Source: Micromonospora andamanensis (GTDB lineage: Bacteria; Actinomycetota; Actinomycetes; Mycobacteriales; Micromonosporaceae). Taken from it: DNA of 64,000 nucleotides. The notes under the pieces were generated by a model. It did no database searches. It was not told where the DNA came from and saw only the letters and a program-made list of their open reading frames with translations. The first letter of the stretch is position 1; every line of letters starts with the position of its first letter. Made by a program: the position numbers and the translations under genes. The DNA lies in contig NZ_BOOZ01000018.1 in NCBI RefSeq assembly GCF_016863495.1, positions 1 through 64,000 of the forward strand, written 5' to 3'. Of the stretch, positions 1-64,000 are shown in pieces.

Positions 1-1
1 C

Positions 2-1168
2 TCACGTCGAGTAGGCCGAGTTCTCGTGCACGTAGGCGTGCGACAGATCGTTCGTCCACACCGTCGCCTCGGCGGCACCTGCATGCAGGTCGATCCGGAT
101 GGTGACGTCCCGGCCGGAGAGGTCGACCTTCGAACGGTCCTCGGCCGCCGCACCGGCCCGGCAGACCCAGATGCCGTTGACCGCCACGTCCACGGCGTCC
201 GGCTCGAACGCGGCGCTCGTGGTGCCGACGGCGGCGAGGATCCGACCCCAGTTCGGGTCGTTGCCGAACAGTGCCGTTTTGACCAGGTTGTTGCGGGCCA
301 CCGCCCGCCCCACCTCGACCCCGTCGTCCTCGTCGGCGGCGCCGACGACCTCGATGGCGACCTGCTTGGTGGCGCCCTCGGCGTCGGCGAGCAACTGCTG
401 GGCCAGGTCGTGGCAGGCGGCGGTGACCGCCGCAGCGAGTTCCGCTTCGCTCGGCGTGGCCCCCGAGGCGCCGCTGGCCAGCAGCAGCACCGTGTCGTTC
501 GTCGACATGCAGCCGTCGGAGTCCACCCGGTCGAAGGTGACCCGGGTGGCCGCTCGCAACGCCGCGTCGAGCGTCGCCGACCCGGCCACCGCGTCGGTGG
601 TGAGGACGCAGAGCATCGTCGCCATCGCCGGGGCCAGCATGCCGGCGCCCTTGGCCATGCCGCCGACGGTCCAGCCGTCGCCGGAGACAACAGTGGTCTT
701 CGGCCGGGTGTCCGTCGTCATGATCGCCTCGGCGGCGTCAGCACCGTTGTCGCCCAGGCTCCCGACGGCGGCGTCGACCCCGGGCAGGAGCCGGTCCATG
801 GGCAGCCGCTCGCCAATCAGCCCCGTGGAGCAGACCGCCACCTCACCCGCGCCGACCTCCTGCGGGTTGGCCGAGGTCAACGCGGCGGCGGTGTGCTCGG
901 CGGTGGCATGGGTGTCCTGGAAGCCGGCCGGCCCGGTGCAGGCGTTCGCACCGCCGGAGTTGAGCACCACCGCCCGTACGCTGCCGCCACCGACCACCTC
1001 CTGGGTCCAGAGCACCGGCGCGGCCTTGACCCGGTTGGCGGTGAAGACCCCGGCGACACCGGTGTCGGGGCCGTCGTTGACCACCAGCGCCACATCCGGC
1101 CCGCCGCTGGTCTTCAGGCCGGCGGCCACCCCGGCCGCCCGGAATCCTCGGGGTGTGGTCACGGTCAT
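2..1168 (-). CDS. argJ: Bifunctional glutamate N-acetyltransferase / amino-acid acetyltransferase ArgJ
   Basis: ArgJ moves the acetyl group from N-acetylornithine to glutamate in the cyclic arginine pathway and can also make N-acetylglutamate from acetyl-CoA. The 388-residue product has the autoprocessing motif MAKGAGMLAPAMATML; Thr184 in MATML is the expected cleavage nucleophile that splits alpha and beta chains. Length fits the family, and the gene is complete, its stop lying two bases from the window edge. The ATG start overlaps the argC stop as ATGA, so the two are translationally coupled. Further arg genes (argB, argD, argR) would be expected beyond the left edge. Identification is secure. 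Confidence 0.97.
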   Translation of the reverse strand: MTVTTPRGFRAAGVAAGLKTSGGPDVALVVNDGPDTGVAGVFTANRVKAAPVLWTQEVVGGGSVRAVVLNSGGANACTGPAGFQDTHATAEHTAAALTSANPQEVGAGEVAVCSTGLIGERLPMDRLLPGVDAAVGSLGDNGADAAEAIMTTDTRPKTTVVSGDGWTVGGMAKGAGMLAPAMATMLCVLTTDAVAGSATLDAALRAATRVTFDRVDSDGCMSTNDTVLLLASGASGATPSEAELAAAVTAACHDLAQQLLADAEGATKQVAIEVVGAADEDDGVEVGRAVARNNLVKTALFGNDPNWGRILAAVGTTSAAFEPDAVDVAVNGIWVCRAGAAAEDRSKVDLSGRDVTIRIDLHAGAAEATVWTNDLSHAYVHENSAYST

Positions 1169-2166
1169 GGCGCGGTCCCCCAGACGGACAGGCCCGTGGT
1201 CTCGGGCAGACCGAACATCAGGTTGGCGTTCTGCACCGCCTGGCCCGCGGCACCCTTGCCGAGGTTGTCCAACGCGGCGACCACGATCAGCCGGCCGGAG
1301 TCGACATCGACGGTGGCCTGTAGGTGACAGGAGTTGCCGCCCAGCGTGGCCGCCGTGTGCGGCCACCGCCCCTCGGGCAGCAGGTGCACGAATGGCGCGT
1401 CCGCGTACGCCTGCGCCAGCACCGTGCGCGGGTCGACCTCGCCTGTCGGCAACGCGGTGACGGTGGCCAGGATGCCGCGCGGCATCGGTGCCAGCACCGG
1501 CGTGAACGACAGGCCGGTCACCCCGGTGGCCTGCTTGATCTCGGGTACGTGCTGGTGCGCGCCCACCTTGTAGGGCGACAGGTCGCCCATCACCTCGCTG
1601 GCCAGCAGGTGGGCCTTGGCGGCCCGGCCCGCACCCGAGGTGCCGGACGCGGCGACGACCACCACGTCGTCCGGTCGGGCGGCACCGGCGGCGATCAGCG
1701 GGGCCAGCGCGAGGGTGATCGTCGCCGCGTAACAGCCGGTGTTGGCCACCCGGTCGGCGGCGGCGATCCGCTCCCGCTGGCCGGGCAGTTCGGGCAGGCC
1801 GTACGTCCACGTACCCGCGTGCGGTCCGCCGTAGTAACGGGCCCAGGCGTCCGCGTCGACGAGCCGGTGGTCGGCGCCGAGGTCGACGATCCGGACGCCG
1901 GCGGGCAGGTGCGCCGCGAGGGCGGCAGACTCGCCGTGCGGCAGGGCGAGGAAGACCAGATCCGCCTCGGCCAGCACCTCCGGCGTGGTCGCGCCGAGGG
2001 TCACGTCCAGCCCGGTCAGCTGCGGGTGAACGGCGTCCAGCCGCTGCCCGGCCTGGCTGTGCGCGGTGGCGGCGACCACCTCGAACTCGGGGTGCCCGGC
2101 GAGCAGGCGGAGCAGTTCACCACCGGCGTACCCACTCGCCCCGGCCACCGCAGCCCGAATTCCCAT
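1165..2166 (-). CDS. argC: N-acetyl-gamma-glutamyl-phosphate reductase ArgC
   Basis: ArgC reduces N-acetylglutamyl-5-phosphate to the semialdehyde with NADPH, the third step of arginine synthesis in the cytosol. The 333-residue protein begins MGIRAAVAGASGYAGGELLR, with the nucleotide-binding loop GASGYAG at residues 9-15. The catalytic cysteine lies in VANTGCYAATI at Cys145. The ATG start was chosen because it begins the conserved Rossmann strand and lies downstream of two candidate ARG boxes; an in-frame extension of 38 codons upstream carries no family homology and would cover the operators. It is the first gene of the arg operon here and overlaps argJ by 4 nt. Confidence 0.97.
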   Translation of the reverse strand: MGIRAAVAGASGYAGGELLRLLAGHPEFEVVAATAHSQAGQRLDAVHPQLTGLDVTLGATTPEVLAEADLVFLALPHGESAALAAHLPAGVRIVDLGADHRLVDADAWARYYGGPHAGTWTYGLPELPGQRERIAAADRVANTGCYAATITLALAPLIAAGAARPDDVVVVAASGTSGAGRAAKAHLLASEVMGDLSPYKVGAHQHVPEIKQATGVTGLSFTPVLAPMPRGILATVTALPTGEVDPRTVLAQAYADAPFVHLLPEGRWPHTAATLGGNSCHLQATVDVDSGRLIVVAALDNLGKGAAGQAVQNANLMFGLPETTGLSVWGTAP

Positions 2167-2177
2167 ACCCACCTCCG

Positions 2178-2189
2178 CATGACTATGCA
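2178..2189. promoter_or_regulatory. Candidate ARG box, gene-proximal
   Basis: An inverted repeat GCAT-GACT-ATGC lies about 12 bp before the argC ATG. It matches the TGCAT(N)ATGCA core known for ArgR operators of actinobacteria. The position suits repression of the arg operon. The call rests on motif match and position only. Confidence 0.6.
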
Positions 2190-2239
2190 GCGAGGCTAAC
2201 AGCAGCGGCGCGCGCGTTGCAAGTTCATACAGTAAGCCG

Positions 2240-2249
2240 CATGAGAATG
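2240..2249. promoter_or_regulatory. Candidate ARG box, distal
   Basis: A weaker inverted repeat CAT-GAGA-ATG with the same 4-bp spacer lies 61 bp, centre to centre, upstream of the proximal box. In the argC sense it reads TTCATTCTCATGCGG. Paired boxes are usual for hexameric ArgR. The arms are only 3 bp plus flanking similarity, so this is a weaker call. Confidence 0.4.
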
Positions 2250-2362
2250 AAGTCGGGGGCCGGACGGGGCTCGCCAGCAACCGATCCGACCGACCGCACC
2301 CATTCGTCGAGGCAGTTCGACAAAGTCAGCCGTAGCTCACATCGATCACGGCACCTTCCAAA

Positions 2363-2393
2363 CTGACGGTAGCCAGGGCGACATGGCTAGGCT
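2363..2393 (+). promoter_or_regulatory. Candidate promoter for the 2428 gene
   Basis: CTGACG at 2363-2368 and TAGGCT at 2388-2393 resemble -35 and -10 elements of the housekeeping sigma factor. The 19-bp spacer is long, so the -35 assignment is uncertain; the -10 is good. It lies 34 bp before the proposed start codon. Confidence 0.4.
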
Positions 2394-2427
2394 GACCCAG
2401 CTCGGGTGACGGTTGGAAGGAGGAGCG

Positions 2428-2640
2428 TTGAGGCACGGCCGGCGCGACCGTAAGCGTTGGGAACAGGTCGTGGAACTCCTGGCCGTCATCATGCTGGCGA
2501 TACCGACAAGCCTGATTCTGTTCTCCGGTGACCTGTTGTGGCGGGACGGCCTGGCGGCAGGCGTCCTGCTGCTGGCTACGTTAACGGTTCCACCGGGTCT
2601 GGCGCTCTGGGTGATCGAGCGTCGGGGTCGCCAGCGATGA
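2428..2640 (+). CDS. Small two-helix membrane protein of unknown function
   Basis: This 70-residue protein has a basic N-terminus (RHGRRDRKR), two hydrophobic segments (roughly residues 15-33 and 41-58) and a basic tail ERRGRQR, which suggests a small inner-membrane hairpin protein. The TTG start is chosen because GGAAGGAGG sits a few bases upstream; an earlier in-frame TTG at 2413 would overlap that ribosome binding site. The stop overlaps the next start as ATGA. I do not recognise the family. A good ribosome binding site, a -10 element and translational coupling support it as real. Confidence 0.6.
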   Translation: MRHGRRDRKRWEQVVELLAVIMLAIPTSLILFSGDLLWRDGLAAGVLLLATLTVPPGLALWVIERRGRQR

Positions 2641-2843
2641 GTGACAAGCTGGGTGACGACGGGTGCGGACATTACTGGACGAGCCCGGCCGATGACGGAC
2701 TGTTTCAGCAGGTCAGCCATGCCGTCAGCGCAGGTCACAAACGCACGCTGGTTCTTTCGGGACGAAGGCATCAGATCCCCACTGCGCCACGACTCGGGGT
2801 CTTGACCGGCGAGGACGCTGAGCTGCGTTCGTCGGGAACCTGA
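2637..2843 (+). CDS. Small hypothetical protein coupled to the preceding gene
   Basis: The reading frame encodes 68 residues starting MSDKLGDDGCGHYWTSPADD. The N-terminus is acidic and the C-terminal half basic, with no hydrophobic segment, so it is probably cytosolic. No family is recognised. The main support is the ATGA overlap with the upstream membrane-protein gene; its codon use is less G/C-biased at third positions than the backbone genes, so it could be a decayed or non-coding stretch. Function unknown. Confidence 0.35.
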   Translation: MSDKLGDDGCGHYWTSPADDGLFQQVSHAVSAGHKRTLVLSGRRHQIPTAPRLGVLTGEDAELRSSGT

Positions 2844-2898
2844 CTCTGTCGCACTGCTGGGGCAACGGCGGTGGTCAACCGCGACTACCGTCGCGGCC

Positions 2899-3015
2899 AT
2901 GGGAGCACTCAAGCCGTGGCACCTGGTCGTTCTCGCCCTGTGCTGTCTCCTGCCAACGGCAGTAGCCATCGTTGGGGGAGTCTGGGCGGTCCGGCGAAGC
3001 CGCAACCGTCGCTGA
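2899..3015 (+). CDS. 38-residue single-pass membrane microprotein with TatA-like N-terminus
   Basis: The frame encodes 38 residues: MGALKPWH, a hydrophobic stretch of about 22 residues (LVVLALCCLLPTAVAIVGGV) and a basic end WAVRRSRNRR. MGALKPWH resembles the start of actinobacterial TatA, but the amphipathic helix and acidic tail of TatA are absent. There is no Shine-Dalgarno sequence; TACCGT at 2886-2891 followed by 7 nt before the ATG suggests a leaderless transcript. Expected topology is one membrane helix with a cytoplasmic basic tail. Function unknown. Confidence 0.6.
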   Translation: MGALKPWHLVVLALCCLLPTAVAIVGGVWAVRRSRNRR

Positions 3016-3303
3016 TCCGCGTGCCCTGGGTCTATCCGATTTCCAAACTGGCAGTCCGCGAAACTTAACGCTGGTGGCCCTGTCACTGTCGACAGCAACG
3101 GTGACAGCAACAGGGTCGAATACGGCGAGCCGAAGCCAGCCGACGAAGGATCAGCGCTCGACGTCAGCGACGTGCATGGACCACCCCGGACGGAGCGCCC
3201 AGAACTTACAAGCGAGGGGTCAACGGCGTGCGACGTTGAGGGTACGGTCGATGGGGTGGCGGCTGGGCAGGTTCGCCTGGCCTGTTGAGCTTGGAGCGGC
3301 GTT
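3016..3303. other. Gene-poor gap before the XRE regulator
   Basis: I see no convincing gene or structured RNA here. Open frames are short, lack ribosome binding sites and have poor codon bias. The last 20 bases carry a GGAG that serves as ribosome binding site for the regulator. Base composition is lower in GC than the backbone. Confidence 0.5.
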
Positions 3304-4500
3304 ATGGCCTCGTCCGTCGATCCGCGCTTCGGCGTAGCTCTGCGTGAGTTTCGGGAGCGGCGTGCTCTGTCGCTTCGTTCCCTCGGGCGGCTCGCTCATC
3401 GGAGTAAAAGTCATCTGCACGAGTTAGAGACAGGGCTGAAGGCTCCGACAGCGGACACGGCGCGCCACTTGGACCAGATTCTCGACGCGGGAGGCGTGCT
3501 TGCTGGCCTGGTCGATGCGCCGATCGACCACGCCGCCGAGGCCGTCGAGCTGCTTGCGAGAGCCGCCGCCAGTGACGTGAGCAGAGACGTGCTCGATCGG
3601 ATCGAGCAGGGCGTTGACGACCTTGCCAGTTCCTATCCGACGATGGCTCCGGCGGATCTCTTGCCGTTGGTGCGGCGGCACCTCGCCTATGTGGGGCGGT
3701 TGCTGGATGGACGGGTCACGCTTGCTCAACGGCGTCGGCTGTTGATTGCCGGTGGCTGGCTGGCGGTGCTGCGGGCGACCGTCCACATCGATTTGCGGCA
3801 GCGGAGTGCTGCGGCTGCTCACTTGCGAGCTGCTCGTGATCTTGCCGAGCATGCGGAGCATGGCGAGATCCAGGCATGGTGTCTCGAAACCCGGGCCTGG
3901 GATGTATTGACTCAAGGTGACTACCGGACGGCACTCGATCTTTCCGATCAGGCTCAGCGGGTCGCCCCGAAGGGTAGCTCCGCCCGCATTCAGGCGACTG
4001 CTCAGGAGGCTCGTGCGTGGGCGCGGATCGGGGACGTGGGTGCGACTCGGCGCGCGTTGGACCGGGTTGAGCGGCTGACGGCGAATCTGGCTGTTCCCGA
4101 GCGCGCCGAGCACCACTATCGGTACGACCCAGCTAAGGCCGCCGCGTATACGGCGACGACGTTGGCGTGGGCGGGTGACCCTGGTGCCGAGCAGGTGGCG
4201 CGGGCGGTGTTGACGGATCTGGATCCGCACGGTGATGTGGGAGCGCGGCCCCGCCGGTCCGCGTCGGCTCGTCTCGACCTTGGCCTTGCCCTGGTCGCTG
4301 CCGGTCAGCCGGATGAGGCGGTGGCACTGGGGGCGCAGGCGGTGGCGTCCGGGCGGGTGGTGCCGTCGAACTGGTGGCGGGCTGCGGAGTTGCTGGCGAA
4401 GGTGGAGCAGTCGGGGGTACCCGAGGCCGCGACATTGCGTGATCTGTGCATCGAGTACGCCCCGGGACGTCGACCACCAGCGGACAGCACACCTGGTTAG
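3304..4500 (+). CDS. XRE-family regulator with TPR-like C-terminal region
   Basis: The 398-residue protein opens with a helix-turn-helix (residues about 10-65: FGVALREFRERRALSLRSLG, then HRSKSHLHELETGLKAPTAD). A long alanine-rich helical region follows, with repeats typical of TPR-like sensor domains (for example AAAHLRAARDLAEHAEHGEI and RTALDLSDQAQRVAP). Such proteins bind DNA and sense a ligand or peptide through the repeat domain; the ligand here is unknown. The ATG has a GGAG upstream. Third-position GC is lower than in flanking operons, consistent with acquisition. Three overlapping small genes follow on the same strand, as seen again near 27-28 kb beside another XRE gene. Confidence 0.8.
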   Translation: MASSVDPRFGVALREFRERRALSLRSLGRLAHRSKSHLHELETGLKAPTADTARHLDQILDAGGVLAGLVDAPIDHAAEAVELLARAAASDVSRDVLDRIEQGVDDLASSYPTMAPADLLPLVRRHLAYVGRLLDGRVTLAQRRRLLIAGGWLAVLRATVHIDLRQRSAAAAHLRAARDLAEHAEHGEIQAWCLETRAWDVLTQGDYRTALDLSDQAQRVAPKGSSARIQATAQEARAWARIGDVGATRRALDRVERLTANLAVPERAEHHYRYDPAKAAAYTATTLAWAGDPGAEQVARAVLTDLDPHGDVGARPRRSASARLDLGLALVAAGQPDEAVALGAQAVASGRVVPSNWWRAAELLAKVEQSGVPEAATLRDLCIEYAPGRRPPADSTPG

Positions 4501-4621
4501 CGGACAGTCACCTTCTGGATCGACAACGCGCGCAGCGTGAGGCTTGACCTCTGCAATCGGGCGCGGATCGAGGCACATCAGCAGATTGCCCTCCGTGTCC
4601 TCAGGAGGGAGGGCCGGACCG

Positions 4622-4993
4622 GTGGCGGTGGCTATTGGACTCCTGCGGCGAATAGTCAGCCGGTACTTCCCGTCGTCACCGGCGGTGTCGGGGTTCGGCC
4701 AGCGCATCCAGACGATGGAGCAGGACGCCGCCCGGCGGCGGCTGTTGGACCAGGCGCGAGGCGTACAACAGCATCCGGCAGCGGGCAGGGATACGTCGAT
4801 GTCGCGGGAGCGGCGCGTCTCGTACGACGAGTACCTGTCGGCCACCGCGTTGACCTTCGCGCGGCGGCATCGCCCGGTGTGGTCGTGGCAACCGTGGCGG
4901 CGTGTCTGCCGGTGCGGAGCCGACCTGCCGTGCCGTGCTCGGCACCGTATCCCGATCAACCGGGGCCACTGGCCGCAGGAGAACGAGCAGTGA
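4622..4993 (+). CDS. Small hypothetical protein with C-terminal CRCG...C motif
   Basis: The 123-residue product has a basic N-terminal region and a distinctive end: SYDEYLSATALTFARRHRP, then VCRCGADLPCRARHRIPINR, then GHWP. The CxC-x5-C pattern may bind a metal, but this is inference. The GTG at 4622 was chosen because GGAGGGAGG ends 8 nt before it; earlier in-frame starts would include that site. The stop overlaps the next start as GTGA. I believe this type of protein recurs in Micromonosporaceae near XRE regulators, but no function is known to me. Confidence 0.65.
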   Translation: MAVAIGLLRRIVSRYFPSSPAVSGFGQRIQTMEQDAARRRLLDQARGVQQHPAAGRDTSMSRERRVSYDEYLSATALTFARRHRPVWSWQPWRRVCRCGADLPCRARHRIPINRGHWPQENEQ

Positions 4994-5169
4994 CCGGCGG
5001 CCCGGAGCAGGCGATCCTCGTGGTGCACGTCCGAGGGCTCGACGGCATGTGCGCCGGATGCCGGGCGTGGTGGTCACGGCTCGCCCCGTACCCCTGCTGG
5101 CAGGTGGACTGGGCGACCAGCCGGCAGGCTCGCGCGAGCGTCGCCCGGTTCCTGGAGGGGGTGCGGTGA
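4990..5169 (+). CDS. 59-residue cysteine-containing hypothetical protein
   Basis: The frame encodes MTGGPEQAILVVHVRGLDG followed by MCAGCRAWWSRLAPYPCWQ and a helical end (SRQARASVARFLEGVR). The CAGC-x10-C arrangement suggests a small zinc-ribbon-like fold. It starts with GTG in a GTGA overlap with the previous gene and ends in a GTGA overlap with the next, so the three are a translationally coupled unit. Function unknown; the coupling and the Cys pattern shared with neighbours argue that it is expressed. Confidence 0.65.
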   Translation: MTGGPEQAILVVHVRGLDGMCAGCRAWWSRLAPYPCWQVDWATSRQARASVARFLEGVR

Positions 5170-5462
5170 CCACCCACGGCCCGGTGCTGCCGACCTGGAG
5201 CTGCGGCGGCTGCGACTTGCCCTGGCCGTGCCCGACCCGACGGCGGGAGCTACGCGCGGAGTACGCCGACGCGCCGGTGTCGCTGGCGCTGTACCTCGGC
5301 GGCTATCTCGTTCAGGCGGCCGAGGACATGCCCTGGGCACCGGCCGGCGCACTGCACCGCCGCTTCATCGGCTGGACCCGACAGCCGCTAGCAGTACAGC
5401 AGCGAAGTACAGCAACCGTGCCAGCCGAACCGGGCCGGAACGGGCGTCACCAGGCCGGATGA
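5166..5462 (+). CDS. CxxC-WPC small protein, paralogue of the 27972-28229 product
   Basis: The 98-residue product contains TWSCGGCDLPWPCPTRRREL, then RAEYADAPVSLALYLGGYLV and ALHRRFIGWTR. The same layout, TWxCxxCxxxWPC, a helical middle with YxxxxxxL, and LHxRFxxW, is found in the protein at 27972-28229, so the two are paralogues. Three cysteines close to a WP pair suggest a small metal-binding site. In some databases this family carries flavin-reductase names, for which I see no sequence support. It closes a coupled small-gene trio behind an XRE regulator. Function unknown. Confidence 0.7.
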   Translation: MTTHGPVLPTWSCGGCDLPWPCPTRRRELRAEYADAPVSLALYLGGYLVQAAEDMPWAPAGALHRRFIGWTRQPLAVQQRSTATVPAEPGRNGRHQAG

Positions 5463-5506
5463 CCTCGGACGACAGCCGCTCCGGCCGGCTTGCCGAGAGT
5501 GCACAC

Positions 5507-6532
5507 CTAGAGGCGGCCCTCGTCGACCGCGTGGGTGACCCAGGGGATGACCTCGTCGAGCATCTCATCCAGGGACGTGGTCGCGGTGAAACCGAGCACC
5601 TCGCGGGCCTTCGTGGTGTCCGGTACGCGCTTCTGCACGTCGTACTGGAAGGGGTCGTCGCTTACGTGCCGGAACGGAACGTCAGCGCCCTTGATCTTGT
5701 GCCAGATCAGCTCGGCCAGTTCCAGGACCGTTGTCGACTCGGCGGTGGAGAGGTTGAAGTCCTCGTTCCGGGCCGCCGGGTGCTCGATCGCGAGCGCGAT
5801 CCCCCGGGCCAGGTCGCCGCCGTAGGTGTAGTGCCGCACCTGGTCGCCCGCGCCGAGAATGTGCAGCGGATCCTGCCCCTTGACGATCTTCTGCACCAGG
5901 TCGGGTACGACGTGCGACATGGCCAGCTTGACGTTGCCGGAGAGCACCTCGGCCTGGCCCAGCGCCCGCCCCTCCCCCACGCCTACGCAGTTGAACGGTC
6001 GCACGATCGTGTAGGGCAGTTGGTACTGGTCCCAGGCCGCCCGGGCGTAGTACTCCACGGCCAGCTTCTGGAAGCCGTACGAGGACAGCGGCGGCGGGAT
6101 GCGCCGTTCGTCGCCCTCCCGGCTGGGCCAGTGCTCGGTGGACTCGAACACCATCGAGGAGGAGAGGTAGGTGACCTTGGACAGGCGACCGGCGCGGTGC
6201 GCCTGGATCGCCGCGTCGCAGGTGGCCGCCATGATCCGCTCGTTGGTGGCGAGCAGGTCGTAGGCGTACGCGTGGAAGTAGGAGATCCCACCGATCATGG
6301 CGGCACCGGCGACCAGGTGGTCGCAGCCGTCGAGCAGCCCGGTCAGCAGATCGGTGTCGCGGGCGTCCCCCTCGACGAACCGGAACCGCGGGTGCCCCTC
6401 GTGGCTCTGGGCGACCGGGCCGTACTTCGAGAAGTTGTCGACACCCACCACCTCGTGGCCACGGTCGAGCAGCTCCGCGACGAGATAGCCACCGATGAAG
6501 CCGGCCGAACCAGTTACCAGGACCTTCGCCAC
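5507..6532 (-). CDS. NAD-dependent sugar-nucleotide epimerase/dehydratase (extended SDR)
   Basis: The 341-residue protein has the extended SDR signature: VLVTGSAGFIGGYLVAEL at the N-terminus (GxxGxxG), a serine triad region TYLSSSMVF and catalytic Tyr/Lys in SSYGFQKLAVEYYAR. Enzymes of this type epimerise or dehydrate nucleotide sugars. Its neighbours, 8 nt upstream a glycosyltransferase and before that a UDP-sugar dehydrogenase, place it in cell-surface polysaccharide or glycolipid synthesis. The exact sugar cannot be read from the sequence. The start codon is GTG, chosen because the dinucleotide-binding strand begins immediately. Confidence 0.88.
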   Translation of the reverse strand: MAKVLVTGSAGFIGGYLVAELLDRGHEVVGVDNFSKYGPVAQSHEGHPRFRFVEGDARDTDLLTGLLDGCDHLVAGAAMIGGISYFHAYAYDLLATNERIMAATCDAAIQAHRAGRLSKVTYLSSSMVFESTEHWPSREGDERRIPPPLSSYGFQKLAVEYYARAAWDQYQLPYTIVRPFNCVGVGEGRALGQAEVLSGNVKLAMSHVVPDLVQKIVKGQDPLHILGAGDQVRHYTYGGDLARGIALAIEHPAARNEDFNLSTAESTTVLELAELIWHKIKGADVPFRHVSDDPFQYDVQKRVPDTTKAREVLGFTATTSLDEMLDEVIPWVTHAVDEGRL

Positions 6533-6540
6533 GTACGCTC

Positions 6541-7320
6541 CTATGCCGTCTTCTCGAACTCGGTGCCGCGCGGACTCGGCACGGCCGCCGTCCGCACCCG
6601 GGCGGTCAGCTTCTCCCGGCTCAGCCGTCGACCGTAGGCGAACAGGTACCAGCGCAGGTAGCCGGGGAGGAAGCGGCCCAGGTCGAAGTGGGACTCGCCG
6701 AGTGGCCGGTCCAGCCAGATGGTCGGGATCTCGGCCACCGGCAGGCGCAGCCGGGTGGCCTTCGCGGTCAGTTCCAGCCCGATCTCGAAGCCGGTCCGCG
6801 ACTCGATGCCGACCTCCCGGACGAACGCCGTGTCGTACGCCTTGAAGCTGTTCGTGGCGTCCCGGGTGCCCGCCCGCGCGAAGGTGTAGAGGCTGCGCCC
6901 GGCCCAGCGGGACATCATCCGCTTCAGCCTCGGCCCGCCGACCTGCTGGCCACCCGGCATGTACCGGGAGGCGGCGGCGACCACCACGCCCCGGTCGACC
7001 AACCGGGCCAGTTCGTCGATCTGGCGGGGATCGTCACACCCGTCGGCCATCGTGACCACCGCGACCGGCGCCAGGGCGGCGTCGATGCCGAACCGGATGG
7101 CGTTGGCCGGGCCCCGACCGTAGGTGTTGAGCACCGCCCGGACCCTCGGGTCGGTACGCGCGATCCGCTCGACGTACGGGACCGTGGTGTCCTCCGGCAT
7201 GTCGTGCACGATCAGCACCTCGGCGGGCAGCATCAGCTCGCGCAGCATCCGCTCCAGGCAGCGGACGATCGCCTCACCCTCGTTGTAGACCGGCACGATC
7301 ACCGACACCCGGGGATTCAT
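6541..7320 (-). CDS. Family 2 glycosyltransferase
   Basis: The 259-residue protein starts MNPRVSVIVPVYNEGEAIVR, the classic GT2 nucleotide-sugar-binding strand, and has an acidic TMADGCDDP motif near residue 95 in the place of the usual DxD region. The C-terminal half (RFLPGYLRWYLFAYGRRL) may contact the membrane. It resembles dolichol-phosphate-mannose-synthase-like enzymes more than multi-domain transferases, so a lipid-linked acceptor is possible. Its ATG overlaps the dehydrogenase stop by one base (TGATG), so it is coupled to it. The specific donor and acceptor are unknown. Confidence 0.88.
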   Translation of the reverse strand: MNPRVSVIVPVYNEGEAIVRCLERMLRELMLPAEVLIVHDMPEDTTVPYVERIARTDPRVRAVLNTYGRGPANAIRFGIDAALAPVAVVTMADGCDDPRQIDELARLVDRGVVVAAASRYMPGGQQVGGPRLKRMMSRWAGRSLYTFARAGTRDATNSFKAYDTAFVREVGIESRTGFEIGLELTAKATRLRLPVAEIPTIWLDRPLGESHFDLGRFLPGYLRWYLFAYGRRLSREKLTARVRTAAVPSPRGTEFEKTA

Positions 7321-8522
7321 CACACCCGCACCCCCTGCCCGGTCAGACCCCACATGTCGATCACCGGTTTGTCGGTGTCGAGACGGGCGTACTGCTCGTG
7401 CGGCGCGGCGATGACCAACAGGTCCGCCCGGCGCAGCACCTCGTCGAGGTCGACGAAGCGCTCGTCGGCCACGTACGGGTCGGTGCAGAGCGTCTCCCGC
7501 GTCTTCAACGCCAGGATCTTGCGCAGCTTGTACGCCAGGCTCTCCCGGGGGTCGTCGCTGCCGCCCTTGAACGCCATGCCGAGGATGCCCACCGTCGAGC
7601 TGGCCAGGTCGAAGCGGTCCTCCAGGCGGGACACCAGGTACAGCGGCAGCCCTTCGTTGATCAGCATCGCCGAGTGACCGAGGACGAAGTTGTTCCGGTT
7701 GAACGCGGCCAGTTGCATGGTGTCCTTGAACAGGCACGGTCCGGCGGCGAAGCCGGGCATCGGCAGGTCCGCGGCGCGCGGGTAGTCGTACGCCACCGCG
7801 TGCCGGATCCGGGCGAAGTCCAGCCCGAAGTCGTTGGCCATCATCCAGAACTGGTTGGCGGTGGCGAACTTGATGTACCGCCAGGTGTTGGTGAACAGCT
7901 TCGCCAGCTCGGCCTCCTCGGGTTCGAGCGGGACGATCTGGTCGGTCAGGTGCCGGAACAGCTTCTCCGCCCGGGTCAGCGCCTCCGGGGTCCGCGCGGC
8001 CACGATCTGCGGCAGCGTGAACAGCTCGGTCATCGCCCGGCCCTCGGCGATCCGCTCCGGGCAGAACGCCACGTCCGCGCGCAGGCCCTTGCCGGCCAGC
8101 AGTTTCTCGGTGAGCGCGGTGACCCCGGGGTAGACGGTGCTGCGCAGCACGATCAGTTGACCGTCCCGCAGGTGCTCGGCGCAGCGTTCCAGCGCCCGGG
8201 GCACGGCACCGAGATCCGGGTTGAGGTGCTCGTCGACGGGCGTGCCCACCACGACGATCAGGTGCTCGGAGAGCCCGACGGCAGCCGGGTCGGTGGTGGC
8301 GCGCAGCCGCCCGGCGGCCACCGCCTCGGCCAGCGGAGCCGCCGCGCCGGGCTCGGCGAAGGGCAGGGTGGCCGCGTTGACGCCCGCGACCGCCTCGGCG
8401 TTGATGTCGTACAGCACGACGGACAGCCCACGGGCGGCGAAGGCGATGCCCAGTGGCAGGCCCACCCGGCCACAACCACCGACTATGCAGACGTCGACCG
8501 AGGCGGGTGGATCATCGGACAT
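7320..8522 (-). CDS. UDP-glucose/GDP-mannose dehydrogenase family protein
   Basis: The 400-residue protein oxidises the C6 hydroxyl of a nucleotide sugar to a uronic acid in two NAD steps. It shows the Rossmann motif IVGGCGRVGLPLGIAF, the ATNQFWMMANDFG-like central helix and the catalytic cysteine in GFAAGPCLFKDTMQLA. PERIAEGRAMTELFTLPQIV resembles the N-acetyl-hexosamine branch (WecC/WbpA-like), so a UDP-HexNAc substrate is more likely than UDP-glucose, but this is inference. The ATG was chosen for the GGGAG 8 nt upstream; an upstream extension of 26 codons lacks homology. It is the first gene of a three-gene operon. Confidence 0.88.
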   Translation of the reverse strand: MSDDPPASVDVCIVGGCGRVGLPLGIAFAARGLSVVLYDINAEAVAGVNAATLPFAEPGAAAPLAEAVAAGRLRATTDPAAVGLSEHLIVVVGTPVDEHLNPDLGAVPRALERCAEHLRDGQLIVLRSTVYPGVTALTEKLLAGKGLRADVAFCPERIAEGRAMTELFTLPQIVAARTPEALTRAEKLFRHLTDQIVPLEPEEAELAKLFTNTWRYIKFATANQFWMMANDFGLDFARIRHAVAYDYPRAADLPMPGFAAGPCLFKDTMQLAAFNRNNFVLGHSAMLINEGLPLYLVSRLEDRFDLASSTVGILGMAFKGGSDDPRESLAYKLRKILALKTRETLCTDPYVADERFVDLDEVLRRADLLVIAAPHEQYARLDTDKPVIDMWGLTGQGVRV

Positions 8523-8708
8523 GAGGGGGACTCCCGTGGGGGTGGCGGGGTGGTGACGGTGGCGGCACTCGGAATCCAAGCAGGCTAACCGCTCGGACAT
8601 GACTCGCGGGTAACCAAACAGCTATCGGTGTTGACCTTTCGGTCGACCTGTCACCCACCGCACCATCGCCATCACCCAGCGCATGTCACCGGAGCGTCCC
8701 ACGGCGAC

Positions 8709-8759
8709 GGTAAGGGCTCCTCTCCCCGACGCGAGGCGTCGGGGAGAGGAGCCCTTACC
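8709..8759. terminator. Perfect 24-bp hairpin after pheT
   Basis: The two arms of 24 bp are perfectly complementary around a 3-base loop (GAG); the arm contains AAGGGCTCCTCTCCCC. It starts 7 bp past the pheT stop and lacks a T-run. It should stop transcription leaving pheT, and separates it from the sugar operon whose promoter must lie between here and 8522. Confidence 0.85.
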
Positions 8760-8765
8760 CGCCCG

Positions 8766-11342
8766 TCAGGCGCCCCGGAGGGTGGCCCCGAAACGTTCGG
8801 CCACCCGGGCGACGGCGGCGTCCCGCGCGGCCACCGCCTCCTCCACCGTCAGCGTCCGGTCCGGCGCGCGGAAGGTGAGCTTGTAGGCAAGCGACTTGCG
8901 TCCGGCGCCGAGCTGCTCCGAGGCGTACACGTCGAAGAGACGCACCGACTCCAGCAGCTCACCGGCGCCCTCGGCGAGCGCCTGCCGCACCTGTGCCGCC
9001 GGCACCGACTCGTCCACCACCAGCGCCACGTCGATGAGCGCCGGTGGGAACGTCGACACCGCCGGCGCGCCGACCGGCGGGGCCGACGGCAGGGCGTCCA
9101 GGTTCAGCTCCATGGCGCAGGTGCGCTTCGGCAGCTCCAGCGTCGCCACGACCTGCGGGTGCAGCTCACCGGCGTGGCCCACCACCGTGCCGTCGACGAG
9201 CAGTTCCGCGCAGCGGCCCGGGTGCCAGGGGGCGTACTCGGCGGAGCGCACCTCGACCCGCTGGTCGGGCACCCCGGCGGCGGCGAGCACCGCCCGACCC
9301 GCCTCGACGGCGTCCGCCCAGCCGGCTGCCCGGCCACCACCCCACCAGCCGGCCGGCTCGATGTCGCCGGTCAGTACGACAGCGACGTGCCGGGGCTGAT
9401 CCGGCACCACCGCGTCGGCGGCGGCGAACTCCGCGTCGGTGGGCCGCCGGTCGACGCCCATCGCCGGTGGGCTGCCGGCGTCCGGCCGGGGGTGGAAGAC
9501 CGTGCCGATCTCGTAGAGGGACAGGTCCCGCAGGCCACGGCCGAGGTTGCGGCGGACGATACCGAGCAGCGGGCCGAGCAGCGTGGTGCGCAGCAGCGGC
9601 TCCTCCTCCGACAGCGGGTTGGCCAACCGCACCGTCCGGCGGCGCCTGTCGTCGGCGGGCAGGCCGAGCTGGTCGGCCAGTTCGGTGGCGACGAACGGGT
9701 GCGCCAGCACCTCGACGTGGCCCCGCTCGGCAAGGGCCCGGGACACCGCCCGGTTGCGTCGCTGCTGCCAGGTCAGACCCCGGCCGGGTGGCGCGGTCGG
9801 CAGCACCGACGGCACCTTGTCGTACCCGTCGAGGCGGACCACCTCCTCGACCAGGTCCGCCGGGTCGGTCAGGTCGGGCCGCCAGGTCGGCGGGGTGACG
9901 CTCAGCGTCTCACCGCCACCGGCGGTCACCGCCACCTCGCCCGGGTCCTCGGCCAGCCGGTCGGTGCCGCGCGCCACGGTGCAGCCGACCTGCTCCAGCA
10001 GGGCGACCACCCGGGCCGGCGGGTAGTCCACACCGACCCGCCGGCTGGGCAGGTCGGCCGGCAGGGTGACCGGGGTACGCGGCCGGACGTGGTCGATGTC
10101 CAGCACCTGCTCGCTCGCGGTGCCGCCCGCGTACGAGGTGAGCAGCCCGACCGCCCGGTCCAGGGCGACAAGCGGCAGCGCCGGATCCACCCCCCGCTCC
10201 CAGCGCTTCGCCGCCTCGCTGAACAGCTTGTGCCGGCGTGCGGTGCGGCCGACCATCGCCGGGTCCCAGTGCGCGGCCTCGAAGAGCACGTTGACGGTGC
10301 CCGGCAGGACCTCGCTCGTCTCTCCGCCCATCACGGCGGCGAGCGAGATCGGCGTGCCGTCGCCCTCGGCGGCGAGCGGGTTCGGCAGCCCGGCGTCGCA
10401 GATGACCATGTCCTCGGGGGCGAGGGCGCGGGTCACCCCGTCGAGCGTGGTCAGCTTCTCCCCCGGTACCGCCCGGCGCACCACGAGTGGACCGGCGATC
10501 CGGTCGGCGTCGAAGGCGTGCATCGGCTGGCCGAGTTCGAGCATCACGTAGTTGGTGATGTCGACAGGCAGCGAGATGCTGCGGATGCCGGCGACGGTGA
10601 GGCGCTGCCGCATCCAGTCCGGGGTCTGCGCCGTCGGGTCGACGCCGCGCACCATCCGGGCCGCGAACCTGTCACAACCGACCGGGTCGCGCACCTCGAC
10701 CGGGTACGCCGGCTCGGGCGTGCCGGGCGTCGCGGGCATCCGGCCCCGGTCCGAGTAGTCCAGACCGAGGGCGTGCGCCAGCTCACGGGCCAGCCCGCGC
10801 AGGGACATCTGGTAGCCCCGGTCCGGGGTGATCTCCACCTCGACGATGATGTCGTTGAGGCCGACCACCGGCCGGGCGTCGTCGCCGGGCTCGGCCACCA
10901 CGTGCTCGGGCAGCACCAGGATGCCGGAGTGGTCGTCGCCCAGGCCCAGTTCCTTGACCGAGCAGATCATCCCGTTGGAGTTGCGCCCGTACGTCCGGCG
11001 GGCACCGATGGCGAAACCACCCGGCAGCACCCCGCCGGGCAGGATCACCACGACCCGGTCGCCCGGGGCGAAGTTGCGGGCACCGCAGACGATCTCCTGC
11101 GGCTCGCCGGTGCCGTTGGCGGCACCCACGTTGACCCGGCAGAACCGGATCGGCTTCTTGAAGCCGGTCAGCTCCTCGATCTCCAGAACCTCACCGACCA
11201 CCAACTGCCCGGTGACCGTACCGGACAGGTCCACGATGGACTCGACCTCGATGCCGAGGTCGACAAGGGCCCGCTCCAGCTCGTCGACGGACAGGTCGGG
11301 AAGGTCGACGTACTCGCGCAGCCAACTCAGAGAAACTCGCAT
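8766..11342 (-). CDS. pheT: Phenylalanine--tRNA ligase beta subunit
   Basis: PheT pairs with PheS in the alpha2-beta2 enzyme that charges tRNA-Phe, and carries the editing domain. The 858-residue protein begins MRVSLSWLREYVDLPDLSVD and has the tRNA-binding EMAP-like region near residues 40-150 (CGARNFAPGDRVVVILPGG), the B3/B4 editing and B5 domains, and the C-terminal anticodon-binding fold (SVRLFDVYASEQLGAGRKSL). Length is close to the usual bacterial size. It follows pheS by 36 nt and ends just before a strong terminator, so pheST is one unit. Confidence 0.97.
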   Translation of the reverse strand: MRVSLSWLREYVDLPDLSVDELERALVDLGIEVESIVDLSGTVTGQLVVGEVLEIEELTGFKKPIRFCRVNVGAANGTGEPQEIVCGARNFAPGDRVVVILPGGVLPGGFAIGARRTYGRNSNGMICSVKELGLGDDHSGILVLPEHVVAEPGDDARPVVGLNDIIVEVEITPDRGYQMSLRGLARELAHALGLDYSDRGRMPATPGTPEPAYPVEVRDPVGCDRFAARMVRGVDPTAQTPDWMRQRLTVAGIRSISLPVDITNYVMLELGQPMHAFDADRIAGPLVVRRAVPGEKLTTLDGVTRALAPEDMVICDAGLPNPLAAEGDGTPISLAAVMGGETSEVLPGTVNVLFEAAHWDPAMVGRTARRHKLFSEAAKRWERGVDPALPLVALDRAVGLLTSYAGGTASEQVLDIDHVRPRTPVTLPADLPSRRVGVDYPPARVVALLEQVGCTVARGTDRLAEDPGEVAVTAGGGETLSVTPPTWRPDLTDPADLVEEVVRLDGYDKVPSVLPTAPPGRGLTWQQRRNRAVSRALAERGHVEVLAHPFVATELADQLGLPADDRRRRTVRLANPLSEEEPLLRTTLLGPLLGIVRRNLGRGLRDLSLYEIGTVFHPRPDAGSPPAMGVDRRPTDAEFAAADAVVPDQPRHVAVVLTGDIEPAGWWGGGRAAGWADAVEAGRAVLAAAGVPDQRVEVRSAEYAPWHPGRCAELLVDGTVVGHAGELHPQVVATLELPKRTCAMELNLDALPSAPPVGAPAVSTFPPALIDVALVVDESVPAAQVRQALAEGAGELLESVRLFDVYASEQLGAGRKSLAYKLTFRAPDRTLTVEEAVAARDAAVARVAERFGATLRGA

Positions 11343-11378
11343 GACTTGTAACCACCGTCTCCGTAACTCGCGCCCGCA

Positions 11379-12659
<1,281 letters not shown>

Positions 12660-13457
12660 TCAGCGCTGTGCTCTCGCTGAAGCGTACAGGCAGACAGCCG
12701 CCGCCGCAGCCAGGTTCAGGCTCTCGGCCCGCCCGTGCAGCGGCACCCGGACCCGGGCGTCGGCCGCCTCGGCGAGTTCGGCGGGCAGGCCGTGCGCCTC
12801 GGAGCCGAACAGCCAGGCCGTCGGTGCGGCCAGCCGGCCGGCGTCGGCAAGCGCGTCCAGGTCGTCGTCGCCGTGGCCGGTGGCGGCGAGCACGGTCAGC
12901 CCGGCGGCCCGTGCCGCGGTGAGCGTCGCGGCCGGGTCGCGTTCCCGGACCACATCGACGTGGAACAGGCTGCCTGCCGACGCCCTGACGCACTTGCCGT
13001 TGTACGGGTCGACGGCGTCGCCGGTGAAGATCACCGCTGTGGCACCGGCCGCGTCGGCGGTACGCAACACCGTCCCGGCGTTGCCCGGGTCACGGATGTC
13101 GGCCAGCACGGCCACCAGCCGGGGGCTCCGGGACAGCGCGACGGTCAGGGCCACGTCGAGGTGTTGGCAGACGGCGACCAGCCCCTGCGGGGCGACGGTC
13201 TCGGCGAGCGCGGCGACGGCGTCGTCGGTCACCTCGGAGACGGGTACGTCGTCGCGGGCGGCGGTCGCCGCCAGGTCGGCGTACCGATCGAGGGCGGCCG
13301 GGGTGCCGAACAGCTCCAGCACGGTGCCGGGGCGCCCCAGGGCCTCCCGGACCGCCTGTGGTCCCTCGGCCAGGAACCGGCCGGTGGTGTCGCGCTCGCG
13401 GCGACGCTGAAGTCGGCGTGCGGCCACCACCCGGGGCGTACGCGGTGTGAAAAGCAT
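12660..13457 (-). CDS. SpoU/TrmH-family RNA 2'-O-methyltransferase
   Basis: The 265-residue protein has a small N-terminal substrate-binding domain and the SPOUT catalytic domain with its three motifs: VLADIRDPGNAGTVLRTADA (motif 1), WLFGSEAHGLP (motif 2) and VPLHGRAESLNLAAAAAVCL (motif 3). These form the knotted SAM site and methylate a ribose in rRNA or tRNA; the precise target (23S versus tRNA) is not evident. It sits between rplT and pheS, its usual place in actinobacteria. A terminator just upstream separates it from rplT. Confidence 0.92.
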   Translation of the reverse strand: MLFTPRTPRVVAARRLQRRRERDTTGRFLAEGPQAVREALGRPGTVLELFGTPAALDRYADLAATAARDDVPVSEVTDDAVAALAETVAPQGLVAVCQHLDVALTVALSRSPRLVAVLADIRDPGNAGTVLRTADAAGATAVIFTGDAVDPYNGKCVRASAGSLFHVDVVRERDPAATLTAARAAGLTVLAATGHGDDDLDALADAGRLAAPTAWLFGSEAHGLPAELAEAADARVRVPLHGRAESLNLAAAAAVCLYASARAQR

Positions 13458-13476
13458 GATCGTCTCGGCCACGCGC

Positions 13477-13510
13477 GCGAGGCGCCCCCCGTCGCCGAGG
13501 GGCGCCTCGC
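13477..13510 (-). terminator. Terminator after rplT
   Basis: A perfect 12-bp stem (GCGAGGCGCCCC with its complement) closes a 10-base loop, 15 bp past the rplT stop. There is no T-run, as is common in high-GC actinobacteria. It should end or attenuate the infC-rpmI-rplT transcript. Confidence 0.75.
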
Positions 13511-13525
13511 TGCGCTGCGTGGGAC

Positions 13526-13918
13526 TCAGGCGGCCTGGGCCGGCGCGCCGCCGGTGCCCTCGGCCTGCACGGCGGCCCGGGCCAGCTCGACGATCGCCGC
13601 GAACGCGGCGGCGTCGTTGACGGCCAGGTCGGCCAGGATCTTGCGGTCGACCTCGATGCCGGCCAGGCGCAGGCCCTGGATCAGCCGGTTGTAGGTCATC
13701 CCGTTGGCGCGGGCACCCGCGTTGATCCGCTGGATCCACAGCTGCCGGAAGTCGCCCTTGCGGTCGCGACGGTCCCGGTAGGCGTACTGCATCGAGTGCA
13801 GCACCTGCTCCTTGGCCTTGCGGTACAGCCGGGAGCGCTGACCGCGGTAACCGCTCGCGGTCTCCAGCAGGGTACGGCGCTTCTTCTGGGCGTTCACAGC
13901 CCGCTTGACGCGTGCCAT
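13526..13918 (-). CDS. rplT: 50S ribosomal protein L20
   Basis: The protein has the fully typical start [20 protein letters not shown] and core [20 protein letters not shown]. It binds 23S rRNA early in 50S assembly. Length is 130 residues, slightly longer than the usual 117-120 because of an alanine-rich C-terminal tail. It is the last gene of infC-rpmI-rplT. Confidence 0.99.
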
Positions 13919-13950
13919 CTCAACTCCTTCTTGGATTCAGGTGGCGCGCG

Positions 13951-14145
13951 TCAGCGGCCGAGCAGCTTCTTGAGGCGCTTGACGTCGGACTTGGCGGCCT
14001 CGACCACGCCGGTCAGCCGGCGGGTACGGGTGGAGGGCTTCTTCTCCAGGTTGTGCCGCAGACCGGCCTGCTGCTTCATGATCTTGCCCTTGCCGGTCAC
14101 GCGGACGCGCTTACCCGTCCCCGTGTGGCTCTTCATCTTCGGCAT
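13951..14145 (-). CDS. rpmI: 50S ribosomal protein L35
   Basis: A 64-residue, highly basic protein starting MPKMKSHTGTGKRVRVTGKG, matching L35 along its length. It is part of the large subunit. It lies 20 nt after infC and 32 nt before rplT in one transcript. Confidence 0.99.
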   Translation of the reverse strand: MPKMKSHTGTGKRVRVTGKGKIMKQQAGLRHNLEKKPSTRTRRLTGVVEAAKSDVKRLKKLLGR

Positions 14146-14165
14146 GTGGAACGTCTTCTCCCCTG

Positions 14166-14834
14166 TTACTGACCGCTGGTGTCAGCGGTCGTGCCGGTCT
14201 CACCGGCTGCTGCGCTCTCACTTGTCACCGCAGGTTCGGTGGCCACCGCGGTGGCAGGCTCCTCCGCGGTCCGCTCCCGGGGCCCACCACGGGACGCCGT
14301 GGCGGCGACCGCGGATGCCTTCACGGCCCGGTGCGGAGCGAGAACCATGATCATGTTTCGGCCGTCCTGCTTAGGAGCGGACTCCACGTATCCCAGTTCC
14401 GTGATCTCGGACTCGAGCCGGCGCAGGAGCCGGTAGCCCAGCTCCGGGCGGCTCTGCTCGCGACCGCGGAACATGATCGTCACCTTGACCTTGTCGCCGG
14501 CCTTGAGGAACCGCACCACGTGACCCTTCTTGGTCTCGTAGTCGTGCGGATCGATCTTCGGCCGGAGCTTCATTTCCTTGATGACGGTCTGCTGCTGGTT
14601 ACGCCGCGCTTCGCGCGCCTTCAGTGCGCTCTCGTACTTGAACTTGCCGAAGTCCATGAGCTTGCACACCGGCGGGCGCGCCATCGGCGCAACCTCGACC
14701 AGGTCCAGATCGACGTCCGCGGCCAGCTGAAGGGCGCGCTCCAGCGGGACGATGCCCACCTGCTCACCCTCGGGGCCGACCAGTCGGACCTCACGTGCCC
14801 GGATCTGCTCGTTCACGCGTGGTTCGACGCTGAT
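14166..14834 (-). CDS. infC: Translation initiation factor IF-3 with likely AUC start
   Basis: IF-3 binds the 30S subunit, prevents premature joining and checks the start codon. The product shows both domains: N-terminal [20 protein letters not shown] and C-terminal [11 protein letters not shown]-type core ([20 protein letters not shown]). The first ATG/GTG in frame (GTG at 14816) has no ribosome binding site at a usable distance. Six codons upstream an ATC at 14834-14832 follows GAGGAGG with a 4-nt gap and gives the expected residues [17 protein letters not shown] starts are a known autoregulatory feature of infC, so AUC is my choice, giving 222 residues. A 15-codon frame [15 protein letters not shown] ends on the GTG and is an alternative reading of this leader. 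Confidence 0.95.
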
Positions 14835-15144
14835 GGGGCCTCCTCGAGTCGGATCTTCATGCGTGGCCGACCCGGTGGCTCCCGGTGGGAGCCGGCCCGG
14901 AAAGTAGAAGGCCCCGGCATATGCCAGGGCCCGCTCGACCGGTCGGCACGATCACAGGATCGCGCATCCGGGACCGGGACATGCCCGGAACCGGTGACCG
15001 GACCCGGACGCCACAGGCGGCGACTCGGGTGGGAGCAGGCGCTCCGCTTTCACGGCCACCCGCCGGAGCGGACAGCCTGGTCGACTCGACAACACTACAC
15101 CCTCGGTAACGGGCACCTCAAACCGACCCGCCCGGCGGGACGGA
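14835..15144 (-). promoter_or_regulatory. Structured infC leader
   Basis: This 310-bp gap must hold the infC promoter and a long leader. It contains a near-perfect hairpin GGCCCCGGCA-TA-TGCCAGGGCC at 14911-14932 with one mismatch, and further GC-rich repeats around 14975-15005. No known riboswitch class was recognised. The GAGGAGG at 14839-14845 is the infC ribosome binding site. Confidence 0.4.
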
Positions 15145-15672
15145 TCAGCGAGCCGCGCGCTCGGTGACGGCAGTCAGGTGCGCCTGGTGCAGGCGGCGCA
15201 GCGCCCGGACGCCGTCCACGGCCAGTTGCTTGTCGGCTGCCTGGAGGGCGACGACCGGGAGCAGATCGTCGTCGTACAGCTCCAGCGCCGCCCACGGGGC
15301 GCCCCTGTCGAACCGGACTCCCCGGACGACCTCCCAGGGCAGTTCGTACGAGCCGATGATGTTGCGGACCCGGACACCCCGCATGTCCGCCTCGACCCGA
15401 GGTCGGGTGAACAGCAGCGCGCCCAGGGCGAACACGATCCCGAGCCCGATCATGGCGAACTGGTCACCCCGCTGGAAGGTGCCGTAGCCGTTACCTGTCG
15501 GTCCGGTAAGCGTGGTGGCGACCAGCGCGAAGACCACGACCAGCAGGATGGCCGACACCCAGCAGACCAGCCGGATCCGTCGCGGTCGCAGCTTGATCGG
15601 CTCGGTGCCGGTCGCCCGCTCGCGCTCGCCCGTGCCGGCACTTGGCTGCGTCGCGTCCCGCCGCTCGCTCAT
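15145..15672 (-). CDS. PH-domain membrane protein
   Basis: The 175-residue protein has a charged N-terminal tail of about 30 residues, two membrane segments (VCWVSAILLVVVFALVATTL and FAMIGLGIVFALGALLF) and a bacterial PH-like domain after them (RGVRVRNIIGSYELPWEVVR and VRFDRGAPWAALELYDDD). Proteins of this architecture are common in actinobacteria; their role is unknown. The ATG overlaps the stop of the upstream transporter gene as ATGA, so it belongs to the hisE-hisG-transporter unit. Confidence 0.8.
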   Translation of the reverse strand: MSERRDATQPSAGTGERERATGTEPIKLRPRRIRLVCWVSAILLVVVFALVATTLTGPTGNGYGTFQRGDQFAMIGLGIVFALGALLFTRPRVEADMRGVRVRNIIGSYELPWEVVRGVRFDRGAPWAALELYDDDLLPVVALQAADKQLAVDGVRALRRLHQAHLTAVTERAAR

Positions 15673-16655
15673 GGCACAAGTCTGCCATCCGGTTCCGGCG
15701 GGCCCTCCGCCGCCACACTGATGTCGACCTCGGGTGCGGTGGCGCGGGTGCGTGGGCCGCGCCCGGCGACAAGCACCGCGAGCAGGGTGAGCAGCGCGCC
15801 GGCCAGCACCGGCAACCGGGCACCCGGCCCCTGCGGCAGCAGCACGTCCAACAGCAGGGCACCGGCGAGTTGTCCGCCGACCAGGGCCAGACCGGTCCGC
15901 AGCACCCCCGCCGCGCGTACCCCGACGACCAGGCTGGCCACGATGCCGACCCCGAGCAGTCCACCGGTGTACAGGTGCCAGCCGTCGGGCCAGCGGATCG
16001 ACGGGCCGGTGAACGCGCCGGCCAACGCCGCCACGAGCAGCACCACAGGCGTACTGACGACGAAGTTGACAGCGACCCCGGCGGCGGCCGACCCGGCCGC
16101 GGAGATCCGGCCGTTGAGCGCGGCCTGCAAGGCCACGGCGACGCCGCCGGCCACCGCGAGCAGCAGCAGACCGACGGCCAGGTCACCGACGGGTTGGCCG
16201 GCCTGCGCGAGGGCCACCGCGGCCACCCCGAGCAGCGCCCCGGCGAGCCGGGGCACGGTGAGCGGCAGCCGGCCCACCGGGGCCAGGCCGGCCCGGTCCG
16301 AGGCCAGCCCGCCGAGGCTGCCACCGGCGACCTGGGCGATGGTGAACACCGCGACCCCGAGCACCGGAACGGCGTACGCGGCGAACACCACGATGGCCGC
16401 CCCGCCCAGCCCACCCAGGTACGTCCACCAGGGCAGGCGGGACCGCCGCAGGGCGACCAGCCCGGTCCGCATCGACGGCAGCGCCAGCAGGCCGACCAGG
16501 ACCAGCAGGCAGCCGCCGAGGTTGTTGACCACCGCGCCCAGGGAGGCGTTGCCGACCCGCTGCCCCAGCTCCGCGTTCACCGCGCCCTGGGCCGCCGAGG
16601 CGATCCCCCCGAGGGCGACGAGCGTGAGTGCGAGCGCTACCGGCGGCCGACTCAC
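15669..16655 (-). CDS. DMT-family transporter (duplicated DUF606/YdcZ type)
   Basis: The 328-residue protein has about ten hydrophobic segments in two related halves. Both halves carry the DUF606-like start: GAVNAELGQRVGNASLGAVV near residue 24 and QAALNGRISAAGSAAAGVAV near residue 180. It should be a small-molecule exporter or permease of the inner membrane; the substrate is unknown. The GTG start overlaps the hisG stop as GTGA and the stop overlaps the next gene as ATGA. Confidence 0.85.
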   Translation of the reverse strand: MSRPPVALALTLVALGGIASAAQGAVNAELGQRVGNASLGAVVNNLGGCLLVLVGLLALPSMRTGLVALRRSRLPWWTYLGGLGGAAIVVFAAYAVPVLGVAVFTIAQVAGGSLGGLASDRAGLAPVGRLPLTVPRLAGALLGVAAVALAQAGQPVGDLAVGLLLLAVAGGVAVALQAALNGRISAAGSAAAGVAVNFVVSTPVVLLVAALAGAFTGPSIRWPDGWHLYTGGLLGVGIVASLVVGVRAAGVLRTGLALVGGQLAGALLLDVLLPQGPGARLPVLAGALLTLLAVLVAGRGPRTRATAPEVDISVAAEGPPEPDGRLVP

Positions 16656-17497
16656 AGCCGGCAGGCGTGGATGTTCGTGACCAGGATCGCCCGGGCGCCG
16701 AGTTCGTAGAGTTCGTCCATGATCCGGTGCACGTCGTCGCGGAGCACCATGGCCTGCACGGCCACCCAGCCCTCCCGGTGCAGCGGGGAGACCGTCGGCG
16801 ACTCGATGCCCGGGGTGAGCGAGCTGGCCCGGTCCAGCAGCCCGGCCGGCACGTCGTAGGCGAGCATCACGTAGCGGCGGGCCACCAGCACCCCGTGCAG
16901 CCGGCGCAGCAGCTGTTCGGCCTGCGGGTGCGAGGCCGCGCCGGTGCGGCGGACGAGCACCGCCGAGGACCGCAGCAGCGGCTCACCGAAGACCACCAGG
17001 CCGGCCTGGCGCAGCGTAGCCCCGGTCTCGACCACGTCGGCGACCACGTCGGCGACGCCCAGCCGGATGGCGTTCTCCACGGCCCCGTCGAGGCGGATCA
17101 CGTCGGCCTTGACGCCCAGCTCGGTGAGGTGCCGCTCGACCAGGCCCGGGTACGCGGTGGCGATCCGGTGCCCGCCCAGCTCCCGTACGTCGTCGACGTC
17201 GTCGGGCCGGGCAGCGAACCGGAAGGTGGCCCGGCCGAAGTTCAGGTCGACGATCTCCTCGGCCGGCGCGCCGGAGTCGATGAGCAGGTCGCGGCCGGTG
17301 ATGCCGACGTCCAGGTCACCGGAGCCGACGTAGGTGGCGATGTCCTTCGGCCGCAGGTAGAAGAATTCGATGTCGTTGGCCTGGTCGCGGCAGACCAGGT
17401 CCTTGGTGTCGGTGCGCTGGCGGTAGCCCGCCTCACGCAGCATCTGGGCGGCCGAGTCGGCCAGGGCGCCCTTGTTGGGTACGGCGACACGCAGCAT
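16652..17497 (-). CDS. hisG: ATP phosphoribosyltransferase HisG (long form)
   Basis: HisG joins ATP and PRPP in the first, feedback-inhibited step of histidine synthesis. The 281-residue product begins MLRVAVPNKGALADSAAQML and has the PRPP loop region DVVETGATLRQAGLVVFGEP, and its length includes the C-terminal ACT-like regulatory domain of the long form. The start was placed at this ATG because AAGGAG lies 9 nt upstream and 15 extra upstream codons lack homology. It follows hisE by 45 nt. Confidence 0.97.
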   Translation of the reverse strand: MLRVAVPNKGALADSAAQMLREAGYRQRTDTKDLVCRDQANDIEFFYLRPKDIATYVGSGDLDVGITGRDLLIDSGAPAEEIVDLNFGRATFRFAARPDDVDDVRELGGHRIATAYPGLVERHLTELGVKADVIRLDGAVENAIRLGVADVVADVVETGATLRQAGLVVFGEPLLRSSAVLVRRTGAASHPQAEQLLRRLHGVLVARRYVMLAYDVPAGLLDRASSLTPGIESPTVSPLHREGWVAVQAMVLRDDVHRIMDELYELGARAILVTNIHACRL

Positions 17498-17542
17498 GAC
17501 GGAGTGCTCCTTCGATCGGTTCCGGGTCGACGGTGGGGGCAC

Positions 17543-17806
17543 TCACAGATGTCGGTAGACGTCCTTCAGGTCGAGACCGCTGGCGAGCATCAGCACCTGG
17601 ACCTGGTAGAGCAGCTGGGAGATCTCCTCGGCGGTGCGCTCGGGCCCCTCGTGCTCGGCGGCCATCCACGACTCGGCGGCCTCCTCGACGACCTTCTTGC
17701 CGATGAAGTGCACGCCCTTCTCCAGTGCGGCGACCGTGCCCGAGCCGGGGGTGCCGGCCGCTGCCTTGGCCTGCAACTCCGCGAACAACTCCTCGAACGT
17801 CTTCAC
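17543..17806 (-). CDS. hisE: Phosphoribosyl-ATP diphosphatase HisE
   Basis: HisE removes pyrophosphate from phosphoribosyl-ATP, step two of histidine synthesis. The 87-residue all-helical protein has the MazG-like metal motif [18 protein letters not shown] with EE and a downstream [15 protein letters not shown]. It is separate from HisI, as usual in actinobacteria. It is the first gene of hisE-hisG-transporter-PH protein, divergent from the lipoprotein gene. Confidence 0.97.
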
Positions 17807-17931
17807 GGAGACGGATTCTCGCAGTCGCCCTCGGTCGCCACGCGCACCGGGTGGGTGCTGACCGGTGGACGGGACCGGAATTCCCTACCTGGGCGATGGG
17901 ACTACCCTTCGATCCCCGCCTATGTTGGTCG

Positions 17932-17937
17932 TACGCT
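17932..17937 (+). promoter_or_regulatory. Candidate -10 of a leaderless transcript
   Basis: TACGCT followed by exactly 7 nt before the ATG places the transcription start at or next to the start codon. No Shine-Dalgarno sequence is present. The same arrangement occurs before the 2899 gene and, with 6 nt, before rpe. Confidence 0.45.
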
Positions 17938-17944
17938 GTCCGCC

Positions 17945-18808
17945 ATGGTCACCACCCCGCGTACCCTCGCCTTCGCCACCGCAGCGGCCGTTCTGCTCGC
18001 GGCCAGCGCCTGCACGTCGCAGGCCCAGCCCGCACCCATGCCCACCGTGTCGACAGTGGCGTGCACCAAGGACAGCCTGCCCACCGAGACTGCCGGCAAG
18101 CTCACCATCGCCACCGGCGAGCCGGCCGAGCAGCCGTGGTTCGTCGACGACGAACCGGACAACGGTCAGGGCTTCGAGGCCGCCGTGGCCTACACGGTGG
18201 CGGAGCAGCTCGGTTACGCCCGCGACGACGTCACCTGGACACGGGTGGCGTCCGACGCCGCCGTCGCGCCCGGGCCGAAGAACTTCGACTTCGGCATCGA
18301 CAGGTTCTCGATCACGGACGAGCGCAAGCAGGCTGTCGACTTCTCCGCGCCGTACCACCTGGTCCGGCAGGCGGTGATCACGCTGAAGTCCTCCAAGATC
18401 GCCGGACGGACCGCGCTCGCCGAGCTGCGCGACGCCCGGCTCGGTGCCCAGGCCGGCACGACCGGCCACCAGGCCATCACCGACGTGGTGAAGCCGAAGT
18501 CCGAGCCACGGACCTACGACAGCAGTGACGACGCCAAGAAGGCCCTGCGGGACGGGCGGATCGACGGCCTGGTGGTGGACCTGCCCACCGCTTTCGACAT
18601 CACCGGCGCGGAGATCGACGACGCGTTGGTCGTCGGGCAGTTGCCCCAGGTGGGCAGCCCGGAGGCGTTCGGCCTGCTGCTGGGTAAGGACTCCCCGCTC
18701 ACCGGCTGCGTCAGCGCGACGGTCGGGCAGCTCATGGGAAACGGCGTCCTCAAGCAACTCGAAACGCAATGGCTCACCGAGGCCGCAAAAGCCCCCAACC
18801 TCACCTGA
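17945..18808 (+). CDS. Orphan amino-acid-type solute-binding lipoprotein
   Basis: The 287-residue protein has a lipoprotein signal peptide ending AVLLAASAC, then a periplasmic-binding-protein fold of the polar-amino-acid family: GKLTIATGEPAEQPWFVDDE, FDFGIDRFSITDERKQAVDF and DGLVVDLPTAFDIT. It should bind a small polar ligand outside the membrane. There is no permease or ATPase gene beside it, so it either feeds a transporter encoded elsewhere or acts as a sensor. The start ATG lies next to a -10 element without a ribosome binding site. Its 3' end forms one arm of a bidirectional terminator. Confidence 0.85.
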   Translation: MVTTPRTLAFATAAAVLLAASACTSQAQPAPMPTVSTVACTKDSLPTETAGKLTIATGEPAEQPWFVDDEPDNGQGFEAAVAYTVAEQLGYARDDVTWTRVASDAAVAPGPKNFDFGIDRFSITDERKQAVDFSAPYHLVRQAVITLKSSKIAGRTALAELRDARLGAQAGTTGHQAITDVVKPKSEPRTYDSSDDAKKALRDGRIDGLVVDLPTAFDITGAEIDDALVVGQLPQVGSPEAFGLLLGKDSPLTGCVSATVGQLMGNGVLKQLETQWLTEAAKAPNLT

Positions 18809-18861
18809 CCCCCACCCCACCCCACCCACCACCCTGGGGCGGGTGGGGTGGGGGTCAGGTG
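18802..18861. terminator. Bidirectional terminator shared by convergent genes
   Basis: CACCTGACCCCCACCCCACC at the left has its perfect complement at 18841-18861 (21-bp arms, 18-base loop). The left arm contains the stop codon of the lipoprotein gene and the right arm the stop codon of ribH, so both genes end in the same CACCTGA. It should block transcription from both sides. Confidence 0.85.
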
Positions 18862-19355
18862 CCGAAGCCGACGCGCTGGTTGGCGGAGGTGGCGACCTGG
18901 CGGACGGCCAGGGCGGCGTCGAGGGCGGCGACCGTCGACGCCCAGCCCTTGTCCTCGGCGGAGTCGGGCAGGCCGGCCCGGTCGCGGGCCTGTTCGATGG
19001 TGTCGACTGTCAGCACGCCGTGGGCGACCGGCTTGCCCTCGTCGAGGGCGACGCGGGTCAGGCCGTCGGTGACCGAACGGCAGACGTAGTCGAAGTGGGC
19101 GGTGGCACCGCGTACCACCACGCCGAGGGCGACCACCACGTCACAGCGTCGGGCCAGCGCCTGCGCCACCACGGGCAGCTCCACCGAGCCGGCCACCCGG
19201 GCCACCACCGCCCGTGCGCCGCACGCCTGCGCGGCGGCCACCGCCCGGTCGAGCATGTGGTCGGTCAGGTCACCGTGCCAGCGCGCGGCGACCACACCTA
19301 CGGTCAGCCCGGCCGCGTCGACCGGAGCCGAACCCGGCTCCCCGAAACCCGCCAT
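18855..19355 (-). CDS. ribH: 6,7-dimethyl-8-ribityllumazine synthase
   Basis: RibH condenses the ribityl-pyrimidine with dihydroxybutanone phosphate to make lumazine, and forms capsid-like or pentameric assemblies. The 166-residue product shows VGVVAARWHGDLTDHMLDRA, the substrate region VARVAGSVELPVVAQALAR and GVVVRGATAHFDYVCRSVTD, where the catalytic His is expected. It lies 5 nt after ribBA, the last gene of the riboflavin operon. Confidence 0.97.
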   Translation of the reverse strand: MAGFGEPGSAPVDAAGLTVGVVAARWHGDLTDHMLDRAVAAAQACGARAVVARVAGSVELPVVAQALARRCDVVVALGVVVRGATAHFDYVCRSVTDGLTRVALDEGKPVAHGVLTVDTIEQARDRAGLPDSAEDKGWASTVAALDAALAVRQVATSANQRVGFGT

Positions 19356-19360
19356 CTGTC

Positions 19361-20623
19361 CTACGCTCCGATCTCTCTGCCGGGCACCGGACGCCCCATC
19401 GGCGCCTCGGACACCTCGTCAAGCTGGTCGAGCAGGTGCCCCATCCGGTCCCGCTTGGTCCGCAGGTAACGTACGTTCTCCGGGTGCGGGCGCACCGGCA
19501 GCCCCTCCCGGCCGGTGATGGTCAGGCCGTAGCCCTCAAGCCCCGCCCGCTTGGCCGGGTTGTTGGTCAACAGCCGCATCGAGCGGACCCCGAGGTCGTA
19601 GAGGATCTGCGCGCCGGTGCCGTAGTCACGCGCGTCGGCCGGCAGGCCGAGGTCGAGGTTCGCGTCCACCGTGTCGCGGCCCTGGTCCTGCAACTGGTAC
19701 GCCTGGAGCTTGTGCAGCAGCCCGATGCCACGCCCCTCGTGACCGCGCACGTAGAGGACCACGCCCCGCCCCTCGCGGGCCACCCGGTCCAGGGCGGCGT
19801 TGAGCTGCGGCCCGCAGTCACAGCGCACCGACGAGAAGACGTCACCGGTCAGGCACTCCGAGTGCACCCGCACCAGCACGTCCCGGCCGTCACCGATCTC
19901 GCCCATCACCAACGCCACGTGCTCGGCCGAGTCGTACTCGCTGCGGTAGCCCAGGGCCCGGAACACCCCGTGCTCGGTGGGCATCCGGGCGTCGGCGACC
20001 TGCTCGACCTGCTTCTCGTTACGCCGCCGGTACGCGATCAGGTCCGCGATGGTGATCAGGGCCAGCGAGTGCTCGGCGCAGAACTTCTCCAGGTCCGGCA
20101 GCCGCATCATGGTGCCGTCGTCGTTCACCAGCTCGCAGAGCACGCCGGCCGGGCGCAGACCGGCCAGCCGGGTCAGGTCCACGGCCGCCTCGGTGTGCCC
20201 GGGACGGCGCAGCACCCCGCCCTGACGAGCCCGCAGCGGCACCACGTGCCCCGGCCGAGCCAGGTCAGTCGGGCCGGTGGCCGGGTCGGCGAGCAGCCGG
20301 ATGGTGTGCGCCCGATCGGCCGCCGAGATGCCTGTGGTCACCCCTTCCCGGGCGTCGACGGTCACCGTGTAGGCGGTCTGCCGCCGGTCCTGGTTGGTGT
20401 GGTGCATGGGCGGCAGGTCGAGCCTGTCGCACTCACTCTCGACAAGCGGTACGCAGATGAAGCCCGAGGTGTGCCGCACCATGAAGGCCAGCAGCTCCGG
20501 GGTGGCCAGCTCGGCAGCGAAGATCAGGTCACCCTCGTTCTCCCGGTCGGCGTCGTCCACCACCACGACCGGCCGGCCGGCGGCGATCTCCGCCACGGCC
20601 TGCTCGATGTCGGCGAAGGTCAT
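19361..20623 (-). CDS. ribBA: Bifunctional DHBP synthase / GTP cyclohydrolase II
   Basis: The N-terminal half (about residues 1-200) makes dihydroxybutanone phosphate from ribulose 5-phosphate; it has the acidic motif [16 protein letters not shown] and [20 protein letters not shown]. The C-terminal half opens GTP; it has the zinc cysteines in [20 protein letters not shown] and the motif [20 protein letters not shown]. Both active sites look complete, so the two committed riboflavin steps are on one 420-residue chain. Its ATG overlaps the ribE stop as ATGA. Confidence 0.98.
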
Positions 20624-21240
20624 GCCGACACCTCCGCCCCGTCGACGGTGCGACCGGCCAGCAGCCGTTCGACGTACTTGGCCAGCACGTCCATTTCCAG
20701 GTTGACCGGGTCACCCACGGACCGGGTGCCGAGCGTGGTCGCCGACAGGGTGGTGGGGATCAGGCCGACGGCGAACCAGTCGTCGCCCACCTCGGCCACG
20801 GTCAGCGAGACCCCGTCGACGGTGATCGAGCCCTTCTCCACCACGTACCGGGACAGCGCGGCGGGCAACCGGAACCGGACCGTCTCCCACCTCGGTGCCG
20901 GTTCCCGGGAGAGCACCTCGCCCACGCCGTCGACGTGCCCCTGCACCAGGTGACCGCCGAGGCGGCTGCCCAGCGCGGCGGCGCGTTCCAGGTTCACCCG
21001 GTCGCCGGTCCGCAGTGCGCCCAGCGCCGAACGGCGCAGCGTCTCGCCCATCACGTCGGCGGTGAACACCCCGCCGTCGACGTCGACGACCGTCAGGCAG
21101 ACCCCGTTGACCGCTATCGAGTCGCCATGTCGTGCGTCGGAGGTGACACGTGGGCCACGGACCGATACCACTGTCGAGTCCTCCGCCGTCGGGGTGACCC
21201 CGACGACCTCGCCCAGTTCCTCGACGATGCCGGTGAACAT
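20620..21240 (-). CDS. ribE: Riboflavin synthase alpha chain
   Basis: This enzyme dismutates two lumazines into riboflavin. The 206-residue product has two repeated beta-barrel halves starting [13 protein letters not shown] and [14 protein letters not shown], with conserved [20 protein letters not shown] and [20 protein letters not shown]. It lies 2 nt after ribD and overlaps ribBA by 4 nt, so the rib operon is tightly coupled. Confidence 0.98.
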
Positions 21241-21242
21241 GC

Positions 21243-22304
21243 CTAGCCCTCCCTCTTCCGGGGCAGCGCGGTGATCCGCAGGTCGGGACCGACCTGCGTA
21301 ACGTCTGTCAGTTCCAGGTCGATTGCCTCGGCGATGGTGGTCACACCCGCGTCGACGAGCGCGGCGGGCCCGGCGCCGAGCAGCCTGGGCGCGAGGTAGC
21401 CGACCACCCGGTCGACCAGGCCGGCCGCGAGGAACGCCCCGGCGAGCCGGGGGCCACCCTCCAGCAGCACGGCCCGGACCCCTCGGGCGTGCAGGGCGGC
21501 GAGCAGCGCCGGCAGGTCGACGCCGCCGTCCGGGCCGGTGCCCACCTCGGCGGCGGTGGCCACCCAGGTGCCGGCGGCGCCGTCGCGGACCCGGGCGTCA
21601 GCCGGGGTACGCCCCGCCGAGTCGACCACCACCCGCAGCGGCTGCCGGATGGCGAGGCTGCCGTCGCGCAGGTTGCGCACGGTGAGCCGGGGATCGTCGG
21701 CGAGCACCGTGCCCACGCCGACGACCACCGCGTCGACAGTGGCGCGCAGCGCGTGCACGTCCATCCGGGCCGCCTCGGACGTGATCCACATGCTGGTGCC
21801 GTCGGCCGCCGCGGAACGCCCGTCCAGGGTCGCCGCGTACTTCCAGATCACGTACGGCCAGCCCCGGCGCATGGCGGTCAGCCAGGCCACGTTGCCGCTC
21901 TCCGCCTCGGCGCCGCGTACCCCCAGGTCGACGCGGACGCCGGCGGCCCGCAACGTGGCGGCGCCACCGGTGGCGACCGGGTTCGGGTCCGGTACCGCGA
22001 TGACGACCCGGGCCACCCCCGCCTGGACCAGCGCCGTGCTACAGGGGCTGGTGCGGCCGATGTGGTCACAGGGTTCCAGGGTGACCACCGCCGTGCCGCC
22101 CTTGGCCCGCTGGCCGGCCTGGGCCAGCGCCACGATCTCGGCGTGCGGTCCCCCCGCGTACGCGTGGAAACCCTCGCCGACCACCTCGCCGTCGACGTCG
22201 AGCAGCACGCAGCCGACGACGGGATTGGGACTTGTGGTGCCGAGCCCGCGCGCCGCGAGTTCGATCGCACGACGCATCGCCTCGTCCACGGACACGCTCG
22301 CCAT
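21243..22304 (-). CDS. ribD: Bifunctional riboflavin deaminase/reductase RibD
   Basis: RibD deaminates the pyrimidine intermediate and then reduces its ribose. The N-terminal deaminase (about residues 1-145) has the zinc motifs HAEIVALAQAG and PCDHIGRTSPC; the C-terminal reductase (about 150-350) has VIWKYAATLDGRSAA and VLLEGGPRLAGAFL. The 353-residue length fits the fusion. The ATG at MASVSVDEAMRRAI begins the deaminase helix; further upstream the DNA belongs to the FMN riboswitch leader. It is the first rib gene. Confidence 0.96.
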   Translation of the reverse strand: MASVSVDEAMRRAIELAARGLGTTSPNPVVGCVLLDVDGEVVGEGFHAYAGGPHAEIVALAQAGQRAKGGTAVVTLEPCDHIGRTSPCSTALVQAGVARVVIAVPDPNPVATGGAATLRAAGVRVDLGVRGAEAESGNVAWLTAMRRGWPYVIWKYAATLDGRSAAADGTSMWITSEAARMDVHALRATVDAVVVGVGTVLADDPRLTVRNLRDGSLAIRQPLRVVVDSAGRTPADARVRDGAAGTWVATAAEVGTGPDGGVDLPALLAALHARGVRAVLLEGGPRLAGAFLAAGLVDRVVGYLAPRLLGAGPAALVDAGVTTIAEAIDLELTDVTQVGPDLRITALPRKREG

Positions 22305-22456
22305 CGCCTGCCGTCGCCCTCTCGCTCGTACGCGCGGGCAGGGAGCTGGGCCGGGTGGCCACGGGCAGGCAGCGGAATCCGGGTACGGCACAGCCGCCCC
22401 GGCCGGGACGCGCGCACGCCGGAGCCCGGCGAGGCACACGGCCCCTTTCCGTCCCG

Positions 22457-22627
22457 CGCGCTGTCTCCCATCCGGACTGTCTGGGCGCGGACGAGCCGCC
22501 CCCAACCGTCGGCCCCGGATTCTCACCAGGTCCACCGGGCGGACGAACCGCTCCCGGGTCGCGGGCTTACCACGGTCGGGCCGTGGATCACCGCCGGTTC
22601 GGAATTACACCGAGTCCCGCCAGCGCG
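22457..22627 (-). ncRNA. FMN riboswitch (RFN element)
   Basis: On the minus strand the leader shows the RFN hallmarks in order: CTCGGTGTAATTCCGAACC, GGCGGTGATCCACG, CCTGGTGAGAATCCGG, GCCGACGGTT and AGTCCGGATGGGAGACAGC. The P1 helix is CGCGCTG at 22621-22627 with CAGCGCG at 22457-22463. It lies about 150 nt before the ribD start, leaving room for an expression platform. FMN binding should lower expression of ribD-ribE-ribBA-ribH. Confidence 0.96.
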
Positions 22628-22685
22628 TGGTGGGTACTGAGCAAAGTCTTACACGTCCGGCGGGGCGCCGGGCCACCCGGGCGAG

Positions 22686-23666
22686 CTACTTCACATGACG
22701 GTGACCGGGGTCGGCGACGCCACGCCGGCGATCTACAGCCACGTACGAGCCGGGTTGGCTCTTCGCCACGGTCTTCATCTCGGAGGCGACGGTCATCGCC
22801 TCCAGCGGGTCCGTGATCCGCTTGTCGGCGTCGGAGATCGCGACGCCGATGGAGAGGGTGACGAGCGCGGCCCGGCGGATGTTGCCTCGCCGGTCCTTCA
22901 ACTCCACGTAGCCGCGTTCCCGGTCGGTGGGATCGTAGAGGGCGTCCGCGGCCTTCTCGAAGTCCGACGACACCCGCAGGGTGAGCGGTCGTACCTGATC
23001 GGGCGTGCACACGAAGACGAAGTCGTCACCGCCGACATGGCCGAGGAAGGCCGGGGGCAGCGCCACCGCGACCACCGCCCGGTGCAGGCTGCGGGCCAGC
23101 GCGGTGATGAAGCCGTCACCCCGGACGAACCCGTACCTGTCGTTGACGCTCTTGAACCGGTCGATGTCGATGTAGCCGACGGCGTAGTCCGCGCCGCCCC
23201 GCACCCGGTCGGCGATCTCCCGGCGGATCCGGCTGTTGCCCGGCAGGCCGGTCAGCGGGGAGACCTCCCGGAACTCCTTGTTGCGCCGCAGCGTGGAGCT
23301 GACCCGGGCGACCAGCTCGGCGTTGTCGAAGGGTTTGACCAGGTAGTCGTCGGCACCGGCGTTGAGCCCGTTGACCTTGTCCTGGGTCATCCCCTTCGCG
23401 GTCAGCATGATCACCGGCAGGGCCGCAGTCATCGGGTCGGCGCGCAGCCGCCGGGTCAGTTCCAGCCCGTCCACCCGCGGCATCATCAGGTCGACAACGG
23501 CCAGGTCGGGCCGCTCCCGCTCGATCAGCTCCAGCGCCTCCTGGCCGTCCGCGGCGAGGATCACCTCGAAGCCCTGCAACCGCAGGTTGAACTCGACGAA
23601 GCGGGCGATGTCCTCGTCGTCGTCGACAACGAGGATCACGTCCTTGCGATCGTCGGAGGTCTCCAC
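22686..23666 (-). CDS. Response regulator with GGDEF-family output domain
   Basis: The 326-residue protein has a receiver domain at residues about 8-125 (VILVVDDDEDIARFVEFNLR; phosphoacceptor Asp59 in LAVVDLMMPRVDG; Lys111 in YLVKPFD) joined to a diguanylate-cyclase-like domain (SPLTGLPGNSRI, YIDIDRFKSVNDRYGFVRGD). The signature reads GGDDF at 212-216 rather than GGDEF or GGEEF, and no RxxD inhibitory site precedes it, so catalysis is uncertain. It begins with GTG one base after the rpe stop. No histidine kinase is adjacent. It may make, bind or merely resemble c-di-GMP enzymes; BldD in this window has the c-di-GMP-binding motif. Confidence 0.9.
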   Translation of the reverse strand: METSDDRKDVILVVDDDEDIARFVEFNLRLQGFEVILAADGQEALELIERERPDLAVVDLMMPRVDGLELTRRLRADPMTAALPVIMLTAKGMTQDKVNGLNAGADDYLVKPFDNAELVARVSSTLRRNKEFREVSPLTGLPGNSRIRREIADRVRGGADYAVGYIDIDRFKSVNDRYGFVRGDGFITALARSLHRAVVAVALPPAFLGHVGGDDFVFVCTPDQVRPLTLRVSSDFEKAADALYDPTDRERGYVELKDRRGNIRRAALVTLSIGVAISDADKRITDPLEAMTVASEMKTVAKSQPGSYVAVDRRRGVADPGHRHVK

Positions 23667-23667
23667 G

Positions 23668-24348
23668 TCAGGCCCGGGCCGCCGCGCGCTCGGCCAGGCC
23701 GCGCAGCCGGTGAATCGCCTCGGCCGGGTCGTCGGCGCCGTAGACGGCGGTGCCGGCCACGAAGGCGTCGGCGCCCGCCGCAGCCGCCTGCTCGATGGTG
23801 TCGGCCGCGATCCCGCCGTCGACCTCGATGCGCAGCTCAAGGTGGCCGGCGTTGACGTGGCGACGCGCGGTGCGGACCTTGTCCAGCAGCTGCGGCAGGA
23901 AGCGCTGCCCGCCGAACCCGGCCTTGATGGTCATCACCAGCAGCGTGTCGAAGCTGGGCAGCAGGTCGAGGTACGGCTCGATCGGGGTGTCCCGGTCGAT
24001 CGCCAGCCCCGCCTTCGCGCCGGCCGCCCGCAGGTCCCTGGCCAGGGCCACCGGATCGTCGCAGGCCTCGGCGTGGAAGGTGACGTTGTACGCTCCCGCG
24101 TCGGCGTAGCCGGGCGCCCAACGGTGCGGATCGGTGATCATCAGGTGGACGTCGAAGGGCAGCTTCGTGGCGGCCCGCAGGCTCTGCACCACGGGCAGTC
24201 CGATGGTCAGGTTCGGCACGAAGTGGTTGTCCATCACGTCGACGTGCAGCCAGTCCGCGGCGTCCTCGACGGCACGGACCTCCTCGGCGAGACGGGAGAA
24301 ATCGGCGGCGAGGATGCTGGGCGCGACGATCGGCGGCGGTACGGTCAC
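23668..24348 (-). CDS. rpe: Ribulose-phosphate 3-epimerase
   Basis: Rpe interconverts ribulose 5-phosphate and xylulose 5-phosphate; ribulose 5-phosphate also feeds RibBA next door. The 226-residue TIM barrel has [64 protein letters not shown] and [10 protein letters not shown]. The GTG start was chosen because it precedes the first strand; TACACT followed by 6 nt suggests a leaderless message. The response regulator gene follows after one base. Confidence 0.96.
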
Positions 24349-24594
24349 AGGGCCAGTGTACGAACGCGGCCAGCAGCCACGACATCGTGCCAGCAACCGG
24401 GACACCCCGTGACCCGGAGGTGACCAATGGTGCAGAATGACCCCCTTCGGACCGGTGAAACGGAATGAAGCTCAGCTTCCACTGGCCAGACGACCGATTC
24501 GCGGCAACACTCCATCGGGGACGGTGACGGTATCGTGCAGGCCGGTGGGCGCGGGAGCCGGCAACCGGGCGGCAGCTCCCGGAAAGGGCGGACG
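24349..24594. other. Divergent promoter region between rpe and lipoprotein genes
   Basis: This 246-bp region separates rpe (minus) and the first lipoprotein gene (plus). It contains the rpe -10 (TACACT on the minus strand at 24355-24360) and presumably the plus-strand promoter. I see no gene that I would support and no strong hairpin. Confidence 0.4.
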
Positions 24595-25482
24595 ATGCGA
24601 CGGTGGCTCGCGGCACTGGCGCTGGCCAGTGTGGCTGCGATGGTGCTCAGCGGCTGCGTGCAGCCGGGCGGAACCGACGGCGATCTCACCGACGACTGGC
24701 AGACACTGCGGGCACCGACCATGTTCGTGCCGGCCACCGACGCCTGCCTGCCCCGGATCACCGCCGTCGTCCAGGCGAGCACCTACGAGACCGTGGACTG
24801 CGCCCGTAACCACCTCGCCGAGACAGTCCACGTCGGCACGTTCACCGACGCCGACGCGGAGGGCAGACGCCCGGAGCCGGGTTCGGCGGCGCTGCGTACC
24901 GCCCGGGCGGAGTGCGACCAGCGGGCCCGGTTGGTGCTCGGCGGTGACTGGCACACGGCTCGGCTGACCCTGAACATCTCGCTGCCGTCGGCGCCGGCGT
25001 GGGACGGCGGCGCCCGCTGGTTCCGCTGCGACCTGAGCGAGACCGACAGCATCGACAACACCCGGCCGGTCAACCGGACCGGGAGCCTGCGCGGGGCCCT
25101 CATCGGCGACTCACCGCTCGTGCACCGCTGCTTCGACCCGAAGCTGATCGGCGACAGCCTGAACTACATGGCCCCGGTGCTCTGCACCGAGCCGCACGGC
25201 GCCGAGTTCGTAGGCGTCTACGTCGAGCGGGACATGAGCTGGGAGCAGTTCGTCGGTTCGGCCGGTCAGGCCCACAAGCGGTGCATGGAGCTGATCGCCG
25301 CCTTCGCGGACGTACCCAACAACGCCGACCTGCCCTACCGCGCCGGTTCGATCTTCTACCCGCCGTCGCAGCGGGAGTGGGAGGAGGGCGACCGGGGGGT
25401 GCGGTGCATCCTGTGGAGCGACGACCGCAAGCTGACCGGCTCGATGCGCGGCGTAGGCCCGCAGGGACTGCCCGTCACCTGA
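24595..25482 (+). CDS. Septum-formation-family lipoprotein, copy 1
   Basis: The 295-residue protein begins MRRWLAALALASVAAMVLSG with the lipobox LSGC, so it should be an exported lipoprotein. The body has paired cysteines in repeated contexts (ETVDCARNHLAETVHVG, CTEPHGAEFVGVYV), a pattern I associate with the actinobacterial septum-formation-related family (Septum_form). The biochemical role is unknown. GGAAAGGG lies upstream of the ATG. It is followed 86 nt later by a clear paralogue. The family name is from memory of the Cys/His pattern, not a search. Confidence 0.75.
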   Translation: MRRWLAALALASVAAMVLSGCVQPGGTDGDLTDDWQTLRAPTMFVPATDACLPRITAVVQASTYETVDCARNHLAETVHVGTFTDADAEGRRPEPGSAALRTARAECDQRARLVLGGDWHTARLTLNISLPSAPAWDGGARWFRCDLSETDSIDNTRPVNRTGSLRGALIGDSPLVHRCFDPKLIGDSLNYMAPVLCTEPHGAEFVGVYVERDMSWEQFVGSAGQAHKRCMELIAAFADVPNNADLPYRAGSIFYPPSQREWEEGDRGVRCILWSDDRKLTGSMRGVGPQGLPVT

Positions 25483-25568
25483 GCACGGTGCGCAAACGGC
25501 CCGGACGGTCGCTGAGCCCGGTGCCGTATGCTGCCGCTTCGACAGCGGGGAGCGGGAGGTCGACGGGG

Positions 25569-26453
25569 ATGCGACGATGGCTGACCGGAGTCGTCCTGGT
25601 GACCGTGGTGGCACTGGCGGCGACCGGCTGCACCAGACCGGCCGGCACCGACGGTGACCTGGTCGACGACTGGGCGTCCATCGGTGCTCCGGCGGTGTTC
25701 ACACCCGACTCCGGTAACTGCCACGGGCAGCCGCAGGAGGTCGGCTACCTCAGCGCGTACGCACCTGTGGACTGTGCGCAGCCGCACCGGGCCGAGACCC
25801 TGCACGTCGGGGCCCTCACCGGCGCGACCGAATCGAGCCCGCCCGCCGTCGGCAGCAAGGGGATGCGCGCCGCGTTCGGCGAGTGCGACCGCGAGGTCCG
25901 CCGGACGTTGGGCGGCGACTGGCGCGGTGCCCGGATCGGGCTCACCGTCGTCCTGCCCTCGCCGCAGGCGTGGACCGGCGGTGCCCGGTGGTTCCGCTGC
26001 GACGTCCACGAGCTGCGCGGCCTCGACACCCCGGTGCCGGTACGGCGCACCGCCAGCCTGGCCGGCGCGCTGGACGGGTCGTCCCCGCTGCGGCACGGTT
26101 GCTTCAACGCCCGGATCGATGGCGACGAGGTGACCGAGATGGTCGCCGTCGCGTGCACCGCGCGGCACCGGGCCGAGTTCGTGGGCCTCTGGCGAGCGCC
26201 GGACAGCAGTTTCTCGGCGTTCGTGGCCAAGCCCGAGCGGATCCACACTGGTTGCCGCAGCGCCGTCGCCCGCTTCGCCAAGGTGCCGGACGACGGCAAC
26301 CTCCAGTTCCGGGTCGGGACCATCTTCTACCACCCCTCGGAAAGCGAGTGGCGCAGCGGCAACCGGTCGGTCCAGTGCTTCCTCTGGATCAGCGACCGCA
26401 CCCTCACCCGCTCGGTGAAGGGCGCCGGCACCCGGGCCCTTCCGATCACCTGA
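25569..26453 (+). CDS. Septum-formation-family lipoprotein, copy 2
   Basis: The 294-residue protein starts MRRWLTGVVLVTVVALAATG with lipobox ATGC. It aligns with the preceding gene product throughout: GTDGDLxDDW, PVDCAQPHRAETLHVGALTG, GGARWFRCDVHELR and RVGTIFYHPSESEW match the same positions. The pair is therefore a tandem duplication, and the divergence between copies suggests it is old. GGGAGG lies 9 nt before the ATG. Role at the cell surface is inferred from the signal peptide only. Confidence 0.75.
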   Translation: MRRWLTGVVLVTVVALAATGCTRPAGTDGDLVDDWASIGAPAVFTPDSGNCHGQPQEVGYLSAYAPVDCAQPHRAETLHVGALTGATESSPPAVGSKGMRAAFGECDREVRRTLGGDWRGARIGLTVVLPSPQAWTGGARWFRCDVHELRGLDTPVPVRRTASLAGALDGSSPLRHGCFNARIDGDEVTEMVAVACTARHRAEFVGLWRAPDSSFSAFVAKPERIHTGCRSAVARFAKVPDDGNLQFRVGTIFYHPSESEWRSGNRSVQCFLWISDRTLTRSVKGAGTRALPIT

Positions 26454-26475
26454 CCTGCCCGCGCCGCCTACGACG

Positions 26476-26506
26476 AAGCGCCCGCCCCGCTCGGGGACGG
26501 GCGCTT
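26476..26506. terminator. Terminator between the lipoproteins and the DUF397 gene
   Basis: AAGCGCCCG pairs with CGGGCGCTT; inside, CCCCG pairs with CGGGG after a one-base bulge, leaving a 2-base loop. It sits between convergent genes and probably works in both directions. Confidence 0.75.
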
Positions 26507-26520
26507 GCGCGCGGCTCGGA

Positions 26521-26715
26521 TCAGCCCCGAGCGGCGACCCCGGCGACGAACGCCTGCCAGGCCGCCGGGGCGAAGACCAACGCCGGACCGGCCTGGTCCT
26601 TCGAGTCGCGGACACCGACGACGCCGGGAAGGTTGTCGGCGACCTCGACACAGTCGCCACCGTTCGAGCTGCTACGGGTGCTTGTGCGCCACACGGCGCC
26701 GGTCAGGTCAGCCAT
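26521..26715 (-). CDS. DUF397 domain protein
   Basis: The 64-residue protein has the DUF397 signature: VWRTSTRSSSNGGDCVEVAD near the start, then VRDSKDQAGPALVFAPAAWQ and FVAG. Such proteins are encoded beside XRE regulators of the WhiJ/AbaA type in actinobacteria and probably bind or oppose them. The ATG overlaps the last 13 nt of the XRE gene, so the two are made together. Many actinobacteria have dozens of these pairs linked to development. Confidence 0.92.
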   Translation of the reverse strand: MADLTGAVWRTSTRSSSNGGDCVEVADNLPGVVGVRDSKDQAGPALVFAPAAWQAFVAGVAARG

Positions 26716-27449
26716 GATCGTGCCTCAAGGAAGTCGATGGTCTGGCGGCGCGGCAGCGCCACCGAGCGCAGCGTATCCCAAATGGACCAGAGCGCGGCGG
26801 TGTCGTTGGTCAGCCGGCCGGCGGCCTGGTCGTCCAGGTACGCGACGTCGCCGTCCTCGGTGGTCGCGATGACGAACGGCCCGGCCTGCCCGGGGTGCAG
26901 GCCGGCGTCGAGCGGCAGCACGTGCAGGAGGATGTTGGGCCGCCGCGCCATCGTCACCAGGTGGTCCAGTTGCGGATGCATGATGTCCGGGGCGCCTCGA
27001 CGCAGCGCGAACTCGTCGATGACCGCGACGAAGAGCGGCGGTTTGCGCCGTTCGAGGACCGACGACTGCCGGCGCATCCGGGTCTCGACGTAGCCGGCCA
27101 CCTCGTCCGGGGCGAGCAGCCCGCTGCTGAGCACCGCCGAGGCGTACTCGGGGGTCTGCAACAGGCCCGGGATGACCGCGACTTGAAAGGACCGCAGCGC
27201 GGTGGCCTGGAGTTCCGTCTCCACCCAGGGCCGCAGCCACGGCGGCTCGCGCCGCTTCAAAATGTCCGGCCAGATGTCCTCGATGTCGCGCCCGAGCGCT
27301 GCAGCCGCCGCCGCGCGGTGCCGAGGATGCGGTACCCGCCCCGGCGTCACCCATCGCCCGACCGTCTTGGGATCCACGCCTACCTGTTCGGCGAGGCTCT
27401 CGGCGGTCTCACCCGCGTCCACCATGGCCGCTCTCAGCGCCTGATTCAT
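26703..27449 (-). CDS. XRE-family regulator with DUF5753-type sensor domain
   Basis: The 248-residue protein has an N-terminal helix-turn-helix (AESLAEQVGVDPKTVGRWV, residues about 16-36) and a C-terminal DUF5753-like domain: FQVAVIPGLLQTPEYASAVL, VIDEFALRRGA, HVLPLDAGLHPGQAGPFVIA and VAYLDDQAAGR. Proteins of this class pair with DUF397 partners and control differentiation or secondary metabolism in Streptomyces. The ATG has GGGAGG upstream. Two direct TGACGTC repeats just upstream may be its operator. It is divergent from the next small-gene cluster. Confidence 0.9.
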   Translation of the reverse strand: MNQALRAAMVDAGETAESLAEQVGVDPKTVGRWVTPGRVPHPRHRAAAAAALGRDIEDIWPDILKRREPPWLRPWVETELQATALRSFQVAVIPGLLQTPEYASAVLSSGLLAPDEVAGYVETRMRRQSSVLERRKPPLFVAVIDEFALRRGAPDIMHPQLDHLVTMARRPNILLHVLPLDAGLHPGQAGPFVIATTEDGDVAYLDDQAAGRLTNDTAALWSIWDTLRSVALPRRQTIDFLEARSWLT

Positions 27450-27462
27450 GCCGCCTCCCGCA

Positions 27463-27478
27463 TGACGTCCTTGACGTC
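27463..27478. promoter_or_regulatory. Candidate operator: tandem TGACGTC
   Basis: TGACGTC occurs twice, 9 bp apart start to start, 14 bp before the XRE gene start. Each copy contains the palindrome GACGTC. A -10-like TAGGTT on the minus strand lies a few bases upstream, so a protein bound here would block transcription or initiation. Autoregulation is an inference. Confidence 0.4.
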
Positions 27479-27646
27479 TACAGAACCTATGCCTACGGGG
27501 TGTAGCCGTCCACATTCGCTGCGCGATTGTTTTCGTGGCGGCGCGCACGGGCCTTGGGACGGCAATCCCGCTCGCCGGGTCGCCGGGGGTCGCCCCTGGG
27601 CGAGCAGACCGGGGCGGCCCCCGCCAACCACGACGAAGGAGGCACC

Positions 27647-27676
27647 ATGTCCACGCAAGAGCCGGCGCGTGACTGA
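27647..27676 (+). CDS. Nine-codon minicistron MSTQEPARD
   Basis: GAAGGAGG stands 4 nt before an ATG that opens a nine-codon frame, MSTQEPARD. Its TGA overlaps the ATG of the following gene as TGATG. The ribosome binding site is among the best in the window, while the next gene has none of its own, so translation of the minicistron probably delivers ribosomes to it. It could be a leader peptide or the remnant of a longer gene. Confidence 0.5.
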   Translation: MSTQEPARD

Positions 27677-27975
27677 TGACCGGGCGGGAGGGCGGCACAC
27701 CCCCGGTCCGCCCCGGCGTGTACCTCCTGACCCGGGAGGCGTCCCCGCAGTTCCACGAACCGATCCTGGTCCGGGTGATCCGGCAGCTGGAGCGCACCAC
27801 GTACGACGGGTGGGTCTGGGTCGACGTCTACCAGCTCGACCGGCACGGGGACGCGACGCAGCGGCGAGCGCTGTTCCTGCGCCCGGCGGGAATGCGGCAG
27901 GTGAACGTCCCACCGGTCCCGTACGCCGAGCGTCGCTCCCGGCCCCGCTCCGCCGTCGCGAGCGTGACCGGATGA
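27676..27975 (+). CDS. Small hypothetical protein of the XRE-linked cluster
   Basis: The 99-residue product has VRPGVYLLTREASPQFHEPI, then LVRVIRQLERTTYDGWVWVD and VYQLDRHGDATQRRALFLRP. It looks like a compact beta-rich cytosolic domain and has no signal peptide or membrane segment. I believe similar proteins occur next to XRE and CxxC small genes in other Micromonosporaceae. Initiation is probably coupled to the upstream minicistron; the stop overlaps the next ATG as ATGA. Function unknown. Confidence 0.7.
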   Translation: MTGREGGTPPVRPGVYLLTREASPQFHEPILVRVIRQLERTTYDGWVWVDVYQLDRHGDATQRRALFLRPAGMRQVNVPPVPYAERRSRPRSAVASVTG

Positions 27976-28229
27976 ACGGCCGGATCGAGGCGCACGTCCC
28001 GTCCCGCCCGACGTGGCGTTGCCAGGCGTGCGGGGCCGCCTGGCCGTGCTCTCCGGCGAAGCTACGCCTGCTCGCGGTGTACCGCGACGACAAGCCGGCG
28101 CTCATGGTGCACCTGATCGAGCTGCGCGAGGAGGCCGCCGGTCAGCTCGCCGAGTCGGGCTCCGACGAGGACGCCGCAGGGCTGCACCGGCGGTTCACGG
28201 ACTGGATTCCCGTCGGGTCCGCCGAATAG
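27972..28229 (+). CDS. CxxC-WPC small protein, paralogue of the 5166-5462 product
   Basis: The 85-residue product has TWRCQACGAAWPCSPAKLRL, LAVYRDDKPALMVHLIEL and AGLHRRFTDWIPV. These align with TWSCGGCDLPWPC, RAEYADAPVSLALYL and ALHRRFIGWTR of the first cluster, so it is a clear paralogue. The CxxC-x5-C group may bind zinc. The ATG lies in an ATGA overlap with the previous gene. Both copies are near an XRE regulator, which suggests one functional module present twice. The role is unknown. Confidence 0.75.
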   Translation: MNGRIEAHVPSRPTWRCQACGAAWPCSPAKLRLLAVYRDDKPALMVHLIELREEAAGQLAESGSDEDAAGLHRRFTDWIPVGSAE

Positions 28230-28231
28230 CC

Positions 28232-28284
28232 ACCCGCCCCGGTCGTCGCGGCCATTCCCCCCGTCCGCCGCGACCGGGGCGGGT
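28232..28284. terminator. Terminator between the small-gene cluster and rsmB
   Basis: ACCCGCCCCGGTCG pairs perfectly with CGACCGGGGCGGGT (14 bp), with a loop of about 25 bases. It starts just past the stop of the plus-strand gene and lies before the converging rsmB end. A weaker CGAACCC/GGGTTCG repeat follows on the rsmB side. Confidence 0.7.
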
Positions 28285-28330
28285 CTCCGCCGCGAACCCG
28301 GAGGCGGTCGGTGGCGGCGGGTTCGGGATT

Positions 28331-29746
28331 TCAGGTACGGCGCAGCAGGGCGAGGAACATGGCGTCGGTGCCGTGCCGGTGCGGCCACAACTGCACAGTC
28401 GGTCCGTCGCCCAGCCCCGGCATCCCGGCCGGCAGCACCGTACGCGCGTCGACGAAGTCGACAGGCACGCCGCTGCGGCGGGCCGCCTCGGTCACCGTCA
28501 CATGGGTCTCCACCGTGTGCGGTGAACAGGTCACGTAGGCCACCACCCCACCCGGGCGGGCCGCCCGCAGCCCGGCGGCGAGCAGCTCGCGCTGCAACCG
28601 GGTCAGGGCCGACAGGTCGGACGGTTGACGCCGCCAGCGTGATTCCGGCCGGCGGCGCAGCGAACCGAGTCCGGTGCACGGCGCGTCGACGAGCACCCGG
28701 TCGAAATGTTCCTCCGGCAGCTTCGGCTCGCTGCCCACCAGCCGACCGTCGGTGTTCAGCACTGTCACCGGCAGACCTCGGGTGGCGCCGGCGACCAGCC
28801 GGGCCCGGTGTTCGGCCACCTCGACGGCGGTCAACCGGGCGTCCCGCTGCGCGGCGAGGGCCCCGAGCAGCCCCGACTTGCCGCCAGGCCCGGCGCACAG
28901 GTCGAGCCACCGGCCGTCCGGACCGTCCACAGGCGCCAGCGCGAGCGCGTTGGCGACCAGTTGGGAACCCTCGTCCTGGACGTGGGCGCGACCGTCCGCC
29001 ACCGCCGCCAGCTCGCCCGGCGCGCCACCGGCCAGATAGACCGCGTACGGCGAGAAGGCACCGGGCGCGCCGCCCACCTCGTCGGCGAGCTCGACCGGGT
29101 CGATCAGGCCGGGCCGGGCGCACAGGTGCACCGGAGGGCGCTCATTGTCCTCGATCAGCAGGCGGGTGGTCTCGCCGAGGTCACCACCGAGCGCCTCGTT
29201 GAACGCCCGCACGATCCACTGTGGATGGCTGTAAGCCACCGACAGGTGACCGATCGGGTCCGCCTCGATCGACGGCGCCAGTTGGGACACCCACTCGTCG
29301 GCATCGCGGGTGGCGACCTCGCGCAGCACCGCGTTGGCGAACCCGGTGGCTCCCTGACCCACCACCCGGACCAGGTCGACGGTGGAGGAGACCGCCGCGT
29401 GCGGGGGCACCCGGGTGTGCAGCAGCTGGTACGCGCCGATGCGCAGCGCGTCGCGCACCGGCGGGTCGATCCGCTGCACGTCGCGCCCGGCCGCAGCGGT
29501 CAGGATCGTGTCGAGGGTGCCCAGATGGCGCAGGGTGCCGTAGGTCAGTTCGGTGGCGAAGGCGGCGTCCCGGCCGAACAGCCCCGCGTCGGTGAGGATC
29601 GCCGGCAACACCAGATTGGCGTACGCGTCATCCCGGTGCACCGCCGCGACCGCCTCGTACGCCGCGTAGCGCGCCCGGTCGACGACCGGCCGGCTGGGAC
29701 GGGATCCGCGTCGCTCCGCGCCGCCACGAGCGGCGGTCTCCCTCAT
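28331..29746 (-). CDS. rsmB: 16S rRNA m5C967 methyltransferase RsmB
   Basis: The 471-residue protein has an N-terminal NusB-like RNA-binding domain (about residues 25-160) and a Rossmann methyltransferase domain. SAM motif I is [19 protein letters not shown]; the catalytic pair is [18 protein letters not shown] and [12 protein letters not shown], in which the TCS cysteine attacks cytosine. It methylates C967 of 16S rRNA in Escherichia coli; the same role is inferred. Its ATG overlaps the fmt stop as ATGA, the usual fmt-rsmB arrangement. Confidence 0.95.
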
Positions 29747-30669
29747 GCGAACACCTCCCCGGCGCCGACCCGGGCGCCGCGCGCCCAGTCGGTCGCCGGC
29801 ATGGCCCGCTTGCCGGCCGCGCGCACCTCGCCGAGACGGACCGGGACGGTCGCCGTGCCGGCCAGTACCCGCGCCTTCTCCACGAGCAGCTCACCGGGCT
29901 TGAGATCGGGCGCGTCCGGTGCCGGGGTGACCGGGCCGAGCTTCACCCGCTCGTCCCGGAAGGTCGTCCACGGGCCGGGAGCCGGGGTGCAGGCGCGGAT
30001 GCGCCGGTCCACCGCGAAGGCGGGGTCGCCCCAGCGCACCCGGGCGTCCTCGACTGTCAGCTTCGGGGCCAGCGAGACGCCGTCGGCGGGCTGCGGCTCG
30101 GCCCTCGCGGTGCCGTCCTCCAGCGCGTCCAGCACCGCCACCAGCAGCCCGGCGCCGCTGTGCGCCAACCGCTCCAGCAGGTCACCGGAGGTGTCCGCCG
30201 GCCTGATCTCGTCGGTGAGCGTGCCGTAGACCGGGCCGGTGTCCAGCCCCTCCTCCAGGTGGAAGACGCTCGCCCCGGTCAGCTCGTCGCCGTGCAGCAC
30301 GGCGTGCTGCACCGGCGCGGCGCCCCGCCAGGCCGGCAGCAGCGAGAAGTGCAGATTGACCCAGCCGTGCCGGGGAATCTCCAGCGCCACCGGCGGCACC
30401 AGCGCGCCGTAGGCGACCACCGGCACGCAGTCGGGAGCCAACTCGCGCAGCCGGTCCAGGAACTCCGGCTCACGCGGGCGCGCCGGGGTCAGCACCTCGA
30501 CACCGTGCTCGTCGGCCCACGCCCCGACCGGGGAGCGGACCAGCCCCCGGCCGCGTCCCGCAGGGGCGTCCGGGCGGGTCACCACGGCGAGCACCTCGTG
30601 CCGGGAGGCGGCCACGGCGGCTAGGGCCGGAACAGCGACAGCCGGCGTACCGGCAAAGATCACCCGCAC
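29743..30669 (-). CDS. fmt: Methionyl-tRNA formyltransferase
   Basis: Fmt adds a formyl group to initiator Met-tRNA. The 308-residue protein has the formyltransferase domain ([20 protein letters not shown], then [20 protein letters not shown] with the catalytic Asn/His, and [13 protein letters not shown]) and the C-terminal OB-like tRNA-binding domain. It begins with GTG, 4 nt after def and 4 nt overlapping rsmB, so def, fmt and rsmB form one unit handling N-terminal formyl-Met and rRNA. Confidence 0.97.
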
Positions 30670-30673
30670 CCGG

Positions 30674-31234
30674 TCACCGCCCCAGACCGAAAGGGCTGTC
30701 GGCGACGTGCGGGCTCACCTTGACAGTCGGCGGGGCGGCGGCGTCGTACCAGTCGGCCTGACGGATCGCCTTCATCGCCTCCTTGCGGCCGGCCGGATCC
30801 AGCCGGTCGAGGAAGAGCACCCCGTCGAGGTGGTCGGTCTCGTGCTGCACGCAGCGGGCCATCAACCCGGTGCCGACGATCTGCACCGGGTCGCCGTAGC
30901 CGTTGAAGCCCTTGGCGATGACGTTCTGGCGGCGCTTGGTGTCGAAGTAGAGGCCGGGGATGGACAGGCAGCCCTCCGGGCCGTCCTGCTCCTCCTCGTC
31001 GGGAAACTCCAGCACCGGGTTGACCAGGTGGCCGAGCACGTCGTCGACGTCGAAGGTGAACACCCGCAGGCCCACACCGAGTTGCGGCGCGGCGAGGCCG
31101 GCACCGCTCTGCTCACGCATGGTGTCGGTCAGATCCTCGATGAGCTTTCGCAGCTCGACGTCGAAGTCGACAACCGGATCGGCCGGCGTGCGCAGCACCG
31201 GATCCCCGAACAGACGGATGGGCTGGACGGTCAC
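30674..31234 (-). CDS. def: Peptide deformylase
   Basis: Def removes the formyl group from new proteins, reversing the Fmt step. The 186-residue product carries all three motifs: [10 protein letters not shown] (motif 1), EGCLSIPG with the metal-ligand cysteine (motif 2) and QHETDHLDG (motif 3). GTG was chosen as start because AAGGAG lies about 10 nt upstream and an upstream extension of 35 codons has no homology. It lies just before fmt and 43 nt after the P450 gene. Confidence 0.97.
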
Positions 31235-31277
31235 GCGGGTTGGCTCCTTCACGGCGGGACGGGAGTGCCGTACCAGT

Positions 31278-32546
31278 CTACGGACTGCCGACAGCCGTGC
31301 CGGCCGGCGCACCACCCTGCGCCGCCGGCAGCGGTTCACCCACGGTGACCGGCAGGTGGTCGTACCCGCGCAGGGTCAACCGGATCCGCCGCCGGGGCGG
31401 CCCGGCCGGCGCCAGCCCGGGCAGCCGGCGCAGCAGCGCCGGGAAGGCGACCTGAGCCTCCAGCCGGGCCAGCCCCGCGCCCAGGCAGTAGTGCGGCCCG
31501 GCGCCGAAGGAGAGCGGGTTCAGCTGGGCCCGCCACGGGTCGAACCGCTCCGGCCGTGGGTATCGCCGGGGGTCGCGGTTGGCCGCGCCGAGCAGCAGCA
31601 GGATCCAACTGCCGGCGGGCACCTCGACCCCGTCGAGCCGCACGGCCTCGCCTGTGGTGCGGGTGGTCAGCTGCACCGGCGAGTCGAAGCGGAGCAGTTC
31701 GTCCACGTACGCCGGGGCGTGCTGCGGGTGGTGCCGCAGCACGTCGGCGGCGCGGCTGTGGGCCAGCAGCACGGCCAGCCCGTTGCCGAGCAGGTTGGTG
31801 GTGGTCTCGAAGCCCGCGACGAGCAGGATCACCAGGTTCGCCAGCAGTTCCTCGCCGGAGAGCCGGTCACCGGCGTCGTGCGCCTGCACCAGGGCGGTGG
31901 TCAGGTCGTCGGCCGGTCGCCGACGACGGGCGGCCACCAGGTCGGTGAAGTAGTCGCGCAGCTCGGCGGCGCCGGCATCGGCCACGGCCAGCTCCGCCGG
32001 GGTGATCTCGGGCTCCAGCACCCCGGTCAGGTCGGCCGTCCAGCGCCGGAACAGCGGCCGGTCGGTGGCGGGGACGCCGAGCAGTTCGCAGATCACCCCG
32101 ACCGGCAACGGGTAGGCGAACTCGGCCATGAAGTCCACCGGAGCGTCGCCCCGGCCGGTCGCCGCCATCGCGTCGATCAGCTCGTCGGTCTGCGCCGTGA
32201 CCACGTCGCGCATGGCGCCGATCCGTTTTGGGGTGAAGGCTCCGGCGGCGAGCCGGCGCATCCGGCTGTGGTCGGGCGGGTTGGTCCGCAGCATGGACCG
32301 GGCGATCGAGGACACCGCCGGGCTCTCCCGCCAGGTCGGCAGGAGTCCGTCGCGCAGATGGTCGTCGAGCACCCGGACCCGGGCGTCGCGGAGCAGTTCG
32401 TCGGCCTCGGCGTGGCCGGTGACCGCGTACAGACCCGGACCGGCCGGCACGATCGGCCCGTGGGCCCGTAACCGCTCGTACGCCGGATACGGGTCGACCC
32501 GTCCTTCGGGTGACATGAGCGACGCGAGCGCCTCAGCGGCGTCCAT
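31278..32546 (-). CDS. Cytochrome P450
   Basis: The 422-residue soluble P450 has the I-helix motif LLVAGFETTTN (residues 243-251), the K-helix ExxR at Glu283/Arg286 (VDELLRFDS) and the heme loop FGAGPHYCLGAGLARLE with the axial ligand Cys354. It should hydroxylate or epoxidise a small hydrophobic substrate with electrons from a ferredoxin. No ferredoxin, reductase or biosynthetic cluster is adjacent, so it is an orphan and its substrate cannot be told. AGGAGG lies 4 nt before the ATG. Confidence 0.95.
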   Translation of the reverse strand: MDAAEALASLMSPEGRVDPYPAYERLRAHGPIVPAGPGLYAVTGHAEADELLRDARVRVLDDHLRDGLLPTWRESPAVSSIARSMLRTNPPDHSRMRRLAAGAFTPKRIGAMRDVVTAQTDELIDAMAATGRGDAPVDFMAEFAYPLPVGVICELLGVPATDRPLFRRWTADLTGVLEPEITPAELAVADAGAAELRDYFTDLVAARRRRPADDLTTALVQAHDAGDRLSGEELLANLVILLVAGFETTTNLLGNGLAVLLAHSRAADVLRHHPQHAPAYVDELLRFDSPVQLTTRTTGEAVRLDGVEVPAGSWILLLLGAANRDPRRYPRPERFDPWRAQLNPLSFGAGPHYCLGAGLARLEAQVAFPALLRRLPGLAPAGPPRRRIRLTLRGYDHLPVTVGEPLPAAQGGAPAGTAVGSP

Positions 32547-32633
32547 CTGACCTCCTGGGTGTCCGGGAGGCTCCATCATGCCCGGGCAGCGCCATCGCGG
32601 GCGGCACCCGCCGCCGCCCATCCGGCAGCGGGC

Positions 32634-33614
32634 TCAGCCGGCGGGGCTCTCCCCGGCCAGCACCGCGTCGCCGGCGAGCAGGGCATGCTCGGGCAGCGGC
32701 AGGTGGATGTCGTGGGCTGCCGCCCAGTCGTGGACCAGGCTGGGGTGGGTCTGCGCGACGAAGTAGTCCATCGCGCTCACCCCGCCGACCACCGGCTCCT
32801 CGACCTCGGCGACCAGCCGGCCCGGCACCAGCCGGAAGCCGTTGCGCAGCGCGGCGCTGAGCCGTCGGTGCCCGTTGACCACGAAGAAGTACTCGCCGGT
32901 GTACCCGATCTCCAGTGGCTCCAGGCCGGTCTCACCGGCCGCGGCGACCTCGGCGGTGAAGGTCGAGTCCCACAGGCCGCGCAGGCCGGCGACGTCCTCG
33001 GTCGGGTAGACGCGACCGGGATCGAGCAGCAGCAACGGCGGGGCGCCGCGCAGCACCTCCGGCGCGAGCCGTCCCTCGTACGCGTCGACGATGCGCTCGA
33101 TCACCTCGTCGGCGGGTGCCCGGGTGGTGTCGCAGATCAGGTCGTAGTTGCGCAACCTGGCCTTGTCCACGCCGTAGCGGATCAGGAACCGGCCGCGCTC
33201 GCTCTCGCTGCGTTCCCGGAGCTTGGCCTTCGCCTCCTCCAGCGAGGTGTAGCTCTCGGCCGGCCCGGAGGGACGCAGCAGGACGCGGCGGGCCGCCTCA
33301 CCCGGCTCGGTGATCATGTGCACCTTTAGCGCGTCGGTGAAGAAGTGCCAGGCCAGCCGGGAGTCCATGACCAGGCTCTCACCGGAGGCGGCGATGTCCC
33401 GCTGGAGCTGGTCGACATAGCCGTCGACGGCCTGGTCCAGCTCAGCGTGCAGGTTCAGCTGGAGCGCTGTCATCTGCCGCTCCTGGGCCATCTGCCGGTA
33501 GAGGTCGCCGACGCTGACCCGGCGCAGGCCGAGCCGTTTGGCGATCTCGACCGAAACGGTGCTCTTGCCGCTGCCGAGGTCACCGTTGAAGACGATCGAC
33601 TGACGAACGGTCAC
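32634..33614 (-). CDS. CMP-kinase-like P-loop protein fused to a ParB/sulfiredoxin-like domain
   Basis: The N-terminal part (residues 1-180) is a small nucleoside-monophosphate-kinase fold: Walker A GDLGSGKST at 11-19, RVSVGDLYRQMAQER at 32-46, LVMDSRLAWHFFTDA, and LRNYDLICDTTRAPADEVIE near the end, like the archaeal-type cytidylate kinase. Residues about 200-270 read LDPGRVYPTEDVAGLRGLW, LEPLEIGYTGEYFFVVNGHR and RLSAALRNGFRLVPGRLVAE, the pattern of ParB/sulfiredoxin-fold domains (PTE, then NGHRRLSAAL). This combination is unusual. A GTG start with GGGGTGG upstream gives 326 residues. Possible roles are a small-molecule kinase or DNA-linked regulation. Domain calls are from motif reading. Confidence 0.75.
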   Translation of the reverse strand: MTVRQSIVFNGDLGSGKSTVSVEIAKRLGLRRVSVGDLYRQMAQERQMTALQLNLHAELDQAVDGYVDQLQRDIAASGESLVMDSRLAWHFFTDALKVHMITEPGEAARRVLLRPSGPAESYTSLEEAKAKLRERSESERGRFLIRYGVDKARLRNYDLICDTTRAPADEVIERIVDAYEGRLAPEVLRGAPPLLLLDPGRVYPTEDVAGLRGLWDSTFTAEVAAAGETGLEPLEIGYTGEYFFVVNGHRRLSAALRNGFRLVPGRLVAEVEEPVVGGVSAMDYFVAQTHPSLVHDWAAAHDIHLPLPEHALLAGDAVLAGESPAG

Positions 33615-33882
33615 GACTGGTCCACCCCTGATCACCGGCTGGTTGAGGTCATCGATTTCCGCGCCGGGCCGACGCGGTTCCGCAGTCGTCGCGCCGCCCT
33701 CGGACACCTCCAGCTCGACCTGGAGTCGCCGTACGCACCGGCATGACGGGCGATGCTACCACCTCTCACGGGCCGGACCCGACTACGCGGCCCCGAGCGG
33801 GCGCGCCGACACACAGAGTCATGATCAGATGACATTTCGCATCGATTGGGACATCGGTCGGTACCCACCGTCACCGGGCCGG
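33615..33882. other. Intergenic region upstream of the kinase fusion
   Basis: This 268-bp region lies between priA and the kinase fusion gene and should hold the promoter of the latter. It contains a short inverted repeat GTCAT-GATCAG-ATGAC at 33818-33833 which could be an operator. No gene is supported here; local GC falls near 33810-33850. Confidence 0.35.
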
Positions 33883-35904
33883 TCAGAACAAGGCGAGCGG
33901 ATCGACCTGGAGGCGTACCGGGTCGGCCGCCTTACGGGCGCTGCGGACCCCGGCCGCTGCGTGCAGCGCGTCGGCCATCGCGGCGGCGCGGGCCCTCGGC
34001 ACCCGCACCAGCATCCGTTCCCGCTCTCCGTCGGCCGGTACCGGACCGAGCAGTTCCGTCCCGTCGGGCAGGCGCGCCTGCGCCAACAGGTCGGCGACCG
34101 CGTCCGGCAGGCCGGTCACGCTGGCCATCCGCATCGCCGGGGGGAAACCCAGCTCCCGCCGTTCGGCCAGTTCCCGGGCGGCGAACCAGCCGGCGTCCCA
34201 GCGCAGCAGCGCCTGCACCGGCGCGAGCGCACCGTCGGCGACCACCACCACCCGGCCCCCCTCGGCCGCCGGCCGGGCCAGTGCCGCAGCCGCCGTCCAG
34301 CGGCGCAGCGCCTCCTCACCGGCCCGCAGGTCGGCCCGGGTGAGCAGGGCCCAGGAGTCCAGCAGCAGCACCGCGCCGTAGCCGCCGGCCGCCAGCGGCT
34401 CGGCGCCCGGGGTGGCGATCACCAGGCCCGGCCCGTCGGGCACGTCGGCGAGCACCTCCTCCCGGCCGGAGGTGCGCACCGGCACCCCCGGAAAGGCCCT
34501 ACCGAGTTCCTCGGCGGTCCGCCGGGCACCGGTGACCGAGGCCCGCAGCCGCCGCCCGCCACACTGCGGGCAGGCGTACGCGGCGGCGATCCGGGCGCAC
34601 CAGCGGCAGGCCGGCGACCCACCCGCCGACGGCAGCGCGAGCGGGCCGGCGCAGTGCGGGCAGCGGGCCGGGGTCCGACATTCGGCGCAGGCCACCGAGG
34701 GCAGGTAGCCGCGCCGGGGCACCTGGACCAGGACCGGCAGTTCCGCGCGCAGCGCCTCCCGGGCGGCCGTCCAGGCCAGGCTCGGCAGCCGGGCGGTCGC
34801 CGCGCCGGGATCGCGGGCCAGTTGCGGGTCGTCGCCGGTCGGCACGATCGCGGGGGTACGCGCCCGCAGCACCGCCCGGTCGGCGATCACCTCACGGGCC
34901 CAGCCGGTCTCCACAAGCAGTTGCGCCTCGGCGGTACGGGCGTAGCCGCCGACGAGTGCGCCCGCCTCCGCCAACTGGGCGCGGGTGAGCAGCACCTCAC
35001 GGGCGTGCGGGTAGGGGGCCCGCGGCTCGGCGTGCAGATCGTCACCGTCGTCCCAGATCGCCACCAGCCCCAGCCTGTCGACCGGGGCGAACATGGCGGC
35101 CCGGGTGCCGATCACCACCGGAGCTTCGGCACGCCGGGCGGTCAGGAAGGCGCGGTAACGCCGCGCCGGGCCGAGCGCGGCCGACAGGCAGACGTGCCGG
35201 CCCGGCCCGAGCCGGGCGGTGAGCGCGGCATCGAGCCGGTCGAGATCCCGCCCGTCGGCAACCACCACAAGCGCACCCCGGCCGGCGGCCACCGTGGCGG
35301 CGACGGCTGTGGCGTAGCGGGCCGCCCAGTCCTCCCCCGGCAGTGCCGACCAGACCGCCCGGGGGGAACGCCCGTCGGCAAGGGCCCGCAGCAACGCCGG
35401 CCCGGCCGGGTAGTCGCGCCAACCTTCCGGCTCCGGCTCCGGCTCCGGCTGCGGCTCCGGCTGCGGCTGCGGCTGCGGCTGCGGCTCAAGTTCCGGCGAC
35501 CCGGCGGGCGGGGCCGCGGTCATGATCTCCTTTTCCACCCGGGCGTGCCGGGGTGGCACCGCCAGCCGCAGCACGTCGGCCAGGCTGCCGGCGTACCTGT
35601 CGGCGACGACCCGGGCCAGCCGGGCCACCTCCGGGGCGAGCACCGGCACCGGAGAGACCACCTTGTCCAGGTAGGCGAGCCGGGGATGCTCGGAGCGTTC
35701 GGCCCGTTCCAGCAGCCAACCGTCGACGAGCTGGCCGGCGAAGCGCACCTTCACCCGTACGCCGGGCACGGCGTCGGCGGAGAGCGCCTGGGGAACCAGG
35801 TAGTCGAAGGGGCGGTCCAGATGGGCCAGCGGCACGTCGACGCAGACCCGGGCGACCGGCGACCTGTCAGCGGGCCGCCGGTCGTCACGCCGGGTGGTTG
35901 TCAG
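33883..35904 (-). CDS. priA: Primosomal protein N' (PriA), probably helicase-inactive
   Basis: PriA restarts replication at stalled forks. The C-terminal half has the zinc-binding cysteines ([31 protein letters not shown]) and the N-terminal DNA-binding region [20 protein letters not shown]. The helicase motifs are lost: where GxGKT is expected the sequence is [14 protein letters not shown], and the DEEH box reads [11 protein letters not shown]. Actinobacterial PriA proteins are known to lack helicase motifs, so this is normal for the clade. A (Glu/Gln)-Pro repeat sits near residue 145. No ATG or GTG precedes the domain; a CTG overlapping the metK stop is the only candidate, so the start is unsure. 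Confidence 0.85.
35429..35488. repeat. Hexanucleotide tandem repeat inside priA
   Basis: GGCTCC or GGCTGC repeats nine times with a tenth partial unit; on the coding strand it specifies alternating Glu-Pro and Gln-Pro. Six-base units keep the frame whatever the copy number, so length variation between strains is likely. It lies between the DNA-binding and former helicase parts. Confidence 0.9.
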
Positions 35905-37094
35905 GCTCCCGCGGCCGACTTGAGGTCGGCGGCACGGTCGGTGGACTCCCAGGTCAGGTCGGGCAGTTCGCGGCCGAAGTGGCCGTAGGCGGCGGTCTGC
36001 GCGTAGATCGGCCGCAGCAGGTGCAGGTCCCGGATGATCGCGGCCGGACGCAGGTCGAAGATCTCGGTGACCGCCTTCTCGATCGAGGCCACCGGCACCG
36101 TCTCGGTACCGAAGGTCTCGATGAACAGGCTCACCGGGTGTGCCTTGCCGATCGCGTACGCGACCTGCACCTCGCACCGCTCCGCGAGCCCGGCGGCCAC
36201 CACGTTCTTGGCCACCCACCGCATCGCGTACGCGGCCGACCTGTCGACCTTCGACGGGTCCTTGCCGGAGAACGCCCCACCGCCGTGGCGGGCGTACCCG
36301 CCGTAGGTGTCCACGATGATCTTCCGCCCGGTCAGGCCCGCGTCGCCCATCGGACCACCGATCTCGAACCGGCCGGTCGGATTGACCAGGAGCCGGTAGC
36401 CCTCGGTGTCCAGGCCGAGGCTCTCCAGCTCGGGAGCGATGACGTGGTCCCGCACGTCCGGGGTGAGCAGCGACTCCAGCGAGATGTCGGCGGCGTGCTG
36501 GCTGGAGACCACCACCGTGTTGAGGCGTACCGGCCGCAGCCCGTCGTACTCGATGGTGACCTGCGTCTTGCCGTCCGGGCGCAGGTAGGGCACCGTGCCG
36601 TCCTTGCGTACCGCGGAGAGCCGGCGGGCCAGCCGGTGCGCGAGCGCGATCGGCAGCGGCATCAGCTCGGGCGTCTCGGAGCAGGCGAACCCGAACATCA
36701 TGCCCTGGTCACCGGCGCCCTGCGCGTCCAACGCGCTCTCCGACGCCCCGGTACGCAGCTCGAACGCGTTGTCCACGCCCTGCGCGATGTCCGGCGACTG
36801 GGAACCGATCGAGACGCTCACCCCGCACGACGCCCCGTCGAAACCCTTCTTCGACGAGTCGTACCCGATGCCCAGGATCGTCTCCCGCACGATCGTCGGG
36901 ATGTCGGCGTACGCCTTTGTCGTCACCTCACCGGCGACGTGCACCTGGCCGGTGGTGATCAGGGTCTCCACAGCCACCCGGCTGTGCGGATCCTGCGTCA
37001 GAAGGGCATCGAGGATGCCGTCGCTGATCTGATCGGCGATCTTGTCCGGGTGGCCTTCCGTGACCGATTCGGACGTGAAGAGGCGGCGTGTCAC
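35901..37094 (-). CDS. metK: S-adenosylmethionine synthetase
   Basis: MetK makes SAM from methionine and ATP. The 397-residue protein has the family signatures [40 protein letters not shown] and the P-loop-like [19 protein letters not shown]. The GTG start has TAGGAG 4 nt upstream; the upstream in-frame stretch lacks homology. A -10 element TACACT lies about 35 bp before it. No SAM riboswitch was seen. Its stop overlaps the proposed priA start. Confidence 0.98.
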
Positions 37095-37128
37095 GGTACT
37101 CCTAAGTTCTTGGACGTCGTTCCGCGGC

Positions 37129-37134
37129 AGTGTA
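37129..37134 (-). promoter_or_regulatory. Candidate -10 element of metK
   Basis: TACACT on the minus strand lies 35 bp before the metK start. A -35 element at the right distance is not clear. The gap between coaBC and metK also holds the self-complementary CCGTCGACGG, which may help end the coaBC transcript. Confidence 0.4.
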
Positions 37135-37182
37135 GTCACCAACCGTCCACGACACCGTCGACGGTCGTCTTGGGTCCAGCCG

Positions 37183-38394
37183 TCAGGAGGAGTCACCGGC
37201 CCACCGGGCGACCACCAGGTCCCATACCCCGTCGGCGAGATCCTCCTTGGACCGCTCGGGTATCCGGGTGACCGAGCCGTCCACGCTGATGACGGTGGCC
37301 GCGTTGGTCTCGGCGCCGAAGACCTTGTCCGGCCCCACCTCGTTGATGACGATGAGGTCGGCCCGCTTTCGGGCCAGCTTGGCCCGTCCGTTGGCCTCGG
37401 CGTCGCCGGTCTCGGCGGCGAACACCACCAGCACCTGCTCCGGCCGACGACGCTGACCCAGCTCGGCGGCGATGTCCGGGTTGGTCACGAGTTCGATTGT
37501 GGGCGCCGTGCCGTCGTCCGATTTCTTGATTTTGCCAGGCGCGTACGTCGCCGGTCGGAAATCGGCAGGAGCCGCCGCCATCACCACCACGTCGGCGTCC
37601 ACAGCCGCCTTCAGGGTGGCCTCCCGCAGGTCAGCGGTGGTGCCCACCCGGACCAGGTCCGCACCGGCCGGATCGGGCAGTGTGACGTTCGCCGAGATCA
37701 GCGTGACCTGGGCGCCACGGGCGAGGGCGGCCCGGGCGAACGCGTAACCCTGCTTGCCCGAGGACCTGTTGCCCAGGAAGCGCACCGGGTCCAGCGGTTC
37801 CCGGGTACCACCTGCGGTGACCACCACCCGGCGGCCGGCCAGGTCGGCCGGCGCGGCGGCGCCACGGGCCAGGATGCGGCGGGCCACGGCGAAGATCTCC
37901 GCCGGCTCCGGCAACCGGCCCTTGCCGGTGTCGACCCCGGTGAGTCGCCCGACAGCCGGCTCGACGACCCGGACCCCCCGGGCCCGCAGCGTCGCGACGT
38001 TGGCGACGGTCGCCGGGTGCTCCCACATCTCGGTGTGCATCGCCGGCGCCAGCAGCACCGGACAGCGAGCGGTGAGCAGGGTGTTGCTGAGTAGATCATC
38101 GGCAAGGCCGTGGGCGGCCCGGGCCAGCAGGTCGGCGGTGGTCGGCGCGACCACCACCAGGTCGGCCTGCTGACCGAGTCGCACGTGCGGCACCTCGTGC
38201 ACGTCGGACCAGACGTCCTCGGCGACGGGTTGCCCGGACAGCGCCGCCCAGGTCGGCGCGCCGACGAAACGCAACGCGGCAGCGGTCGGCACCACCCGGA
38301 CCTGGTGGCCCGACTCGGTGAACAGGCGCAGCAACTCGCACGCCTTGTACGCGGCGATCCCGCCGCCGACGCCGAGGATGATCCGGGCGCTCAT
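37183..38394 (-). CDS. coaBC: Bifunctional phosphopantothenoylcysteine decarboxylase / phosphopantothenate--cysteine ligase
   Basis: The 403-residue protein performs two coenzyme A steps. The N-terminal CoaC flavoprotein (residues 1-190) has [20 protein letters not shown] and the [20 protein letters not shown] motif; the C-terminal CoaB ligase has [33 protein letters not shown] and [12 protein letters not shown]. Both active regions look intact. It follows rpoZ by 14 nt in the usual mihF-gmk-rpoZ-coaBC-metK order. Confidence 0.97.
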
Positions 38395-38408
38395 CGACGC
38401 GCGGGGGG

Positions 38409-38672
38409 TTACGGCTGGTCGGTCGGCTCAGCGGTGAGCAGGCCCGCGTTGATCTCGCGCATCGCGATGGAGAGCGGCTTCTCCTGGGGAGTGGTCTCGA
38501 CGAGCGGGCCGACGTACTCCAGCAGACCCTCACCGAGCTGGCTGTAGTAGGCGTTGACCTGGCGGGCGCGCTTGGCCGCGAAAATGACAAGCGCGTACTT
38601 CGACGTCGTCTTCTCCAGGAGCTCGTCGATCGGCGGGTTGGTGATGCCTTCGGGGTTGGCGATGGATCCCAC
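38409..38672 (-). CDS. rpoZ: RNA polymerase omega subunit
   Basis: The 87-residue protein starts [20 protein letters not shown] and continues [20 protein letters not shown], the conserved omega helix that latches the beta-prime subunit. The C-terminal part [18 protein letters not shown] is typical of actinobacteria. The GTG start follows AGAGG at about 8 nt. It lies between gmk and coaBC as expected. Confidence 0.97.
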
Positions 38673-38725
38673 GGATGAACCTCTGCGTCTTTCGCACGGA
38701 CCGCGCCTGAGCGCGGTGCCGGCGC

Positions 38726-39259
38726 TCAACCGCGCGGACGCGGTCGGGCCGGAGCCAGGAAGGAAGAACCGATGAATCCTACCAGTTCGTCCACGACACG
38801 CTCGATGCGGTCGTGCGACACGCTGAGGTCGAAGGCGGCCACGACCGGCGGACCCGGCAGTCGACCGGGCGGATGGAGTAGGACGAGTCGCGCTCGCGGC
38901 CACCCGGCCCGGACCAGCAACGCCCCGTCGAGGTCCAGCGCGAGCAGGACCGGCTGCCCGGCGGCGAGCCGGCGGCGCAGCGGGCTGATCTCCGTACCGC
39001 GCCGGTGAGTACCGAGCCGACTCCACTCCAGCAGCTCGCCGGCGGCGAGCCGGCGGTCGAACTCCTCGGGCGTGACGAAGTGCCGGTGGACGCCGTCCAG
39101 TTCGCCGCCCCGGCGAGGCCGGGTGGTGACCGTGACGGGCGTCCACACTGACGGAGAACGCGCCCGGACCAGCTCGACGACACTCTCCCTGCCGGCGCCG
39201 GATGGGCCAGCCAGGACAGTGAGCCGAGCCGCCGGGCGCGCCTCGTCATCCAAGCTCAC
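38726..39259 (-). CDS. gmk: Degenerate guanylate-kinase-like protein
   Basis: The position between mihF and rpoZ and the start [20 protein letters not shown] mark this as the gmk locus. However, the Walker A lysine is replaced by Arg24 followed by Glu (GPSGAGRES instead of GxxGxGKS/T). GMP-binding features are partly kept ([37 protein letters not shown]), but the LID segment with its catalytic arginines is largely missing and the protein is 177 residues rather than about 200. Catalysis is doubtful. I believe similar forms occur in Micromonosporaceae, so a second gmk elsewhere, or a changed function, is likely. Confidence 0.8.
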
Positions 39260-39284
39260 TGCTTGTTTCTACACGCAGTCGTGC

Positions 39285-39602
39285 TCAGTTGGCGGCGAAC
39301 TCCCCAAGCAGGGCCTTGCGCTGCTGCTCGCCGAGGCCACGCAGGCGACGGCTGTCGGCGATCTTGAGCTTCTCCATGATCTGAGTAGCCCGGATCTTGC
39401 CGATGCCCGGCATGGCCTGCAGCACGGCCGACACCTTGAGCTTGCCGACGACATCGTCGGACTCGGCCCGCTCAAGAACGGCTCCGAGGGTGGTCTTGCC
39501 CTGCTTGAGCTGCTCCTTCAGCTCGGCACGGGCTTTGCGGATCTCCGCAGCCTTCTCCAGCGCGGCTGCGCGCTGCTCGGGGGTCAGTGACGGGAGCGGC
39601 AC
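39285..39602 (-). CDS. mihF: Actinobacterial integration host factor MihF
   Basis: The 105-residue protein is a nucleoid-associated DNA-binding protein with the typical start MPLPSLTPEQRAAALEKAAE and the helix-two-turn-helix MPGIGKIRATQIMEKLKIAD. In Streptomyces the orthologue sIHF affects chromosome compaction and development. The start codon is GTG. It has its own good promoter upstream and heads mihF-gmk-rpoZ-coaBC. Confidence 0.96.
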   Translation of the reverse strand: MPLPSLTPEQRAAALEKAAEIRKARAELKEQLKQGKTTLGAVLERAESDDVVGKLKVSAVLQAMPGIGKIRATQIMEKLKIADSRRLRGLGEQQRKALLGEFAAN

Positions 39603-39698
39603 CAGTTCTCCTCAGGTCCCTATCGCGACGGGCGGGACGCACCGCCGCATCTGTGAAACGTGGTGTCGCTGTGAACCAAGGGGTTCCCAGCGCGGGGA

Positions 39699-39727
39699 AA
39701 ACTAGCGGTCAACGGAGCTTTCGGCAA
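39699..39727 (-). promoter_or_regulatory. mihF promoter
   Basis: On the minus strand TTGCCG (39722-39727) is followed by exactly 17 bp and TAGTTT (39699-39704). This is a good match to housekeeping sigma promoters and gives a leader of about 90 nt before mihF. It lies in the gap after pyrF, so mihF does not depend on the pyr operon. Confidence 0.6.
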
Positions 39728-39773
39728 CGTGGGCGCGCAGTGATCACCACAAAGTGACCGAGCCATCAGTCAG

Positions 39774-40610
39774 TCATGACAGCGCCAGAACCGCCCGACA
39801 CTCAGCCACAGCCCGCTCGGCGGCGGCCCGCAACGCCGCCGGATCGGGCCCGGCGGTCAGCACCTCACGGGAGTACGCGGGCAGCACGGCGGGCACCGCG
39901 GAACCGAAGACGACGCGCAGATCCGCGGCCGTGGCGCCCTGCGCCCCGAGCCCCGGGGCGAGCAGCGGGCCGTTCACCGCCGACAGGTCGCAGCCGGTGT
40001 CACCGACCGTCGCGCCGATCACGGCGCCGATGCTGCCGAGCGGCTCCGCACCCGCGTTGAGCTGGGAAATCTCGTCGAGGACGGTCTGCGCGACGGTACG
40101 TCCGTCGGCGCCGCGAGCGCGCTGCACCGAGGCGCCCTCGGGGTTGGAGGTGAGCGCCAGGACGAAGACGCCGCCGCCGTGCTCGGCGGCCAGCTCGAAC
40201 ATCGGGGCCAGCGAGCCGACGCCCAGGAAGGGGCTCGCCGTCACCGCGTCGACATACATGGAGCTGGATGGATCAAGGTAGGCCGACGCGTACGCGCGAA
40301 CCGTCGAACCGATGTCCCCACGCTTGGCGTCGAGCAGAACGAGCGAGCCGAGATTTCGTAACTGTCGGATAGTTGACTCAAGCACCGCCATCCCTTGAGA
40401 ACCGAATCGCTCGAAGAACGCCGACTGAGGCTTGACCACCGCAACCCGGTCACCGAGGGCGTCCACGACGGTCCGGGCGAAGCGGTCGAGACCGTCCACG
40501 TCGTCGGCAAGGCCCCACCGGGCCAGCAACTCCGGATGCGGGTCGATCCCCACGCAGAGCGGGCCGCGTTCGTCCATGGCCCGGTGCAGCCGGGCGCCGA
40601 AGCTCTCCAT
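39774..40610 (-). CDS. pyrF: Orotidine-5'-phosphate decarboxylase (type 2)
   Basis: PyrF makes UMP in the last de novo pyrimidine step. The 278-residue length and the signature LVLLDAKRGDIGSTVRAYAS identify the type 2 family of actinobacteria; PLCVGIDPHPELL and VVKPQSAFFERFG also match. It lies at the end of the pyr genes, separated from pyrD by an inserted bioA and an array of decamer repeats. Confidence 0.97.
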   Translation of the reverse strand: MESFGARLHRAMDERGPLCVGIDPHPELLARWGLADDVDGLDRFARTVVDALGDRVAVVKPQSAFFERFGSQGMAVLESTIRQLRNLGSLVLLDAKRGDIGSTVRAYASAYLDPSSSMYVDAVTASPFLGVGSLAPMFELAAEHGGGVFVLALTSNPEGASVQRARGADGRTVAQTVLDEISQLNAGAEPLGSIGAVIGATVGDTGCDLSAVNGPLLAPGLGAQGATAADLRVVFGSAVPAVLPAYSREVLTAGPDPAALRAAAERAVAECRAVLALS

Positions 40611-40662
40611 AACGGCAGTGCCTTCCTCTCGTCCTCCGCCGGTCCGGGATCGCGCCGGCCGT

Positions 40663-40770
40663 CGCCTACTCAGCAGGTTCGGGCAGGGGCGTCACCCGGC
40701 TACTCCAATTCGCGCAACCTGTCGATCACGCCTACTCAAATCGAATCGAGCGTCATAACTCGCCTACTCA
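40663..40770. repeat. Four-copy phased decamer array upstream of pyrF
   Basis: CGCCTACTCA occurs exactly at 40663, 40729 and 40761, and a variant CGGCTACTCC at 40697. Start-to-start spacings are 34, 32 and 32 bp, about three helical turns, so all copies face the same side. In the pyrF sense the unit reads TGAGTAGGCG; the first copy contains the bioA stop codon. The spacers are unrelated, so this is not a simple tandem duplication. It may be an operator array or a repeat element. Confidence 0.7.
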
Positions 40771-42042
40771 GCCCGCCGCTACCGCCGCTGCGATAGCCGA
40801 GACCACGACCGCCAGGTCGGCGTCCGTGGTGACGTACGGCGGCATCGTGTAGACCAGATCCCGGAACGGACGCAGCCACACCCCCTGCGCCACCGCGGCG
40901 GCGGTGGCCGCGCCGATATCCACCTCGTGGTCCACCTGGACCACTCCGATGCCGCCAAGCACCCGCACGTCGGTCACGCCCGGCGCACCGCGCAGCGGCT
41001 CCAGCCCGGACCGCAGGCCCCGCTGAAGTCGCGCCACCTGCCCGGCCCAGTCCCCGGCCCGCAGCAGGCCCAGCGACGCGTTGGCGACCGCGCAGGCCAG
41101 CGGGTTGCCCATGAACGTCGGGCCGTGCGCGAGCACACCGCCGGTCCGGATGCCCCGCGCGACCTCCGCCGTGCAGAGCGCCGCGGCCAGGGTGAGGTAC
41201 CCGCCGGTGAGCGCCTTGCCGACACACATCACGTCCGGCGTCACCCCGGCGTGCTCGGCGGCGAACATGGTGCCGGTACGCCCGAATCCGGTAGCGATCT
41301 CGTCGAAGATCAGCAACACCCCGTGCGCGCTCGTCACCTCGCGCAGCACCCGCAGATAGTGCGGATTGTGGAAGCGCATTCCGCCGGCACCCTGCACCAC
41401 CGGTTCCACGATCACCGCCGCCAGCTCGTGGGCGTGCCGCTCGACCGCGTCGACAAGCGCCGCCTCGTACGCCGGGTCCGGTGGGCTGTCGAAGCCGCCG
41501 GGTGGTGCCGGGGCGAACACCTGTCGCGGCAGCACGTCCCCCCAGAGGTGGTGCATGCCGCCCTCGGGGTCGCAGACGCTCATCGGATGGAACGTGTCGC
41601 CGTGGTAGCCGCCCCGCCAGGTGCCCAACCGGCGTCGCTGCGGCCGGCCGGTGGCCCGCTGGTACTGCAGGCACATCTTCACCGCGACCTCGACACTCAC
41701 CGAACCGGAGTCGGCGAGGAACACGTGCTCCAGCCCGTCGGGGGTCACCTCGACCAGGGTGCGGGCCAGCTCCACGGCCGGTGCGTGGGTGAGCCCGCCG
41801 AACATGACGTGGCTCATCCGCCGCAACTGGTCGGTGACCGCCGCGTCCAGCACCGGATGCCGGTACCCGTGGATCGCCGCCCACCAGGAAGACATCCCGT
41901 CGACAAGCTCACGACCGTCGGCCAGCCGCAACCGCACCCCGGCCGCACTCTCCACCACATACGGCGCCACCACCGGCGGCACCACCGAGTACGGATGCCA
42001 CACGTGCGCCGCGTCAGCCGCGAGAACCTCCTCCGGCGTCAC
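40768..42042 (-). CDS. bioA: Adenosylmethionine-8-amino-7-oxononanoate aminotransferase
   Basis: BioA uses SAM as amino donor to make diaminopelargonic acid in biotin synthesis. The 424-residue PLP enzyme has [11 protein letters not shown] at the start, [16 protein letters not shown], the cofactor Asp in [15 protein letters not shown] and the Schiff-base lysine in [17 protein letters not shown]. It is isolated from other bio genes and interrupts the usual pyrD-pyrF order. Repeats flank it on both sides (42054-42136 and the decamer array). The start codon is GTG. Confidence 0.95.
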
Positions 42043-42053
42043 CCCTCCCCCAC

Positions 42054-42136
42054 CTCCCCGCGATCGTGCACTTTCGGTCGCCGTTGCGCCCCATCCGCCC
42101 CATCCGCCCCGACAGAAAGTGCAAGATCGCGGGGAG
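42054..42136. repeat. Intergenic inverted repeat between pyrD and bioA
   Basis: CTCCCCGCGATC at 42054-42065 pairs with GATCGCGGGGAG at 42125-42136, and the arms continue inward as GTGCACTTTCGG against CAGAAAGTGCAA with two mismatches. It looks like a dispersed intergenic hairpin element or terminator within the pyr operon. I believe related sequences are common between genes in this family of bacteria. Confidence 0.65.
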
Positions 42137-42148
42137 GGTGGGCGGGCG

Positions 42149-43165
42149 TCATCGGGATGGGGCGGCGCGGGCGACGGCGCGGGGCAGCGCCGGGCCGCGG
42201 TAGATGAAGCCGGTGTAGAGCTGCACCAGGCTCGCGCCGGCGTCGAACATCCGGGCGGCGTCGTCGGGATCGACGATGCCGCCGACGCCGATGACCGGCA
42301 GTTGCCCGCCCGTCTCGGCGTGCACGAAGGCGACCACCTGCCGCGCCCGGTCGGCCAGGGGACGGCCGGACAGTCCGCCGGCCTCGCCGGAACGCCTCCG
42401 GTCGGCCGGGGCCAGGCCGTCCCGCCCGAGGGTCGTGTTCGTGGCGATCACCCCGGCCGCGCCACGGGCCAGGCACACCTCAAGCAACTCGGCGATGGCC
42501 GGCTCGGTCAGGTCAGGGGCGATCTTCACCAGCACCGGCTTCTCCCCCACCAGCGCCGCCAGCAGCGCGTCCAGGTGCCCACGGTCCTGCAACTCGCGCA
42601 GCCCGGGGGTGTTCGGCGAGGAGACGTTGACCGCGAAGTAGTCCCCGTGGTCGCGCAGCGCGCGGTACGACTCGCGGTAATCCTCCACCGCGTCCGCCAG
42701 GGCCGTCACCTTCGACTTGCCCAGCGAGATGCCAAGCGGTACGCCGAGCGGTCGCGGCAACGCCGACAGCCGGTCCGCCAGCGCCTGCGCACCGGCGTTG
42801 TTGAAGCCCATCCTGTTGATCACGGCCTCGCTGTCGGGCAGCCGGAACAGCCGGGGCCGGGGATTGCCCGGCTGCGGGCGCGCCGTAACGGTGCCGACCT
42901 CGACGAAACCGAAGCCGAGCGCCGGCCACGCCGGCAGCGCCACCCCGTCCTTGTCCATGCCGGCAGCGAGCCCCACCGGGTTCGGAAACCGCACCCCGAA
43001 CACCGTGCGCGGCGCCGCCACGGCGTACCGGGCCCGCACCGCCGCCAGCGCCACGGGCATCCGGGACAGCGCGGCCAACCGTCGCAGGGTGAACTCGTGC
43101 GCCGCCTCCGCGTCCCCACCCCCGACCCGGAACAACCCCCGCCGCACGGTCCGCTCGAAGATCAC
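42149..43165 (-). CDS. pyrD: Dihydroorotate dehydrogenase (quinone), class 2
   Basis: PyrD oxidises dihydroorotate to orotate at the membrane with quinone. The 338-residue FMN enzyme has the class 2 N-terminal helix region, [19 protein letters not shown], the catalytic serine loop [16 protein letters not shown] and the FMN phosphate site [13 protein letters not shown]. The GTG was chosen because GGGAGGG lies about 6 nt upstream. It follows carB after a 124-bp gap with an inverted repeat. Confidence 0.97.
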
Positions 43166-43215
43166 GCCGTCCCTCCCCCACCACACGGCACGTCCCCAAG
43201 CCCTCGCACCACCTG

Positions 43216-43276
43216 GTTGATCATGAGGTTGGCGGCGATGTCGATCTTCTCTACTGCCGCTAACCTCATGATCAAC
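43216..43276. repeat. Intergenic inverted repeat between carB and pyrD
   Basis: GTTGATCATGAGGTTGGCGG at 43216 onward pairs with CCGCTAACCTCATGATCAAC ending at 43276; the 21-bp arms have one mismatch and the loop is 19 bases. It is AT-richer than its surroundings, which suggests a mobile or dispersed element. It may also act as an internal terminator or processing site. Confidence 0.7.
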
Positions 43277-43289
43277 GAGAGCTGGGGGG

Positions 43290-46200
43290 TCACTGGGCGG
43301 GCCGGAGGGCGGCGTGGAGGGCCTGGAGGGGGCGGACCTGCATATCGCCACGGATCCGGGCCTCGATGCCCATGACCGCGGCGGCGGCGCCGGGGACCGT
43401 GGTGATGCAGGGGATGTCGGCGGTGACCGCCGCGCTGCGGATCTCGTAACCGTCGGAGCGGGCGCTGGCACCGGAACCCTGTGGGGTATTGACCACCAGG
43501 GCGACGTGGCCATTGAGGATCAGTGACACCGCGTCCTCCTCGGAACCGGCCTCGTAGTGCTTCGGTACCTCCTCGCAGGCGATGCCGTGGCGGCGCAGCA
43601 CCTCGGCCGTACCGCTCGTCGCCACGATGTCGAAGCCGAGATCGGCCAGCCGCTTGATCGGGAAGATCATGCCGCGCTTGTCCCGGTTGGCCACCGAGAC
43701 GAAGATCCTGCCCTCGGTCGGCAGCGACCCGTACGCCGCAGACTGCGACTTGGCGAAGGCGTGCCCGAAGGCGGTGTCGATCCCCATCACCTCGCCCGTC
43801 GACTTCATCTCCGGGCCGAGCAGCGAATCCACGCCCTTACCGGCCGGGGTACGGAACCGCTTGAACGGCAGCACCGCCTCCTTGACCGCGATCGGGGCGT
43901 CCGGCGGCAACGAACCGCCGTCCCCGGTGGCCGGCAACATGCCCTCGGCGCGCAGCTCGGCCAATGTCGCGCCGAGAGCGATGCGGGCCGCCGCCTTCGC
44001 CAGCGGCACCGCCGTGGCCTTCGAGACGAACGGCACGGTACGCGAGGCGCGCGGGTTGGCCTCCAGCACGTACAGCGCGTCGTCCTTCAGCGCGTACTGC
44101 ACGTTCAGCAGTCCGCGTACGCCGATGCTCCGGGCGATCGCCTCGGTGTACCGGCGGACCTGGGCCACGTGCGAGCTGGCCAGGGTGATCGGGGGCAGGG
44201 CGCAGGAGGAGTCGCCGGAGTGGATGCCCGCCTCCTCGATGTGCTCCATGATCCCGCCGAGGTAGACCTCGCCGTCGGCGTCGCAGAGCGCGTCCACGTC
44301 GATCTCGATGGCGTCGTCGAGGAACCTGTCGACGAGCACCGGGTGGTCCGGCGAGATGTCGGTGGCCCGACCGATGTAGTCACGCAGCGTGGCGTCGTCG
44401 TAGACGATCTCCATGCCGCGCCCGCCCAGCACGTACGACGGCCGGACCAGCACCGGGTAGCCGATCTCGTCGGCGATCTCCTTCGCCTCGTCGTACGAGG
44501 TGGCGGTGCCGTGCGCCGGGGCGCGCAGGCCGGCCCGGGCCAACAGCGACCCGAAGGCGCCCCGCTCCTCGGCGAGGTGGATCGACTCCGGTGAGGTACC
44601 CACCACCGGCACGCCGGCGTCCTTGAGCCGTTGGGCCAGCCCGAGCGGGGTCTGCCCGCCCAACTGCACGATCACGCCGACCACGCCCGGCCCGCCGGCC
44701 GCCCGGCCGGACGAGTCCTCCGCGTGCCAGACCTCCAGCACGTCCTCGAAGGTCAGCGGCTCGAAGTAGAGCCGGTCGGCGGTGTCGTAGTCGGTGGAGA
44801 CCGTCTCCGGGTTGCAGTTGACCATGACGGTCTCGTAGGACCCCTTCAGCGCCATGACCGCGTGCACACAGGAGTAGTCGAACTCGATGCCCTGCCCGAT
44901 CCGGTTCGGCCCGGAACCCAGGATCAGCACCTTCGGCCGCGCCGAGCCGGCCACCTCGGTCTCCGCGTCGTACGAGGAGTAGTGGTACGGGGTGGTGGCC
45001 TCGAACTCGGCGGCGCAGGTGTCCACCGTCTTGTAGACCGGCCGGATGTCGAGGCGGTGCCGCAGCGTACGCACCCCGTCCTCGGCGGCCAGTTCGGGGC
45101 GCAGCGCGGCCAACTGCCGGTCGGACAGGCCGGCCCGCTTCGCCTGGCGCAGCAACTCGGCGTCCAGCACCGGGGCCGCCACGATCTCGGCCCGCAACTC
45201 GACAAGGGCGGCGATCTGGTCCAGGAACCACGGGTCGATGCCACCGGAGGCGGCGCTGACCTCGGCGATCGAGGCACCCAGCCGCAGCGCCCGCTCCACC
45301 GTGTAGAGCCGCCCGTCGTGCGGCGTGCCCAGGGCGGCGAGGGTGTTCTCCTTCGTCGCCCCCACCGGGTCGGGGACCGTCCAGAAACCGGCGGCCTTGG
45401 TTTCCATCGAGCGCATCGCCTTGTTCAGCGCCTCGGTGAAGTTGCGCCCCAGGCTCATCGCCTCACCCACCGACTTCATGGTGGTGGTCAGCTCCGGGTC
45501 CGCGCCGGGGAACTTCTCGAACGCGAACCGGGGGATCTTCACCACCACGTAGTCGAGCGTCGGCTCGAACGCGGCAGGCGTCTTGAGGGTGATGTCGTTG
45601 GGGATCTCGTCGAGGGTGTAGCCGATGGCCAGCTTCGCGGCGATCTTCGCGATCGGGAAGCCTGTCGCCTTCGACGCCAGGGCCGAGGAGCGGGAGACCC
45701 GAGGGTTCATCTCGATCACGACGATGCGGCCGTCGGCCGGGTTCACCGCGAACTGGATGTTGCAGCCGCCGGTGTCCACCCCGACCTCGCGCAGCACCGC
45801 GATACCCAGGTCGCGCAGGTGCTGGTACTCCCGGTCGGTCAGGGTCATGGCCGGTGCCACGGTCACGCTGTCACCCGTGTGCACGCCCATCGGATCGAGG
45901 TTCTCGATCGAGCAGACCACCACCACGTTGTCGTGCCGGTCCCGCATGAGTTCGAGCTCGTACTCCTTCCAGCCGAGCACGCTCTCCTCGATGAGCACCT
46001 CGTGCACCGGGCTGGCGGCCAGCCCGGCGCCGGCGATGCGCTCCAGGTCGGCGTCGGTGTGCGCCATGCCCGAGCCGAGGCCGCCCATGGTGAACGACGG
46101 CCGGATCACCACCGGCAGACCCAGCTCGGCCACCGTCTCGCGGACCTCGTCCATCGAATGGCAGACCCGCGAACGTGGCACCAGGCTCGCCGGATCTTCT

Positions 46201-46634
46201 ACGCCGAGGCGTACGCCGGCCTTCGCCACGATCTCCTTGAACAGCTGCCGGTCCTCGCCACGCCGGATCGCCTCGATGTCGGCGCCGATCAGCTCGACAC
46301 CGTACTTCTCCAGCACCCCTGCCTCGTGCAACGCCACAGCGGTGTTCAGCGCGGTCTGCCCGCCCAGGGTGGGCAGCACCGCGTCGGGACGTTCCTTGGC
46401 GATGACCAGCTCCACGAACTCCGGGGTGATCGGCTCGACGTACGTCGCGTCGGCGAACTCCGGGTCGGTCATGATGGTGGCCGGGTTGGAGTTGACCAGG
46501 CTGACCCGGATCCCCTCGGCGCGCAGCACCCGGCACGCCTGGGTACCGGAGTAGTCGAACTCGCAGGCCTGCCCGATGACGATCGGCCCGGAGCCGATCA
46601 CCAGGATGTGCTTGAGATCGGTGCGCTTAGGCAT
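43290..46634 (-). CDS. carB: Carbamoyl-phosphate synthase large subunit
   Basis: CarB makes carbamoyl phosphate for pyrimidines and arginine. The 1114-residue chain has two ATP-grasp halves, starting [20 protein letters not shown] and [20 protein letters not shown], and a C-terminal allosteric MGS domain ([20 protein letters not shown]). All parts appear intact. The ATG at MPKRTDLKH is used because it matches the family; a start five codons earlier is possible. It overlaps the carA stop by 8 nt. Confidence 0.99.
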
Positions 46635-47790
46635 TGGTACGCCCCCCACTGAGAGCCCGGCCCTCGATCAGCTCGGCGAAGCGGTCGAACAGATAGTCCG
46701 CGTCGTGCGGGCCGGCCGCCGCCTCCGGGTGGTACTGGACGGTGAAGGCGGGCACCTCACGCGCCCGCAGCCCCTCGACCACGTTGTCGTTGAGGCAGAC
46801 GTGCGACACCTGGACGCCGCCGAACTCGGTCTCGATCACCTGGTCCGGCACCACCGCGCCCGGCCGTACCCCGGGCACCTCCACCGCGAAGCCGTGGTTG
46901 TGGCTGGTCACCTCCACCTTGCCGGTGACCCGGTCGAGCACCGGCTGGTTGATGCCCCGGTGGCCGTAGCCGAGCTTGTAGGTGCCGAAGCCGAGCGCCC
47001 GACCGAGGATCTGACTGCCGAAGCAGATGCCGAACAGCGGCATCTCACGGCGCAGCACCTCCCGGGCCAACGCGACGGGCGCGTCGGCGGTCGCCGGATC
47101 ACCGGGCCCGGGTGAGAAGAAGACCGCGTCGGCACCGGTGGCCAGCAGGTCCTCGATGCTCGACCCGGCCGGCAGCACGTGGGTGGTCACGCCACGCGCG
47201 GCGAGCCGGCGCGGCACGTTGCGCTTGATGCCCAGGTCCAGCGCGGCCACCGTGAACCGGTGCTCGCCCTCGGCCTCGACCACATACGGCGTCGCGGTGG
47301 TCACCTCGGCGGAGAGGTCCGCGCCGAGCATCTGCGGCGACTGACGAACCCGTTCGAGCAGCGCCCGGGGGTCGACCTCGACACTTGAGACACCCACCCG
47401 CATCGCGCCACGCTCACGCAGGTGCCGGGTCAGCGCCCGGGTGTCCACGCCACTGATGCCGACCACCCCCTCGGTGGCCAGCCGGTCCTCCAGGCCGCCG
47501 GTGGCCCGCCAGTTGGAGCTGACCCGGGCCGGGTCACGCACCACGTAGCCGGCCACCCAGATCCGGCGCGACTCGTCGTCCTCGGCGTTGACGCCTGTGT
47601 TGCCGATGTGCGGAGCGGTCTGCACCACCACCTGACGGTGGTACGACGGGTCGGTGAGCGTCTCCTGGTAACCGGTCATCCCGGTGTTGAAGACCGCCTC
47701 GCCGAAGGTCTCCCCGACGCTGCCGTACGCCTCGCCGTGGAAGGTACGCCCGTCCTCGAGGACGAGAATCGCCTGACGCCTACGACTCAT
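46627..47790 (-). CDS. carA: Carbamoyl-phosphate synthase small subunit
   Basis: CarA is the class I glutaminase that feeds ammonia to CarB. The 387-residue protein has the N-terminal domain [20 protein letters not shown] and the amidotransferase triad: nucleophile in [15 protein letters not shown], and the His/Glu pair in [13 protein letters not shown]. It ends in TAA, rare among its neighbours. The ATG has CGGAGG nearby, at the edge of a short repeat that separates it from pyrC. Confidence 0.98.
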
Positions 47791-47803
47791 GCCGTGCCTC
47801 CGA

Positions 47804-47848
47804 TCCGGCCTGCGGTGCTCCGCTGCGCTGCGCTCCTCGCTCGGTTCA
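47804..47848. repeat. Intercistronic repeat copy, pyrC-carA junction
   Basis: On the minus strand this reads GAGCGAGGAGCGCAGCGCAG then CGGAGCACCGCAG. The core differs from the pyrR-pyrB copy at only a few positions. The pyrC stop codon lies at its 5' edge and the CGGAGG ribosome binding site of carA at its 3' edge, the same layout as the other two junction copies. Confidence 0.65.
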
Positions 47849-49177
47849 CTTGACTGCCTTTCCGTCGAGCACCGTCGCCTCGCCACGCAGGAAGGTCGCC
47901 ACGATGCGACCCGGCAGCGTCATCCGGGCGTACGGGGTGTTGCGGCTACGGCTGGCCTGCTCCGCCGGCTCGATCAACCGACGGGCCGCCGGGTCGACGA
48001 CTGTGAGGTTGGCCGGCGCACCGGGGGCCGGGTCGTGGCCGTGTTCGGTCAGCCCGGCGATCCGGGCCGGGGTACGCGACATCCGCTCGGCGATCAGGTC
48101 CCACTCCGGTCCCAGCACGTCGAGCGCGATGGACAGCGCCGTCTCCAGCCCGAGCATGCCCGGCCGGGCGTACGCCCACTCGCACTCCTTGTCCTCCACG
48201 GCGTGCGGGGCGTGGTCGGTGGCGATGATGTCGATCACCCCGTCGGCGAGCGCGGCCCGCAACGCGGCGATGTCGGTGGCGGTACGCAGCGGCGGGTTGA
48301 CCTTGAAGACGGGGTTGTAGGCGCCGTCCGGGCTCCAGTTGTTCGCGAGTGCCGGGCTCGCCAGCTCGCTCCTCCCGCTCACCAGCGCATCGGTGAGCAG
48401 CAGATGGTGCGGGGTCACCTCGGCGGTGACGCGTACCCCCCGGGCCTTGGCGTGGCGCAGCACCTCGACGCTGCCGGCGGTGGAGACGTGGCAGACGTGC
48501 AGTCGGCTGCCGACGTGCTCGGCCAGCAGCACGTCCCGCGCGATGATCGCCTCCTCGGCGACCGCCGGCCAACCGGTCAGGCCCAGCCGGGTGGAGACCT
48601 CACCCTCGTGCATCTGCGCACCCTCGGTGAGCCGAGGCTCCTCGGCGTGCTGGGCGATGATGCCGTCGAAGGCCTTCACGTACTCCAGCGCACGGCGCAT
48701 CAGCCGGGGGTCGGCGACACAGTGCCCGTCGTCGGAGAAGATCCGTACCCGGGCCGCCGAGTCGGCCATCGCGCCCAGCTCGGCAAGGCGCTCACCGGCC
48801 AGCCCGACGGTGACCGCGCCGATCGGCTGCACGTCGACAAGCCCGGCCTCCCGACCGAGCCGCCACACCTGTTCGACCACCCCGGCGGTGTCCGCCACCG
48901 GCGAGGTGTTGGCCATCGCACAGACCGCGGTGTAGCCGCCGAGCGCGGCTGAGCGGGAACCGGTCTCGACGGTCTCGGCGTCCTCCCGGCCGGGCTCACG
49001 CAGGTGGGTGTGCAGGTCGACCAGGCCGGGCAGGGCGACCAGCCCGGCGGCGTCGATCAGCGTGGCGTCCGGCGCGGCGAGCCCCGCGCCGGTCTCGGCC
49101 ACGACGCCGTCGCGGATCAGCAGGTCGGTAGGTGCGGCCCCGAGGACGCTGACGTTCCTGAGCAGGTACGAGTTCAC
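47846..49177 (-). CDS. pyrC: Dihydroorotase
   Basis: PyrC cyclises carbamoyl aspartate to dihydroorotate. The 443-residue amidohydrolase has the zinc motif [33 protein letters not shown] and the late aspartate [19 protein letters not shown]. Between LLLTDALV and [11 protein letters not shown] about 20 residues ([19 protein letters not shown] and neighbours) stand where the family normally has two to four; the DNA there matches a short repeat found between other genes in this window. The GTG start overlaps the pyrB stop as GTGA. Confidence 0.97.
48341..48383. repeat. Intercistronic-type repeat inserted inside pyrC
   Basis: On the coding strand this begins GGTGAGCGGGAGGAGCGAGC and ends ACTCGCGAAC, matching the repeat at the pyrR-pyrB and aroB-aroQ junctions. 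It is read in frame as part of a roughly 20-residue extra loop in dihydroorotase. The net insertion must be a multiple of three. Confidence 0.75.
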
Positions 49178-50100
49178 CGGTTGTTCCCCCCGAGCAGCAG
49201 GTAGAGGACGGCCATCCGGACGGAGACACCGTTGGCGACCTGTTCGACGATTGTGGAGCGGGGTGAGTCCGCGACCTCCGGCGTGATCTCCATGCCCCGG
49301 TTCATCGGGCCGGGATGCATGACGATCGCGTGTTCCGGCAGTCGGCCCATGCGCGGACCGTCCAGGCCGTACCGGCGGGCGTACTCGCGGGCGGACGGGA
49401 AGTAGGAGTCGTTCATCCGCTCCCGCTGCACCCGCAGCATCATCACCACGTCGGACGAGGGCAGTACCGCGTCGAGGTCGTAGCAGACGTCGGTGCCCGG
49501 CGCGAGAGCGGCGGCGATGTCGACCGGGATCAGCGTGGGCGGCCCGACCAGGGTGACCTTCGCGCCGAGGGTGGACAGCAGCAGCACGTTGGAGCGGGCC
49601 ACCCGGGAGTGCAGCACGTCGCCCACCACCGCCACCGACAGGCCGGCCAGCCGACCCAGCCGGGACCGCATCGTGTACGCGTCGAGCAGCGCCTGGGTGG
49701 GATGCTCATGGGTGCCGTCGCCGGCGTTGACCACGCAACCGTCGACCCAGTCGGCGAGGCGGTGCGGGGCGCCCGAGGCGGGATGGCGGACCACCACCGC
49801 GTCGGCGCCCATCGCCTGCAGGGTCAGCGCGGTGTCCTTCAGGCTCTCGCCCTTGGCGACGCTGGAACCCTTCGCCGAAAAGTTGATCACGTCGGCGCTG
49901 AGCCGTTTCGCCGCCGCCTCGAACGAGATCCGGGTCCGGGTCGAATCCTCGTAGAAGAGGTTGACGACGGTCCGACCGCGCAGCGCGGGCAGCTTCTTGA
50001 CCTCGCGTCCGGCCACCGCGGCCATCTCGGCTGCGGTGTCCAGGATCTGGATGGCGGTGTCCGCGTCGAGGTCGGCGCCGGAGAGCAGGTGCCTGATCAT
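49174..50100 (-). CDS. pyrB: Aspartate carbamoyltransferase catalytic subunit
   Basis: PyrB joins carbamoyl phosphate and aspartate. The 308-residue protein has the carbamoyl phosphate motif [19 protein letters not shown], the second-site loop [19 protein letters not shown] and [18 protein letters not shown]. No regulatory chain gene is present, as expected in this clade; control is through PyrR. The ATG has AAAGGCGGC upstream, at the edge of the intercistronic repeat. Confidence 0.98.
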
Positions 50101-50117
50101 GAGCAGCGCCGCCTTTC

Positions 50118-50163
50118 GTTCGCGACTGCGGGGCTCCGCTGCGCTGCACTCCTCGCGCTCACC
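50118..50163. repeat. Intercistronic repeat copy, pyrR-pyrB junction
   Basis: The 46-bp unit on the minus strand starts GGTGAGCGCGAGGAGTGCAG and ends GAGCCCCGCAGTCGCGAAC. It shares the same 17-base start and nearly the same 17-base end with the aroB-aroQ copy; only the middle differs. The pyrR stop TGA is within its first bases and pyrB starts 17 bp past its end. Confidence 0.8.
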
Positions 50164-50743
50164 GGGCCTCCTCGCCGTAGAGCCGGACCTCGTCCGCGCC
50201 GTCGGTCTCGGCGAGCGTCACCTTGACGCTCTCGGCCAGGGCGGTCGGGATGTTCTTGCCGACATAGTCGGCGCGGATCGGTAGCTGCCGGTGCCCCCTG
50301 TCGACAAGCACGGCGAGCTGCACCGAGGCGGGCCGGCCCAGGTCGCCGAGCGCGTCCAGGGCGGCCCGGACCGTCCGGCCGGAGAAGAGGACGTCGTCGA
50401 CGAGGACCACGCGCCGGCCGTCGATGCCGCCGGCCGGCAGTTGCGTGGGGCCGACCGCCCGGGTGGCGTGTCGGCGCAGGTCATCGCGGTAGAGAGTGAT
50501 GTCGAGCACGCCGACCGGCACGGAAATCCCCTCGAAGGCGCTGATCCGGGCAGCAAGGCGACGAGCGAGCGGGGCACCCCTGGTGGGAATGCCCAGCAGC
50601 ACGGTGTCAGCCGCACCCTGGGTCTTCTCGAGGATCTGGTGAGCGATGCGATCGACGACCCGTTGCAGGTCGGCGCTTGTCAGAATCACCTTCACCGAGG
50701 GTTGTCGCGGCGGCGACGACTGGGCAGCCGGTGGGTAGGCCAC
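50159..50743 (-). CDS. pyrR: Pyrimidine operon regulator PyrR
   Basis: PyrR binds pyr mRNA when UMP is plentiful and has uracil phosphoribosyltransferase activity. The 194-residue protein has the PRPP motif [20 protein letters not shown] and the [20 protein letters not shown] region. The GTG start has AAGGAGG 6 nt upstream, inside a predicted PyrR-binding hairpin, so it probably represses its own translation and the operon. It heads pyrR-pyrB-pyrC-carA-carB-pyrD. Confidence 0.97.
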
Positions 50744-50758
50744 GGCGGACCTCCTTCC

Positions 50759-50776
50759 CCGCCTCACGGGACGGGT
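50759..50776 (-). promoter_or_regulatory. PyrR-binding hairpin over the pyrR ribosome binding site
   Basis: The minus strand reads CCCGTCCCGTGAGGCGGG, which folds as a CCCG/CGGG stem and carries the PyrR loop consensus UCCNGNGAGG. AAGGAGG of pyrR follows within 6 nt. The same layout controls pyr translation in mycobacteria. Upstream TTTAACGACCCG is also typical. Confidence 0.8.
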
Positions 50777-51003
50777 CGTTAAAGGACGTCGGATCCTCCC
50801 GGCCGGCCGGGGACGGCCAGCGGAGGGGCTTCGGCAACGTTACCAGTGGTCGCCGCCGCCTCGACGCGCGGGCACCTGCGACGACGGCGTCACCCGCCGC
50901 CATTGACTGACTGGCCGGTCAGCCTGGCGAAACGGGACAACTCACCCGGGGTACACAACGGGAAGATCGCGACCACTTGACCACGTGTACGAATCCCCGT
51001 ACC
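50777..51003. other. Divergent promoter region of pyrR and bldD
   Basis: This gap holds promoters in both directions. A near-palindrome CTGACTGGCCGGTCAG lies at 50907-50922, and GACCACGTGTAC occurs around 50980. No gene is supported here. The bldD side carries a BldD-box-like site just beyond. Confidence 0.4.
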
Positions 51004-51018
51004 GTCACGCTCCGTAGC
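51004..51018. promoter_or_regulatory. Candidate BldD box upstream of bldD
   Basis: GTCACGCTCCGTAGC matches seven of the nine fixed positions of the known BldD operator nTnACnC(A/T)GnGTnAn. It lies 41 bp before the bldD ATG. Streptomyces BldD represses its own gene, so autoregulation is plausible. One such match could arise by chance in GC-rich DNA. Confidence 0.4.
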
Positions 51019-51059
51019 GAATCGCTGGGAGAACCCCGAGCAGCACTGGGAGTGTCCGA

Positions 51060-51548
51060 ATGCCCTCTGAATACGCCAAGTCTCTGGGCGCCCGCCTGCG
51101 CTCCATCCGCCAGCAGCAGGGCCTGTCCCTGCAGGGGGTGGAGGAGAAGTCGAACGGGCGCTGGAAGGCGGTGGTGGTCGGCTCGTACGAGCGCGGCGAC
51201 CGGGCCGTCACGGTGTCCCGTCTGGCCGAGCTGGCCGAGTTCTACCGCGTACCGGTCTCGGAGCTGCTGCCCGACGGCAGTGGGGTGCGGCACGAACCCA
51301 CCAGCAAGATCGTTCTGGACCTGGAGCGTCTGTACGACGAGGCCAGCGAGGATCTCGCCTACGTGGCCCGGTACGCACGCGCCATCCAGCAGCAGCGCGG
51401 TGACTACAACGGCCGGGTGCTGTCGATCCGCGCCGACGACCTGCGCGCCCTCGCCATCGTCTACGACGCCTCGCCGTCCGGCCTGATCGAGCGGCTGACC
51501 GAGCACGGAGTGCTGGTCGCCGACCCGCGGGCGTTCTTCGCTTCCTGA
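51060..51548 (+). CDS. bldD: Developmental master regulator BldD
   Basis: BldD represses sporulation genes during growth and dimerises through c-di-GMP. The 162-residue protein has the N-terminal XRE domain (YAKSLGARLRSIRQQQGLSL, KAVVVGSYERGDRAVTVSRL) and a C-terminal domain with the c-di-GMP signature: Arg113-Gly-Asp115, eight residues, then Arg124-Ala-Asp-Asp127. Streptomyces has RQDD at the second part, so the one change is Gln to Ala at a position between the binding residues. GGGAG lies 8 nt upstream of the ATG. It is monocistronic with a strong terminator. Confidence 0.96.
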   Translation: MPSEYAKSLGARLRSIRQQQGLSLQGVEEKSNGRWKAVVVGSYERGDRAVTVSRLAELAEFYRVPVSELLPDGSGVRHEPTSKIVLDLERLYDEASEDLAYVARYARAIQQQRGDYNGRVLSIRADDLRALAIVYDASPSGLIERLTEHGVLVADPRAFFAS

Positions 51549-51560
51549 GTCCGACCTCCG

Positions 51561-51594
51561 AAAGGGCCCGTGCCGTCCGGCACGGGCCCTTTTC
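51561..51594. terminator. Strong terminator after bldD
   Basis: AAAGGGCCCGTGCC pairs perfectly with GGCACGGGCCCTTT around a 4-base loop and ends in TTTT. It is 12 bp past the bldD stop and, being symmetric, can also stop the converging nusB transcript. Confidence 0.92.
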
Positions 51595-51634
51595 GTCGCG
51601 GGTGCGTCGACCTTCCCGGTCGGGTACGCCCGAT

Positions 51635-52069
51635 TCAGCGGGTGGCGTACTCGGCGATCCGGCCGAGCAGACCGTTGAGGAAGCGGGGCGAGTCGTCGGT
51701 CGACATCTGCCGGGCCAACTCCACAGCCTCGCTGATCGCCACCGCGTCGTCGATCTCGTCGAGATACAACAACTCGTAGACCGCGATCCGGGCCAGGTTG
51801 CGGTCGACCACAGGCATCCGGTCCAGCGTCCAGCCCTCGGCGTAGCTGGAGATCAGCTCGTCGATCCGGTCCAGGTGCCCAGCCACTCCCTCGACCAGGC
51901 CGACCGCGTACCCCAGGTGGTCGGGACGCGGTTTCTCGATCCGCTCGACGTAGCCCGCCAGCACCTCGACCGGCGGGCGATCACGCAGGTCGGCCTCGAA
52001 GAGCACGTCCAACGCCCGCTTGCGCGCCTTGCGACGCGCCGGCATCTGCTGCTTCGGACCCTCGGCCAT
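51635..52069 (-). CDS. nusB: Transcription antitermination factor NusB
   Basis: NusB binds boxA RNA with S10 and supports antitermination of rRNA transcription. The 144-residue helical protein has ARRKARKRALDVLFEADLRD, RMPVVDRNLARIAVYELLYL and AISEAVELARQMSTDDSPRF. Its ATG shares one base with the efp stop (TGATG), the normal efp-nusB pair. Confidence 0.96.
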   Translation of the reverse strand: MAEGPKQQMPARRKARKRALDVLFEADLRDRPPVEVLAGYVERIEKPRPDHLGYAVGLVEGVAGHLDRIDELISSYAEGWTLDRMPVVDRNLARIAVYELLYLDEIDDAVAISEAVELARQMSTDDSPRFLNGLLGRIAEYATR

Positions 52070-52626
52070 CAGGCGCGGCCGAGGTAACGGCCGTCGCGGG
52101 TGTCGACCTTGATCTTCTCACCGGTGGTCACGAAGAGCGGGACCTGGACGGTCGCGCCCGTCTCCACAGTCGCCGGCTTGTTGCCGCCGGTCGAGCGGTC
52201 ACCCTGCAGGCCCGGCTCGGTGTACGTGACCTCCAGCACCACGGAGGTCGGCAGCTCGATGTAGAGCGGCACACCCTCGTGGGTGGCCACGGTCGCCTCG
52301 GCCTCGGGCAGCAGGTAGTTCGCCGCCTCGCCGACCGTCCCGCCGAGCACCGTGATCTGGTCGAACGTCTCCATGTCCATGAAGACGTAGTCCTCGCCGT
52401 CGGCATAGAGATACTGCATGGTGCGCTTGTCGACGGTCGCGGTCTCAACCTTGGTGCCCGCGTTGAAGGTCTTGTCGACCACCTTGCCGGAGAGCACGTT
52501 CTTCAACGTGGTACGCACGAACGCACCACCCTTACCGGGCTTGACGTGCTGGAACTCAACGACGGCCCACAGCTCTCCGTCGAGGTTGAGTACCAGGCCG
52601 TTCTTCAGGTCGTTGGTGGTGGCCAT
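52069..52626 (-). CDS. efp: Elongation factor P
   Basis: EF-P enters the ribosomal E site and rescues stalls at proline runs. The 185-residue three-barrel protein begins [20 protein letters not shown] and has the tip loop [10 protein letters not shown] with Lys32. It carries the PGKGGA loop of actinobacteria, where a modifying enzyme is usually absent. Its upstream region lacks the peptidase gene often found there and is filled with repeats. Confidence 0.98.
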
Positions 52627-52730
52627 TTCCTGCCTTGATCATCATTTGGCGGACAGACCTGGCAAGTCTACTAGCCGCTCCACGACCCGCCGACCGCCGG
52701 CGGTCGCCCACCCGGTCCAGCCCGGCCCGG

Positions 52731-52760
52731 CCCGGTGCGGCCCGGTGCGGCCCGGTGCGA
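52731..52760. repeat. 10-bp tandem repeat, three units
   Basis: CCCGGTGCGG occurs twice in a row, followed by CCCGGTGCGA. Similar CCCGG units precede it. It lies 105 bp before efp. Confidence 0.8.
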
Positions 52761-52838
52761 CAGCGCGCACCGCTCCGCCGCCGCCAAGCCCTACACGGTC
52801 AGTAATGCTCCACCCCGGCCCCTAACTCACCTGCTCTC

Positions 52839-52962
52839 CCTTTGCTCTGCTTCAACCCACGCAACAGTCACTTTCCGTGACGATTTCACCGCACATCGCC
52901 GCCCACCTTCGCCGCGAAGGCCCTGGTCGGCCGCTAGTGCGTGGGTTGAAGCAGAGCAAAGG
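52839..52962. repeat. Element with perfect 25-bp terminal inverted repeats
   Basis: CCTTTGCTCTGCTTCAACCC continuing to CACGCA at 52863 has its exact complement at 52938-52962. The 74-bp centre contains a small hairpin GTCAC-TT-TCC-GTGAC type stem and no coding frame of note. The size and terminal repeats resemble a miniature inverted-repeat element, or the gene of a structured RNA. Confidence 0.75.
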
Positions 52963-53049
52963 ATGGAAAGAGGTGTGGGGCAGGGCGGCCGATTCTTCAC
53001 GGAGGGTAGGCGACACTGAACGTAATGGCAGCGGCTGGCACGCCGCCGA

Positions 53050-53097
53050 ACGCCTGGCGAATCAGACGCCTGGCGAATCAGACGCGAGGCGGATCAG
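53050..53097. repeat. 16-bp tandem repeat, three units
   Basis: ACGCCTGGCGAATCAG occurs twice exactly, then as ACGCGAGGCGGATCAG. Further degenerate copies (ACGCCAGGC, ACGCGAGGCGG) follow up to the aroQ stop. The unit length is not a multiple of three. Confidence 0.85.
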
Positions 53098-53135
53098 AGA
53101 TCGGACGCCAGGCATCGGACGCGAGGCGGGCTGGT

Positions 53136-53576
53136 TCAGGCGGGCTGGTCGCGGCGGTTGGCCAGGTGGTGCAGGGCGAGGCGGTAGCCGTCCACGCCGA
53201 GCCCGCAGATCACGCCGGTCGCCACCGCCGAGACGACCGAGTGGTGACGGAACTCCTCCCGCGCGTGGATGTTGGAGATGTGCACCTCCACCAGCGGACC
53301 GCGCAGCATGGCGCAGGCGTCCCGTACCGCGATCGAGTAGTGCGACCACGCTGCCGGGTTGAGCACCACTGCGGCACCCTCGTCGGCGGCGGCGTGCAAC
53401 CAGCCGAGCAGCTCGTGCTCGGCGTCGGTCTGCCGCACGATCACGTCCAGGCCCAGGTCCCGCCCGGTCGTCTCGCAGAGTTTCACCAGGTCGGCGTAGC
53501 TGGTCACCCCGTAGACGTCGACCTGGCGGGTGCCCAGCCGACCCAGGTTCGGCCCGTTGAGCACGTACACCCTCAT
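53136..53576 (-). CDS. aroQ: 3-dehydroquinate dehydratase, type II
   Basis: AroQ dehydrates dehydroquinate in the shikimate pathway. The 146-residue protein begins [20 protein letters not shown], slightly divergent from the usual NGPNLNLLGxREP, and keeps [17 protein letters not shown] and the end [20 protein letters not shown] with the catalytic His. Type II enzymes are normal in actinobacteria. It follows aroB after an intercistronic repeat. Confidence 0.94.
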
Positions 53577-53595
53577 GGTCACCGAGTCGTTCTCC

Positions 53596-56527
<2,932 letters not shown>

Positions 56528-56643
56528 GAGTCTGTCACGCCCGGTGTACGCCACCCCGCGCCGCCCGCCGCGTCCCGCCCTACGGACGCGCCGCCCGGCC
56601 CGGACCCGAGCGCACGCGCGGCCCGGGCCCGAGCGGGCGATGG
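56528..56643 (-). other. Gap between the exopolysaccharide operon and aroC
   Basis: This 116-bp gap is very GC-rich, with overlapping CCCGGGCCC-type self-complementary stretches near 56595-56630 that may form a terminator. No clear T-run or promoter can be read. It should contain the aroC promoter. Confidence 0.35.
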
Positions 56644-57564
56644 TCAGATGCCCCGGCCGCGCCGGTGCAGGGTGCGCAGCACCGTGTCGGCGCGGACCAC
56701 CCGCCCGGCAACCGCCAGGGCCAGGTACGCCCGGGGTTCGCGTGGGTTGCGCCGGATGGTCCGCCGGGCCCAGCGCACCGCGCCCCGGGAGTCACCCGAC
56801 GCGGCGTGGGCGAAGGCGATCTGCCCGGTGACCCGGGCCTGCCCGGCCGGCTGGCTGGCGAACTCGGGATAGCGGTCCAGCAGCCACTGCAACGCCTCGG
56901 AGATGGTGTCCCACCGCTGGGCGAAGTACGACCGCTTGTGCCAGCGCACCAGCACGTACGGGGTGCGCAGGTTGACAAGTGGGGCGCTACGGGCGGCCCG
57001 GAGCAGGAACTCGTAGTCCTCGGCGTAGCTGCCCGGGATCTCCTCGTCGACGAGCCCGAACCCGTCGCGCAGCGCCGCCGCCCGGATCACGAATGTCGAC
57101 GGGTGCAGCTCGGTCATCCGGTCACGCAGCAGCTCGGACAGGCTGATCGAGTCGCGGTCCAGCACCCGCTCGACGGTGTGCCCGTCGTAGCTGACCCGGA
57201 TGCCGCAGCTGACGAATTCGGCACCGGGCACCGCGTTCAGGGCGTCGACCTGGGCGCTCAGCTTGCCGGGCAGCCACTCGTCGTCGTCGTCGCAGAAGGC
57301 GATCAGCTCACCGGTGGCGGCCAGGGTGCCCGTGTTGCGGGCGCCGGCAAGGCCCGGGGTGCGGACGTTGGTGACCACCCGCACCTGCCGGTCCGGGGTG
57401 GCCAGGTCGGTGAGCGTCGGGTCCGGTTCGGACTGGTCGTACACCACGACCACCTCGACCGGCGCCGGATAGTCCTGCGCGACGATGGCCCGTACCGCGG
57501 CCCGCAGCAGCTCCGGCCGGTTGCGGGTGGGCACGACGGCGCTCACGCTCGGGTACGGGGTCAC
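56644..57564 (-). CDS. Family 2 glycosyltransferase of the exopolysaccharide operon
   Basis: The 306-residue protein has the GT2 start [20 protein letters not shown], the donor-binding [20 protein letters not shown] and metal motif [12 protein letters not shown], then [15 protein letters not shown] in the acceptor region. The C-terminal part is helical ([20 protein letters not shown]) and may be a TPR-like tail. GTG overlaps the stop of the Alg13-like gene as GTGA. It is the last gene of the operon. The sugar transferred is unknown. Confidence 0.88.
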
Positions 57565-58259
57565 GGCTTCCGCCTTCCGTTCGGGCCGGGTCCGCGCCAC
57601 GGCCGCCACCACTGTCGGTGGTGCCGCTGCGCGGCGGCGGCCACCAGGTCCTCGACGATCACTCCCACCCGCCGCACCGCGGCACGCCGCCCGTCGGCCG
57701 CACCGGCGTCCACCGCCACGGTGAACCGGGCGCGGTCCGCCAGACCGGCGGTCAGGCTGTCCAGCAGCTCCTGCCGGGACTCGCAGAGCGCCACCAGGCC
57801 GGCCGCGCCGAGCCGGCGGGCGAACAACAGCTGATGGTCGTCGACGTGCTCACCACGGGTCGGGTCGCGGGGCACCACGATAGGCAGGTGCCCATGCCGG
57901 CGGGCCTCCAGGATGGTGGCCGGCCCACCGTGGCAGACGACCAGGTCGGCGCGGGCCATCGCGGCCTGCAGGTCGGCGTGGCCGAGGAACGGCACCGCGT
58001 CGGGCAGGTCGTCGGCGCGGGTGTGCCCGTGCTGCACGGTCAGCACGACCTCACCGCCGACCGTGCCGTGCCACTGGGTCAGCCAGCTCACCAACCTGTC
58101 GAACGGATGCTTGTCGGTGCCGACGGCCACCAGCACCCGCGGCCGGCCGTCGGGGCGCGGCTCGCGCGGCTCCGGTACGCGTACCGTCGGCTCCTCGGGG
58201 GCCGGGCGGGGCCGCACCGGCGTGGCCCGGTGCCCGTCGCCGGGCGCGTCGCCGCTCAC
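57561..58259 (-). CDS. Alg13-like glycosyltransferase catalytic subunit (GT28 C-terminal type)
   Basis: The 232-residue protein lacks an N-terminal acceptor domain. After a proline-rich start it has RVLVAVGTDKHPFDRLVSWL and the UDP-sugar site VVCHGGPATILEARRHGHLP, then VDDHQLLFARRLGAAGLVAL. This is the Alg13 half of a split GT28-like enzyme. The Alg14-like membrane partner is encoded immediately upstream with a GTGA overlap, so they should form one complex that adds a sugar to a lipid-linked acceptor. Confidence 0.85.
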   Translation of the reverse strand: MSGDAPGDGHRATPVRPRPAPEEPTVRVPEPREPRPDGRPRVLVAVGTDKHPFDRLVSWLTQWHGTVGGEVVLTVQHGHTRADDLPDAVPFLGHADLQAAMARADLVVCHGGPATILEARRHGHLPIVVPRDPTRGEHVDDHQLLFARRLGAAGLVALCESRQELLDSLTAGLADRARFTVAVDAGAADGRRAAVRRVGVIVEDLVAAAAQRHHRQWWRPWRGPGPNGRRKP

Positions 58260-58738
58260 AGCAGCGTCCCCACGACTGTGGCCTCCGGGTACTGGCGGCG
58301 CTGCTCCTCCCACTGCACGAGCATCGCCGACAGGAACGGGCGGCACAGCCGGGCGGTGAGCGTCGGCGTGTCGATCCGGTCGTAGACCTCGATGTAGACG
58401 GTCGGGATGCGGCGCAGCCGGGCGAGCACCACGAACGGCACCGCCACGCCCGCGCCGGTGGTGACCACCGCGGCGACCCGCCGCCCACGCAGCACCCGGG
58501 CGGCCAACCACGCGTTGCGTAGCAGGTTGCCCAGGTGGCGGGTGGTGGGATGGTACGCCGGGACGACGTCCTCCCCGGCGAGCAGCGACAGCGCCTCCGG
58601 CGTGTCGAAGGTGACCCAGCATCGTCGCCAGGTTTCGTACCAGGGCCGCAGCGCCAGCAACTGCGCCAGGTGCCCTCCGCTCGAACCGACGAGCAGCAGC
58701 ACCGGCTGCTGGTCGGCTCCCTCGATGGTGTTGTCCAC
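58256..58738 (-). CDS. Alg14-like membrane-anchor subunit of a split glycosyltransferase
   Basis: The 160-residue protein has the Alg14 pattern: LLVGSSGGHLAQLLALRPW, the hydrophobic TTGAGVAVPFVVLARLRRIP and YIEVYDRIDTPTLTARLCRP, ending SAMLVQWEEQRRQYPEATVV. It should bind the acceptor at the membrane and recruit the Alg13-like subunit. The GTG was chosen for GGGGAG about 5 nt upstream; a GTG four codons earlier is possible. It lies 32 nt after the phosphotransferase gene. Confidence 0.85.
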   Translation of the reverse strand: MDNTIEGADQQPVLLLVGSSGGHLAQLLALRPWYETWRRCWVTFDTPEALSLLAGEDVVPAYHPTTRHLGNLLRNAWLAARVLRGRRVAAVVTTGAGVAVPFVVLARLRRIPTVYIEVYDRIDTPTLTARLCRPFLSAMLVQWEEQRRQYPEATVVGTLL

Positions 58739-58770
58739 GCGACTCCCCACAAGTCCGCTTGACGTGTCGG

Positions 58771-60021
58771 TCAGCTGTGTCGTTTCTCGATGGTGTCCAA
58801 CAGGGCGGGATGCAGCGCCGGGTTCCAGCCGGCACCGGCGTCCGCCAGCCGCCAGGTCCGCAGCCACATCTCCAGCAGGTAGGCATCGGCCACCAGCCGC
58901 TGCCGTGCCCGGTCCAGTCCCAGCGCGTCGCCGTGCCGGTCCAGCCACGCGTCGACCTGCCGCGCCGCCTCGGCGGCCGGTTCACCGCGCAGCACGAGCG
59001 CGCGTTGGAACGCGTCGTGGGCCAGGTCGAACCCGACGGGCACCTCCGGCCCGCTGTGCTCCCAGTCCCAGGCGATCAGGTCCCCGCCGTGCCGGCCGAG
59101 GTTCCACGGCACCCAGTCGCCGTGCCAGTGGCCGAACTCGACGGCGACGTCGCCGTGCCGGCGGGCCAGGCCCGCGACGGCCGCCGACGCACGCTCACCG
59201 ACGGTGTCGGCGGCGCACCGCGCCTGCTCGGTCAACCGGGTCAGGAACGGTGAGCCGGCCAGCGGCCGGACCGACGCCTGTGGACCGCCCCGCCGGGCCA
59301 CCGCGAGCAGCGCCGCGAGGTCGGGCGGTGTGTCGACGGGAACGCCACGGATCCGGGCCGGCAGCGGCTCGACCACCGCCACCGTCTGCCCGGCCCACGC
59401 GAACGTGGTGAGCAGCCGGGTGGTGCCGGGGTGTCCGGCCGTCCCGGCCAGCCCGGCCACCTCCCGCAGCGCCGCGGCTTCGGCGGCGACAAGCGCCCGG
59501 GTCGCCCCGTTCCAGCCGATCTTCGCATAGCCGCGCGGCTCACCTCGGCCGTTGAACAGTTGCAGCGTCGGCTTGTGGTTCGGGTCCGGTGGGCGTACCC
59601 CGCAGGCCGCGTGCACGGGGGCGCCGAGTTCGGCACCGACCCGCTCGGCGAGCAGCACCTCCGCCGGGTCCAGCCCGACCGGCACCGCCACGGTGAGCAC
59701 CGGAAAGGGGGCCCGGTCCACCGCGCCGACCCGGGCCGCCACGCCGAGCACCGCCCGCACCGCCCGCAGTTTCGCCGGCCGCAGGGCGTTGTACGACAGC
59801 AGTGCCGCCGCGGCGACCCGGGGGCAGCCCAGCGGCAGCAGGAACCGCGCCCGGGCCACCGACGGCACCACCGCGTACCGGGCCACCACTGTGTGCCCGC
59901 CCGGCGGGTCGGCGTTCACGGTCACCGCGACCCGGGAGTCGGAGAAGACCGCCCGGGTGACCCAGCCCAGCCCGTCGTCGCGGCATCGAGGGTCGTCCGC
60001 GGTGGTCGCCGAGGCGGTCAC
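58771..60021 (-). CDS. APH-like phosphotransferase family protein
   Basis: The 416-residue protein has a kinase-like C-terminal domain with the catalytic loop HWHGDWVPWNLGRHGGDLIA (Brenner motif HxDxxxxN) and the metal aspartate in WDWEHSGPEVPVGFDLAHDA. The N-terminal 150 residues are hard to place (VVARYAVVPSVARARFLLPL). APH-fold enzymes phosphorylate sugars, cholines or antibiotics. In an exopolysaccharide operon, a sugar or glycan kinase is most likely, by context. The GTG overlaps the sulfotransferase stop as GTGA. Confidence 0.8.
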   Translation of the reverse strand: MTASATTADDPRCRDDGLGWVTRAVFSDSRVAVTVNADPPGGHTVVARYAVVPSVARARFLLPLGCPRVAAAALLSYNALRPAKLRAVRAVLGVAARVGAVDRAPFPVLTVAVPVGLDPAEVLLAERVGAELGAPVHAACGVRPPDPNHKPTLQLFNGRGEPRGYAKIGWNGATRALVAAEAAALREVAGLAGTAGHPGTTRLLTTFAWAGQTVAVVEPLPARIRGVPVDTPPDLAALLAVARRGGPQASVRPLAGSPFLTRLTEQARCAADTVGERASAAVAGLARRHGDVAVEFGHWHGDWVPWNLGRHGGDLIAWDWEHSGPEVPVGFDLAHDAFQRALVLRGEPAAEAARQVDAWLDRHGDALGLDRARQRLVADAYLLEMWLRTWRLADAGAGWNPALHPALLDTIEKRHS

Positions 60022-60920
60022 GCGACCCGGTCCGGCCAGTCGAGCCGCAACCCCAGCCGCTGCCGCAACGCCTCGTTGTGCGGGCGGTAGTAGGCCGTCA
60101 GCTCGGCGCGCAGCGCCGGCTCCAGCGGTGCGGAGCGCCTGTCGTTGTAGACCTTGAAGTCGGACAGATCGAACGTGGGCAGACCGAGGAAGTCCAGGGT
60201 GCGCTGGTAGGTCGCCCGCGCGTCGGCGTACAGCTCCTCGCTGGGCAGGAAGAGGATCTGGCTGCGGTCGAAGCGCTCCAGCCACGGTTGCAGGTGCTCC
60301 AGGTACCGGCCCCGCGCCCGGTAGGTGTACCAGTCGTAGGGCTCGCTGAAGTAGTCCGGCTCGGCGATCAGCCGTTCCCGCTCCCCCGCCGTACGCTCCG
60401 CCTCGGCGGCCAGCGCGGCGGCGAAGTCGAGCGGCTCCACACCGTTGGTCCGCCGCTCCTTCCAGTGCGAGTAGGCCCGCTCCACCGGGTCGCGCAGCAG
60501 CACGATCAGCCGTACCGAGGGCATCAGCGCGGAGACCCGTTCGGCGGCCAGCGGATGGAACATGTACAGCGGGGCGGCCTCACCGACGCGGACCGGGCCG
60601 CCGTGGCGGTTCTCCAGCGCCTCCCGCTGCCGCAGGGTCGGGAAGTGCGAGCGGTACCACGCCTCGCCACGGCTCCAGTGCTCCTCGAAGTAGTGCGAGG
60701 ACTTCGTGTTCCAGGCGGGGAAGAGCCGGGGCACCAGCGGATGCTGGATCAGGTAGTTCCACAGTGAGGTGGTGCCGCCGCGCTTGGTGCCGATGATGAG
60801 GAAGTCCGGCAACGGCCGGCGGTCGCTGGTGCATACCCCGTAGTCGACGAGGCTTTCCCGTACCCGGTTCGTCACCTGGGTCGGCACCAACTGCTTCACC
60901 CGGTCGCGAATGGACGACAC
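60018..60920 (-). CDS. PAPS-dependent sulfotransferase
   Basis: The 300-residue protein has the 5'-phosphosulfate loop LIIGTKRGGTTSLWNYLIQH and the 3'-phosphate motif VLLRDPVERAYSHWKERR, the two PAPS-binding signatures. NTKSSHYFEEHWSRGEAWYR resembles heparan-sulfate-type enzymes that act on sugars. It probably sulfates the exported polysaccharide or its lipid-linked unit. The GTG was chosen for AGGTGAG 6 nt upstream. It overlaps the flippase end slightly in context (7-nt gap). Confidence 0.88.
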   Translation of the reverse strand: MSSIRDRVKQLVPTQVTNRVRESLVDYGVCTSDRRPLPDFLIIGTKRGGTTSLWNYLIQHPLVPRLFPAWNTKSSHYFEEHWSRGEAWYRSHFPTLRQREALENRHGGPVRVGEAAPLYMFHPLAAERVSALMPSVRLIVLLRDPVERAYSHWKERRTNGVEPLDFAAALAAEAERTAGERERLIAEPDYFSEPYDWYTYRARGRYLEHLQPWLERFDRSQILFLPSEELYADARATYQRTLDFLGLPTFDLSDFKVYNDRRSAPLEPALRAELTAYYRPHNEALRQRLGLRLDWPDRVA

Positions 60921-60927
60921 GACGAAC

Positions 60928-62514
60928 TCACCTGCCCTTCGATGTCCGTGGCGGGTCGCCGGCCGGCGACCCGCCACGGATCTGCACCATGGTCACCCGG
61001 ATGCCGCGTCGCACCCGGGACAACGTCAACAAGCCGACGCAGACGACGGCGAGTGTCGCCACCGCGAGCACGAGTCCCGCGATGCCGCGTCCGGCCACCG
61101 ACAGCCCGGCCACCGCCGCCAGCCCGACCCCCGCCACGGTGGCCGCAGCCGAGGCCAGCATCCGGGTGTCCACAAGGGGTTGGCGCACCACCAGCCGGGC
61201 GAAGGTGGCCGCGCCGACGTTCTCGGTCACGATGCCGGCGGCCCAGGCCACCGCCGCGCCTGTCGCCCCGTGGTCGGGGATCAACGCCAGTCCACCGCCG
61301 ACGGTGACCAGCAGCCCGGCCAGTGCCGCGGCCAGGTGCAGCCCGCTGCGCCCGCCCATCAGCAGCAGGCTCTGCACGTTGCCGACCCCGGTGTTGACGA
61401 GCATCGCCACGGCGAGCACCGTCATCGCGGCGGCGCCGGTGGTGAACTCCGGGCCGAACAGCGCCAGGAAGGCCGGTGCGAAGACGGCGAGCAGCAGGTA
61501 CACCGGCCAGGAGAGGACCAGCCCCCAGCTGGTCAGCTGCCGGTGCACCGCTGCGGCGGCGGCCCGCTCGCCCCGGCCGAGCAGCCGCGACAGTTGCGGT
61601 GCGACCGCCACCCGCAGCCCCTGCATGGCGAGTTGACCAGCGAGGACGTAACGGCCGACGGCACCGAAGACACCGGCGTCGGCCGGGCTGGCCAGGGCCG
61701 AGGTGAGCAGCACGCCGATCCACATGCTGCCCGCGTCGATCGCCGCCGACGCGGCGCGGGGCAGCGCGAACCGCCAGAACGTGGACCAGTCGCCGCGCTG
61801 CGGACGCAGTTGGGCGCCGGCGCCCACCCCGAGCGGCCCGGCGACCAGGATCAGGCAGACCAGCAGCGCCAGGGCGGCGGGCACCAGCCAGCCGGTCATC
61901 CCCGCCAGCAGCCCGCCACCGGCGAGCAGCGCCGCACCGACGAGCAGCGGCCGGGCGACCGGCAGCAGCAGGAACTGCACCGACACGTAGGCCCGCATCG
62001 GGCGTACGCAGCGCACGACGGCCAGCAGCAGGTTCATCGCGACCACCACGGGCACCGCCGCGAAGGTCACCACCAGCAGTGGCCCACCCGCCGGGCCCAG
62101 CAGCCGGCCGGCGAGCGGCCCGGCGATCACCGCCCCACCCACCGCCACCAGTACGGCGACAAGCAACGGTGGGATCAGGGCGACCGGCAGCACCCGAGCG
62201 GCGTCGCCGGTCGCGCCGGCCCGCCGCCGGGGCAGCGCCCAGATCAGGCCGGTCTCCGCACCGAGGGTGCAGATCGCGGCGGCGACCGTCACCACGCCGA
62301 TCGCGGCGAAGAACGCGCCCGCTCCGGTGGTGCCGTAGCCGCGGGTGATGACCACCGCGAGCACGAAGCCGAACAGGCCGCTGGTCGCCGCGCCGAGCAG
62401 CCCGGCCACTCCGCTGCGGGTGCTGCGGCGGGTCTCGGCCCCGTCGTCGACCGCCGCCGCACCAGGCGTACGCCCCGGTCCCTCCCCCGTGGGAGGGCTG
62501 GTGATCGCCGTCAT
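60928..62514 (-). CDS. Wzx-like polysaccharide flippase
   Basis: The 528-residue protein has about 12-14 hydrophobic segments beginning GVAGLLGAATSGLFGFVLAV and includes the MATE/MurJ-like pattern ITRGYGTTGAGAFFAAIGVV and WRFALPRAASAAIDAGSMWI. It should flip lipid-linked repeat units across the membrane. Its last codons lie in a 36-bp perfect palindrome. The ATG overlaps the polymerase stop as ATGA. Confidence 0.87.
   Translation of the reverse strand: MTAITSPPTGEGPGRTPGAAAVDDGAETRRSTRSGVAGLLGAATSGLFGFVLAVVITRGYGTTGAGAFFAAIGVVTVAAAICTLGAETGLIWALPRRRAGATGDAARVLPVALIPPLLVAVLVAVGGAVIAGPLAGRLLGPAGGPLLVVTFAAVPVVVAMNLLLAVVRCVRPMRAYVSVQFLLLPVARPLLVGAALLAGGGLLAGMTGWLVPAALALLVCLILVAGPLGVGAGAQLRPQRGDWSTFWRFALPRAASAAIDAGSMWIGVLLTSALASPADAGVFGAVGRYVLAGQLAMQGLRVAVAPQLSRLLGRGERAAAAAVHRQLTSWGLVLSWPVYLLLAVFAPAFLALFGPEFTTGAAAMTVLAVAMLVNTGVGNVQSLLLMGGRSGLHLAAALAGLLVTVGGGLALIPDHGATGAAVAWAAGIVTENVGAATFARLVVRQPLVDTRMLASAAATVAGVGLAAVAGLSVAGRGIAGLVLAVATLAVVCVGLLTLSRVRRGIRVTMVQIRGGSPAGDPPRTSKGR
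60945..60980. repeat. 36-bp perfect palindrome inside the flippase 3' end
   Basis: TCCGTGGCGGGTCGCCGG is followed at once by its exact reverse complement, with no loop. It encodes part of the hydrophilic tail (RGGSPAGDPPRTS) of the flippase and ends 25 bp before the sulfotransferase start. It could form an mRNA hairpin that tunes expression of the downstream genes, or be a dispersed element. Confidence 0.85.
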
Positions 62515-63857
62515 GCCGGCACCACCGTCGCCGGCCGTGCCGGACCGCCCGGCGGGCCCCGGCGTTCCCGTTCGGCGAGGGCCAACGCGAAGGCCACCGC
62601 GAAGAAGGCCACCGAGAGGTTCTGGTTGGCCATCCCGTAGAAGGGCACCTGCACCAGGCAGATCACCGGGACCACGGAGAGCCACTGCCCGGCGGCCGAT
62701 CGGCCCCGGGCGCAGATCAGCGCGGCGGCGACGAACCAGGCCAGGAAGCACAGCAGCGCCGGTACGCCGTGGCTGAACAGCACCATCCACAGCTGCCCCT
62801 GGGTGCCGATCGGGGCGTCGGCGGAGACGGTGTCCACCTCCATCGGCGCGCCGTACCCCAGCCAGGGCGAATCACCCACCCGGCGCAGCACCTCGGTGTA
62901 GAGGGAGAGCCGGTCGGTGTTGGTGTCGCTGGATTCGACCCGGTTGCCGATCATCTCGGCGACCGGGATGAACAGGCTGGCGACACCGCCGAGCACCACC
63001 ATCCCGGCGATCGACGCGGCCACCCGGGTGTTGCCGCGCAGCGCCGCGCGCACCCCGAGCACGCCCAGGCCGACGCCAAGGCTGAGGAACATCGCGCGGT
63101 TGAGCGTGAGGAACGCCGGGACCAGCGACACCGGCAGCGACGCCAGCACCGCCCAGCGCAGCAGGCCACGCCGCCGCAGCATGGTGTACGCGACCACGCA
63201 CGGCAACGTCATCGCGTACGCGCTGCCGTAGTTGTTCGTGTACGCGTACGGTGCCGCCGGCCGGTAGATCGGGTTGAGCGACCGGGCGCTGTACTCCGCG
63301 GTGTTCAGGTGCACCATGTCGCTGATGAACGGCACCCCGGACACGCCGGACGGCAGCAGCGCCTCGACCGGGGTGGTCAGCTCGAAGCGTGGCATCAGCA
63401 CGCCGAGCCACCCGAGGGCGACCAGCCCGAACCAGAACGCGCACAGCGGCACCAGCACGGCGGCCTGGTCGGGGCGTTCCCGGGCGACGGTGTAGACGTA
63501 GACCGCGACGACGAGCGCGGTGAGGTAGAACGCCAGCCGCAGCACGAAGGTCGGCAGTGAGGTGGGTGACGCCAGCCGGCTCGCGCTGGCCACCGCGATG
63601 GCCAGGAACAGCAACCAGATCCCGGTGGCGGGCGGCAGCGGCACCCGGCCGCGGGTGGCCAGCAAGGTGAACAGCAGCGCACCCAGCAGCGGCCAGCCGA
63701 GGTAGAAGCCACCGGCCACCCACCAGAGTGGGACGAGCCCGAACATCGCTGCCAGCGGCCACAGCGGCAGTCGGGGCGGCACGGCCGGCGCGGGCGGGGT
63801 GACAGCGCCGGCCGGTAGCGGCGGCTCGGTGGTCGCCGGGGCGCGGGTGACCGGCAC
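62511..63857 (-). CDS. O-antigen ligase/Wzy-like polymerase
   Basis: The 448-residue membrane protein has about 11-12 hydrophobic segments and a large outside loop between them (LLPSGVSGVPFISDMVHLNT to PIYRPAAPYAYTNNYGSAYA), as in Wzy/WaaL proteins. RVESSDTNTDRLSLYTEVLR followed by SPWLGYGAP is the typical conserved segment of O-antigen ligase-like proteins. It should polymerise exported repeat units. It starts with GTG and overlaps the flippase by 4 nt. Confidence 0.85.
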   Translation of the reverse strand: MPVTRAPATTEPPLPAGAVTPPAPAVPPRLPLWPLAAMFGLVPLWWVAGGFYLGWPLLGALLFTLLATRGRVPLPPATGIWLLFLAIAVASASRLASPTSLPTFVLRLAFYLTALVVAVYVYTVARERPDQAAVLVPLCAFWFGLVALGWLGVLMPRFELTTPVEALLPSGVSGVPFISDMVHLNTAEYSARSLNPIYRPAAPYAYTNNYGSAYAMTLPCVVAYTMLRRRGLLRWAVLASLPVSLVPAFLTLNRAMFLSLGVGLGVLGVRAALRGNTRVAASIAGMVVLGGVASLFIPVAEMIGNRVESSDTNTDRLSLYTEVLRRVGDSPWLGYGAPMEVDTVSADAPIGTQGQLWMVLFSHGVPALLCFLAWFVAAALICARGRSAAGQWLSVVPVICLVQVPFYGMANQNLSVAFFAVAFALALAERERRGPPGGPARPATVVPA

Positions 63858-63860
63858 GCG

Positions 63861-64000
63861 TCAGCTCCGCCCGCTGCGGCACAGCACGAACCCCAGCGGG
63901 TTGACCCCGGCCGCTCGCAGCCGCTCGGCGAGTCGGCGCAGGTCGGCCTGACGGGTGCGGTCGCGTTCGACCACCACCACGGCGGTGCCCTGCCGGGCCA
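63861..64000 (-). CDS. C-terminal fragment of a Wzz/BY-kinase-like polysaccharide protein
   Basis: Only the last 45 or so residues are inside the window: ARQGTAVVVVERDRTRQADL then RRLAERLRAAGVNPLGFVLC and RSGRS. A beta strand ending VVVVE followed by a helix and GVNPLGFVL is typical of the end of the P-loop domain in Wzc/CpsD-type chain-length kinases. The context of polymerase and flippase supports this. The gene continues beyond the right edge. The stop lies 3 nt before the polymerase start. Confidence 0.5.
   Translation of the reverse strand, partial: ARQGTAVVVVERDRTRQADLRRLAERLRAAGVNPLGFVLCRSGRS

Follow-up and report, generated by a model that had tools for sequence, protein, structure and literature searches.

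The 64,000-nucleotide stretch of Micromonospora andamanensis DNA analysed here (the window) carries a gene, hereafter KIN, in which a P-loop nucleotide kinase is fused to a C-terminal tail resembling the ParB/sulfiredoxin (Srx) superfamily, and the locus raises the question of what such a fusion is for. An earlier note on this DNA had suggested that the link between a CMP-kinase-like domain and a ParB/Srx-like domain could itself be a new enzyme or switch. Our analysis points instead to the kinase. We conclude that KIN most likely took over from the bacterial guanylate kinase, Gmk, as GMP kinase by non-orthologous displacement, with a probability of about 0.86; GMP is inferred as the substrate from the genomic pattern, and the predicted reaction is ATP + GMP -> ADP + GDP. 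This connection to guanylate kinase is not visible from the sequence alone. Features of the locus are collected in Table 1.

Table 1. Coordinates of KIN, its domains and motifs, and the relic gmk region in the window.
Feature	Position	Strand	Basis
KIN, kinase-ParB/Srx fusion gene; 326 aa, begins with GTG at 33614 and stops at 32634	32634..33614	(-)	ORF translation, Pfam/NCBIfam
P-loop NMP-kinase domain, KIN residues 1-182	33069..33614	(-)	Pfam/NCBIfam, VIA structure match, dN/dS
Walker A GDLGSGKS, KIN residues 11-18, intact	33561..33584	(-)	sequence and alignment
Family signature DSRLAWHF, KIN residues 84-91	33342..33365	(-)	locus counts, tree split
Probable ParB/sulfiredoxin-fold domain, KIN residues 183-326	32637..33068	(-)	phage-ParB profiles, structure comparison
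GHRR, KIN residues 248-251, in keeping with GxxR, the Box II / P motif of ParB-type folds	32862..32873	(-)	locus counts
Cytochrome P450 (CYP) between KIN and def	31278-32621	(-)	present in some Micromonospora relatives, absent from others
priA-like gene directly upstream of KIN	33883..36219	(-)	PF17764; priA-KIN order in relatives
rpoZ, downstream border of gmk slot, start approximate	38409..38670	(-)	named from its sequence
Relic guanylate kinase gene (gmk), 177 aa	38726..39259	(-)	PF00625 4e-17, profile positions 2-123 of 182 only
Broken P-loop of relic gmk, GPSGAGRES, lysine -> arginine	39182..39208	(-)	sequence
mihF (H2TH domain), upstream border of gmk slot	39285..39602	(-)	translation, Pfam, order in relatives

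The kinase domain has the hallmarks of a functional enzyme. Within its P-loop, GDLGSGKST (residues 11-19), the Walker A residues G11, G14, S15, G16 and K17 are invariant across eight aligned rows, and the signature DSRLAW[HFY]F is present in 139/139 loci of the family (some genomes counted twice). Pfam matches include AAA_18 (2e-16), Cytidylate_kin2 (1.9e-11) and Cytidylate_kin (8.9e-10), and the cut-offs of two CMP-kinase models are exceeded (PF13189, 44.9 bits with a cut-off of 28; PF02224, 39.1 bits with a cut-off of 26). NCBIfam TIGR02173 matches at 3.1e-23 and 82.6 bits, below its equivalog cut-off of 102.1, and the Gmk family PF00625 is absent from the 10 Pfam families that match KIN at E 1. 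The best PDB match of the full-length model (pLDDT 66) is a CMP kinase (VIA; Z 12.3, 152 residues, 3.8 A), and the structure-match rows shown cover the kinase part. Pfam, NCBIfam and structure thus bear out the CMP-kinase-like P-loop kinase recognized in the earlier note. Median dN/dS of the kinase part (window versus 51-80 loci) is 0.136; in the same comparison mihF, metK, fmt, coaBC, def and pyrF fall at 0.03-0.19 and CYP at 0.36. The kinase part is under constraint typical of a working enzyme. That KIN is a pseudogene was ruled out, with an internal stop in 0/80 loci; across the family, an in-frame TGA occurs in 4 of 113 matching genomes (G172, G189, G237 and G293), the last three of which have an intact Gmk.

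Closest named models and structures being CMP kinases, KIN might be taken for a second CMP (or dCMP) kinase. We consider this very improbable. Canonical Cmk, at 197-243 bits, was found in 28/28 genomes checked, including six from a distant order that have KIN and no Gmk match (see below), and its retention indicates that KIN is not a spare Cmk. The host itself encodes canonical Cmk elsewhere in its genome (231 bits), and KIN is not its sole CMP kinase candidate. The missed TIGR02173 cut-off and the differing signature motif also speak against this assignment.

A gene for Gmk is present in the window, as a relic. It is the sole PF00625 match over cut-off in the host genome, and its match ends at position 123 of the 182-position profile, so that the LID is missing; the two LID arginines of Gmk are described as stabilizing the transition state (PMC5686395). 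Of 83 loci with KIN, 68 yielded a comparable relic, and the other 15 gave no gmk-like ORF in the DNA fetched. The Walker A lysine is lost in 64 of these 68 relics and kept in four, and the LID motif is found in none (0/68). By contrast, intact reference loci, defined as the best-scoring PF00625 matches, have the lysine in 26/26 and the LID motif in 25/26. The relic reading frame is open in 64/65 loci, with an internal stop in one, and its dN/dS of 0.418 is below 1. The relic may therefore keep some role, for example a non-catalytic one or translational coupling.

Presence of KIN and loss of Gmk coincide across the host's family. KIN was found in the host and in 35/36 genomes of its genus (no match in G010), and in 113 of 250 family genomes, representing 17/44 genera, all 250 of which were searched for both KIN and PF00625. 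With Gmk scored as decayed when its best E was weaker than 1e-34, or as absent, 92 genomes fell into the decayed or absent class and 90 of them carry KIN. The two exceptions are G121, a 77% complete assembly in which neither gene was found, and G115, which is without KIN and whose Gmk shows up as just two matches (E 9e-25). Gmk is intact in the remaining 158 genomes, 135 without KIN and 23 with it (one a fragment). Fisher's test gives 3.9e-43 for this association and 2.2e-8 for that in the distant order described below; both tests ignore shared descent, and such p-values overstate independence. For this reason, contrasts within genera and occupancy of the gmk slot carry the weight. In genus g45, one genome has KIN and a decayed gmk, whereas two others lack KIN and have an intact Gmk. 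A single genome of 22 sampled from genus g33 has KIN and a decaying gmk; the 21 others have no KIN and an intact gene. All seven genomes sampled from genus g66 carry KIN and have no Gmk match at E 1e-5.

Coexistence of KIN with intact Gmk in 23 genomes means that KIN need not be the GMP kinase everywhere. KIN alignments reach residue 309 or beyond in all 90 genomes that have KIN and have lost Gmk (G172, with its in-frame TGA, among them). In the 23 with intact Gmk, the alignment ends at or before residue 288 in 19 and reaches residues 302-310 in four; because the alignments are local, divergence of the tail would produce such an end as well.

The same pattern is seen in a distant actinobacterial order. 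KIN is present in 6/59 of its genomes, and the same six have no Gmk match at E 1e-5, the criterion of absence used for this order (one genome, G1184, with a partial Gmk match of 1.4e-33 over positions 3-147 and no KIN, was counted as having Gmk). The six belong to three families, f84 (3/9), f86 (1/9) and f106 (2/8), each of which also holds members with Gmk. In 6/6, KIN is flanked by mihF and rpoZ, and coaBC, priA and def come next. This is the usual position of gmk: mihF, gmk and rpoZ occur together in 35/36 intact gmk loci from both clades, and among 10 intact loci of the distant order gmk-rpoZ-coaBC is found in 10 and mihF-gmk in 9. KIN of f86 and f106 is on the strand of the operon and its open frame codes for the kinase only, without a ParB-like tail, whereas that of f84 is on the opposite strand and has a degenerate tail.

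In Micromonospora, KIN is outside the gmk slot, 5.1 kb from gmk and behind priA. The window block reads pyrF-mihF-gmk-rpoZ-coaBC-metK-priA upstream of KIN, with def-fmt downstream. The usual order in Micromonospora and close genera is priA-KIN-(CYP)-def-fmt, in which CYP comes and goes; in one exceptional locus (L120) KIN immediately precedes the pyrF of this block. An operon partner for KIN was rejected after a survey of neighbours in other genomes, as suggested by the earlier note: 17 loci of other genera are without any neighbour from the window, and among these loci none recurs widely. Elsewhere in the window, an FMN riboswitch at 22456-22628 (-) is the sole Rfam match over the gathering score (RF00050, 69.5 bits, E 1.1e-13).

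We propose the following course of events. KIN would derive from a CMP-kinase-like P-loop branch, its nucleotide-site motif D[SA]R[LM][AG]W standing against E[SG]RLA[AG] in a sister clade. Once KIN was present, gmk would have become dispensable. In Micromonospora and its allies, gmk would then have lost its catalytic lysine and LID and stayed as a relic; in the distant order it would have disappeared, with KIN taking its operon slot. The ParB/Srx-like tail would be accessory to this function.

The fold of the tail was approached through profile and structure comparisons. PTE and VVNGHRRLSAALRNG are located in the C-terminal part of KIN. Searched alone, the tail matches no Pfam family, PF02195 included, at a threshold as loose as E 10; PF02195 was seen in 2/12 relatives at E 0.23 or weaker, and ParB was not among the PDB profile matches of the tail. 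With phage-family profiles at E up to 10, 7/12 relatives match one ParB-like profile (best 1.6e-4), which window KIN matches weakly (E 0.035). The tail of a homologue from Parabacteroides matches another phage ParB-like profile (1.2e-4), and that of a Rhodococcus homologue gave no match in Pfam or PHROGs. Modelled alone, the tail yielded a weak model (pLDDT 50). Its Foldseek matches are weak singly (best E 0.034, none at 0.001); by name, 42/50 of the matches listed are ParB, Srx, SerK, SbnI, PadC, Noc or KorB and 6 are Atu1540, which we take to be a ParB/Srx-fold protein. Of the VIA matches listed, 30/32 are so named, joined by Atu1540 and 1vk1, and the best Z is 5.0, where a clear match would need 8. 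Strand-helix order in the tail of the full-length model is that expected for a ParB/Srx fold, and hhalign aligned the tail with the right part of the ParB encoded by the host, although the match is weak (probability 9.5%). A ParB/Srx fold is likely for the tail on these comparisons. The domain named in the earlier note thus holds as a probable fold, through weak phage profile matches and structure comparison, but has no Pfam or PDB ParB profile behind it; in the fold search, ParB/Srx names dominate the matches listed, all of which are weak.

Could the tail be the point of the fusion, serving as a nucleotide switch built on a ParB/Srx domain or as a second enzyme (CTPase or serine kinase), in either case coupled to the kinase, with Gmk replacement secondary? 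The probable fold would suit such a device, and ParB-type folds, whose P motif is GxxR, are described as binding CTP, ATP or GTP (PMC12704722). GxxR is kept in 125/125 loci of family genomes that lost Gmk (some genomes counted twice) and in 10/14 of those with Gmk intact. Against this stand the kinase-only proteins of f86 and f106, which occupy the gmk slot, and two f84 proteins (L167 and L168) that lack the GxxR arginine in genomes without Gmk. Median dN/dS of the tail is 0.423, far from the 0.136 of the kinase and about equal to that of relic gmk. The glutamate of PTE, which we assume to be equivalent to the SerK Box I glutamate E30, is not conserved: across relatives the residue at its position is E, Q, T, G, R or K. 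Some PDB entries among the structure matches carry SerK E30 mutants in their titles. On this evidence a switch or second enzyme is unlikely to be the primary function, and the idea of the domain link as a new enzyme or switch finds no support here. The tail is fast-evolving and loosely constrained although GxxR is kept, and, since it is also absent from some Gmk replacers, it is accessory. Its role is most likely that of a regulatory or stabilizing nucleotide-binding module, perhaps a nucleotide sensor.

At E 1e-10 KIN was found in 44/298 genomes of the order sample and 3/296 of the class sample, none outside the host's own family. The phylum sample gave matches in 9/396 genomes: two from the host's genus, three from f84 and four archaeal-type kinase-only relatives. 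Relatives spanning both kinase and tail are encoded by plasmids of Rhodococcus and Parabacteroides distasonis, and also in f84. A search for KIN relatives in phages (tblastn) and viral contigs, as evidence of phage or viral origin, found none; the Parabacteroides query gave four partial matches to phage or viral sequence, of at most 73 residues. On the Parabacteroides plasmid (L162, 8615-13622) the KIN homologue belongs to a gene run with an AAA_28 P-loop protein, an unknown protein, a radical SAM/SPASM protein, a dehydrogenase and hpt. The hpt product makes GMP and IMP. Its place in the same run is consistent with a GMP role for KIN, and the run is possibly a modified guanine nucleotide pathway. 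The Rhodococcus plasmid homologues (L159 and L160) are near genes for dsRBD-fold and universal stress proteins, with an Hsp20-type gene in L159, a neighbourhood that to our eye resembles a dormancy regulon; the locus of Rhodococcus oxybenzonivorans (L161) was left aside because its translation was out of frame.

Plasmid copies, together with the coexistence of KIN and intact Gmk, would also fit a protein that does something else, such as nucleotide signalling or repair, with a broad-specificity kinase phosphorylating GMP in genomes without Gmk. Such a protein would not be expected to coincide with Gmk loss in two distant clades or to sit in the gmk operon slot in every replacer of one of them, and we regard the idea as highly improbable. 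A different proposal concerns why KIN spread and is compatible with Gmk replacement: KIN may be a GMP kinase that is insensitive to drugs or linked to defence and that was selected for discriminating against GMP-analogue antibiotics or chain-terminating nucleotides (viperin products). Its kinase domain matches PADLOC pVip-kinase at 5.9e-22, the plasmid copies are suggestive, and in E. coli resistance to the GTP-mimic prodrug ADG is reported to map to gsk and gmk (PMC9239236). Yet KIN contains no viperin domain, the radical SAM neighbour in Parabacteroides matches pVip models only in part, and Micromonospora carries KIN on its chromosome as an ordinary gene; we regard this proposal as a speculative one. 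KIN as a defence system in its own right was rejected, since the only matches of this kind were those of its kinase domain to pVip-kinase and VakA and that of a neighbour to part of pVip.

A 35-row tree separates 28 kinases with D[SA]R[LM][AG]W from 7 archaeal-CMPK-like kinases with E[SG]RLA[AG] (support 100/99). Three actinobacterial genomes with an archaeal-type kinase-only relative (G815, G1121 and G1128) have no PF00625 match over cut-off and keep Cmk, and a fourth (G916) has Gmk; the loci of the first three (L173, L170 and L171) have a GSGTST or GTGTTT P-loop in which the Walker lysine is replaced. On a haloarchaeal plasmid, a kinase of the ESRLAG type adjoins a gene for IMP dehydrogenase (L221, 2953-5071), a hint of an archaeal GMP kinase. 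The archaeal guanylate kinase gene was reported as unidentified in 2014 (PMC4177761), and the sister clade of KIN is a candidate for it. It is conceivable, if doubtful, that KIN is a second, independently evolved bacterial guanylate kinase, sufficiently mobile that it displaced Gmk several times, with a sister clade that includes the archaeal guanylate kinase and a tail that acts as a sensor tuning GTP supply.

Gmk is treated as conserved and essential in bacteria, and is called essential in two reports (PMC5686395, PMC9239236). The actinomycetes Micromonospora, Salinispora and Plantactinospora, a group from soil and sea, appear to be without a working copy, keeping only a relic. The literature searched yielded no description of such a Gmk displacement, and nothing on guanylate kinase together with Micromonosporaceae. 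Conserved replacement by KIN would be a precedent for displacement of an essential metabolic enzyme, in one clade within its own operon slot.

Among known systems, archaeal-type (d)CMP kinases (TIGR02173 / Cytidylate_kin2, PF13189) share with KIN the kinase fold, P-loop and kinase-domain length. They differ in that KIN has the D[SA]R[LM][AG]W motif, a sub-cut-off TIGR02173 score and a C-terminal tail, and is tied to Gmk loss in genomes that, where checked, keep canonical Cmk. Gmk (PF00625) resembles KIN in predicted reaction and, in the distant order, in the slot between mihF and rpoZ, but KIN belongs to a different P-loop kinase branch and has no PF00625 match at E 1. Members of the ParB/sulfiredoxin superfamily (ParB CTPase, Srx, SerK, SbnI, PadC, Noc) resemble the tail in strand and helix order, GxxR and structure matches; unlike them, the tail is below PF02195 detection, has no HTH or dimerization domain and is fused to a nucleotide kinase. 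ParB-CTPase fusions were surveyed in PNAS in 2025 (PMC12704722), and a kinase-ParB fusion of this kind does not appear in the available portion of that survey. The viperin-kinase fusion (PADLOC pVip-kinase) has a similar kinase domain, matched over profile positions 3-173 of 474 only, but KIN has neither a radical-SAM domain nor a match to a Pfam radical-SAM family. In Pseudomonas putida, thymidylate kinase is described as replaced by another kinase (PMC10653934). That case parallels KIN, as described, in that another kinase makes up for an essential NMP kinase gene that was lost, and differs in the enzyme, in the nucleotide and in having no ParB-like tail.
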